Assembly: GCA_004402895.1 (NCBI GenBank)
Contig: SORT01000014.1
Location: 1 to 39,317 of the forward strand
Direction: 5' to 3'
DNA length: 39,317 nt
Source of the DNA: Fidelibacterota bacterium MT.SAG.3
GTDB taxonomy: Bacteria > Fidelibacterota > SORT01
This document shows positions 1-39,317 of this stretch, one piece after another; the stretch's first letter is position 1; each line of letters opens with the position of its first letter. The translations under genes were made by a program, and so were the position numbers. Below the pieces are notes generated by a model. It ran no database searches. It saw only the letters and a list, made by a program, of their open reading frames with translations, and was not told where the DNA came from.

Positions 1-165
1 CGTGACAGTACCTAACTCTCTATAACTACTTACGCTAATGTGATATATTTCCCTCCAATCATTTCTGAATTCTTTATCCTCATTGGATTGAGGTTCTTGA
101 TATATGTCGATTATTAAATTTTCCCATTCATCCTTATACCAATGGATCGATCGAATCTGGCTCAT
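1..165 (-). CDS. Unknown small protein, N-terminal part, cut by window edge
   Basis: I do not recognise the family. The first 55 codons are visible and the gene runs off the left edge. The ATG at 163-165 has a strong ribosome binding site: minus-strand GGAGG lies seven bases upstream, so this is a genuine start. The protein begins MSQIRSIHWYKDEWENL and is rich in charged and aromatic residues, with no signal peptide. Its last 18 visible residues ([18 protein letters not shown]) recur in the reading frame at 19912-20133, which carries the C-terminal remainder of a second copy. Combining the two suggests a full-length protein of roughly 110 residues ending in ...LIKKEVLIKA. The nucleotide match is exact over 55 bases (1-55 against 19938-19992, inverted). 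Confidence 0.7.
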   Translation of the reverse strand, partial: MSQIRSIHWYKDEWENLIIDIYQEPQSNEDKEFRNDWREIYHISVSSYRELGTVT

Positions 166-269
166 ATTACGTCCTCCATTTTAACCCTTAAAACAGGAAG
201 AAGGTGTTCCAGTTTAGGGGTTCACTCAAGTTTAATAAATGAAAGTATTTAAGACTATTTAAATATCTC

Positions 270-328
270 TTGACACTTAAAAGAGTTAAGAATACTTTTA
301 TAATCAATAATGAGACTCGTTCTCAATT
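270..328 (+). promoter_or_regulatory. Sigma-70-like promoter with Fur-like operator for the iron permease
   Basis: TTGACA at 270-275 and TACTTT at 293-298 are 17 bases apart, giving a plausible -35/-10 pair. The start-site region carries TGAGACTCGTTCTCA (311-325), a 7-1-7 inverted repeat with the TGAGA...TCTCA arms of Fur boxes, flanked by AT-rich bases. Placement over the transcription start is typical for iron-dependent repression, and the next gene is an FTR1-type iron permease. The fit to the family consensus is good but not perfect: the two innermost arm positions do not pair. Confidence 0.6.
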
Positions 329-544
329 AGAGCAAATCATTATAAAAGGAATCAACAAACAAATATGTGTAATATGATACATGGAGCAGGGCAGAGAGGA
401 AAGGAAAGTTTATTATTCTCCTAAAGACAAACAGATGGAGAATCTATCCACTGAAGGTCTGAGACATGTGAAAGATGAACAACTAATTCAGTAACATCGG
501 AAGTAGAGAATAATTGTAGATCAAAATATTGGGAGGAAAAAGAG

Positions 545-1300
545 GTGTTAGAATCATTTGTAATCATGCTTAGGGAAGGTATAGAATCCGCTTTGGTCAT
601 TGGAATAATCATAGTCTTACTGAGGCAAACCGGTCGCCGGGACTTGGAGCGTCCTGTATTTTTGGGGCTTGGGCTGGCAATTATTGCAAGTATCGGCGCT
701 GCAATAATCTTAAATCTTCTGCCCATTAATGAAGAAGTATACGAGGGTGTTCTCTACTGGGTATCCGCCCTCTTCATTTCTTCCATGATCTGGTGGATGC
801 ATAGGAAGTCCAAAACATTATACGCTGATATCAAAAGCCGGGTGGATCATACTGTAAAATCTACTGCTAGTGAACGAAGCCTAAAAGAGGTCTGGGGACT
901 TGGAGTATTTACCTTTTTAATGATATTCCGTGAAGGAGTTGAAGCGGTAATGCTTCTAAGTGCAGTTAACCTCACCACTGAGACCATGCTTAGCTTTATG
1001 GGATCATTTTTTGGTCTAGCTATTAGTGTTATTATTTGCGTAATGTTTATCAAGGGGAGTTTACGTGTAAATCTTCGAGGCTTCTTTGAAGTCACAGAAT
1101 GGATACTAGGTATTTTAATTATTCAGATGTTGTTTAAGGGTTATCACGAGTTCGCAGAAGCAGGTATTTTCCCCGCTACCAGAAGCATGGCTGTTGCTTA
1201 TACAATAGTTCAAAACAATTCATTATTCATCATAGCCATGATCTCTGTTCCTGTGCTCTTCTGGATAGCGAAGAAGCTCCGCAAATTAAATCCTATATAA
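545..1300 (+). CDS. FTR1-family high-affinity iron permease
   Basis: Integral membrane protein of 251 residues with about seven hydrophobic segments. It carries both REGxE iron-translocation motifs of the FTR1/EfeU family: REGIE at residues 10-14 and REGVE at 129-133. A further acidic/His stretch (YHEFAEAG, 200-207) lies before the last transmembrane segments. Known family members move ferric iron across the cytoplasmic membrane, fed by a ferroxidase or an EfeO-like periplasmic partner; none is seen next to this gene. The GTG start at 545 is chosen because GGGAGG (531-536) lies eight bases upstream. A Fur-like box in the upstream promoter fits iron repression. The length matches bacterial FTR1 permeases, so the gene appears intact. 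Debris follows immediately downstream. Confidence 0.92.
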
Positions 1301-1310
1301 AGACATTCTT

Positions 1311-1407
1311 ATAAACAGGGATGAGTTTGATAAACTCATGGTAGCGAAGGGGATTGCTAACGATACAACGGTGGTTTTCTATGGGGATAAAAACAATTGG
1401 TGGGCTT
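1311..1407 (+). pseudogene. Rhodanese (thiosulfate/mercaptopyruvate sulfurtransferase) fragment
   Basis: One frame reads [18 protein letters not shown] followed by [11 protein letters not shown]. This matches the segment of tandem-rhodanese sulfurtransferases where a helix (L..LGI..DTTVV) leads into the YGDxNNWWA strand-loop. No start, no catalytic CRxG loop and no second domain are present. The match ends abruptly near 1405 and the sequence switches into a different frame encoding a type IX sorting-domain end, so two gene fragments have been joined. This is sequence-level family recognition of about 30 residues. It is a relic, not a functional gene. Confidence 0.6.
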
Positions 1408-1470
1408 ACTTTCTACCGCTTCCAAGCAGGCGATTTTGTCCAGACGAGAAAGATGGTGTTGTTGAAGTAA
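1405..1470 (+). pseudogene. Type IX secretion C-terminal sorting domain, terminal fragment
   Basis: In the frame ending at TAA 1468-1470 the sequence reads [19 protein letters not shown]. This is the last strand and the conserved RKMVLLK end of type A sorting domains of FCB-group secreted proteins. Only about 20 residues remain, and the passenger protein is absent. It abuts the rhodanese fragment, with the join near 1405. A longer, separately degraded sorting domain lies at 6190-6408. The presence of such domains implies that the genome encodes or once encoded a type IX secretion system. Confidence 0.6.
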
Positions 1471-1593
1471 TTTTGCGACAAAACTGGATAGAATACTGAC
1501 GAAAATCACTTGCTATTATATCCAATTCAGAGAAACTGGATAGATAAGTGTTCTAATATATCCAATTTATAGGAAACGCAAAATCAATTATAG

Positions 1594-1881
1594 GCTGAAA
1601 CCTCAAAACTCAAACTTTTTACTAATGGATTGCAGGAACAAGTTTTTGATTTTGACTTAATAAAATCCTTTTTTGAAAATTTCAGCAAAACTTTTGAGAT
1701 GATATCTCCTGAGGATAAACGCCGTCTAATAGGCGTCTTTATTGAGAAAATTGAGATATCCATTCCTAAGGATAAGAGTGAGGGACGGATAAAAATAAAG
1801 CCATGGAATATTCAAACTTTGGACTTATCGTACGAAGATATTGTGAGTTCAAGTTTTGAACCCACATCGCTCCCCGAGTAA
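1594..1881 (+). pseudogene. Serine recombinase, C-terminal remnant
   Basis: The open frame following the stop at 1591 encodes about 95 residues. Its pattern (FENFSKTFEMISPEDKRRL, then IGVFIEKIEI) is typical of the C-terminal coiled-coil/beta tail of large serine recombinases, where a ...LSPEEKR.L...LIEKIEI segment closes the protein. The catalytic N-terminal domain with its serine, the recombinase domain and the zinc ribbon are all missing. The nominal TTG at 1630 is simply the first start-like codon inside the remnant. The final 34 bases (1845-1878) resemble 6407-6440 beside tRNA-Asn, which suggests that the element once used that tRNA end or that a second recombinase tail lies there. Confidence 0.55.
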
Positions 1882-2177
1882 CTCAATTATCGAACTCTTT
1901 TTTAAGCCAACTTAAGGAAATTTATAAACTTAAACCCCTCATAAATGTTGGAGAAACAAGGATTATAACGCAGCGGAACAGATAGATAGCAATTATATTA
2001 GCCAATCAACTTCCCCAAAGGTAATCGAACAGTGGTATATACGTCGACTTTCTTACTATTATCGAACTATAGTTGATAACTTCTTATTGTGGAAAATTTT
2101 CGATGCAATGTGAAGAATTATTTTGTAACATTGAGGCTATCCTGCTGATTCTATGACAGTCAAACAAATAATCGATA
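1882..2177. other. Gene-free interval without recognised content
   Basis: This AT-rich stretch follows the recombinase remnant. I see no open frame of note, no convincing promoter and no strong hairpin. No ribosome binding site is evident before the ATG at 2178. Confidence 0.4.
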
Positions 2178-3746
2178 ATGAATAGAAATTATAAAAGCAT
2201 AGGCTCAAGAGAACTAACTGAGAGGGATTATGTCATACTCTATTGTCTGGGTTTTTTTATTCTCGCAATAATCTATGGACAGTTATCGGAGGGAACATTT
2301 AATGATGATGATATAGGTTACTATTTTAGATCAGCTGCAGCCTTTGAGAAACCCAGCCTAATTCTTTCTCCCCGCGGTCCGTTATTTACTCTCATCTACA
2401 TACTTCCTGCCCAATTAGGGTTTTCTGGGATGGAATTAATGACGGCTCTGTTAAGCACAATAACCATTTTTGTGACTTGGAAAACAGCAAAACTTTTAAA
2501 TTTAGCACAGCATAAAATGGTACTAATATTCTTATCATTTCAACCATTGTTTTTTGTCCTTTCATTCTCGGCAGAAAGAGAACCGTTCTGTGCATTGTTG
2601 ATTATATTGGGTATTTTTTATTATTCCCGCCAAAAATTTCTTATTTCAGCCCTCGCATTCTCATTATTACCGTTAGTTAGAATGGAGTTGACAATCCTAA
2701 GCGGTCTGTGGTTTCTTATTCTAATTTATCGAATTAGAGATATTAAAATATTTATAATATTTATCCTTCCAGCGTTATTATGTCAAATCGCTGGTTGGGC
2801 TAACTATGGAAATATTCTCTGGTTATATGAAAATATTTCGAATACAAATATGAATTTGTTTTATCAGTTTGCTGATTTTTGGCATTGGCCTACTATGTTT
2901 ATTTTCATAATAGGGCCTGTTGTATTTTCTTTTATGATAATCACCTTAGTAAATGATTTATATCATAAAAATATAGACATCCTATGGGTTATCTTTATTA
3001 CTACTTTTTTGCTTTATACTTTCCTATCAATCGTACCAATCGGTGGTCCCGCAACAAATCTGAGGCATCTGGTCGTTATATCTCCTGTTGTCACGCTGCT
3101 CTCATTAAAAGGATTTAATATTTGGTCTACATCTAAAAAAAACATTGTCGACTTTAGATTAAATATGTTTAGCCTTATTTTTGTAACAGCAATCTCCCTG
3201 TTATTCCTATCATATAAAATGTGGGGTCATTTGTTTTTATCTACAGAGATTGAGTATTCAAAATTTCTAATAATCAGTTTATTGCTCGGCATCTATTATT
3301 TCAAATCTTTCCTAAGTACTGAAAATTATTCAAGATTAAAATTAAATGTTGTTTTGCCAATTCTGGTTTCCGGACTGACCGTTTTTTACACTATTAGCAC
3401 TGAACCACCCTTAAAGCTTTCTGATGAACATACTACGACGAAACGCATAGGAGATTGGTTTATTTCAAGCGAGTATAAAGAGAATCTGATATATACCAAT
3501 CATTCGTGGATATATTATTTTATTGGACAAAATCCCTTCGACAAGGACGTATATCCAGTTTTGACGCAGGAACTGATTATAACATCACCAAAAGGGACTA
3601 TAATGATTTGGGAGCCTCATTACGGCCCTCGATTGAGAGGTAATGTTCCTTATGAAGCGTTAATAGAAAATGAAAATGTTGAGGGAATCGGAACATTATA
3701 TTCTCCTGATAGCAGTTTTATGACGGCAGTGTTTATAAAGAAATAA
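2178..3746 (+). CDS. Polytopic membrane protein, GT-C/GT39-like glycosyltransferase
   Basis: The 522-residue protein has ten or more hydrophobic segments, the first at about residues 19-36. That segment is followed by FNDDDIGYY (41-49), an acidic cluster in the first extracytoplasmic loop. This arrangement is typical of GT-C enzymes (GT39/ArnT/PMT-like), in which a loop Asp/Glu helps transfer a sugar from a polyprenyl-phosphate donor. A soluble C-terminal segment of about 110 residues follows. No close family signature is certain, so substrate and acceptor are unknown. Context is mixed: mobile debris upstream, and a Wzi-like outer-membrane protein on the opposite strand downstream. That pair would fit surface polysaccharide or glycoprotein synthesis, but this is inference. 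There is no recognisable ribosome binding site at the ATG. Confidence 0.65.
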   Translation: MNRNYKSIGSRELTERDYVILYCLGFFILAIIYGQLSEGTFNDDDIGYYFRSAAAFEKPSLILSPRGPLFTLIYILPAQLGFSGMELMTALLSTITIFVTWKTAKLLNLAQHKMVLIFLSFQPLFFVLSFSAEREPFCALLIILGIFYYSRQKFLISALAFSLLPLVRMELTILSGLWFLILIYRIRDIKIFIIFILPALLCQIAGWANYGNILWLYENISNTNMNLFYQFADFWHWPTMFIFIIGPVVFSFMIITLVNDLYHKNIDILWVIFITTFLLYTFLSIVPIGGPATNLRHLVVISPVVTLLSLKGFNIWSTSKKNIVDFRLNMFSLIFVTAISLLFLSYKMWGHLFLSTEIEYSKFLIISLLLGIYYFKSFLSTENYSRLKLNVVLPILVSGLTVFYTISTEPPLKLSDEHTTTKRIGDWFISSEYKENLIYTNHSWIYYFIGQNPFDKDVYPVLTQELIITSPKGTIMIWEPHYGPRLRGNVPYEALIENENVEGIGTLYSPDSSFMTAVFIKK

Positions 3747-3769
3747 AAATTATTTTGGAGTATTCCTAT

Positions 3770-3801
3770 TGTAATCTCCCGTTATAAAAGAGGGATTTTT
3801 T
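3770..3801 (+). terminator. Possible weak rho-independent terminator
   Basis: Just after the stop of the membrane protein, AATC(T)CC pairs with GGGATT around an AT-rich loop and is followed by a run of six T. The stem is short and has a bulge, so this is a tentative call. Confidence 0.35.
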
Positions 3802-3812
3802 AAGGAATTATA

Positions 3813-4309
3813 ATGTGTAAGTATTTGATAATACGGGACGTAAGTGCTCCCCTACGAGATTTATTATCGAACCCAAACGTTATAAAAGGCTTTAAGAATA
3901 TATACGAATTGTCGTCTTATATTGATGTTAAGAATAAGTGTTTCAAAGGGTTGGACTAAGATTTTAGCGATAGTTCGGTTAACGGCAGCGATTATTCGTA
4001 ATGAGTCCACTTTCGAATGATTTTGACCGTCTTTTCCTTATCGTATATTTGATAGACCAATCAATTCAATATGACCACTATTAAGGTATTCCAACGGCGA
4101 GCTAAAAAAGTTTATTTCCGATTCAGATAAATTATTATAAGGCTAATCTCTCGAGGATAAATTCGGAAAATACGGAATTATCGGCTCTTACTTGATAGAT
4201 CTTATCGAGATGGAAGATTTTGACAAGATACTGAATAAAATAAAAGAACCGATAGACTGCATCGAAAATTTAATTTACGGCAGTATCGTTAATCGAATTT
4301 CCCTATAAA
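3813..4309 (+). pseudogene. Small ORF of 48 codons and probable decayed continuation
   Basis: An ATG at 3813 with AAGGA six bases upstream opens a 48-residue frame (MCKYLIIRDVSAPLRDLL...) that stops at 3957-3959. Further coding-like stretches follow in other frames, notably 4146-4309 (…EDFDKILNKIKEP… ending NRISL), with stops between them. I read this as one former gene of roughly 165 codons that has suffered frameshifts. The first part could alternatively be a short real protein. I recognise no family. The product looks cytoplasmic, with alternating charged and aliphatic residues and no signal peptide. Confidence 0.3.
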
Positions 4310-4358
4310 AAGGTATTAATAATTTTTCCCTGCCTTGCTTCCACTCAACAGATACGGA

Positions 4359-6011
4359 TCAATATATGTTGTACCGCGCGCCGAAGAAGATGTTCGTTTT
4401 CGTATTTTCACTCGTATTTACTTTATCCCTGGTCTCGTTAGAAATTTGCTGGAAAGATAATTCGATGAAAAAATCCCTAAAAAGCTCATAGCTCCCACCA
4501 ATGCTGAAGATCCGGCGGCGTTCGCTTTTGAGTTCAGGGTCCAGAAAGATGATCGTCTCATTTTTGTACTGGTCATTAATAGGGCGAAGTTCACCCTTGC
4601 GCGTCCTTTCGAACCACGTCGTAAGAGAGAGGGCACGGCTTAGGAAGTATTCCGCCGAAAGGTAGAGGTTGTCTGCGTTAGGACCGGTCCAGAACCCTAA
4701 GGGATAACCGTGGCTTTCAAGGTCGTTAATAGGAAAACGTTGTCGGTACGCCCTCGGGTCGACTCGGGTATACTCGCCGCGCAGGTCGAGATCAGGCACT
4801 CGTGAAAGAGCGTCAGTAATAAGAACACCCATCTGATACCCGATCCAGTTGCGGTTTTCAGAAGAAAAGAGAGAGCTAAATTCAATTTCATCAACATGAA
4901 GCTGCCCATAAATCTTCATGTCCTCCATTGCGTGAATATCGGCGCTGAAGGTCACCTGTACGTTATCTAGATCCCCCAAATCTCCTTGGGACGACCAGAT
5001 AGGCAAGATGGGAATAAAATAAAGCGGCTCTAACCTCAGTCCGTAGACCACGCTTTCTGACAGGCTGAAGGAGGCACCCGGCAGATTCAGGGTGAGGATG
5101 TGCCCAGTGAAGTATTTCGAGGGTCGCCGCGATCTGGACCTACCGTAAATCTGCTCATAAATTGGGTCATCAACTCTTCCGTTAGCGCGAAGCGCTGAAG
5201 TCAAGAAAATGAACTCCAACCTGTTATGTAGGTCTAAACGAGCCTTGAGCGTCGCTAGCGGAGGAGGCTTGTCCGAAAGTGTAAGGGTGCCTCGATAACC
5301 CGGCCCCCAGCGGTTCACTTCCGAACCATATTCAATGCGAAATCCCTTATGCTGAAATGTAAGATACGCCTCCGAATTGTCGAAGAAGAACTGCGGATCA
5401 TCACCGCCTGTAAATTTTCTCTGTATAGCCAGACCACGTTCAGGGATCAACCGTCTCAAGTAAGAGTCATCGTTTGCGCTGGACGGAAGCCTGAGGGAAT
5501 TACCCCGTTCGCGACTGTTACTGAAATAAAGAGAATAACCGAATTGCTCGTAAAGATATCCGTAACTGTAAAGACCCACTGCGGCAGTTGATACTGATCT
5601 CTCATTGTTCGCTTGCTCTATACCGCCGGAGGTATGTTTTTTATATCCCACTGCGGGATTAAGAACAAAGTAAGCATCGGGATATTTCAAAATAACGGCA
5701 TGCCGGCGTTCTTTCTGTGCCGAGAATCGTTCAAGTTCGTGTGCAAGCTCCTCCCGCAACCACTTAAGCCGCTCTAAATCAACTTCACTCAACTCTCCCT
5801 CAGATATTCCCGCCACCATAACCGCCACATCCGACCGGGAAAGCGGCTTATTCATGAGATTTGCCTCCCGCAACACACCTTTTGCCTGCATCCGATCAAG
5901 GAACCGATATGACCAATGACCAAGCGGTAGATTCACATACTGTCCATCTGCTTTCCCGATCGTTACAAGTAAAAGAACACATAGCAGCGTCATTCGAAAA
6001 GCTCCCTTCAT
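4359..6011 (-). CDS. Wzi-like outer-membrane beta-barrel protein
   Basis: The 550-residue protein starts with a Sec signal (MKGAFRMTLLCVLLLVTIG... , cleavage near ADGQ). A short segment resembling an S-layer-homology helix follows (LPLGHWSYRFLDRMQAKG), then a long region of alternating aromatic and polar residues. Glycine, tyrosine and arginine are frequent there, as expected of an outer-membrane beta-barrel. The overall pattern (GHWSYR..., ...RWGPGYRGTLTLSD, ...LEFIFLTSALR) matches capsule assembly Wzi-family proteins, which bind surface polysaccharide at the outer membrane. I place the start at ATG 6009-6011 rather than the upstream TTG at 6051-6053, because it gives a normal signal peptide. 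An ATG six codons further in has the better Shine-Dalgarno (GGGAG). The gene stands alone on the minus strand. Confidence 0.7.
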   Translation of the reverse strand: MKGAFRMTLLCVLLLVTIGKADGQYVNLPLGHWSYRFLDRMQAKGVLREANLMNKPLSRSDVAVMVAGISEGELSEVDLERLKWLREELAHELERFSAQKERRHAVILKYPDAYFVLNPAVGYKKHTSGGIEQANNERSVSTAAVGLYSYGYLYEQFGYSLYFSNSRERGNSLRLPSSANDDSYLRRLIPERGLAIQRKFTGGDDPQFFFDNSEAYLTFQHKGFRIEYGSEVNRWGPGYRGTLTLSDKPPPLATLKARLDLHNRLEFIFLTSALRANGRVDDPIYEQIYGRSRSRRPSKYFTGHILTLNLPGASFSLSESVVYGLRLEPLYFIPILPIWSSQGDLGDLDNVQVTFSADIHAMEDMKIYGQLHVDEIEFSSLFSSENRNWIGYQMGVLITDALSRVPDLDLRGEYTRVDPRAYRQRFPINDLESHGYPLGFWTGPNADNLYLSAEYFLSRALSLTTWFERTRKGELRPINDQYKNETIIFLDPELKSERRRIFSIGGSYELFRDFFIELSFQQISNETRDKVNTSENTKTNIFFGARYNIY

Positions 6012-6189
6012 GAGAGTAGACACTCTAAATATCAACTTGAAATTATAGTTCAATCGGTTTTCTGATAATTAGTATCAAACGACAATATTTATTTTAAGTG
6101 AAGCGATTTTTGTCAGCATATTCACGAAAAGTAATCATTATTCCCGGTTGTATCAAGTTCTATTAGTTCGGATTAAACAAAAGGAGGAA

Positions 6190-6408
6190 GTGTCGTTCGT
6201 GGTGTATAAACCGATTAGAGAAGAAGTAGATCATCCGATATGCAAACACAATTCAGCTGGAAGTTATGCTGTTGGCTGCGATGTTTCTAATTTGGCATCC
6301 GGCATCTACTTCTACCGTCTCGAAGCAGGCAATTTCTTCCTGACGAGAAAAAGGGTGTTAATGAAATATATTCTTTCAATATTAAATCGAAGAATAAGTC
6401 TTAAGTGA
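6190..6408 (+). pseudogene. Degraded type IX secretion sorting domain
   Basis: The frame encodes VSFVVYKPIREEV..., then SAGSYAVGCDVSNLASGIYF and YRLEAGNFFLTRKRVLMK. This is nearly the whole sorting domain of roughly 60 residues that ends secreted type IX substrates. The sequence has drifted (VYNLLGEEV-like became VYKPIREEV). The usual stop after VLMK is lost, adding a short read-through tail. No passenger domain precedes it. The fragment ends about 25 bases before the 3' side of tRNA-Asn. It is a relic of a secreted protein whose body was deleted. Confidence 0.65.
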
Positions 6409-6431
6409 ATTCAAGTTTTGAACTCGCATCG

Positions 6432-6504
6432 CTCCTCGGGAGGGACTTGAACCCCCAACCTAGTGGTTAACAGCCACCCGCTCTGCCAATTGAGCTACCG
6501 AGGA
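6432..6504 (-). tRNA. tRNA-Asn (GTT)
   Basis: A 73-nucleotide cloverleaf can be drawn on the minus strand. The acceptor stem is TCCTCGG/CCGAGGA, the D arm GCTC/GAGC, and the anticodon stem GGTGG/CCACT with loop CTGTTAA, giving anticodon GTT. The T stem is GGGGG/CCCTC with loop TTCAAGT, and the discriminator base is G. CCA is not encoded. The 3' flank (6407-6431) is shared with the 3' end of the serine recombinase remnant at 1845-1878, so this tRNA is a likely old integration site. Confidence 0.95.
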
Positions 6505-6778
6505 ATAGCGACAAAATATAATCGGGGGTTCATCATAAAGCAAGCGGGAAATAGGGTTAAAAAAAATAATTATCACGGAATCGCTCCTATTTTCTTAATT
6601 CACTCTAATTTTCAAAAATCAATGAGAGAATAAGTTCAAATTGAGAATAATGCTGCTTAATTTTGAATTAAGATCAGGAAAATGAGTGTCGAGCTGCAGA
6701 CATTAGCCTTGCAATTTAAGCCTAACTTGTTAATATTACTACGCTGTATATTTTTCAATTATTTAGGAAGGTAATTAG

Positions 6779-8227
6779 ATGAAGATTGATATGGTCATGC
6801 CGAAACTTGGAGAATCTATCGCCGAGGCGACAGTTATCAAATGGCTGAAACAGCCGGGAGACAGAGTGGAGGAGGACGATGTTGTGCTTGAGATATCAAC
6901 TGATAAGGTAGATTCTGAGATTCCTTCTCCAGGAACGGGATTTCTATCCAAAATAATTGCTCAAGAGGGAGAGACAGTCGAGGTAGGGACAATTATCGCG
7001 GAAATAGTGACCGAAGAGTCTGAATTGGAAGGGGGGAATGGCGAAGCTCCCACAGTAGCTGATGAGCAGACGGAAGAGAGCGCTGATGACAGAGGTGTAG
7101 AAGACGAAACAGCTGTGGAAGAAGCTACAGAAGAGAGCGAAGTTACTGTCGAGAAGAAATCTGTTACAGCACCGGCAGTAGATGAACAGGAAGTGAGCGG
7201 AGGAAAATTTTATTCGCCCTTGGTCCGCTCCATCGCACGAAAAGAGGGTGTTTCCGTTGAAGAGTTGGATAAGATCACCGGAACAGGAGCAGGAGGTCGA
7301 GTAACTAAAACCGATCTGCTGAGCTATATCGGTTCCGGAAGCGGCGCAGCTGTAGCTGTCGAAGAAGTTAAAGAGCTGGAGGAGATAACTGAAGTAGTTT
7401 TGACTGAGCCAGAAACCTCTCAGAAAGAAGAAGCTGTTGAAGTCGAAGAGCCTCCGAAATCTGCTCCGAAACCGGTGGATGAGATAGTTGTCGCGAAGAA
7501 GGAACTTGCACCGGGAAAAACAACTGCAAACATTGAAGATGAAGTAGTGCCGATGGACCGGATGCGGAAGGCGATCTCCGAACACATGGTTCGCAGTGTC
7601 AAAACGAGTCCGCACGTATTTATAATTTCTGAGGTCGATATGAAAAACATCGTTGATTTCAGGGAAGATGTAAAAAACGCCTTTTTGAAGCGCGAAAATT
7701 TCAAGTTAACATATACTCCATTCATCGTCAGAGCAGTTGCACGGGCATTAAAGGAGTATCCGTACCTGAACGCCTCAGTTGACGGGGATAATATCATACT
7801 CAAAAAATCGATCAACGTCGGAATTGCAGTGGCGCTTGAAAAGGGATTGATAGTGCCTGTGATAAACAACGCAGATGATCTTGATCTCCTTCAGACTGCA
7901 CGAATCGTGAATGAACTTTCGACCAAGGCAAGGACGAAAAAACTGATGCCGGACGATGTTCAGGGTGGAACTTTTAGCGTTACCAACATGGGAGTATTCG
8001 GAAGTCTCGCCGGATTTCCGATAATAAACCAACCACAAGTTGCGATATTGGGAGTCGGCGCGATCAGGAAGCAAGCTGTTGTCGTGAATGACGCAATTAC
8101 GATCCGACCTGTAATGCAGCTGACCATAGGCTTTGACCATCGGATCGTTGATGGAGCGGATGGAGCAAAATACCTTGAAAGAGTATCCAAAATTCTTTCC
8201 GGTTTCGACCCGTTGATAGGAATCTGA
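6779..8227 (+). CDS. Dihydrolipoamide acyltransferase, E2 of a 2-oxoacid dehydrogenase
   Basis: The 482-residue protein has three ordered domains. The lipoyl domain (1-76) carries the lipoylated lysine K43 in [10 protein letters not shown] long acidic Ala/Glu/Val-rich linker leads to a peripheral E1/E3-binding domain (about 143-185, [15 protein letters not shown]...GRVTKTDLL). A second linker leads to the catalytic acyltransferase domain (about 258-482) with the HxxxDG active site HRIVDG (H454, D458). It transfers the acyl group from lipoamide to CoA in the core of the 2-oxoglutarate, branched-chain or pyruvate complex; which of these cannot be settled here. The E1 and E3 genes are not adjacent. 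The ATG has GGAAGG upstream. The next gene, one base later, is lipoyl synthase, which makes the cofactor of this protein. Confidence 0.93.
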
Positions 8228-8228
8228 A

Positions 8229-9113
8229 TTGCTGCCTGAAGCTGACATAAAATCGCCTAAAAGAACTCCGAGACCCGAATGGCTGAAAGTTCGCTTGCCT
8301 TCTGGCGAGGGATATACCAGAACTAAGCATATCGTAAAAGAATTTAATCTTCACACCGTATGTGAGGATGCAAGATGTCCCAATATGGCAGAATGCTGGG
8401 GTAACGGTACAGCTACTTTTATGATACTTGGTGATATATGCACTCGTTCTTGTGGATTTTGTAATGTAAAGACCGGTAGACCTACCGAATTAGATTTAGA
8501 TGAGCCGAGAAGAGTGGCGGAAGCGATAGTAGCAATGGGAATTAACTATGCGGTAGTGACGTCGGTCAACCGCGACGAACTGACTGACGGCGGAGCTAGC
8601 ATTTTTGCGGAAACTATAAGGCAGATCAGGGAAAAATCGCCCGAGTGCACTATAGAAGTGCTTATTCCTGATTTTAAAGGAGATCATGAAGCACTGTTGA
8701 CTCTGCTAAATGCGAAACCTGACGTTCTTAATCATAATATAGAGACTATTCCGAGACTATACAGCAAGGTTAGACCTCAAGCAGATTATGAACAATCTCT
8801 CGAACTGATACAGAGGGCGAAAAATGAAGGGGTGGTTACAAAAAGTGGTATGATGGTAGGATTAGGTGAAGAGAGTGATGAAGTCTTGAATGTAATGGAA
8901 GATCTGAAGAGTTATGGGTGCGACATTGCAACTATCGGACAATATTTGCAACCTTCTAAAAAACATTTGCCTGTGGACCGTTATGTTCATCCTCTTGAGT
9001 TTGCGGAATATAAAGCATACGGATACGTATTAGGTTTCGATATTGTGGAATCGGGACCACTCGTTCGCTCATCTTATCATGCAGAAAACGCAAGAGCCAT
9101 ACTAAGTCAGTAA
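8229..9113 (+). CDS. lipA: Lipoyl synthase
   Basis: Radical SAM enzyme of 294 residues that inserts two sulfurs into octanoyl groups on lipoyl domains. Both iron-sulfur motifs are present. The auxiliary cluster CX4CX5C is C45, C50 and C56 ([12 protein letters not shown]); the radical SAM CX3CX2C is C71, C75 and C78 (CTRSCGFC). The C-terminal RSSYHA, whose serine ligates the auxiliary cluster, is at about 280-285. Length is normal. The TTG start at 8229 lies one base after the stop of the E2 gene, with AGGA seven bases upstream, so the two are co-transcribed. Pairing of enzyme and lipoylated substrate protein makes functional sense. No lipB or lplA is in view. Confidence 0.96.
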
Positions 9114-9150
9114 ATCAAAGTTGTCTGTTGATGTGAAGGCAGGAAAAGAA

Positions 9151-10083
9151 GTGTCAAATTCTAAAGAGAAAATAAGATCAATCGCACTTGAATTAGGATT
9201 TACTAATTTTGGTGTCGCGAAGGCAGCACCACTCGAGAAGGAGAAAAAAGCGCTCGAGGAGTGGATTAAGTTTGGACATCATGGCACTATGTCTTGGATG
9301 GAACGAAACAGTGAGTGGAGAACTGATCCTACCAAGTATTTTCCGGGCGCGAAATCTGTTATCTCTCTTGGGATGAACTATTACACACAAAATGATCATT
9401 CTAACGATAGCTCGTACGGAAAGATCTCTAACTATGCCTGGGGAGAGGATTATCATGACATAATCAATGAGCGACTCGGAAAATTGATCGAAGAATTGAA
9501 AAAATTGTTTCCTAATTCAAAGTTCAAAGATTGCTGCGATACAGCTCCGATTATGGAGAAAGTGTGGGCTGAGAAGGCGGGTATCGGCTGGATAGGGAAG
9601 CACACTAATCTTATAACAAAAGAGTTAGGTTCATGGGTCTTCTTAAGTGAGATCATCACCGATCTTGAATTGGAAGAGGATACTCCCGGCATGGATTTTT
9701 GCGGGAGTTGTACCCTGTGCATAGATTCATGTCCGACCGACGCCCTATATGAACCGTACAAATTGGATTCCAAACGTTGTATCTCCTATCTTACGATTGA
9801 GCATAAGGGGAATTTTGATTCAGGTACTCCTTCGCTTGATGGGTGGATCTATGGCTGTGATATTTGCCAACAAGTATGTCCGTGGAATAATTTTCAATCG
9901 GAAACTGAGGAATCTTCATTCCAGCCTTCAGAAATTGGTACCGAATTAGAATTAGAATATGTCAATAACCTGGATGAAGAAGATTTTAAACTCTTATTCA
10001 AGAAAAGTCCAATAAAACGAACAAAGCTGAGCGGTTTAAACCGGAATAAAGAAAAATTAGGTCAAGCCCTAAATGTTGTGTAA
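9151..10083 (+). CDS. queG: Epoxyqueuosine reductase
   Basis: Catalyses the last step of queuosine synthesis on tRNA, using cobalamin and two [4Fe-4S] clusters. Visible signatures are the CCDTAPIMEKVWAEKAGIGW segment with the catalytic Asp, a ferredoxin-like CGSCTLCIDSCP motif, the second-cluster region GCDICQQVCPWN, and the KRCISYLTIEHKG segment. The reading frame is open from TTG 9121, but GTG 9151 has AGGA with six-base spacing and gives MSNSKEKIRSIALELGF, aligned with the usual start, so I prefer it (310 residues). The protein ends shortly after the second cluster and lacks the C-terminal HEAT-like part found in longer QueG proteins, as some bacterial members do. It follows lipA by a short gap and is probably in the same operon. 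Confidence 0.93.
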   Translation: MSNSKEKIRSIALELGFTNFGVAKAAPLEKEKKALEEWIKFGHHGTMSWMERNSEWRTDPTKYFPGAKSVISLGMNYYTQNDHSNDSSYGKISNYAWGEDYHDIINERLGKLIEELKKLFPNSKFKDCCDTAPIMEKVWAEKAGIGWIGKHTNLITKELGSWVFLSEIITDLELEEDTPGMDFCGSCTLCIDSCPTDALYEPYKLDSKRCISYLTIEHKGNFDSGTPSLDGWIYGCDICQQVCPWNNFQSETEESSFQPSEIGTELELEYVNNLDEEDFKLLFKKSPIKRTKLSGLNRNKEKLGQALNVV

Positions 10084-10653
10084 TTTTATCATAAGCGGTT
10101 TGCCGTCGAATGAATTCGGACCTCAAAAAGTTGTAACAACTTCAAAGTTACACTTTAAAGTAGAAGGTTTCACTGAAAATATTGCTTGATCCTCATAAAC
10201 GTATAAGTTCTAAGAGAGTAAAAATGTGTCCGGGAAACTTTCCTTCTCAGAAGAACAGAATGAGATTAATAAAGCTCTTCAAACCCCTGTTTCAACTCCC
10301 GAACGCATGGAATAATTGAAATTATTGGGACATTTAAAACTTTGATATACTCTTTATAATGCTGCATAAGGTAGTCAAAATACATTGGTATAAACGGATG
10401 CATTGCGACTTATGGTAGAATTAAGAATTCTACCATGGCGGCCTATTTTCTTGATAGATTACTCCAATGCTAATAATACGATTGATAGAGAACCACAAAA
10501 CGGTCGATTATGGAACAAATTTCTAAGTTTTCACTCGCACATTAATTTCAATTAGATAATTTTTTAATACTATCTAAAAGGGCTAATGAGTAATATGACT
10601 AGTGATAAGATTAATCGGAGCAGGTCAATGACGAACAAAATGTGGAGGACTAA
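10084..10653. other. Gene-free interval with strong palindromes
   Basis: There is no convincing gene in about 570 bases. Notable are AAGTTGTAACAACTT (10128-10142, 7-1-7 perfect) and AAAGT/ACTTT just after it. A perfect inverted repeat lies at 10412-10436, with 11-base arms ATGGTAGAATT and AATTCTACCAT around AAG and no T-run. The end of the interval provides the ribosome binding site GGAGG (10644-10648) of the repeat protein. Confidence 0.5.
10412..10436. repeat. Perfect 11-base inverted repeat with 3-base loop
   Basis: The arms 10412-10422 and 10426-10436 are exact reverse complements around AAG. There is no following T-run on either strand, so it is not an obvious terminator. An operator, a cruciform or a mobile-element remnant end are possible. 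Confidence 0.6.
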
Positions 10654-11343
10654 TTGGGATTATTAGATAAAGCAGGAAAACTTTTAGAAAAAGCTGCGCG
10701 AGAAGGAGTCATAGCGGGAAAGAAGGCTATTAAGGAGGGGAAGAAAGCTGGCAAGGTATTGGCTCGAGAGGGAGTCATAGCGGGGAAGAAAGCTATCAAG
10801 GAGGGGAAGAAAGCTGGCAAGGTATTGGCAAGAGAGGGAGTCATAGTGGGGAAGATGGCTATCAAGGAGGGGAAGAAAGCTGGCAAGGTATTGGCAAGAG
10901 AGGGAGTCATAGTGGGGAAGATGGCTATCAAGGAGGGGAAGAAAGCTGGCAAGGTATTGGCAAGAGAGGGAGTCATAGTGGGGAAGATGGCTATCAAGGA
11001 GGGGAAGAAAGCTGGCAAGGTATTGGCAAGAGAGGGAGTCATAGTGGGGAAGATGGCTATCAAGGAGGGGAAGAAAGCTGGCAAGGTATTGGCAAGAGAG
11101 GGAGTCATAGTGGGGAAGATGGCTATCAAGGAGGGGAAGAAAGCTGGCAAGGTATTGGCAAGAGAGGGAGTCATAGCGGGGAAGAAAGCTATCAAGGAGG
11201 GGAAGAAAGCTGCTAAGGTATTGGCTGGAGAGGGGTTTATGGCTAAAAAGAAGGTGGTTAAAAAGAGTCTAAAAGCGAGAAAAAAAACTACAGCAAAAAA
11301 AACTATCAAAGGAAAAAAGAAAGTCCCGAAGAAAAGGAAGTGA
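10654..11343 (+). CDS. Lysine-rich protein of eight 22-residue repeats with histone H1-like tail
   Basis: The 229-residue protein has a short N-terminal amphipathic segment (MGLLDKAGKLLEKAA), eight consecutive 22-residue units (residues 16-191), then a very basic tail (KKKVVKKSLKARKKTTAKK... ending KKRK). Each unit splits into two 11-residue halves, REGVIVGKMAI and KEGKKAGKVLA, that align as (K/R)EG..(V/A)GK-hydrophobic. Each unit has six basic and two acidic residues. The tail resembles H1-like bacterial proteins that bind DNA. The 11-residue register resembles the amphipathic 11-mers of synuclein and apolipoproteins, which bind lipid surfaces. Function is unknown; nucleoid or membrane binding are both inference. 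The TTG start at 10654 has GGAGG five bases upstream. No family homologue is recognised beyond the composition. Confidence 0.7.
   Translation: MGLLDKAGKLLEKAAREGVIAGKKAIKEGKKAGKVLAREGVIAGKKAIKEGKKAGKVLAREGVIVGKMAIKEGKKAGKVLAREGVIVGKMAIKEGKKAGKVLAREGVIVGKMAIKEGKKAGKVLAREGVIVGKMAIKEGKKAGKVLAREGVIVGKMAIKEGKKAGKVLAREGVIAGKKAIKEGKKAAKVLAGEGFMAKKKVVKKSLKARKKTTAKKTIKGKKKVPKKRK
10699..11226 (+). repeat. Coding minisatellite, eight 66-base tandem units
   Basis: Units begin at 10699 and every 66 bases thereafter. Units three to seven (10831-11160) appear identical at every base; units one, two and eight differ by a few substitutions. Five identical copies imply recent expansion or continuous homogenisation by slippage or unequal recombination. 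Copy number may therefore vary between strains, always in frame. Confidence 0.95.
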
Positions 11344-11569
11344 GCTAGCGAGGGATCGGCTTGACAAAATAAATCATAATTGGATTTGAGTGTCCGATTC
11401 CAGATGATACTTTTTCGCACTCTCAGATTTAGCAACAAAGCCCATTTCCCAAAACCCATAATTGATGTGCCAAAACAGCGTATCGATCGATAATTCTTAA
11501 TGCTTCAAATTGTTAACCTATTTGGGACTCGACCAAATCCGATGAACCCTTTATTTGAGATATTCTAGA

Positions 11570-11605
11570 GAGAAATTTTCACAGAATTTCTCGTATGTGT
11601 ATAAT
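11570..11605 (+). promoter_or_regulatory. Inverted repeat upstream of a -10-like element
   Basis: GAGAAATT (11570-11577) and AATTTCTC (11585-11592) form a perfect 8-base inverted repeat with a 7-base loop. TATAAT (11600-11605) follows eight bases later, with no good -35 hexamer. The repeat sits where a -35 region or operator would be, about 80 bases before the invertase remnant. It may be the former operator-promoter of that gene. Confidence 0.35.
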
Positions 11606-11680
11606 AGAGAAAGAATATATCTTAGTTTTCATCTCTAAATCCTATACTCTATTTCCATATTTCAATATCAGGAGAACAAT

Positions 11681-12216
11681 TATGCGAAGCCCGGCTATGC
11701 ACGTATGTCGACAGTAGAGCGCAATTCAGAGATGCGGATTTATGCTTCATTTTAAGAAGAGCGCGAAAGAATATTCGAGAACCTGCCAGTGGAGTAAAAT
11801 CTAAACTAGACAGGCTGTAATGGGCAGTGGGATTCATGCATGGAGGTGATACTCTGGTTGTATGGAAGTCAGATAGACAGACCAGATCCCTGAGGCAGCT
11901 ATAGAGATATCATTAACCTTCTTAAAGAGAAGGGGATGAATATCAAGAGTTTGCAGTAAAGCATTGAAACAGGTTCGTCCAGAGAAAACTGCTATTTCAT
12001 CTATTCGACCCCTCAGCGGAATTTGAAAGGGAGATGATATGCGATCGGATAATTGCTCGCATGGCCGTAGCGAGAGAAAGAGGCAGGGTCGTCGGTCGTC
12101 CAAGAAAGCTCAATGAGAATAACAGAGCTCTCGTCTAATCAATAAGGGAAGATAAATCATATTCGGCGAAAGATGTGGGTGACACCCTTGGCTTATAAAA
12201 AACCACTCTATAAAAG
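11681..12216 (+). pseudogene. Hin/Pin-type DNA invertase (serine recombinase), inactivated
   Basis: Piecing frames together recovers most of a resolvase/invertase of about 190 residues. The N-terminus is GYARMSTVERNSEMRIYASF, with the nucleophilic serine in the RxST position. ASGVKSKLDR, then GGDTLVVWKSDR and SLRQL follow, then FHLFDPSAEFEREMICDRII and ARMAVARERGRVVGRPRKL. The end has the helix-turn-helix motif SIREDKSYSAKDVGDTLG. At least four frame changes or stops interrupt it (the first stop is at 11753-11755), so it is dead. Family members invert or resolve DNA between short sites, often to switch surface genes. The nearby repeats were checked, but no matching hix-like pair was identified. 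It lies between the repeat protein and the sigma-like gene. Confidence 0.75.
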
Positions 12217-12315
12217 AAACCTCCAAGAATACAATAATTTAAAGTCCAGGAAAAATAGAAAGAAGAAACTAGGGATGAAGGGAGCTTGATTGAATCAAAC
12301 CACGAAGAGTAACAT

Positions 12316-12393
12316 TTTGAGGAGGTACATGAAATTCTAACAGCTGTGTGATCGCCTCCTCAAATCAATAATAACAAACCAGAGGAGACAATC
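12316..12393 (+). promoter_or_regulatory. Leader with mini-ORF and competing Shine-Dalgarno pairings
   Basis: GAGGAGG (12319-12325) precedes a three-codon ORF, ATG AAA TTC TAA (12329-12340). TTTGAGGAGG (12316-12325) is the exact reverse complement of CCTCCTCAAA (12355-12364). The same CCTCCTC can instead pair with the GAGGAG (12382-12387) that serves the ATG at 12394. The two pairings exclude each other, as in leader-peptide translational attenuators. That it acts this way is inference. Confidence 0.5.
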
Positions 12394-12978
12394 ATGGGAT
12401 ATTTGGATATGTACGCCAAGTTGGATCGACATGCCGACAGGATATCGAGAGGAGACAAAGATCTCAAGCAAGACCTTCTTTGTCTGTCATACACCACATT
12501 TACTTCAGCTTTTTCTCGGAGGTACGAACTATCTCTGGGTGAGCTGGTCAATAACATGCAGCTGCGGGCCAAGGAATTCAGAAGTGAAAAGCGAAGACAC
12601 TTCGGAAACCGAGGATATAACGGAACCAAGGATGTCTATTCGAAAGTTCGATACTACAATGATGATGTCAAGATATTACACTTGAATGGCTCTGAAGCAG
12701 CAGACGATCTGTTGATGGGCCCGTATGATAAGCGAAGAGCGCCCCTAGCTGATGCGATAGCCTTCAGGATTGATTTGGAGAATTTCCTGATTAATCTAAC
12801 AGAGAGAGACCGTTCAATCCTTCTTAAGAGAATTGAGGGGTATCAGGTAAAGGAACTCTCATCACTATTCAATAGTTCGTCCTCAACTATTTCAAAACGC
12901 TTAAAGAGGATAGGAAGAGAGATAACCGTCTCTTTAGATATTCCAAAAGATCTGGCTATCTCCTTTGGAATAAGTTAA
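12394..12978 (+). CDS. Sigma-70-like factor (region 2-like and helix-turn-helix domains)
   Basis: The 194-residue cytoplasmic protein has an N-terminal helical, basic half (MGYLDMYAKLDRHADRIS... ). A polar linker of about 40 residues follows, then a C-terminal sigma-4-like helix-turn-helix (LTERDRSILLKRIEGYQVKE, then LSSLFNSSSSTISKRLKRI). It probably acts as an alternative sigma factor or a sigma-like transcription regulator. No anti-sigma gene is adjacent, and the N-terminal half is too divergent to assign region 2 with certainty. The ATG has GAGGAG seven bases upstream, and a leader able to sequester it precedes. A 6-1-6 palindrome, TTGATTGAATCAA (12286-12298), lies further upstream and might be an operator. 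The gene lies next to the dead invertase and could have arrived with that element. Confidence 0.6.
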   Translation: MGYLDMYAKLDRHADRISRGDKDLKQDLLCLSYTTFTSAFSRRYELSLGELVNNMQLRAKEFRSEKRRHFGNRGYNGTKDVYSKVRYYNDDVKILHLNGSEAADDLLMGPYDKRRAPLADAIAFRIDLENFLINLTERDRSILLKRIEGYQVKELSSLFNSSSSTISKRLKRIGREITVSLDIPKDLAISFGIS

Positions 12979-13100
12979 TAAATGAAGAGTTTAAGAGGAG
13001 ATGAGCTCTGAGCAGATTGAAAATATGTTAAGCTTGTTTCTGGACTCCGGCAATCCGATCATAAGTTTTGATCTGAATATTATGGATTACTAAAAATGTC

Positions 13101-13304
13101 CTAGTAATTATATTTATGTCTAAATAACATAAATAAATTTCTCCGCAATACTTCTTTTAAAATAAAAAGAACACCATAAAATAACACATAGATTAGAAAA
13201 GCTGTTACTGATACGAACTGGAGTAAAAGTATTACCGCACCAAATGGTAAAAATATAATGCTTATAATTACTTGAATTGATAATTTTGATATAAACTTCT
13301 TCAT
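13101..13304 (-). CDS. Possible small membrane protein
   Basis: The 67-residue frame begins MKKFISKLSIQV and has two strongly hydrophobic stretches (about residues 9-28 and 30-48) followed by a basic end. It has the layout of a small inner-membrane protein. There is no clear ribosome binding site before the ATG at 13302-13304. A second frame of similar length overlaps it, so it may be a chance ORF in AT-rich DNA. I recognise no family. It lies downstream of, and on the same strand as, the epimerase, beyond a possible terminator. Confidence 0.3.
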   Translation of the reverse strand: MKKFISKLSIQVIISIIFLPFGAVILLLQFVSVTAFLIYVLFYGVLFILKEVLRRNLFMLFRHKYNY

Positions 13305-13342
13305 CTAATATTAGGTATATATATTTTGAATGATTTAAAAGC

Positions 13343-13382
13343 AACATCACCGATCGGTTTTAACGGTGTTGATGTTTTTTCC
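13343..13382. terminator. Possible bidirectional terminator
   Basis: AACAT-CACCG (13345-13354) pairs with CGGTG-(TTG)-ATGTT, with a three-base bulge. It is followed by TTTTTT on the plus strand, while the minus strand has GCTTTTAAA after the hairpin. On the minus strand it would end transcription coming from the epimerase gene. Confidence 0.45.
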
Positions 13383-13518
13383 CCTGCCGGTTGAAAATTT
13401 ATCAAGAACCTTGGTATCATCGCCAAGAGAGAAGGGTCTTTCGGCAATATTGGACCCAATAATTTCGGCATTCCCGTATGATAAGATACTTCAATTTTGT
13501 AATCTTTTATATAGGAAT

Positions 13519-14460
13519 CTATCTAATAGCCTCCAATTGGTCTTTGAAGAAGGGTAGCGTCTTCTCCAGTCCCTCCGTTAGAGAAACTTTCGGCTCCCAA
13601 TTCAACAGCTCCTTGGCCCTGGAGATATCAGGTTTTCTGACTTTTGGGTCGTCTTCAGGGAGCGGTTTGTTCTCTATGCGTAGCTCCACGCCAGCTGCAT
13701 TGGCAATTTTCGATGCAAAATCAAGAATTGATAATTCTTCAGGGTTTCCGATGTTGAATGGTTCGGGGTGGTCCGACGTTAATATTTTATAAAATCCCTC
13801 TATCGTATCACTTACGTAGGTAAAACTCCTCGTCTGACTGCCGTCTCCATATACAGATAGAGTTTCACCTCTGAGTGCTTGCGTAATGAATGTGGGAAGC
13901 GCCCTACCATCATCCAACCTCATTCTTGGGCCATACGTGTTAAATATTCGGACTATTCTGGTACTCAGGTTATGATATCGATGGTATGCCATCGTCATCG
14001 CCTCAGAAAATCGTTTTGCCTCATCATATACTCCTCTGATCCCAATAGAGTTAACGTTTCCCCAATAATCTTCCGGCTGAGGATTTACCAAAGGATCGCC
14101 ATAAATCTCGGAGGTAGATGCCAGGAAAAATGTGGCAGATTTTTCCAAAGCTAGACCAAGTGTGTTTAGAGTGCCGAGTGAGCCGACTTTGAGCGTTTGA
14201 ATAGGATAATTCAGATAATCTTTGGGACTGGCCGGGGATGCGAAGTGTAATACGTAATCAAGGCTTCCCCTAATGAATATGAAATTAGTAACATCGTGAT
14301 GAATAAATTTAAACCTTGGGTTTCCTAACAGATGAGAGATGTTATCCAGATTTCCGGTTAGGAGATTGTCGATGCAGATCACCTCTATCCCTTCCGCTAA
14401 GAGACGGTCGCACAGGTGGGATCCTAAAAATCCGGCGCCTCCAGTTATAAGAGCTCTCAA
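13519..14460 (-). CDS. NAD-dependent sugar-nucleotide epimerase, UDP-glucuronate decarboxylase-like
   Basis: An extended short-chain dehydrogenase of 313 residues. The N-terminus has the Rossmann motif GGAGFLGSH. The [11 protein letters not shown] segment is characteristic of UDP-xylose synthases/UDP-glucuronate decarboxylases. Catalytic residues are the Ser/Thr in STSEIYG and YDEAK as YxxxK; the usual Gly of YDEGK is Ala. [10 protein letters not shown] and [12 protein letters not shown] follow. It would convert UDP-glucuronate to UDP-xylose, or a related reaction, in the cytoplasm for surface glycan precursors. The start is taken at TTG 14458-14460, because minus-strand GAGG is seven bases upstream; a TTG two codons earlier has only two-base spacing. 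It is probably linked functionally with the SLBB export protein, which diverges from it. Confidence 0.85.
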
Positions 14461-15024
14461 ACACAAATCCTCAGTATTCTACAAATAAAGACATTCTTTA
14501 AGCTTTGATTTTACGAAGTGCTATGTTCAACTGCAACCTCTAACGGCATTGTAGAGAGTACACTGATACCGACTAAAGCCTAAGGAGTCAAAAGATATCC
14601 ACGCCTGCTGGAATTGAATTGACAAGATTCGAAGATCATAGGATTACAGATATCAGACTTATTGAAAATTGTTTGAACAGATTGAGATTACTTTTAATCG
14701 GCAAAAAGGGATCCAAAATATATTGCACCATTGCAGTATATTGCGTTTTAAATATCTAATTGTCCATATATGGTATATTTTTGTGTAAATTTTTAATAAT
14801 TATGCATAACCTGCCAATATTCACCAAAAATGGTTGACTTTTTTTGCTCCATCTATTAACTATTCGCTGATGATTTTGAGGAAGAATGATAAGTACATGA
14901 TAATTGAACTTTCATGCGTGCAATTATGAAGCAATCTGCTTGTAAGCGATTGGTATTATAATATGTCAATCTTATTTGAGACATCTGTATATTCTATAAT
15001 TTCAATTTAGAGGGAGAGCTTACC
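14461..15024. other. Divergent intergenic region
   Basis: This stretch of about 560 bases separates the divergent epimerase and SLBB genes. AT-rich promoter-like elements occur: TTGACT at 14834-14839 with a poor -10 candidate, and TATAAT at 14957-14962 and 14995-15000 without convincing -35 partners. CCATATATGG (near 14765) is a perfect 10-base palindrome. No coding sequence is visible. AGAGGGAG at 15009-15016 is a strong ribosome binding site for the SLBB gene. Confidence 0.45.
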
Positions 15025-15060
15025 ATCACTGCTAATAAAAAAGCACTTTTTAATCACTCT

Positions 15061-18000
15061 TTGCATTCCGAAAGATTGCATAAACAGCTATTCAGTGTTA
15101 CATCTGTTTTCATTCTGCTGATGTTCCTTTCGATATCCAGTCCTCTTCTTGCGCAAACGGAATCTGGCCGATCTAAGGCACAGAAGGAAGCTCTGAAGGA
15201 ACAGATCATAATTTCAGGAAAGTCAGAGGCAGAGATCAAAGAGCAGTTAATTCGATCAGGTATGTCTGATGCCGAGATTCAGAGTCATATGGAGAGCCTA
15301 CAAAAATCCGATCAATTGCCAGATAGCTTAGATCTGGTTCTATTTGAGTCAATTGCTGATACTGCTGATACTGCTGATGTTGCGAAGGAAGAGTTTGATG
15401 AGTTGTCTCAATTTGATGAATTTGATGATATTGAAGAAGAAATACCAATTTTGATAGAGGAGCCAATCGCCGAAGAAGTCCTGAGACCGTTCGGATATGA
15501 GATATTCAATCTTTCACCGAAAACATTTGAGCCGTTGGAGGGCGGACCGGTTGATCCAAACTATCCGTTAGGGCCCGGAGATGAGATAGTCCTCACTCTC
15601 TGGGGAGACACAGAGCAATTTCACCGGTTACGGATCGACAGAGAAGGGAAGATACTGATACCCGATATCGGGCAGGTGGTAATCACCGGTCTGACATTGG
15701 AAAGAGCGGAAGAAAAGATAAAAAATCGACTCTCAGGCGTATACTCAGGGCTTGATCCCTTTTCAGGATCTCAGAGCACTTTTTTTGATCTCTCTATGGG
15801 AAAACTACGCTCTATCAGAATATTCATTATGGGTGAGGTAAAGAGGCCTGGTGGGTACACAATGCGCGCGACCGTTACAGCGTTCAACGCGCTCTACTAT
15901 GGTGGGGGACCAAACCAAAGAGGCTCATTACGAAACATAAGAATTATAAGAGATGGCAAAACAATAAATAGAATGGATCTTTATAGCTATCTGTTATATG
16001 GAAAGACTGAAGAGGACATGAGGCTTCAGGATGGGGATGCTATATTTGTACCGATTAGGGGGCGTATGGTTGCTATTAAAGGAGAAATAAACGCGCCTGC
16101 TTTCTATGAACTAAAACCATGGGATAAGCTCCGAAATTTACTTTCTTTAGCGCGAGGACTTAAAGCGACCGCCTATATAGATAGGATACAAATCGATAGG
16201 ATTGTCCCCTTTGAGGAGAGAGAATCATATCCGCAAGAACGGAAGATCATTGATATTGATTATAAATCTTATATAAAGGATAAAGATAAAGATTTTCAGC
16301 TGGTAGATGGTGATGTCATATCAGTGTTTTCAATATTGGACGTTAAGATGAATCTCGTGAACATCGCTGGGTCCGTTACTCGACCCGGCACATATGAATG
16401 GAACGAAGAGATGCGTTTAACAGACCTCATCGAGAAAGCTGATGGCGTATTAGGCGAGATTTATTTGGATAGGGTGGATATCACCAGAACAAAATTGGAT
16501 CTTACAAAGCAGCTGATACGAATTGATTTAGGACTGGCAATGTCCGGCGACAGCACTCAAAATTTACTTTTACAGGAGCTGGATGAAGTTAGAATATATT
16601 CTATTCATGAGATCGAAGGATCTTACAGTGTCACCATTAGAGGTCAAGTAAAAAACCCTGGCAGATATCCGCTTTTAGAAGATATGAACCTTTATGACCT
16701 ATTGTTTAAGGCGGGAGGAATGCTTGATCCCGCGTATATGAAGAATACGTATCTTGAAAGAGCTGATATTATCAGAATCGGAGATAACTCGCTCAAAAAA
16801 GACCTCATTACATTTAATCTTGGAAAACTTTTAGACGGGGATCAAAACGAAAATATTGGCCTACAGAACCAAGATGAAATTTTCATCTATTCTATGACCG
16901 ATGTAGAAGGTCAACCTTCTGTAAGAGTTTCAGGTCATGTGAAACGCCCAGGTCGTTATCGGTTCCAAGATAATATGACCATTTATGACCTTCTGTTCAA
17001 GGCGGGTGGTATGTTAGACGAAGATTTCAGAAAGGAAACCTATTTAGAACGAGCGGATCTGCTAAGGCTGAATGACGACGGGATTACACGTACAACAATT
17101 CCCATTCACATTGGTCATGTTCTATTAAGGGATCCTAAAGAAAATATACATTTAATTGATAATGATGAGCTGATAGTATATGATATTTTTACCGTCGAAC
17201 GAAAAAAGTTTGTCACGATTACAGGTAGAGTAAAAAGACCTGGACAAATTGAACTAACTGATGGTATGTCTCTAAAGGATCTATTGATGAGAGCCGGAGG
17301 TTACACTAATGACGCATTCCGTTTTCATGCCGAAGTGGCGAGAATTGATCCCTTTAACTTAAGTGAAAAATCCTTGGCAGACATCATCAAAGTCGAACTG
17401 CCTAAAACACTCTCTGAGGTTCGTCTTGGTGACCAGGGATTCCTGCTGAAGGAATATGACAGAATAACAATCATGAGACATCCGAATTGGCAGCTTCAGC
17501 GAACCGTTACAATCTCTGGTGAAGTGAATTTCCCGGGAGAGTACTCCCTAAAAGATAAGGACGAAAAGTTATCTGATTTGGTGAAAAGAGCTGGAGGAAT
17601 GAGCTCTGAGGCATTTGAAGAAGGAGCAAGGTTTACACGAGATGGTCAGAGAGTAATATTTGATCTGAACAAAGCGCTTAAATCAAACTCCTCAAAAGAT
17701 GATATCGTTCTTCGCCCTGGAGACAGTATCACAATTCCGAATAATCCAATGGTTGTGTCCCTTAGCGGGGCGCTGCAAACTCCAGGTCTTCTGAAGTATA
17801 TACCAGAAAAGAAGTCAATGTATTATATTGATCGGGTAGGTGGCTTTGTGAAGGATGCCGATCGAAGGAGCGTCTTAATTACCCGTGCAAATGGGCGAGT
17901 GGATGTCGGTATCAAACGGTTTTGGTGGGATCCGAAAGTGAATGAAGGGGATCAAATCAGAGTAGCCTTAAAAGAAAAGAAAGAGCCATTTGATATGAGC

Positions 18001-18078
18001 GTATTTCTTAAAGAGACAGCGAGTATAGCGGCAAGTTTTGCAACAGTTATTTTTGTAATATCCCAATCATCAAAATGA
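15061..18078 (+). CDS. Polysaccharide export protein with eight SLBB domains
   Basis: The large exported protein has 1005 residues from TTG 15061. An N-terminal signal (VFILLMFLSISSPLLAQ) is followed by a charged helical stretch (SEAEIKEQLIRSGMSDAEI). After an acidic linker comes a poly-export domain (PLGPGDEIVLTLWG...GKILIPDIGQVVITG). At least eight SLBB repeats follow, each opening with a strand like VTIRGQVKNPGRY and a later LL.KAGG. A last hydrophobic helix (SIAASFATVIFVI) is near the C-terminus. Wza-type proteins have two or three SLBB domains, so this is an expanded form; long versions occur in FCB bacteria. It likely forms a periplasm-spanning or outer-membrane conduit for polysaccharide. 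The only good ribosome binding site lies before an in-frame ATC at 15025, so the true N-terminus may be 12 residues longer. Confidence 0.88.
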   Translation: MHSERLHKQLFSVTSVFILLMFLSISSPLLAQTESGRSKAQKEALKEQIIISGKSEAEIKEQLIRSGMSDAEIQSHMESLQKSDQLPDSLDLVLFESIADTADTADVAKEEFDELSQFDEFDDIEEEIPILIEEPIAEEVLRPFGYEIFNLSPKTFEPLEGGPVDPNYPLGPGDEIVLTLWGDTEQFHRLRIDREGKILIPDIGQVVITGLTLERAEEKIKNRLSGVYSGLDPFSGSQSTFFDLSMGKLRSIRIFIMGEVKRPGGYTMRATVTAFNALYYGGGPNQRGSLRNIRIIRDGKTINRMDLYSYLLYGKTEEDMRLQDGDAIFVPIRGRMVAIKGEINAPAFYELKPWDKLRNLLSLARGLKATAYIDRIQIDRIVPFEERESYPQERKIIDIDYKSYIKDKDKDFQLVDGDVISVFSILDVKMNLVNIAGSVTRPGTYEWNEEMRLTDLIEKADGVLGEIYLDRVDITRTKLDLTKQLIRIDLGLAMSGDSTQNLLLQELDEVRIYSIHEIEGSYSVTIRGQVKNPGRYPLLEDMNLYDLLFKAGGMLDPAYMKNTYLERADIIRIGDNSLKKDLITFNLGKLLDGDQNENIGLQNQDEIFIYSMTDVEGQPSVRVSGHVKRPGRYRFQDNMTIYDLLFKAGGMLDEDFRKETYLERADLLRLNDDGITRTTIPIHIGHVLLRDPKENIHLIDNDELIVYDIFTVERKKFVTITGRVKRPGQIELTDGMSLKDLLMRAGGYTNDAFRFHAEVARIDPFNLSEKSLADIIKVELPKTLSEVRLGDQGFLLKEYDRITIMRHPNWQLQRTVTISGEVNFPGEYSLKDKDEKLSDLVKRAGGMSSEAFEEGARFTRDGQRVIFDLNKALKSNSSKDDIVLRPGDSITIPNNPMVVSLSGALQTPGLLKYIPEKKSMYYIDRVGGFVKDADRRSVLITRANGRVDVGIKRFWWDPKVNEGDQIRVALKEKKEPFDMSVFLKETASIAASFATVIFVISQSSK

Positions 18079-18396
18079 ATACTTTGGTATCTCAGTTAAA
18101 ACCCCATTTTATCCAACGATTTGTTAAATTATTAGTAAGTTAAGTAATTGTTTCTTTTGATTATCAAAGAATCGCTTTTGATGGTTTATATCTCCATATA
18201 GTAATTCCGATGCTATTCAGACACCGATTCCGATTCAGTTCGAACACTTTGTCCTCGTCGCGCATTGCCTCACGTAAAATTGCACTTTAAGAAAGCTGTT
18301 GCCTCACTGGAAAAGTAACCCAATACTTAAGATAAATAAGAGGAGGGTATTTTAATGAGGTTAGCGATGAGTTAATAACGAGAACATAGTTGTTGA
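18079..18396. other. Gene-free interval
   Basis: There is no ORF or clear terminator after the SLBB gene, only a weak ATCAAA/TTTGAT pairing near 18165-18185 without a T-run. It leads into two transposase remnants. Confidence 0.4.
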
Positions 18397-18488
18397 TACA
18401 AATAGTTCGACGATATCAGGAATCCAGCCGCATGCAAAAAAGATCGATCCTAGATGAATTTGTCGTATCCACCTTTTATTCCAATGGG
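18397..18488 (+). mobile_element. Transposase N-terminal remnant
   Basis: One frame reads QIVRRYQESSRMQKRSILDE followed by FVVSTFYS. This resembles the start of integrase-type transposases (…RYR.SSR..K..ILDEFV..TGYHRK). It breaks off at about 18486, where the next IS remnant begins, as if that element inserted here. A Shine-Dalgarno-like GAGGAGGG lies near 18341. The identification rests on about 25 residues. Confidence 0.45.
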
Positions 18489-18729
18489 GTGTATATACCC
18501 CAAACCTTCATGGACAATTTTTAGTATATTGCGAAGGTATAAATGGAGGTAATTTTCTATAAAAACGGAAGTCAGGGAAGAACTTAGGATAAGACGGATT
18601 TGCAATATTCTTAAAATAGCCCGCCTGTGTGGTAATGTAGCTAAAGTTTGCAGTGAGTTTGCAGTCCTGAGGTCCTATCGAGAGAAAAGAAAGCCAACTA
18701 AGATATTGAATACACTGGAAATAGCTTAA
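18489..18729 (+). mobile_element. Degraded IS, 5' end and transposase helix-turn-helix (copy A)
   Basis: This has the same 5' leader as 21330-21452 in opposite orientation (ACCTTCATGGAC, then TTTTAGTATATTG, then GGTATAAATGGAGGTAATT). The transposase frame (18562-18729) reads TEVREELRIRRICNILKIAR, then LCGNVAKVCSEFAV, a helix-turn-helix of the type that begins IS3/IS481-like transposases. It ends in frame debris and a stop at 18727. The start codon is ATA here where copy B has ATG. No catalytic DDE domain remains. Confidence 0.6.
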
Positions 18730-19070
18730 TAGTAGCAAAAAATTCTCTCGTTATACCTGGTACAGAAAATGGGGGCGGGGCATTTGACACCTAAAAATCA
18801 ATGAAATCTGTCCGAACAGAAGTGACCACTTCTTTAGGGCCAGGTCTGATAGCCCGATCAGAGCGCGAACATCATAAGAGAATGCTATGAGAGTGATTAC
18901 AATGCAGGGAAGCTCGCAAATACAGATAATATTCTTGCAATTTAGACATGGCGCATTAATTTAAACTTGCGAATTGTTTTTCAGGGAATAAACTTTTTTG
19001 AGAAGAATGACGATAACACGAATATCATAGTTTATTCAGAAATACTGTATTACTAAAGGGAAGAAACAAG
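18730..19070. other. Interval without recognised genes
   Basis: This is probably the rest of the decayed IS. It contains a G-rich tract (GGGGGCGGGGC at 18771-18781). There is no clear promoter before the PEP mutase fragment; AGGGAAGAAACAAG precedes its ATG at 19071. Confidence 0.35.
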
Positions 19071-19958
19071 ATGAAGAAAGTTTATGTAGGTATGGCAGCT
19101 GATCTAATTCACCCTGGACATTTAAACATAATAATGGAAGCAAAACAACTCGGATACGTCATTGTTGGCTTATTAACTGATGAAGCCATAGCTAGTTATA
19201 AACGTATTCCATTTCTTTCATATGATCAAAGGAAACTGATTGTAGAAAATATAAAAGGCGTTGATGAAGTAATATCTCAAAAAACTTTAGATTATGTACC
19301 TAATCTTAAGAAAATAAAACCTGATTATGTCGTCCATGGAGATGACTGGAAGATTGGAATACAAAAAGAAGTTCGTCGAGAGGTGATCGATACCATTAAA
19401 GCGTGGGGTGGAAAATTGGTAGAGACAGCCTATACAAAAGGAATATCATCAACACAACTAATAAGAGCAGTGACAGAAAGGGGTATTACTCCCGATAAAA
19501 GGCTTAAGAGTTTGAAGATACTATTGAATATAAAGCCTATTTTAAGATCGCTCGAAGCTCATAATGGGGTAACCGGATTAATTGTAAATAATACAAAAAT
19601 AGAACGTAATGGTGAAACAAGAGAATTTGATATCATTTGGTTAAGCAGCTTGACACTTTCGACTGCAAAAGGTAAACCAGATACTGAGATAGTTGATTTT
19701 TCCTCTAGGTTTCAAATTATCGAGGAGATACTAGAAGTAACTACAAAGCCCATAATAGTGGACGGAGATACAGGAGGGAATACGGAACAATTTAAATTTC
19801 GTGTAAGGACGTTAGAGCGGCTTGGTGTATCGGCGATAATTATAGAAGATAAAGTCGGATTGAAACGTAATTCATTGTTTGGAACGAACGTAAAACAAGA
19901 ACAGGAGACCATTGAAAATTTCTGCGAAAAGATTCGAGAGGGAAATATATCACATTAG
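19071..19958 (+). pseudogene. Cytidylyltransferase-PEP mutase fusion, truncated at the C-terminus
   Basis: The 295-residue frame has an N-terminal nucleotidyltransferase domain (1-130) with HPGH at 14-17 and ISSTQLIR near 125-132. A phosphoenolpyruvate phosphomutase domain follows. The latter keeps [30 protein letters not shown] and the PepM hallmark EDK-X5-NS ([10 protein letters not shown], 259-268). PEP mutase makes the C-P bond of phosphonopyruvate in phosphonate synthesis; fused forms are normally about 430 residues. The sequence ends after FCEKIREGN, where it joins a copy of the small gene seen at the window start, so about 140 residues of the barrel are missing. It is almost certainly inactive as a mutase; the nucleotidyltransferase half could still fold. 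No Ppd or aminotransferase partner is near. Confidence 0.8.
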
Positions 19959-20133
19959 CGTAAGTAGTTATAGAGAGTTAGGTACTGTCACGAAATTTTT
20001 TAATCAGTTTAACGTAATTGAAATTAATGCTGGGAAGAGAGTAGTGATACCAAGTACCGAAGAATCAAAACTCGATGAATGGTATAAATTATGTGAAGAC
20101 CTAATTAAGAAGGAAGTTTTGATTAAGGCTTAA
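19938..20133 (+). pseudogene. 3' part of a second copy of the small gene at 1-165
   Basis: From 19938 the sequence is identical to the inverted start of the window and encodes [18 protein letters not shown]. It continues KFFNQFNVIEINAGKRVV... and ends LIKKEVLIKA at 20133. The apparent ATG at 19912 lies inside the PEP mutase frame, so its first nine residues are out-of-frame PEP mutase sequence. The 5' end of the gene with its ribosome binding site is missing. This fragment shows what the missing C-terminus of the gene at 1-165 probably looks like: about 56 more residues, with no membrane segment. Confidence 0.75.
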
Positions 20134-20248
20134 GTTTTAACTTTCTGTTCAACTGGAGTTAGTGAAAGGTGTAGTTTAATAATTTAGTTGCACTAAGTTT
20201 ATCATGACTAGCAAAATGAAAAATTTTGTTAAGTATTATAAATTCTTT

Positions 20249-20875
20249 TTAATTGAAGTAACTCAATTCAAGGCCGGCTCTGATTGGTATCAAAACACTT
20301 GAAATATTTTCATCAGTTCTCACATAGTCTAAATAATCAGCGACTTCTATAGCATGAGAAATAGCATTATCCGCCACTATCAGTGCTGGTTTTACCAGTT
20401 TTGTCGAGATTAGTTTAATATAATAGATATATTCGTCCTTGGTCGCGTCAATAAACACAAAATCAAATTTTTCATCTATGTTTTGTAATAATACTAAAGC
20501 CTCTCCATTCAATAGATTAATATTTTTGAGGTTGGCTTTTTTGAAGTATTCACGCGCTATGCTAGCATGATTACTATTTCTTTCAATTGTTAATACTTTC
20601 CCTTTATTTTCTCTAGCTGCTAAGGCTAACCATATCGTTGAATAACCTACACCGGTTCCTATTTCAAGAATATTTTTGGCTCCACTTGTTTTAACAAGTA
20701 TCGAAAATAACTTTCCGACTTGTTCGTCCACATTAGGAATAGAATTATCAATGCAATATTTGTCAATCTCTTCTAACAAATTACTGCCCGCCATGTCTTC
20801 CTTCATATCTTCGGTCAACTTATCGAACTCCTCTCTAAAGATGGCTTCTTTAATTTTTAGTTTCGAGTTATCCAA
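20249..20875 (-). CDS. SAM-dependent O-methyltransferase
   Basis: A class I methyltransferase of 208 residues in the catechol/caffeoyl-CoA O-methyltransferase group. Motif I is EIGTGVGYS (71-79) and the motif II acidic residue lies in VLTIERN. FVFIDATKDEYIYY carries the Asp that binds the divalent metal, and LIVADNAISHA matches the usual ADNVLWHG-like strand. The target molecule is unknown. The ATG at 20873-20875 overlaps the end of the upstream lipoprotein gene by 19 bases, so translation is probably coupled. The pair sits between two inverted copies of a degraded IS, on the opposite strand to the PEP mutase fragment. Confidence 0.88.
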   Translation of the reverse strand: MDNSKLKIKEAIFREEFDKLTEDMKEDMAGSNLLEEIDKYCIDNSIPNVDEQVGKLFSILVKTSGAKNILEIGTGVGYSTIWLALAARENKGKVLTIERNSNHASIAREYFKKANLKNINLLNGEALVLLQNIDEKFDFVFIDATKDEYIYYIKLISTKLVKPALIVADNAISHAIEVADYLDYVRTDENISSVLIPIRAGLELSYFN

Positions 20876-21249
20876 ATCTGTTTTGGATACTTTATTTCCA
20901 TTTGTGCAACTCCCTCTTGAGATCGGATCTTGCCAGTCACACAGATTGATTCATATAAGTAATAAACTTCTGGAGGTGAATCAAAATTAATTCGATCGTT
21001 ACCCAAAATAACAATTAAAAATAATGGATTAGAGTATGGTCTATCAATACTCAAAAAAGTTTGATGTCCACGGCCAGATGAAACAAAGCGCGATTCAACA
21101 ACTTTTCCACAAACAGTTTTAACATCGCCAATATGATTATGGGCTTCAATTGCTCGAACATATCCTTCTGGTGCTTCTACCCTTTCTTTTCCACAGGAAT
21201 AAGCAAATAAGAATATAAGAGCAAGTATTAAAGATTTCTTTAGAGTCAC
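20857..21249 (-). CDS. Small lipoprotein with OB-fold-like domain
   Basis: The 130-residue protein has a lipoprotein signal (LILALIFLFAYSC, lipidated Cys at 19). A domain of about 95 residues follows: VRAIEAHNHIGDVKTVCGKV, TFLSIDRPYSNP, FLIVILGNDRINF and ICVTGKIRSQEGVAQMEI. The strand order and the GKV/VTGKI elements resemble OB-fold nucleic-acid-binding-like lipoproteins found in FCB genomes. Its function is unknown; the location would be the outer-membrane or cytoplasmic-membrane surface. It overlaps the O-methyltransferase gene by 19 bases and is likely co-transcribed. Its upstream flank runs into the inverted IS copy B. Confidence 0.7.
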   Translation of the reverse strand: MTLKKSLILALIFLFAYSCGKERVEAPEGYVRAIEAHNHIGDVKTVCGKVVESRFVSSGRGHQTFLSIDRPYSNPLFLIVILGNDRINFDSPPEVYYLYESICVTGKIRSQEGVAQMEIKYPKQIWITRN

Positions 21250-21329
21250 ATTCTATTTCTCATTAATTATCTTAATTTTTGTTATAGTCTTATCTTTCCA
21301 CTTATCCCACACCTAATCTGTCATTTCAA

Positions 21330-21452
21330 TTTTATTATTCTAATCCTTCTGATCCGCAGTTCATCTCTGACTTCTGCTATCATAAATAATTACCTCCATT
21401 TATACCTTAGCAATATACTAAAAGTGTCCATGAAGGTCTGGGGTATCTACAC
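21330..21452 (-). mobile_element. Degraded IS, 5' end (copy B, inverted relative to copy A)
   Basis: Read on the minus strand, this aligns over about 120 bases with 18489-18615. It keeps GGAGG and an ATG (21381-21383) opening MIAEVRDELRIRRIRIIKLK, which stops after 20 codons. Copy A has the equivalent EVREELRIRRI. Only the leader and first transposase codons remain. With copy A it brackets about 2.7 kb carrying the PEP mutase fragment, the methyltransferase and the lipoprotein. Confidence 0.6.
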
Positions 21453-21620
21453 TATGTGTTTCATTTATTTCTCCCTATGAACGATCGAGCCGGTATCGGC
21501 GAAAATAAAATATTCCTCATAATGTATAAATAATTTCATTCATGTCAATATGTATCAAGGTGTGACTCTTTGAACATCTTGGGGCAAATAATTTTATCTA
21601 AACAAACAAATGATCAGAAA
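21453..21620. other. Short gene-free interval
   Basis: Nothing recognisable lies between IS copy B and the 3' end of the Y-family gene. Confidence 0.4.
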
Positions 21621-22781
21621 TTACAACCAAGCCGCTTTGAGGAGAGCGCCCTCTCCGAAGCGCGCGCGTATTGAATCGAGCGCTCTGTTGAATGAAATTT
21701 GTTTTTTCCTTTCAGCACTTTCATCGAAGAGTCCTATCTGCCCTGAAGAACGTGAAAAGCGCCGAGCTTCGATCTCTATCGTACGGATACGGATGCGCCG
21801 TTTCACCGTTCGTTCGAAAAGGTCCGAACCCGCGGCACAGAGATCGTCATCAAGAAAAAGCGGATGCCGCAGTTTCATGCTTCCGCGTTCCTCTTTTTCA
21901 TCGGAATAGATAACACGGATACGAAGTTCTCCCGCATTGGTATTTTTCTTCCTCAATTCATAACCGATGCGCAATATCATCTTTCCCAATGAGGCAAGAA
22001 GTTGATTCCAATCGTTCGTGTCTTCATCGAAACTGATCTCCTCCCGGAGAGAGGGTTCAACACTTGGAAGACGCACGGGGGACGTGTCAACGGCATTCGA
22101 TTGGCGATGAACAAGGCCCCCCTTCTCTCCGAGCAGCATGACGAGATGCTCTAATGAGAGCGCCGCCACCTGACCGATCTTCAGAAGGTTAACCTCCCTG
22201 AGCGCTTCAAACACCAATTTGCGGACGACCGGGAGCTTGTGAACGTTGTACGGACTGATAAAAGAGGCTTCTTCACCCGTTCGGATCTCCCGTATGCTGA
22301 GCGGTTTCGTAACGGATGAAGCTATGCGGCTTGTAAGTTTGTTACTTGCCACGCCGATAGCGGTATCAAGCGAAAGACGACGCTGTATCTCTTTTTGAAT
22401 TTTCATGGCTGTATCGGTCGCCGGACCGAAAAGACGATCTGTTCCCGAAAGATCGAGATAAGAATTGCCCCAAAGATGAGGCTCGACAAGAGGCGTAAAA
22501 TTAGAATATATCTCCCACAAAGCCTTCGATGCGCGCCTGTAAAGCCTTCCGTTAGGCGGCAAAAGCACTGCGGACGGTGAGAGTCTCACCGCTTGCTGAA
22601 GAGCCATCCCGGGGAATACGCCATCTGAACGAACCTCTTCTGATGCTGCAATGACAAGGCTCCGCGCGGAATTTACGGGCGCCACTATAACCGGTTTTCC
22701 TTTTAGTGATGAATCGGCTATCCTTTCGACCGCAATGGGGAATGCGGGTACCTGAACTGCTGATATATGTCTTTCGATCAT
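21621..22781 (-). CDS. Y-family DNA polymerase homologue lacking catalytic carboxylates, ImuB-like
   Basis: The 386-residue protein has the Y-family palm/finger/thumb outline. The N-terminal strand AVQVPAFPIAVE replaces the usual DxDAFFASVE. FPGMALQQA corresponds to the usual GMxxxxA finger region. FTPLVEPHLWGNSYLDLSG replaces the VEPLSIDEAYLDVTG catalytic strand. A thumb and little-finger-like region follow. The metal-binding residues align as Q10, G105 and N106 instead of Asp, Asp and Glu, so polymerase activity is not expected. QIGLF (348-352) fits the beta-clamp-binding QxxLF consensus. This combination is known for ImuB, the non-catalytic adaptor of the ImuA-ImuB-DnaE2 mutasome; here neither imuA nor dnaE2 is adjacent and the protein is shorter than ImuB. 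It is likely a DNA-damage tolerance adaptor. Confidence 0.75.
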   Translation of the reverse strand: MIERHISAVQVPAFPIAVERIADSSLKGKPVIVAPVNSARSLVIAASEEVRSDGVFPGMALQQAVRLSPSAVLLPPNGRLYRRASKALWEIYSNFTPLVEPHLWGNSYLDLSGTDRLFGPATDTAMKIQKEIQRRLSLDTAIGVASNKLTSRIASSVTKPLSIREIRTGEEASFISPYNVHKLPVVRKLVFEALREVNLLKIGQVAALSLEHLVMLLGEKGGLVHRQSNAVDTSPVRLPSVEPSLREEISFDEDTNDWNQLLASLGKMILRIGYELRKKNTNAGELRIRVIYSDEKEERGSMKLRHPLFLDDDLCAAGSDLFERTVKRRIRIRTIEIEARRFSRSSGQIGLFDESAERKKQISFNRALDSIRARFGEGALLKAAWL

Positions 22782-22805
22782 GTCATATACGCTTTTTGTT
22801 CACTT

Positions 22806-22834
22806 AATCTAACGCATATCCGCTGAGTTGTCAA
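22806..22834 (-). promoter_or_regulatory. Sigma-70 promoter for the Y-family gene
   Basis: The minus strand has TTGACA (22829-22834), a 17-base spacer and TAGATT (22806-22811), 25 bases before the ATG at 22779-22781. The -35 is perfect and the -10 matches at four of six positions. I saw no LexA-type palindrome over it. Confidence 0.65.
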
Positions 22835-22841
22835 GCGGTTT

Positions 22842-22872
22842 AATGCCGCATCAACTGTGTTGATACGGCATT
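22842..22872. repeat. Strong interrupted palindrome
   Basis: AATGCCG-C-ATCAAC, loop TGT, GTTGAT-A-CGGCATT gives 13 paired bases with one mismatch. TTGAC/GTCAA follows (22871-22883). No T-run is present on either strand. It lies between the TolB-like gene and the promoter of the Y-family gene and may act as an RNA hairpin or a REP-like element. Confidence 0.6.
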
Positions 22873-22958
22873 GACTACGTCAATGCACTCCAAAGGATTA
22901 TGATCGTAAATCCTGACTCGCGAAAAAAATAATGGAGCTATTTACCGAAAAGAAAAAC

Positions 22959-24164
22959 TTAGAATGATTTGTATATATCGGACAACCTGAATATATCGTA
23001 ATTACCATCGATAAACGCAGAAAATAGAATCTCCGGAACGCTTGGGTGAAAAGCTGCAAAATCTTCGTCAGCGGAATTGCTCGTAAGTTGAACGGCATAA
23101 CCGTCTGAAAGACGGTAGAGCCAGACATCATCATTGCCTGCCCTGTTCGATGTGAAAGCAATAAAATTACCATCGGGTGACCAGACAGGATTCTTTTCAT
23201 CCGAATCCCAATCCACAAGTAGTTCCGGATCCCCACCCGCGGAGGGCATTGTCCAGATATCGAATCTCCCGTTGAAGTTGGAATGAAAAATCAGAGTGGC
23301 ATCATCAGGGGAAAAGGAAGGGTGACCGTCCGAACCTTCACGCTGCAGCAGCGGAGCGCTGAGCGTATTCGTCATGTTAATCATCCAAATATCTGAATCG
23401 CCTTCTTCTTCCCGTTCGTAAACAAGTAAGTTTCCGGAATTGCTGCCGGAAGGAAAAAACGAGGCAATACCGTTATCTGATGTTAAGGTATCAACTTCTT
23501 CCGTAATTAAATCAAGCAGGTATAACTGATAGTTCCCCTCCCTGTTGGAAGAATATATAAGTTTGCTCTTGGCTGCCCAATAAAAGGGCATAATTTCTGA
23601 AGAAGGATTGTGCGAAAGATTAAGGTCATATTCTCGCGTAAAATGAATTCTAATGGAAAAGAGTTCCATGTTTCCTGTGCGTCGTGATTGGGCAATAATC
23701 CGTGTTGAATCAGGCAGATAAGTCGGTACGCTATTGAATAAATCAATTCCGTCCCTGCTCGTGATCCTTACCGTCCTGTTATCTTCTACTATGAATAACG
23801 AAGTGTCTGAGAATGTCCCTTCACCTCCCCACCATTTTACTACCAAAGTATATTCCTCTCCATGCTTATACTTGGATCTGTCTCCAAAATCAAATGCGGC
23901 TGTCTCTTTTTTATTCTCGAATCTTTTTTCTTCAACGTTCTCAATTTTATATAAAATACTGTCGACCTTGGAATTTGTAATTACAACTACCGACACTATG
24001 GATTTTCCGGAGACCATAAATCCTTCCAGCGGGTAAGAAATACTGATCGAGGAAATAACTTCTTCCACTCCAAACGGTTCATCTTCCGAACAGTTGGTTA
24101 TAAAAAAGAGAGCGGTAGCCACCGCTAAAATTCTCATATAAATTACTTTTAAGCGCTTTATCAT
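22959..24164 (-). CDS. Lipoprotein with Ig-like and TolB beta-propeller domains
   Basis: The 401-residue protein has a lipoprotein signal with lipobox FITNC (Cys 25). An Ig-like sandwich follows (about 35-130, ISISYPLEGFMVSGKSIVSV...). A TolB/WD40-like propeller fills the rest, with repeats such as HPSFSPDDATLIFHSNFNG, NPVWSPDGNFIAFTSNRAG and MPFYWAAKSKLIYSSNREG, each closed by D(I/V)W or a similar strand. Such proteins sit at the envelope and bind protein partners; a specific role cannot be given. The first ATG (24162-24164) lies seven bases after the 3' end of tRNA-Gly on the same strand and has no ribosome binding site. A second in-frame ATG at codon 10 gives a shorter signal peptide. Co-transcription with the tRNA is likely. 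Confidence 0.75.
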   Translation of the reverse strand: MIKRLKVIYMRILAVATALFFITNCSEDEPFGVEEVISSISISYPLEGFMVSGKSIVSVVVITNSKVDSILYKIENVEEKRFENKKETAAFDFGDRSKYKHGEEYTLVVKWWGGEGTFSDTSLFIVEDNRTVRITSRDGIDLFNSVPTYLPDSTRIIAQSRRTGNMELFSIRIHFTREYDLNLSHNPSSEIMPFYWAAKSKLIYSSNREGNYQLYLLDLITEEVDTLTSDNGIASFFPSGSNSGNLLVYEREEEGDSDIWMINMTNTLSAPLLQREGSDGHPSFSPDDATLIFHSNFNGRFDIWTMPSAGGDPELLVDWDSDEKNPVWSPDGNFIAFTSNRAGNDDVWLYRLSDGYAVQLTSNSADEDFAAFHPSVPEILFSAFIDGNYDIFRLSDIYKSF

Positions 24165-24171
24165 CTTATTG

Positions 24172-24244
<73 letters not shown>

Positions 24245-24382
24245 TTATATCTCACAATTTAATATAAACAGTTAATCGTCAAAAAAACAATCAGTAATGG
24301 GGATTATCTCAATTATCATGCGATATTTAAGAGGTTATCAACATGTTATTAACACAATTTGTCGTAAATTTCTAATTAATAC

Positions 24383-24438
24383 CACTATATATGGTATTTT
24401 TCTCTTGACTGCAAGTTTCAATGTTGCTATATTTAAGT
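24383..24438 (+). promoter_or_regulatory. Promoter of nrdJ with candidate NrdR boxes
   Basis: TTGACT (24405-24410), a 17-base spacer and TATATT (24428-24433) form a strong promoter. CACTATATATGGTA (24383-24396) matches 12 of 14 positions of CACTATATATAGTG, the NrdR-box pattern, just upstream of the -35. A weaker half-match, TGCTATATTTAAGT (24425-24438), lies 42 bases further, four helical turns away, over the -10. NrdR represses ribonucleotide reductase genes from paired boxes. ATACCA/TGGTAT around the first box could also form a small hairpin. Confidence 0.55.
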
Positions 24439-24548
24439 CTTAGTGGATTAGGTGTATTGTAACACAAATTATTTCACTTTATTAGAAACAGAATATATAT
24501 GCGTATCGAGAAATCTCTGTATGCATACCCACCGAAGAGGAAACGCGG

Positions 24549-27077
24549 ATGAGCTCAAATATTTCTATCGATTTTCAAGAACCTAACAAGGACGAAACCC
24601 CCATAACGCAAACCGGAAACACTCCTGAACCGTTACCGGTGGCTGTTAAAGACTCCTCCACAGAGAAAAAACAATCGAAACAAACTAAAGAAAGCAAAGA
24701 GTCCAAGCAGACTTATCTTCTCACCGAAGAAGAGTTGCAACTGATAAAAGATAAATTTTATTCTGAACCGGAAGGCGGTTCACTGCTTGCAGATGCGATG
24801 GAGACAAACGCCTACTATCCCGAAAACGATCTTGCCGCAGATGTTTTAAGAAATAAATATTTAGCTCCGAATGAAAAGGGACCGCTTCACCTCTGGCATC
24901 GTGTGGCGAAATCACTGGCGTCCGTTGAGGAAAACAAAGAAGAATGGTATGAGAAGTTTTTTGAGATATTGAAGGACTTCAGATTTATACCCGGCGGCAG
25001 GGTTATGCACGCTGCGGGACGAGAAGACGCTCGCAGAAGACCTACCCTCTCTAACTGTTACGTCATTCCGATTAAAGAGGACAGTCTTGAGGGGATATAT
25101 AAATGCCTTTCTGATTCGGCTATGGTCTATAGAACAGGTGGCGGAGTGGGAACAGACTTATCAGGTTTACGACCTCAAGGAGCACGTGTAAACGCTACCG
25201 TTGATTCGTCGCCGGGAGTAACTGCGTTCATGAACCTGTTCAGCGAATCGACCAACACCGTTTCCCAGGCAGGGAGACGGGGAGCGCTGATGCTCACTCT
25301 TAGAGTCGATCATCCGGATATCCGGGAATTTATCAGTATCAAGAGTGACAAATCACGTGACGTTGTGAAACATGCTAACGTCAGCGTCTTGATAACACAT
25401 GAGTTTATGGAAGCTCTCCTCGAGGATAAAGAATTCGACCTTCGTTTTGGTGGAAAAGTATATGATACTCTGAATGCCAAAGATCTTTGGGATAAAATAA
25501 TCAGAAGCGCTCACGCATCGGCTGAACCAGGAATAATATTCTGGGACACAATGAAAGAGTATCACAACAACGAATACGCCACTCCGTTATCCAGCACGAA
25601 CCCGTGCGGGGAGCAACCGCTGCCTCCATTCACTGCTTGCAATCTCGGCAATATTAATTTATCAGCTTTTGTTGATGAAAACGGAGAGTTTGACTACAAA
25701 GAATTAAAAGAAGTCTCTGCGGTAGCTACTCGATTCCTTGATAATGTTATCACGTATAATTACCCCAACCATGCATTAGACAATATCAAAGAAGCAGTGG
25801 GCAATGACCGGCGAATAGGGCTTGGTATCACTGCGCTTGCGGATACACTTATCAAGATGGGAATCAAATACGATACGGAAGAAGGGTTAGCTGAAGTTGA
25901 TAAAATCATGAAGGTTCTCAGGGACACAGCTTATACTACTTCTATCGATATAGCTGAAGAGAAAGGAGCATATCCGCTCTTTGACTGGGATGGATATTCT
26001 AAGAGTAAATTTGTAAAAAGTCTTCCACGGTCGATCAAAAACAGGATAAAAGAATCAGGAATCCGCAACTGTACGTTGATCACAGTGCCTCCAGTGGGGA
26101 CAGGCTCGATCGTGGCGGAAACCAGCTCCGGCGTTGAACCGATATACCAAATCAGTTATGACCGAAGAGTAAAAAACGACGATGGGCACACTTTCAGGAC
26201 TTACAAAGTATTCCATCCCCTGATCACGGAGCTTTTCGGATCAGATGAAAATCTTCCTGAATGGGTTGTGACCGCTTATGACATCGACCCGTTTTTCAGG
26301 GTGAAAATGCAAAGCGTCATTCAAAAATACACCGACAGCAGTATCTCTTCAACTGTGAATCTGCCTGAGGAGACTCCGGTGGAAACGATCGCAGATATTT
26401 ACATAGAAGCTTATAAAGCCGGACTGAAAGGCATAACCGTTTACCGTGAAGGGAGTCGTGAAGGTATACTGAGTTCGAATAAGGCTGAAGCCTCCACCGA
26501 TCAGAAAGTCAATACCGAAAAAAAACCGGATGTCGATACTGCAAATAAATCCGAGTTGAATCCAAGGTATAGACCGGCAATCACAAATGGCGTAACACAA
26601 AGAGTTAGGACAGGAGAAGGGAATCTGTACATAACGATAAATGAAGATGAAAACGGTTTGTGTGAGGTCTTTACAACTATTGGCAAAGCAGGCGGTAATG
26701 CCCAAGCACAATCCGAGGCTATCAGTCGCATGATCTCATTGGCATTACGCTCAGGGATAAATCCGCACGAAGTAATTAAACAACTCAAGGGAATTAGCGG
26801 ACCGTCCCCGGTATGGCAGGACGGCGATGTGATACTTTCTACTCCTGACGCGATCGGAAAAGCATTGGAGAAATACATCGTGGATAAAGAACATAAAGCG
26901 TCCGATCCAACTGAAAAGAAAGGTTTTACTTTTTACGAAAATAATCCCTCAGAGAAAATATCATCCATAGAATTTGGTGTAAAGAGTTATACTCTTTGCC
27001 AGGAATGCGGCTCGACCATGACGCATGAGAATGGTTGTATGATTTGTAAACACTGCGGATTCTCCAAGTGCTTTTAG
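24549..27077 (+). CDS. nrdJ: Adenosylcobalamin-dependent (class II) ribonucleoside reductase
   Basis: The 842-residue enzyme makes deoxyribonucleotides with a B12 radical and does not need oxygen. A variable Ser/Lys-rich N-terminus is followed by the catalytic barrel. Features seen are LSNCY (redox Cys 170), the TGGGVGTDLSGLRPQG segment, NPCGE (351-355, thiyl Cys 353 and Glu 355), TACNLGNINL and TVPPVGTGSIVAETSSGVEP. After the barrel come a TSCPD-like domain (NLYITINEDENGLCEVFTT) and a C-terminal zinc-ribbon/redox tail with CQEC...CMICKHC and a final CF. Length fits the NrdJ family with TSCPD domain. The ATG has GAGG upstream. The next gene, an 8-oxoguanine glycosylase, follows 44 bases later on the same strand. 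No B12 riboswitch was found in the roughly 110-base leader. Confidence 0.95.
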   Translation: MSSNISIDFQEPNKDETPITQTGNTPEPLPVAVKDSSTEKKQSKQTKESKESKQTYLLTEEELQLIKDKFYSEPEGGSLLADAMETNAYYPENDLAADVLRNKYLAPNEKGPLHLWHRVAKSLASVEENKEEWYEKFFEILKDFRFIPGGRVMHAAGREDARRRPTLSNCYVIPIKEDSLEGIYKCLSDSAMVYRTGGGVGTDLSGLRPQGARVNATVDSSPGVTAFMNLFSESTNTVSQAGRRGALMLTLRVDHPDIREFISIKSDKSRDVVKHANVSVLITHEFMEALLEDKEFDLRFGGKVYDTLNAKDLWDKIIRSAHASAEPGIIFWDTMKEYHNNEYATPLSSTNPCGEQPLPPFTACNLGNINLSAFVDENGEFDYKELKEVSAVATRFLDNVITYNYPNHALDNIKEAVGNDRRIGLGITALADTLIKMGIKYDTEEGLAEVDKIMKVLRDTAYTTSIDIAEEKGAYPLFDWDGYSKSKFVKSLPRSIKNRIKESGIRNCTLITVPPVGTGSIVAETSSGVEPIYQISYDRRVKNDDGHTFRTYKVFHPLITELFGSDENLPEWVVTAYDIDPFFRVKMQSVIQKYTDSSISSTVNLPEETPVETIADIYIEAYKAGLKGITVYREGSREGILSSNKAEASTDQKVNTEKKPDVDTANKSELNPRYRPAITNGVTQRVRTGEGNLYITINEDENGLCEVFTTIGKAGGNAQAQSEAISRMISLALRSGINPHEVIKQLKGISGPSPVWQDGDVILSTPDAIGKALEKYIVDKEHKASDPTEKKGFTFYENNPSEKISSIEFGVKSYTLCQECGSTMTHENGCMICKHCGFSKCF

Positions 27078-27121
27078 TCTGTTTTTGAGCAACTAAGTGA
27101 TACCAAAATTGTAAATTATTT

Positions 27122-28078
27122 ATGTCCTTAACGCCATCTGCGAATAGCTCATCAGAGATACCTGATTCCTTAAAGGTAATAAAATTATCTTCAGGTCATG
27201 ATGCCCGAGACCCCGTTATATTCAATATTGAATCGGAAGAACCGTTAAATCTGGACATTACACTCTCAAGCGGGCAAACCTTCAGGTGGGAAAAAGAAGA
27301 TCCGGATTGGTGGGGAGGTATAATAAAGGGTAACAGAGTTTTCCTAAGACAAGTAGAAATAAATAAATCTGCTATCCGGCTTGAGTGCAAGCTGTCACCT
27401 TCGGTAAAGCAGACAAACTTGTTAGAAAATTATTTCAACCTAAATAAGAATTACACTGAAATTTACTCAGCTTTTGAGGGTGATCCTATTCTGAAATTAG
27501 CCGCCCTGAAGTACAGAGGACTGCGGTTGCTTGCGCAAGACCCTTGGGAGATGCTCATCTCATTTATTCTTTCCTCAGCGAGCAATATACCCCGTATCAG
27601 GGGTAATATTAAAAGAATGTGCGAAGAATTCGGCGATAAAAAATTTGATGTTTTTGGAGAGTTTCACTCATTCCCGTCAAGCAGTGTATTAGCATCAGCT
27701 TCGATAGATGATTTTAAGAGTTTGGGTTTCGGATTCAGAGCGTCATACGTTTGGGAAACATCTCTGAAAATAGCCGAAGATCCAGGCTTCCTCTCAAAGA
27801 TAGCAAGCCTTCCCTATATTGAAGCAAAAGATGAGCTGTGTAAGCTTTCCGGCGTAGGTGAAAAGATAGCTGACTGTGTTTTACTATTCGGTTTCGACAG
27901 GCTTGAAAGTTTCCCTGTAGATACATGGATAAAGAAGATCGTCGAACGCTATTATTTTGATGGAAGAGCTATCCCCGTTAAAAAATTAGCGGAATTCGGC
28001 CGAGAACAGTTTGGGGATTACGCCGGTGTAGCCCAGCAATACCTATTTGAGTATGCGAGAGGATTGGAATCAGAATAG
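27122..28078 (+). CDS. 8-oxoguanine DNA glycosylase/AP lyase, eukaryotic OGG1-type
   Basis: The 318-residue protein has an OGG_N-like domain (LDITLSSGQTFRWEKED...WWGG) and a HhH-GPD domain. The hairpin and active site read LSGVGEKIADC with the Schiff-base lysine K248, followed by FPVDTW with the catalytic D267. Their spacing matches human K249/D268. It removes 8-oxoguanine opposite cytosine and nicks the abasic site. AQDPWEMLISFILSSASNI corresponds to the helix that reads the opposite base. The Cys expected near the lysine for 8-oxoG packing in the human enzyme is not clear here. Placement behind nrdJ links nucleotide supply with oxidative DNA repair. The gene converges on frr with only seven bases between the stops. 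Confidence 0.9.
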   Translation: MSLTPSANSSSEIPDSLKVIKLSSGHDARDPVIFNIESEEPLNLDITLSSGQTFRWEKEDPDWWGGIIKGNRVFLRQVEINKSAIRLECKLSPSVKQTNLLENYFNLNKNYTEIYSAFEGDPILKLAALKYRGLRLLAQDPWEMLISFILSSASNIPRIRGNIKRMCEEFGDKKFDVFGEFHSFPSSSVLASASIDDFKSLGFGFRASYVWETSLKIAEDPGFLSKIASLPYIEAKDELCKLSGVGEKIADCVLLFGFDRLESFPVDTWIKKIVERYYFDGRAIPVKKLAEFGREQFGDYAGVAQQYLFEYARGLESE

Positions 28079-28085
28079 TTTATCA

Positions 28086-28643
28086 TTAATCTTCCATTAT
28101 CTCTTTTTCTTTCACTTGTACAGCTTCATCAATCAGCTTTATAAATTTATTCGTATCTTCCTGAACATTGTCATGAGCAATTTTTATATCATCTTCTGAT
28201 ATATGCCCATCTTCTTTCAGCGTATCAATATGATGATTAGCGTCTTTACGAATATTTCTCATCGCTACTCTTCCCTCTTCCCCCATTTTATGTATGACCT
28301 TAACAAGCTCTTTACGCCGCTCCTCCGTTAACGCCGGGATACTGATCCTGATGAGGGTACCGTCATTTACCGGTGTAAGTCCGAGATCTGATTTTGAAAT
28401 AGCTTTTTCGATTTCGGGAATGGCTGTTTTATCGTACGCCTGCACGGTCAACAATCGTGGCTCCGGTGTGCTGATACCGGCTAATTGTGCCAAAGGTGTC
28501 GGAGTTCCATAATAGTCGATTTTTAGATTATCAATCAGCGCGGGAGTAGCTCTCCCTGTTCTGACGGAAGCAAAATGGTGTTTAGTCGCCTCGACGGATT
28601 TATTCATTCTCTCTTCAACATCCTTATAAATATCCTCAAGCAT
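28086..28643 (-). CDS. frr: Ribosome recycling factor
   Basis: The 185-residue protein has the full RRF pattern: an N-terminal helix with [20 protein letters not shown], the beta domain [30 protein letters not shown]-type helices ([20 protein letters not shown]), and a C-terminal [13 protein letters not shown] helix. With EF-G it splits post-termination ribosomes. Length is normal. The ATG overlaps the end of pyrH by eight bases, so the two are translationally coupled, as in many bacteria. rpsB and tsf, often upstream of pyrH, are absent here. The stop faces that of the glycosylase gene across seven bases, with no room for a hairpin terminator. Confidence 0.97.
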
Positions 28644-29364
28644 TTCTCTCTCCTGATACTGTTGTACCTATCTTTTCACCTGTTAAAAGCCTTTTTAAAT
28701 TACCCGGTATCTTCATGTTATATACGACAATGGGTAAATTATTTTCCATGCACAGACTAATTGCCGTACTATCCATAACTCTAAGGTTTTGTTCTAATAT
28801 ATCCATGTAGGTCAGATGCTCAATATGTTTCGCGCTATCGTCCTTTTCCGGATCTTTGTCATAAATACCGTCAACCTTCGTACCCTTTATCAATACATCC
28901 GCACCGATTTCAATAGCCCGGAGCGCGGCAGCTGTGTCGGTAGTAAAATACGGGCTGCCTGTCCCGGCAGAAAACAACGCTAACCGACCCTTCTCAAGAT
29001 GTCTCACCGCCCTGCGTCTAATATACGGTTCGGCAATTTCATCCATCCTGATCGCCGTGAGAACCCTTGTCTCCACGTTAGCCTGTTCCAATGCGTCCTG
29101 CATTGCCAAAGAATTTATTATTGTGGCAAGCATTCCCATCTGATCGCCCGTGGCTCGATCGATATTAGAATCTTCGGCGTTCAACCCCCTGAATATGTTC
29201 CCCCCTCCGATCACCAAACCGATCTCCACGCCTGTAGCTTTTGCTTCTGATATTTCGGCAGCGATAGATTTGACTACATCGGCGGATATACCGAATTCCT
29301 TATCACCGGCGAGAACCTCACCGCTGAATTTCAGTACAACTCTTTTGAATATCGACTTAGTCAT
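28636..29364 (-). CDS. pyrH: Uridylate kinase
   Basis: An amino-acid-kinase-fold UMP kinase of 242 residues that phosphorylates UMP to UDP. Signatures are [10 protein letters not shown] near the N-terminus, [52 protein letters not shown] (phosphate and UMP binding), [12 protein letters not shown] and the C-terminal GTTVS. Length matches the family. It heads a two-gene unit with frr. The upstream 280 bases contain no gene, so the promoter must lie there, though I could not single one out. Confidence 0.97.
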
Positions 29365-29461
29365 AAAATATAATTTTAATTCTGTTAAATATATGAATTT
29401 CGCTGACTAATTGCAAAAGTGAATTAACTTTTTACTATTATAAAATAGATCGCTTTTTCGT

Positions 29462-29488
29462 GGCAGTCAGGATAAATCCTGACTCGCC
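29462..29488. repeat. Palindrome sharing AAATCCTGACTCGC with 22909-22923
   Basis: GTCAGGAT-AA-ATCCTGAC (29466-29483) is a perfect hairpin, flanked by GGC/GCC. The right arm and flank (AAATCCTGACTCGC) recur at about 22909-22922, where AGGATT/AATCCT also pairs. They may belong to a small dispersed intergenic repeat family. Confidence 0.45.
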
Positions 29489-29646
29489 AATGACAGCTAT
29501 CTGCGTTTAATCAAAATTCGTTGTTGTCAGTCTGAACCCTAACCAGTGCTTTTTCACGTCTGTTAGGAATTGCCCGTCAGACCGATATCGGGTATGCTTC
29601 ATGCTTTGCTTTATTAGATCGCGAAAATCCAGCCTCTCAGTAAGAA

Positions 29647-30921
29647 TCAATACCCTAACGCCGTCCAGATGGACATAGAAACTTCGAAACCGTTCGCGTT
29701 GTTAGGTTTGTAAGCTCCTCTCATGGCAACAGCAAAGTCCAATTCAATTTTTAGTAATCTTACGCCGAGCCCTAATCCTATCTCTTTCCCTTCCCTGCCG
29801 CCGGCGGAGATACCGAAACGGAATGGAGTTCTAGACTCTCCATAATACTCCATTCCCAGCGCGAATTTTCCGACTTTGCTCGAGTACAGCCGGTCACTGA
29901 ATCCCTGAATATAATCGAGCGCTATCAGAGTTTTCAGATAAGACGCCGATGCTCCTATCCTGAGTATTCTTGGGAGGTCTGTTGAAAAAGTTTCCTCCAA
30001 TGGAGTTCGCTCATTATCGCCGTTTACAAGCGCGGCATAGCCCTTTTTCGCTACCCTGTTGAGATTCAGATTATCAATAGTGTAAAAATATTTTATTCGC
30101 TCGTTACTGTCGCTCCAGTTAATCTTCCCAAGCAGGTTGATCAACGCCATTCCAAAATGAATACCGCCTACATTCACTTTTAGCAACCCTACATCCAAAG
30201 AATACCCTAAGCCTCCCTTAGATGACGAGACAAAATATTCGCCTTTTCCGACTATCTTGGATGTATCGGTAAGGAAGTTGGCATCGGAGCTGTCCACGCC
30301 AAAATATGTTAATCCTTTTATGGCTCTCACTGTGTATCCGACGAGGAAACCTTTAATCTGTCCACCATTTGAAAACCCTATCTCGGCTGCCGTAAGAGAT
30401 TCGCCGCCTGCCTCGAGTGAATAGTCCACACCTATTTCATTACCCTTGAAGATCACTTCAAATGGCGCTTTAGGTATGGTCACCTCACCCACCGAATAAA
30501 TGTCTGTTGTTACCGCCATGTTGTTCCACGAAATATTCGCCAACAGAGGCTGAATGGAAAAATCAAAATATATTGACAATCCTTCATCAGGGATGAGCGC
30601 CAATAGTTCTTCTTTTTTGTTGTCCACTTCCAAATCAGCGCCGTTGAATTTGTTATATTCAAAGATGCTGAGGCTGGAATTTGAGACTCCAAAATTAACC
30701 TGAACAATCTGCATGGCGATGTAATTTCTCACAACTCCAAGATTTGCCGGATTGACTCCTACAGCGAAAAAATCACGAGCTATTGTTGTATACGCTCCGC
30801 CCATGCCGAGACTGCGTGGGTCTTTCCGCAGCTGTCCATTCAGATCGCCGGCAGCTCCGAACCCGAGTAGAATAAAAAATATAATTAAAAACTTTATCGC
30901 GAAATTACCGTTCTTATTCAT
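29647..30921 (-). CDS. Outer-membrane beta-barrel protein of PorV/FadL type
   Basis: The 424-residue protein has a signal peptide (IKFLIIFFILLGFGAAGDLNG). PRSLGMGGAYTTIARDFFAV and GVNPANLG follow, the hallmark start of FadL/PorV-superfamily barrels whose N-terminal hatch carries the GMGGA...NPA motif. The remainder alternates hydrophobic and polar residues with many Gly/Tyr strands and ends in IWTALGY, an aromatic-ended last strand. The ligand is unknown. PorV acts in type IX secretion in Bacteroidota, but this protein is not a clear PorV, so a role there is speculative. Its ATG overlaps the stop of the large lipoprotein gene by eight bases, so the two are coupled. Confidence 0.75.
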   Translation of the reverse strand: MNKNGNFAIKFLIIFFILLGFGAAGDLNGQLRKDPRSLGMGGAYTTIARDFFAVGVNPANLGVVRNYIAMQIVQVNFGVSNSSLSIFEYNKFNGADLEVDNKKEELLALIPDEGLSIYFDFSIQPLLANISWNNMAVTTDIYSVGEVTIPKAPFEVIFKGNEIGVDYSLEAGGESLTAAEIGFSNGGQIKGFLVGYTVRAIKGLTYFGVDSSDANFLTDTSKIVGKGEYFVSSSKGGLGYSLDVGLLKVNVGGIHFGMALINLLGKINWSDSNERIKYFYTIDNLNLNRVAKKGYAALVNGDNERTPLEETFSTDLPRILRIGASASYLKTLIALDYIQGFSDRLYSSKVGKFALGMEYYGESRTPFRFGISAGGREGKEIGLGLGVRLLKIELDFAVAMRGAYKPNNANGFEVSMSIWTALGY

Positions 30922-33058
30922 TCGGATTTATTTTTACCCTAAAAGTCATGACCGATTTTATTGATATAAAGTTTGACGCCGTAACGGTTCTCGGCATTCC
31001 GTCGGTAGATTTCAGTACTATCAGTGGTTTGATGTAATGCTCGTCTCCACGGGTAAAAATTCTTATTATGGAGCTATCGAGAAATACACTGTCACGCTCA
31101 GTTCTACTGAATATACCCATATCCGGGTCAGTATCAGGCAGCACAAAAGTCAGGAGTGTGTCCACATCAAGCGAATCAGGATGGGCATTGAATTTTGTGG
31201 AGTCGTCTGTGATCAGTAATGACACTGATCCGCTGAGAGGAAAACTGTTTACAAGCTCGGACTCGACAATTGCATAGAGAATATTATTTTCTATCTGTTC
31301 TTTCTGCTCATCCTCGAATGCCGCTATGGTGTTAAAGGTTGCCGGCAAAAATTTTGCGATCGAATCAAGCGAGAATGAAAATGGAACTAAAAGATGAAAA
31401 TCCCCTCCCATGCTTTGCCCGACAGCTACCACTCCCAATCCCGACAAACTTGCTGTTCCTGAAATTGAAATATTATCAGGAAGTATATTGAAAAAATCTA
31501 CTATATCTTTCTCGTCCACTCCCAATGAATCACATACGGCGTTGACACATGTAAAATCTTTTTTAAAGACAATTTGTGTGGTTTCGGGTTGCGTGCTGAA
31601 TAATGGGGGCGACAGGAGTTCTGCATCCTTTAATTCCAGTAATACCGAATCTCCGAATACTGTATTCGTTCCCTTGATAATAAGATCCAGGAACATAGGA
31701 ACGCTTATTGAATTATGCAAATTCAATCTAAGCTCCACATCCTCAAGACTTATACCTGCGAATCCTTCAGGCATATCACTGATATTGGTCTCTGTTGTCG
31801 GAATTGTTTCATCAAAATTCGCCTTCCAACTCAAAAAACGAAGCGTGTCGAGTTCTATGCTGAGGGCGATAGCATCATCTTTGGAGATTATGCTCAACCC
31901 TCCCACTGTGAGTGTCGTGCCTGCGAAAACGTATTCGAGAGTTGTCAGCGGAAGCGTACTATCAGCGGGATTAATGAGATCGTCGCCGGCTAACACTATG
32001 CGCTGAGTGATCAGTTCGCCGGGAGCAATACTGTCCCATCTTACCGTTTCCGGTAATTTTGTGACGGGGTCTACGAAGTTCGGTAGGAGCAGGCTTGCCT
32101 TAAGAGGGACTTGCAATCTGTTTTCTATGGAAATTATCATATCGTCGGTATCAGATCTGAATCTTCCGCTTATAAGTTCTGTACTCCCTGGTATACCGAG
32201 TTGGTTCGACCCGGATATCTCAATTTCCGCCGGCGGGAAATTGCCCTTGACCCTGCTGGCTAAGAAATCAACAAATTGAACGGATATTATGACCCTACCT
32301 GCTTTTGATGTAGCATTAATATTAAAATTTATTTCACCGGAAGTCCCCGGAGAACCGCCTGTGGTGGTAGTAAAAAGGGGAGGGAAGAAAGTCTTGCCGG
32401 CTAAATCAATATCTCTTGTCTCGGTGGAGTCCGGTCCAATTCTATTATACAAGGCGCTGCCTAATTCAGTACCCATTGAGTCTGACAGCACGATCTTCAT
32501 ATTTGTTAAGGGGATACCTGAATTCGGAGCGTCTATGAAACCGTTGTTTATTGAAATCCGGATTATCCCCTGCTCCATTGTTGCTTCTACAACGTTTGCA
32601 ATCGCCATTCTGTTATCAATCGGATCCAGCATAAAATCAGGCACCAAAATATCTATTCCGTTGGGAGCATCTCTGACTGCATCTGAAATCTCTGATAATG
32701 ACTGTGATTGAAAATCCTCGCCGCTGCCGAAATTATTCAGTTCTAAAGCGCCAATCTCCTGTAAGATAGATATTGTTCCGATTCCTCCCACGGTGAGCTT
32801 ACTTGAGTCAAGCACGATAGTTCCAATAGTGTCCCGGACGTTCAATCGGAGAATGTCCAATGAATCAAAGAGGTCTATATATCCGTTAGAGCTGTCTCCG
32901 GATATAGGTCCCACCATATCGCTAAGCGGATATTTTTCATCAATTAAGGGAATGACCAGATCGAGCTCCCAGGTGGGTGATTCGGGAGTTTCAATTAAAC
33001 AGCCGTTCATTAGAAGAAGCAGTAACATAGTTCTGAATAAACGGCTGTTTAGATTCAT
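30914..33058 (-). CDS. Large lipoprotein of unknown function
   Basis: The 714-residue protein has a lipoprotein signal (LFRTMLLLLLMNGC, Cys 20). After ETPESPTWELDLVIPLIDE the sequence is beta-rich, with repeated units of the kind VRDTIGTIVLDSS, LRLNLHNSISVPMFLDLII and ISIENRLQVPLKASLLLP. It looks like several Ig-like or LEA14/Ig-like sandwich domains in tandem. I do not recognise a named family. It is very poor in cysteine and rich in Ser, Asp and Leu, fitting a surface or periplasmic protein. It overlaps the following barrel gene by eight bases, so lipoprotein and barrel are probably made together and may form one complex. It is 62 bases downstream of ahcY, so it may share that transcript. 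Confidence 0.65.
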   Translation of the reverse strand: MNLNSRLFRTMLLLLLMNGCLIETPESPTWELDLVIPLIDEKYPLSDMVGPISGDSSNGYIDLFDSLDILRLNVRDTIGTIVLDSSKLTVGGIGTISILQEIGALELNNFGSGEDFQSQSLSEISDAVRDAPNGIDILVPDFMLDPIDNRMAIANVVEATMEQGIIRISINNGFIDAPNSGIPLTNMKIVLSDSMGTELGSALYNRIGPDSTETRDIDLAGKTFFPPLFTTTTGGSPGTSGEINFNINATSKAGRVIISVQFVDFLASRVKGNFPPAEIEISGSNQLGIPGSTELISGRFRSDTDDMIISIENRLQVPLKASLLLPNFVDPVTKLPETVRWDSIAPGELITQRIVLAGDDLINPADSTLPLTTLEYVFAGTTLTVGGLSIISKDDAIALSIELDTLRFLSWKANFDETIPTTETNISDMPEGFAGISLEDVELRLNLHNSISVPMFLDLIIKGTNTVFGDSVLLELKDAELLSPPLFSTQPETTQIVFKKDFTCVNAVCDSLGVDEKDIVDFFNILPDNISISGTASLSGLGVVAVGQSMGGDFHLLVPFSFSLDSIAKFLPATFNTIAAFEDEQKEQIENNILYAIVESELVNSFPLSGSVSLLITDDSTKFNAHPDSLDVDTLLTFVLPDTDPDMGIFSRTERDSVFLDSSIIRIFTRGDEHYIKPLIVLKSTDGMPRTVTASNFISIKSVMTFRVKINPNE

Positions 33059-33120
33059 TATTTTCTTTTCCAGTAGCTTGGTTTTAAAACGTACTACTGA
33101 TGATACTTAGTTCTTATCTG

Positions 33121-34374
33121 TCAAGTTCCCTGATCCCAGGAAGATAGATACTTGACTTGCTCATCAGTCAAGGTGTCGATGCTGATATTCATACTCTCAA
33201 GCTTCAGCCCTGCAATGAACTCATCGATATCCGAAGGAACATCATGTACCCGCACATCGAGGTCTTTTTTCAAGCTGTATTCTGATGTGAGAGCCTGTAC
33301 AGCGAAGCTCATGTCCATTACGCTTGCGGGATGACCTTCCGCCGCCGCTAAATTGATCAAACGACCTTTAGCGAGAATGAATATCGATCTACCGTCAGGC
33401 ATAATATATTCGTCGATATTTAATTTCACGTCTTCTATAACTTTATCCGATAACTCCTTGAGTTCATCCAAATTGATTTCCACGTTGAAATGCCCCGAAT
33501 TAGCGATCACAGCGCCATTTTTCATCTTTTCAAAATGATTCTTACTAAGAACGTGAATGTCGCCGGTCAGCGTCACGAAGAGGTCGCCCTCGACAGCCGC
33601 ATCTTCCATAGACAATACCCTGAATCCATCCATCAATGCTTCAAGCGCACGCGTCGCATCAACTTCTGTAACGATGACGTTCGCTCCCATTCCGCGGATC
33701 CTGTTCGCGAATCCGCGACCGCACCAGCCATAGCCGGCGACAACAGCGGTCTTTCCCGCTATAAGCATGTCTGTAGCACGAATAATTCCATCAACAGTCG
33801 ATTGACCGGTACCGTAACGGTTGTCGAAGAGGTGCTTCATCTTTGCATCATTCACTGCAATAACAGGAAGTTTCAAAACTCCGTCCGATTCCATCGCCCT
33901 TAACCGCATCACACCTGTGGTCGTCTCTTCCATCGAACATTTTATCTCATTTGTTTGATCCGCGTAATCGTTATGAAGCACCGTAACGAGATCTGCGCCG
34001 TCATCCATCGTGATATTCGGTCTATGTCCTATCGCCGATTTAATGTGAGAATAGTATGTATCGTCATCCTCACCATATATTGCATATACAGAAATTCCAT
34101 CGTGTACAACAAGCGCCGCCGCAACGTCATCCTGTGTGCTCAGGGGATTCGATGCGCACAGTAGAATGTCTGCTCCCCCGGCTTTCAATGTCCGCATCAG
34201 ATTTGCCGTTTCCGCCGTGACGTGTAAACACGCCGACATCTTCACACCTTCAAGCGGTTTCTCCTTCTCGAATCGTTCGCGGATCAGGGAAAGAACCGGC
34301 ATATCGCGATCAGCCCAATCTATCCTCTTTTTTCCCGCATCTGCCAACGATTCATCTTTTACATGAAACTCCAT
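33121..34374 (-). CDS. ahcY: Adenosylhomocysteinase
   Basis: The 417-residue NAD-dependent enzyme cleaves S-adenosylhomocysteine to adenosine and homocysteine. Recognisable segments are HVTAETANLMRTLKAGGAD, CASNPLSTQDDVAAAL, CSMEETTTGVMRL and VNDAKMKHLFDNRYGTGQS, which holds the Lys/Asp pair. The NAD-binding GYGWCGRG and NSGHFNVEI are also present. It is the shorter archaeal/thermophile-like form, without the roughly 40-residue insert and without the C-terminal PDHYRY of the long form. It lies 39 bases after metK on the same strand. Together they carry out two steps of the activated methyl cycle. No SAH or SAM riboswitch was seen before the pair. Confidence 0.96.
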   Translation of the reverse strand: MEFHVKDESLADAGKKRIDWADRDMPVLSLIRERFEKEKPLEGVKMSACLHVTAETANLMRTLKAGGADILLCASNPLSTQDDVAAALVVHDGISVYAIYGEDDDTYYSHIKSAIGHRPNITMDDGADLVTVLHNDYADQTNEIKCSMEETTTGVMRLRAMESDGVLKLPVIAVNDAKMKHLFDNRYGTGQSTVDGIIRATDMLIAGKTAVVAGYGWCGRGFANRIRGMGANVIVTEVDATRALEALMDGFRVLSMEDAAVEGDLFVTLTGDIHVLSKNHFEKMKNGAVIANSGHFNVEINLDELKELSDKVIEDVKLNIDEYIMPDGRSIFILAKGRLINLAAAEGHPASVMDMSFAVQALTSEYSLKKDLDVRVHDVPSDIDEFIAGLKLESMNISIDTLTDEQVKYLSSWDQGT

Positions 34375-34413
34375 TCAGATCTCCATTCTTAAATTCTGTT
34401 AAATTATTGTATT

Positions 34414-35556
34414 CTATCCCTTTAGTTCATCAACCTTGTCTAACCGCTCCCACGTGAATCCTTCTTCATCCCTGCCGAAATGACCGTATGATGCGGTTTG
34501 CTTATAGCGTGGTACTCTCAGATCGAGCGTTGTTATCATCCCTTTAGGCGTTAGATCGAATTTATCCTCGATCAATTTTACAAATTCTGCATTTGACAGT
34601 TTTCCTGTTCCATAGGTTTCAACATGCATAGACACAGGTTCGGCTACTCCAATAGCATATGCCAGCTGTAGCTGCATTCTGTCTGCTAATCCGGCTGCGA
34701 CCAAGTTTTTGGTAATATAACGAGCCATATATGCCGCTGACCTGTCTACCTTAGTCGGATCTTTTCCTGAAAAAGCGCCGCCGCCGTGAGACGCGAATCC
34801 TCCATATGTGTCCATAATTATCTTTCTTCCGGTTAATCCTGCATCAGCCTTAGGGCCGCCTTCCACAAATTGTCCTGTGGGATTGATATGATATATTATA
34901 TCACCGTTTTGTAATAATTCTTCAGGAATAACCGGTTTAATTACAAGTTCGATCATCTCTTCCGTAAGTTTCTCCAACGTCAACGAATTAGAATAAGGAT
35001 TATGCTGTGTTGAAAGCACTACATTCTGAACTGCTACCGGTTTATCATCAACATATTTCACAGTAACCTGTGTCTTACCGTCAGGACGAAGATAATCGAC
35101 TGTTCCGGATTTTCTTAGCTCCGCGAGTTTCTTCGAGAGTTTATGAGCGAGATAGATTGGTGTCGGCATATAAGCGGGATTTTCGTTTGACGCAAATCCG
35201 AACATCATGCCCTGATCTCCCGCTCCGTCTCTGTCAACACCAAGCGCTATATCAGGTGACTGCTGATCTATACATGTAAGGACCGAACAGGTCTCCGCAT
35301 CAAATCCCATGCTGGCGTCGGTATAGCCTATCTCCTTTATGACGTCTCTTACGATTTTGGGAATTTCGACGTAAGTTTCTGTGGTGATCTCCCCGCCGAC
35401 CAGAACCATACCGGTAGTGACAAACACTTCGCACGCCACTCGACCGTTAGGATCATTTTCATAGATCGAATCTAAAACAGCATCGGAGATCTGATCGGCA
35501 ATTTTATCAGGATGCCCCTCTGTTACTGATTCGGATGTAAATAAATATTCAGACAT
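34414..35556 (-). CDS. metK: S-adenosylmethionine synthetase
   Basis: The 380-residue enzyme makes AdoMet from methionine and ATP. It shows [20 protein letters not shown] at the N-terminus, the ATP-binding [12 protein letters not shown] hexapeptide region, [12 protein letters not shown], the P-loop-like [16 protein letters not shown] and the YAIGVAEP segment. Length is normal and nothing is missing. It begins 26 bases after the sugar nucleotidyltransferase stop, so it is inside a minus-strand gene train and is followed by ahcY. Supply of AdoMet matches the radical SAM and methyltransferase genes elsewhere in the window, but that is only general. Confidence 0.97.
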
Positions 35557-35582
35557 TTTTCTCTATTACTCTTTTGTAAAAT

Positions 35583-36557
35583 CTAATCGAATTTTATTTC
35601 GGAGTAGTCTCCGACGCTTAATTTGCGCACTGTTCCTTGAACGTGTGCGTGTTCACCTATTAGGGAGCCTGATATACTGCAGTTTTCCAAAGTCGCCCCT
35701 TTAGCGACCACGGAGTCAGAAATGATGGTATTCTTGATTATTGCCCCTTCATCTAACGTAACATGAGGTCCCACTATAGAATTGATCAATTGCGCTGTCG
35801 GGGCAATATAGCAAGGTTCATTTATTACACTATCTTTTACAACAGGTGAACCGTTTTCAGATTTATCAAGCAGTATTCTATTGGTCTCCAATATCGAATC
35901 CCAGCTGCCGCAATCATACCAATTATCGACATTAAAAACCTCTATCTTTTCACCGGACTCGAGCATGTCCTGCAGAGCATCGGTAAGCTGAATTTCGCCT
36001 TTTGTTGTCACATTCTGCTCTATCAGCCGTTCAATTGATCTTTTCAATTTTAATTGATTTTGTATCCGGTAGATACCGGCAATGGCAAGATTACTTGTGG
36101 GATTTTCAGGTTTTTCCACAAGTTTTTGGACTTGTTTTCCGTCCATCTCCACGACTCCGAAAGCCTGTGGATTGGGCACTTCCCTTACGCCTATGAAACT
36201 TTTTGAGCTCTCCAAAATCGTTTTCAACTCTATATCAATGATCGTGTCGCCCAACATTATCAAAACAGGTTCTTCGTTATCTTCCAACGCTATATGTACC
36301 GCATGTCCCAATCCTTTACGTTCAGTTTGTTGAACTGTCCGGGTAACTTCGGGATATTGTTCATGCAGATACCGTTCGACTTGAGAAGATTCGTAACCGA
36401 CCACCACCACAATATCATCGATACCCGCTTCGATAAGAAAGTCCAATATATGTCCGATTATCGGTTTCCCCGCTACATTGAATAACACTTTGGGTGTTGT
36501 GAGTGTATGGGGTCTAAGTCTCTTACCTATCCCCGCTGCCGGCACAATAGCTTTCAA
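35583..36557 (-). CDS. Sugar-1-phosphate nucleotidyltransferase with left-handed beta-helix
   Basis: The 324-residue protein has an N-terminal GT-A-like nucleotidyltransferase domain. It shows PAAGIGKRLRPHTLTTPKVL, FNVAGKPIIGHILD, MLGDTIIDIEL, EKPENPTSNLAIAGIYRI and NWYDCGSWDSILETNR. A C-terminal hexapeptide-type beta-helix follows (about 240-324, VKDSVINEPCYIAPTAQLIN). It joins a sugar-1-phosphate to a nucleotide; the layout fits the RmlA-long/GlmU-like glucose-1-phosphate thymidylyl- or uridylyltransferases, and the sugar cannot be fixed from sequence. It probably supplies surface glycan precursors. It is located between raiA and metK on the minus strand. Confidence 0.88.
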   Translation of the reverse strand: MKAIVPAAGIGKRLRPHTLTTPKVLFNVAGKPIIGHILDFLIEAGIDDIVVVVGYESSQVERYLHEQYPEVTRTVQQTERKGLGHAVHIALEDNEEPVLIMLGDTIIDIELKTILESSKSFIGVREVPNPQAFGVVEMDGKQVQKLVEKPENPTSNLAIAGIYRIQNQLKLKRSIERLIEQNVTTKGEIQLTDALQDMLESGEKIEVFNVDNWYDCGSWDSILETNRILLDKSENGSPVVKDSVINEPCYIAPTAQLINSIVGPHVTLDEGAIIKNTIISDSVVAKGATLENCSISGSLIGEHAHVQGTVRKLSVGDYSEIKFD

Positions 36558-36635
36558 ATCAGTAATTCACCTTCCGATTTTGTTCTTAATCAATTTTCAA
36601 CTCGCTTAATATAAACTTTCTTGAGTAAACAACAA

Positions 36636-36941
36636 CTACTCTAAAATTTCATGATCAAAATCTCTCAACTTTTGTTTATATTTTTTCAGTCTTCTCCTCA
36701 TTTTTTCAGCGGCGCCGTCAATTGATTTGAACATTTCTTCGCTCGTATCTTTTGTGACAAGACTTTTTTTATAAACCCGCATTATAATTTCTGCAATATT
36801 ATCGTTTTTGATTTTTTCAAGGATAACCTGACAATCTATTATCCCATCGTATAGTTTTTCCAATCTATTAAGTTCCTCTTCTACATATTTCCCCATCTTG
36901 ATTCCTAATCGGAAATTCCTTGCCGTTATCTCTATCTTCAT
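36636..36941 (-). CDS. raiA: Ribosome hibernation promoting factor, short form
   Basis: The 101-residue protein has the HPF/YfiA fold pattern: MKIEITARNFRLGIKMGKYV, a short helix, LYDGIIDCQVILEK, AEIIMRVYKKSLVTKDTSEE, MFKSIDGAAEKMRRRLKKYK. The basic helices bind the 30S decoding region to silence ribosomes when growth slows. It lacks the extra C-terminal dimerisation domain of long HPF, so a partner such as RMF would be needed for 100S formation; none is in view. A strong ribosome binding site (GGGAGGAG on the minus strand) precedes the ATG. It lies 38 bases after xerC/D. Confidence 0.92.
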   Translation of the reverse strand: MKIEITARNFRLGIKMGKYVEEELNRLEKLYDGIIDCQVILEKIKNDNIAEIIMRVYKKSLVTKDTSEEMFKSIDGAAEKMRRRLKKYKQKLRDFDHEILE

Positions 36942-36979
36942 TCTGCTCCTCCCTTTCTCTTAAGATGAAGTCTTTAATT

Positions 36980-37939
36980 TTATTTGGTCCCTGCTCTTGG
37001 ATGAGCCTGTTTATATGCTTTCTTTAATCCTTCAGCTTCGACATGAGTATAGATCTGGGTTGTTGCAAGATCTTCATGACCGAGAAGCTCTTTAACAGCG
37101 TTGAGATCCGCGCCCCTTTCTAATAAATGAGTTGCAAATGTATGCCTGAGGGTATGCGGATTTTTTCCCTTATTCTCAACGGTCATACTCATATATTTTT
37201 TTACAATTCGTTGAATTCCTCTACCTGATAGCCGTTTTCCCTGCTTATTCAGGAAGAGAGCGACTTCGTCGCCGTCGCTGAGTTTAGAATTCCTGAATCC
37301 TATATATATTTCCAGCGCCTTCCAACCAGGTCCTCCTAAGGGTACTATCCGTTCCTTCGATCCCTTCCCGAATAATCTGACAGTTCCCGATTCTCGATTG
37401 AGGTTTTGAATATCCAACCCGACTATTTCCGATAAGCGCGCGCCTGTTCCATATAGCAGTTCCAGCAGAGCGGAGTCCCTTGCGCCGGCGAATGAATCGG
37501 CTTTTGGAGCAGTGACAAGTCTTACGGCTTCCTCCACAGAAAGCGGAGACGGAAGTTTTTTCTCTAATTTTGGGAATGAAACGCTTTTTGCGGGGTTATA
37601 ATCTATAACTCCAATTCTAATAAGATACTTGAACCACGATCTCAGCGCCGCAAGTTTTCTCGCGATGCTTTTTCGGCTTATACCTTTTTCAACCAACATT
37701 CCGAGAAAATGCCTGATTGACGCTTTATCTATCTTTTCGACTGTTATGTTCGAGTCTAAGTGATATTCGCTCAAGAAATCGTTAAACTGCGCTAAATCCA
37801 CAGCATAGGCTTGAATCGTGTTCTCCGAATAATGTAACTGCTCCTTTAACGAGATAAGAAACCGTTTAGAAGTCTCCGCAATACCGTTTCTTTTATCATC
37901 GCTCACCTCGTTCCGATTCGGATATGTTTCTGAACTCAA
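36980..37939 (-). CDS. Tyrosine recombinase of XerC/XerD type
   Basis: The 319-residue protein has an N-terminal SAM-like core-binding domain (LISLKEQLHYSENTIQAYAV) and a catalytic domain. Catalytic residues are visible: Arg in LYGTGARLSEIVGL, Lys in GKGSKERIVPL, HTLRHTFATHLL (His and Arg), GHEDL (His) and the nucleophile Tyr in TTQIYTHV. XerC/D resolve chromosome dimers at dif. Its place in a housekeeping train, rather than next to attachment sites, supports that role over a phage integrase. The TTG start overlaps the rluD stop (TTGA) by four bases, with AAGGA just upstream. Confidence 0.92.
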   Translation of the reverse strand: MSSETYPNRNEVSDDKRNGIAETSKRFLISLKEQLHYSENTIQAYAVDLAQFNDFLSEYHLDSNITVEKIDKASIRHFLGMLVEKGISRKSIARKLAALRSWFKYLIRIGVIDYNPAKSVSFPKLEKKLPSPLSVEEAVRLVTAPKADSFAGARDSALLELLYGTGARLSEIVGLDIQNLNRESGTVRLFGKGSKERIVPLGGPGWKALEIYIGFRNSKLSDGDEVALFLNKQGKRLSGRGIQRIVKKYMSMTVENKGKNPHTLRHTFATHLLERGADLNAVKELLGHEDLATTQIYTHVEAEGLKKAYKQAHPRAGTK

Positions 37940-38928
37940 ACGTCCTTCCCCATTCCAACACGGTAATGATCAATTTCAAAAAGATCTAAAGCTGACTGAA
38001 AATTCTCAGGCAGTGGCGCTTCAAAATTTACATTTTTATGGGTAACAGGATGCTTGAAACTCAATTTACTTGCATGAAGCGCTTGATACGGTAAATCGTC
38101 TAATATTTTGACGGCCAGCTTTCTTCTTTCAGCTGTAACCATTCCTGCCATCCTGCCTCTCCCTCCGTATTCATGATCACCGAAGATCGGTTTTCCCATA
38201 TTTGAAAGATGCACCCTGAGTTGATGAGTTCGTCCGGTGACAGGTTTAAGAGTAAGTAAAGAAGTAAAATCCATTTCCACATCGACGGAGTAATCCGTCC
38301 TTGCTGATTTACCTTTCTTGACCGCTGACATCTTTGTTCTGTCACTCCGGCTTCTTCCTATCGAATCCGATATTACTCCCTCCTTCTTCGGCATCATACC
38401 CCAAATCAAGGCTCTGTATTCTTTATGTATCTCCCTGTTCATGAACATGGTGGTAATTGTTGAATGCACATGGTCATTTTTAACGATCATTATCAATCCG
38501 CTCGTACCTTTGTCAAGCCGGTGAACGATTCCCGGTCTGAAAGGATCGCTGCCTGTTGATAGGTTGTTGGAATAGTGAAGCAGTGCGTTTACAAGAGTTC
38601 CTCTAAGATTACCCCGAGCAGGATGGACTACTATTCCGGCAGATTTGTTCACCACTATTAAACTCTCGTCTTCAAAAATCAGGTCCAGAGGAATATTTTC
38701 GGGTTCCGCCTTTATCGGCGGAGGAGTTGGGATATTTACTTCGATCCGTTCTCCTGGATCAACCAAGTAACTCGGGCGAACGGTTTTTCCGTCGACAAGA
38801 ACTTCATCTTCGGTAATTAATTTTTTAAGTTGAGACCTGCTGAGGTCACCGATTTGTCTCGAAAGAAACCTGTCGATCCTTTCCGGCTTTTTGTTTTCTG
38901 GAACTGAGATAGTCAGAGAATTCTTAAT
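37936..38928 (-). CDS. rluD: 23S rRNA pseudouridine synthase, RluD type
   Basis: The 330-residue protein has an N-terminal S4 RNA-binding domain (PERIDRFLSRQIGDLSRSQ, KKLITEDEVLVDGK). The RluA-family catalytic domain follows, with GIVHRLDKGTSGL (catalytic Asp), IHKEYRALIWG, LKPVTGRTHQLRVHL and PYQALHASKLSFKHP. Starting only at the ATG-like codon near 38766 would remove the S4 domain. In frame further upstream there is no ATG, GTG or TTG before the domain. The best candidate is ATT at 38926-38928, with GGAGG six bases upstream and overlapping the lspA stop as ATTAA; CTG at 38929-38931 is an alternative. It probably forms pseudouridines in helix 69 of 23S rRNA. Confidence 0.92.
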   Translation of the reverse strand: MKNSLTISVPENKKPERIDRFLSRQIGDLSRSQLKKLITEDEVLVDGKTVRPSYLVDPGERIEVNIPTPPPIKAEPENIPLDLIFEDESLIVVNKSAGIVVHPARGNLRGTLVNALLHYSNNLSTGSDPFRPGIVHRLDKGTSGLIMIVKNDHVHSTITTMFMNREIHKEYRALIWGMMPKKEGVISDSIGRSRSDRTKMSAVKKGKSARTDYSVDVEMDFTSLLTLKPVTGRTHQLRVHLSNMGKPIFGDHEYGGRGRMAGMVTAERRKLAVKILDDLPYQALHASKLSFKHPVTHKNVNFEAPLPENFQSALDLFEIDHYRVGMGKDV

Positions 38929-39317
38929 CAGTTACCTCCTCTGTGACCTCCTCTTGCGAATCATCATTTACATACCACGAAACTATGAGAAACCAGACGA
39001 GACCGACAAATACCGAAGAATCAGCTATATTGAATACCGGCCAACGGTAGCTGGCTATTCCTACATCAATGAAATCCACTACTTTACCGTATAGGACTCT
39101 TCCGATCATATTACCGATCGCTCCGCCGAATATGAGCGCCAACGGCACATAGACTATAGCTCTCTCCTGCTTGTATTTATATATATAATACAGGACGATT
39201 AAACTCGCAACCATCGACAAGCCGGTAAATATACCGAGATTAGATACTTTGATACTGAACGCCAATCCCTTGTTTTCAACAAACGTAAATTTCAGAAACG
39301 TCCCGATAATATCAAAA
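38924..39317 (-). CDS. lspA: Prolipoprotein signal peptidase, 5' end beyond window
   Basis: About 130 residues are visible. FTFVENKGLAFSI is the conserved NxGxAF region, followed by transmembrane segments, GGAIGNMIGRVLYGKVVDFID and FNIADSSVFVG. The two catalytic Asp are present (VVDF and IADSS). The Asp of the common GNxxDR motif is Gly here (GNMIGR), a position conserved in many but not all LspA proteins. LspA cleaves lipoprotein signal peptides after lipidation, which fits the several lipoproteins in this window. The C-terminal tail is short and acidic (DDSQEEVTEEVTD), and its codons also hold the ribosome binding site of rluD. The N-terminus runs off the right edge. Confidence 0.92.
   Translation of the reverse strand, partial: FDIIGTFLKFTFVENKGLAFSIKVSNLGIFTGLSMVASLIVLYYIYKYKQERAIVYVPLALIFGGAIGNMIGRVLYGKVVDFIDVGIASYRWPVFNIADSSVFVGLVWFLIVSWYVNDDSQEEVTEEVTD

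Follow-up and report, generated by a model that had tools for sequence, protein, structure and literature searches.

A lineage-restricted 22-residue repeat protein, probably of the histone H1-like kind, in two sister Marinimicrobia species

What a tandem array of 66-nt units may encode is the question raised by an ORF of a Marinimicrobia representative (a marine bacterium), located within a contig of 39,317 nt, which was analysed at its full length and is called the window here. The window belongs to a genome assembly of 1.75 Mb in 116 contigs that is 69% complete. The first-pass annotation, made from the sequence of the window, interpreted the product as a protein of 11/22-residue amphipathic repeats with a synuclein-like register and a histone H1-like tail, and it left the choice between a nucleoid-compacting, a membrane-coating and a stress-related role. 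We asked whether the gene is real, to whom it is related and which of these roles fits it best.

The predicted protein consists of a 15-residue leader, eight 22-residue units and a Lys-rich tail (Table 1). Tandem Repeats Finder detects the array at 10700-11234 with a period of 66, 8.1 copies, 96% matches and a score of 951; as DNA, the 66-nt array is far above chance expectation. Both this program and the unit alignment bear out the eight units described previously, five of which (units 3-7) are the same in all 66 nt. The remaining units 1, 2 and 8 read ...VIAGKKAI..., i.e., differ at two positions by A/K in place of V/M; in unit 8 one G is also replaced by A (KKAAK). The protein is very basic (pI 10.7, 27.5% Lys). 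Its net charge of +54 is composed mainly of +35 in the array (+4 to +5 per unit) and +18 in the 39-residue tail, so the positive charge of the units and the H1-like character of the tail were noted correctly. Hydrophobic residues make up 41-45% of the units. There is just one Pro among the 229 residues, hence the KPAA-type H1-like C-terminal repeats are absent.

Table 1. Features of the repeat gene and their positions in the window
Feature	Position	Strand	Remarks
Shine-Dalgarno site GGAGG	10644..10648	+	5 nt upstream of the start codon; same in the sister genome
Repeat protein gene, 229 aa	10654..11343	+	TTG start (sister: ATG); dN/dS 0.15
Leader, residues 1-15, MGLLDKAGKLLEKAA	10654..10698	+	protein identical in the sister
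Array, eight 66-nt / 22-aa units	10699..11226	+	Tandem Repeats Finder and unit alignment
Five DNA-identical units, V/M variant, REGVIVGKMAIKEGKKAGKVLA	10831..11160	+	amplification confined to the window lineage
Lys-rich H1-like tail and stop codon	11227..11343	+	1 substitution (Met to Ile) in 117 nt vs sister; no Pfam match

Among the first 61 genomes searched, the gene was present in one other, which belongs to the same genus. This ortholog is located on contig SORU01000022.1 of Candidatus Marinimicrobia bacterium MT.SAG.2, where the flanking gene order is conserved on both sides and DNA identity to the window is about 93-94%. The sister ORF is intact: its ATG occupies the same start position, and the leader, tail, ribosome binding site and stop codon are all as in the window. 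The two proteins are 96% identical where aligned. The sister one has 163 aa instead of 229, i.e., five units against eight, although both counts come from draft assemblies and may be wrong, because five identical 66-bp units exceed the short-read length. The difference is exactly 66 aa, or three units. The array had been expected to be young and variable in copy number, and the sister genome supports this.

In the aligned codons of the two repeat genes dS is 0.148 and dN is 0.0215, a ratio close to those of nearby genes; the corresponding dN/dS ratios of the neighbouring lipA, queG and odhB are 0.07, 0.07 and 0.14. Since units copy one another, only distinct differences were counted among the 13 units of both genomes, giving eight synonymous and three non-synonymous ones (p = 0.001 against uniform mutation). 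This substitution pattern shows the repeat gene to be under purifying selection. The log codon-frequency score of the sense frame is 0.19, within the range of the neighbouring genes (0.04-0.23). An antisense ORF (10650-11459, 269 aa) shares wobble positions with the sense frame and hence also appears constrained. It was rejected as the coding frame, as it has no Shine-Dalgarno site, a lower codon score (-0.05) and one extra non-synonymous change; a CGA/AGA change is silent in the sense frame and exchanges Arg and Leu in the antisense ORF.

As 66 is a multiple of three, an open frame by itself proves little, and the locus might be a spurious or dying ORF, a tandem array that happens to stay open where genes are sparse and the mobile genes on either side are decayed. 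Such an origin would agree with the TTG start, the open antisense frame, the absence of the gene from nearly all relatives and the flanks, which hold a broken serine recombinase and remnant sequence lacking an intact ORF. What speaks for coding is the ortholog, together with the Shine-Dalgarno site and the pattern of substitutions. Neither absence from all relatives nor frame-breaking copy changes were observed; the ortholog differs by whole units only and shares everything from the ribosome binding site to the stop codon, while the synonymous excess and the codon score are those of a translated frame. Judging from this comparison, the ORF is very probably a real gene, and a spurious origin is quite unlikely.

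The two arrays are built of different units. The V/M unit was amplified to five copies in the window lineage, while the sister array includes four A/K-variant units (three identical, the fourth different only at its last base) and one AGKM unit. As different unit variants were amplified in each sister, the arrays were rebuilt separately in these close relatives, with the frame, leader and tail retained. Unit number would drift in whole 66-nt steps via slippage or recombination, leaving the frame intact. Independent amplification of different variants in two sister species constitutes a natural test of what is selected, length and charge or the exact sequence.

No homologs beyond the two sisters were found across 245 genomes of the phylum, where the other matches were weak (best E 0.0099). 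The repeat gene is absent from the closest 96%-complete congener (G001) and is thus dispensable. G001 and another genome, G004, had no lipA or queG match either, so synteny is unreadable there; in G003 lipA and queG are located together, and the repeat gene was not found. Searches of 396 genomes from the phylum of a Bacteroidetes MAG, 400 genomes from the phylum of an Anaerolineales MAG, and phage, plasmid and viral-contig collections gave no homolog, all three being weak blanks run without a positive control. The same result was obtained with 25 further assorted genomes, three of them Neomarinimicrobiota (the outside-phylum part again had no positive control). Across the genomes covered, the repeat gene is lineage-restricted and common to two sister species only.

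The expectation that the protein would fit no known family was confirmed as well. PDB sequence and NCBIfam searches gave no match, and Pfam searches with the full protein (E up to 1) and with reduced constructs (E up to 10) found no match to the synuclein, LEA, apolipoprotein repeat or chlamydial histone-like models, which the first-pass annotation had considered worth comparing. No DNA-binding family was matched in Pfam or NCBIfam. Three kinds of hits were discarded: YfeC-like (PF07037), which scored 24.5 bits with the whole protein through summation over the repeats, had no single stretch passing and was gone with a two-unit construct; DUF3659 and Hyd_WA, whose scores were summed over the repeats and were lost in the two-unit construct; and weak PHROG matches, an artefact of the same summation.

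The claimed synuclein-like register would imply a lipid-surface protein, in which the 11/22-mers would fold into an extended 3-11 amphipathic helix lying on an anionic membrane or lipid bodies, and the N-terminal helix would help to anchor it, convergent with synuclein and perilipin 4. If true, bacteria would have converged on synuclein-type helices. The 11/22 periodicity is indeed strict and free of indels, and the (K/R)EGV..(V/A)G resemblance to the synuclein motif is literally present, in one of the two 11-mers only. Clear amphipathicity is confined to residues 1-18 (muH 0.49; p = 0.011 compared with shuffles), and the sister protein is modelled as a helix (see below). The perilipin 4 amphipathic region is also a long indel-free array of 11-mer multiples with a weak, net positive helix, and the example of Plin4 shows that avidity can bring about binding even when the repeated helices are weak (PMC5889406). 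However, the hydrophobic moment of our array as a 3-11 helix (0.23-0.24, Fauchere-Pliska scale) is below every entry of the published table of lipid-binding helices, i.e., Plin4 (0.257, called the smallest known), alpha-synuclein (0.30), Plin3 (0.35) and apoA-I (0.39) (PMC5889406). Random permutation of the unit gives a moment at least as high in 29% of cases (p about 0.29), which leaves an amphipathic character of the repeat unproven. The charged fraction of the array is 0.36-0.41 against 0.15-0.24 in Plin4, Plin3 and synuclein, and in four of the five sister units position 9 is occupied by Lys instead of Met, making the helix less hydrophobic. The perilipin 4 region carries +1 per 33 residues, far from the value per 22 residues found here, has a charged fraction of 0.15 and no detected homology to the repeat protein. 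Synucleins share the 11-residue periodicity and the KEGV-type motif, but the window protein is far more positive, its tail is Lys-rich and not acidic, and there is no sequence match. No PHA synthase was found in the family genomes searched. Thus, the motif part of the claimed register stands, while its amphipathic part is weakened: the synuclein parallel is a weak, motif-level resemblance that the quantitative tests do not support, and a lipid-surface role is unlikely. A long 3-11 helix of cationic 11-mers that arose independently of synucleins and perilipins could also be imagined to lie on anionic membranes or lipid bodies with the tail holding the nucleoid and the unit number tuning membrane-DNA contact; such an arrangement is distinctly improbable.

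The remaining alternatives concern the fold and the partners of the protein. In the charge-hydropathy plot both whole proteins and the tail fall on the disordered side, and the V/M array is on the line. AlphaFold2 gave a beta-solenoid with repeated strands for the window protein (mean pLDDT 62, local up to about 81) and one helix spanning residues 4-153 for the sister protein (mean pLDDT 73); the input was just two sequences, and neither model is strong evidence. A real solenoid would make every 22-residue unit one coil of a cationic beta-helix, but the close ortholog comes out as a helix, the five window-protein models disagree, with confidence going from 62 down to 45, and AlphaFold2 is known to give confident false solenoids for perfect repeats (PMC11795689). 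Foldseek comparison with PDB has found nothing significant and no fold match at E below 0.09. The solenoid is therefore extremely improbable, and a helix formed on binding is more likely. An LEA-type stress or desiccation protectant, folding into a hydrophilic helix on drying or crowding, would have the 11-mer periodicity, high charge and predicted disorder seen here; yet LEA 11-mers are K/E mixtures close to charge-neutral, quite different from an array with a net charge of +35, and no LEA family was matched, which makes this role hardly credible. Another candidate role is that of a granule-to-nucleoid tether similar to PhaF and AlgP, with the N-terminal helix attached to a storage granule and the cationic region to DNA or polyphosphate. 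It is suggested by the common layout, an amphipathic or helical N-terminus followed by long H1-like cationic repeats (PMC9239181). The net charges of AlgP (+55) and the window protein are nearly equal. On the other hand, the AlgP/PhaF repeats are Pro-rich KPAA ones, the N-terminal domain of these proteins is separate and larger, and their granule partners are polyphosphate and PHA. PhaC_N and PP_kinase profiles had no match in five family genomes, namely the window genome, two congeners and two other family members, three of which are 96% complete and two 66-69% complete. As neither PHA synthase nor polyphosphate kinase was found, a granule role is very unlikely.

We consider it slightly more probable than its negation that the gene codes for a real cytoplasmic protein, restricted to this lineage and histone H1-like in function, which acts through nucleic acid binding. 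By analogy with the H1-like proteins of other bacteria, its most likely role is the coating of DNA or RNA rather than that of a bacterial synuclein. The high pI, the net charge (+54 in the window and +43 in the sister protein), the position on the disordered side of the charge-hydropathy plot and the helical model of the sister protein argue for this assignment; a hydrophobic content above that needed by a plain electrostatic binder, the missing match to DNA-binding families, the HU-family genes that the genome already has, the dispensability of the gene and the lack of an adjoining partner gene argue against it. The short amphipathic leader would open a long, strongly cationic array that is probably disordered while free and becomes helical on binding, and the Lys-rich disordered tail would close the protein. 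The charge of the units and the tail suggests that it binds along DNA (or RNA) through multivalent electrostatic contacts, nucleic acid being proposed as the partner from charge alone. Unit number would then set the polycation length and avidity and, presumably, how far the nucleoid is compacted or condensed. All five family genomes carry HU-family genes (about five of them in the window genome), so the repeat protein would be an accessory one.

The function proposed for the repeat protein is drawn from its composition and from analogy with several known systems; it would work like Hc2, BpH1 or AlgP and is homologous to none of them. Hc2 (HctB) of Chlamydia binds DNA and varies from 165 to 237 aa depending on the repeat number, and Bordetella BpH1 has 182-206 aa and is dispensable (PMC2848022); AlgP has a KPAA-repeat DNA-binding tail (PMC9239181). 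Like Hc2 and BpH1, the sister proteins are small, Lys-rich and H1-like, and their size depends on how many in-frame repeats they have; their 163 and 229 aa lie close to the span of Hc2. The copy-number variation of Lys-rich repeats, a trait of Hc1/Hc2, is seen between the sisters. Unlike them, they have no HMM match, and the units are 22-mers with Glu, Gly and abundant hydrophobic residues instead of Lys-rich pentamers. The first-pass annotation expected a kind of protein not described in the phylum. The sequence is new indeed, but the kind, variable-copy H1-like Lys-rich repeat proteins, is a known one. The putative addition to it comes from an uncultured phylum: a genus-restricted H1-like cationic repeat protein, unrelated in sequence, whose 22-residue unit is probably helical and takes the place of short Lys/Ala/Pro-type repeats.

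The repeat gene is solitary and located between queG (9121-10083) and remnant sequence. Downstream of it, at about 11660-12230 (+), lies what remains of a serine recombinase gene (resolvase/invertase), interrupted by several stops; when these are read as X, Pfam Resolvase matches at E 2e-8. The upstream 570 nt (10084-10653) contain no intact ORF and are 98.2% identical between the sisters; this exceeds the value for the flanking coding genes (about 95.8%) and is far above that of their synonymous sites (dS 0.15-0.18). The segment could be what is left of a gene (one frame is interrupted by several stops) or some conserved element. The flanks of the repeat gene have no Rfam match, and the 5' flank folds no better than shuffled sequences (z -0.25). 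Taken together, the surroundings suggest a mobile-element landing site, which would fit the patchy distribution of the gene.

Some other features were noticed in the same window. A motif some 100 nt long, with TAAAAATGTGTC at its end (about 10131-10230), is dispersed over both strands in all five family genomes with 71-87% identity and is possibly an old mobile-element end or a shared regulatory repeat. A 194-aa ORF at 12394-12978 (+) matches sigma-70 region 4 weakly, at an E of 2e-5 that falls just short of the cut-off, and has a dN/dS of 0.13 against the sister. The polysaccharide export protein encoded at 15061-18078 (+) has 1005 aa and eight SLBB stretches, forming a long domain tandem. 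At 19071-19958 (+), a cytidylyltransferase-like domain is followed by a PEP mutase domain that covers profile positions 10-128 of 240 only, so this fusion seems to be cut short. Finally, an Ogg-type 8-oxoguanine glycosylase gene (27122-28078, +) directly follows the gene of an adenosylcobalamin-dependent ribonucleotide reductase.
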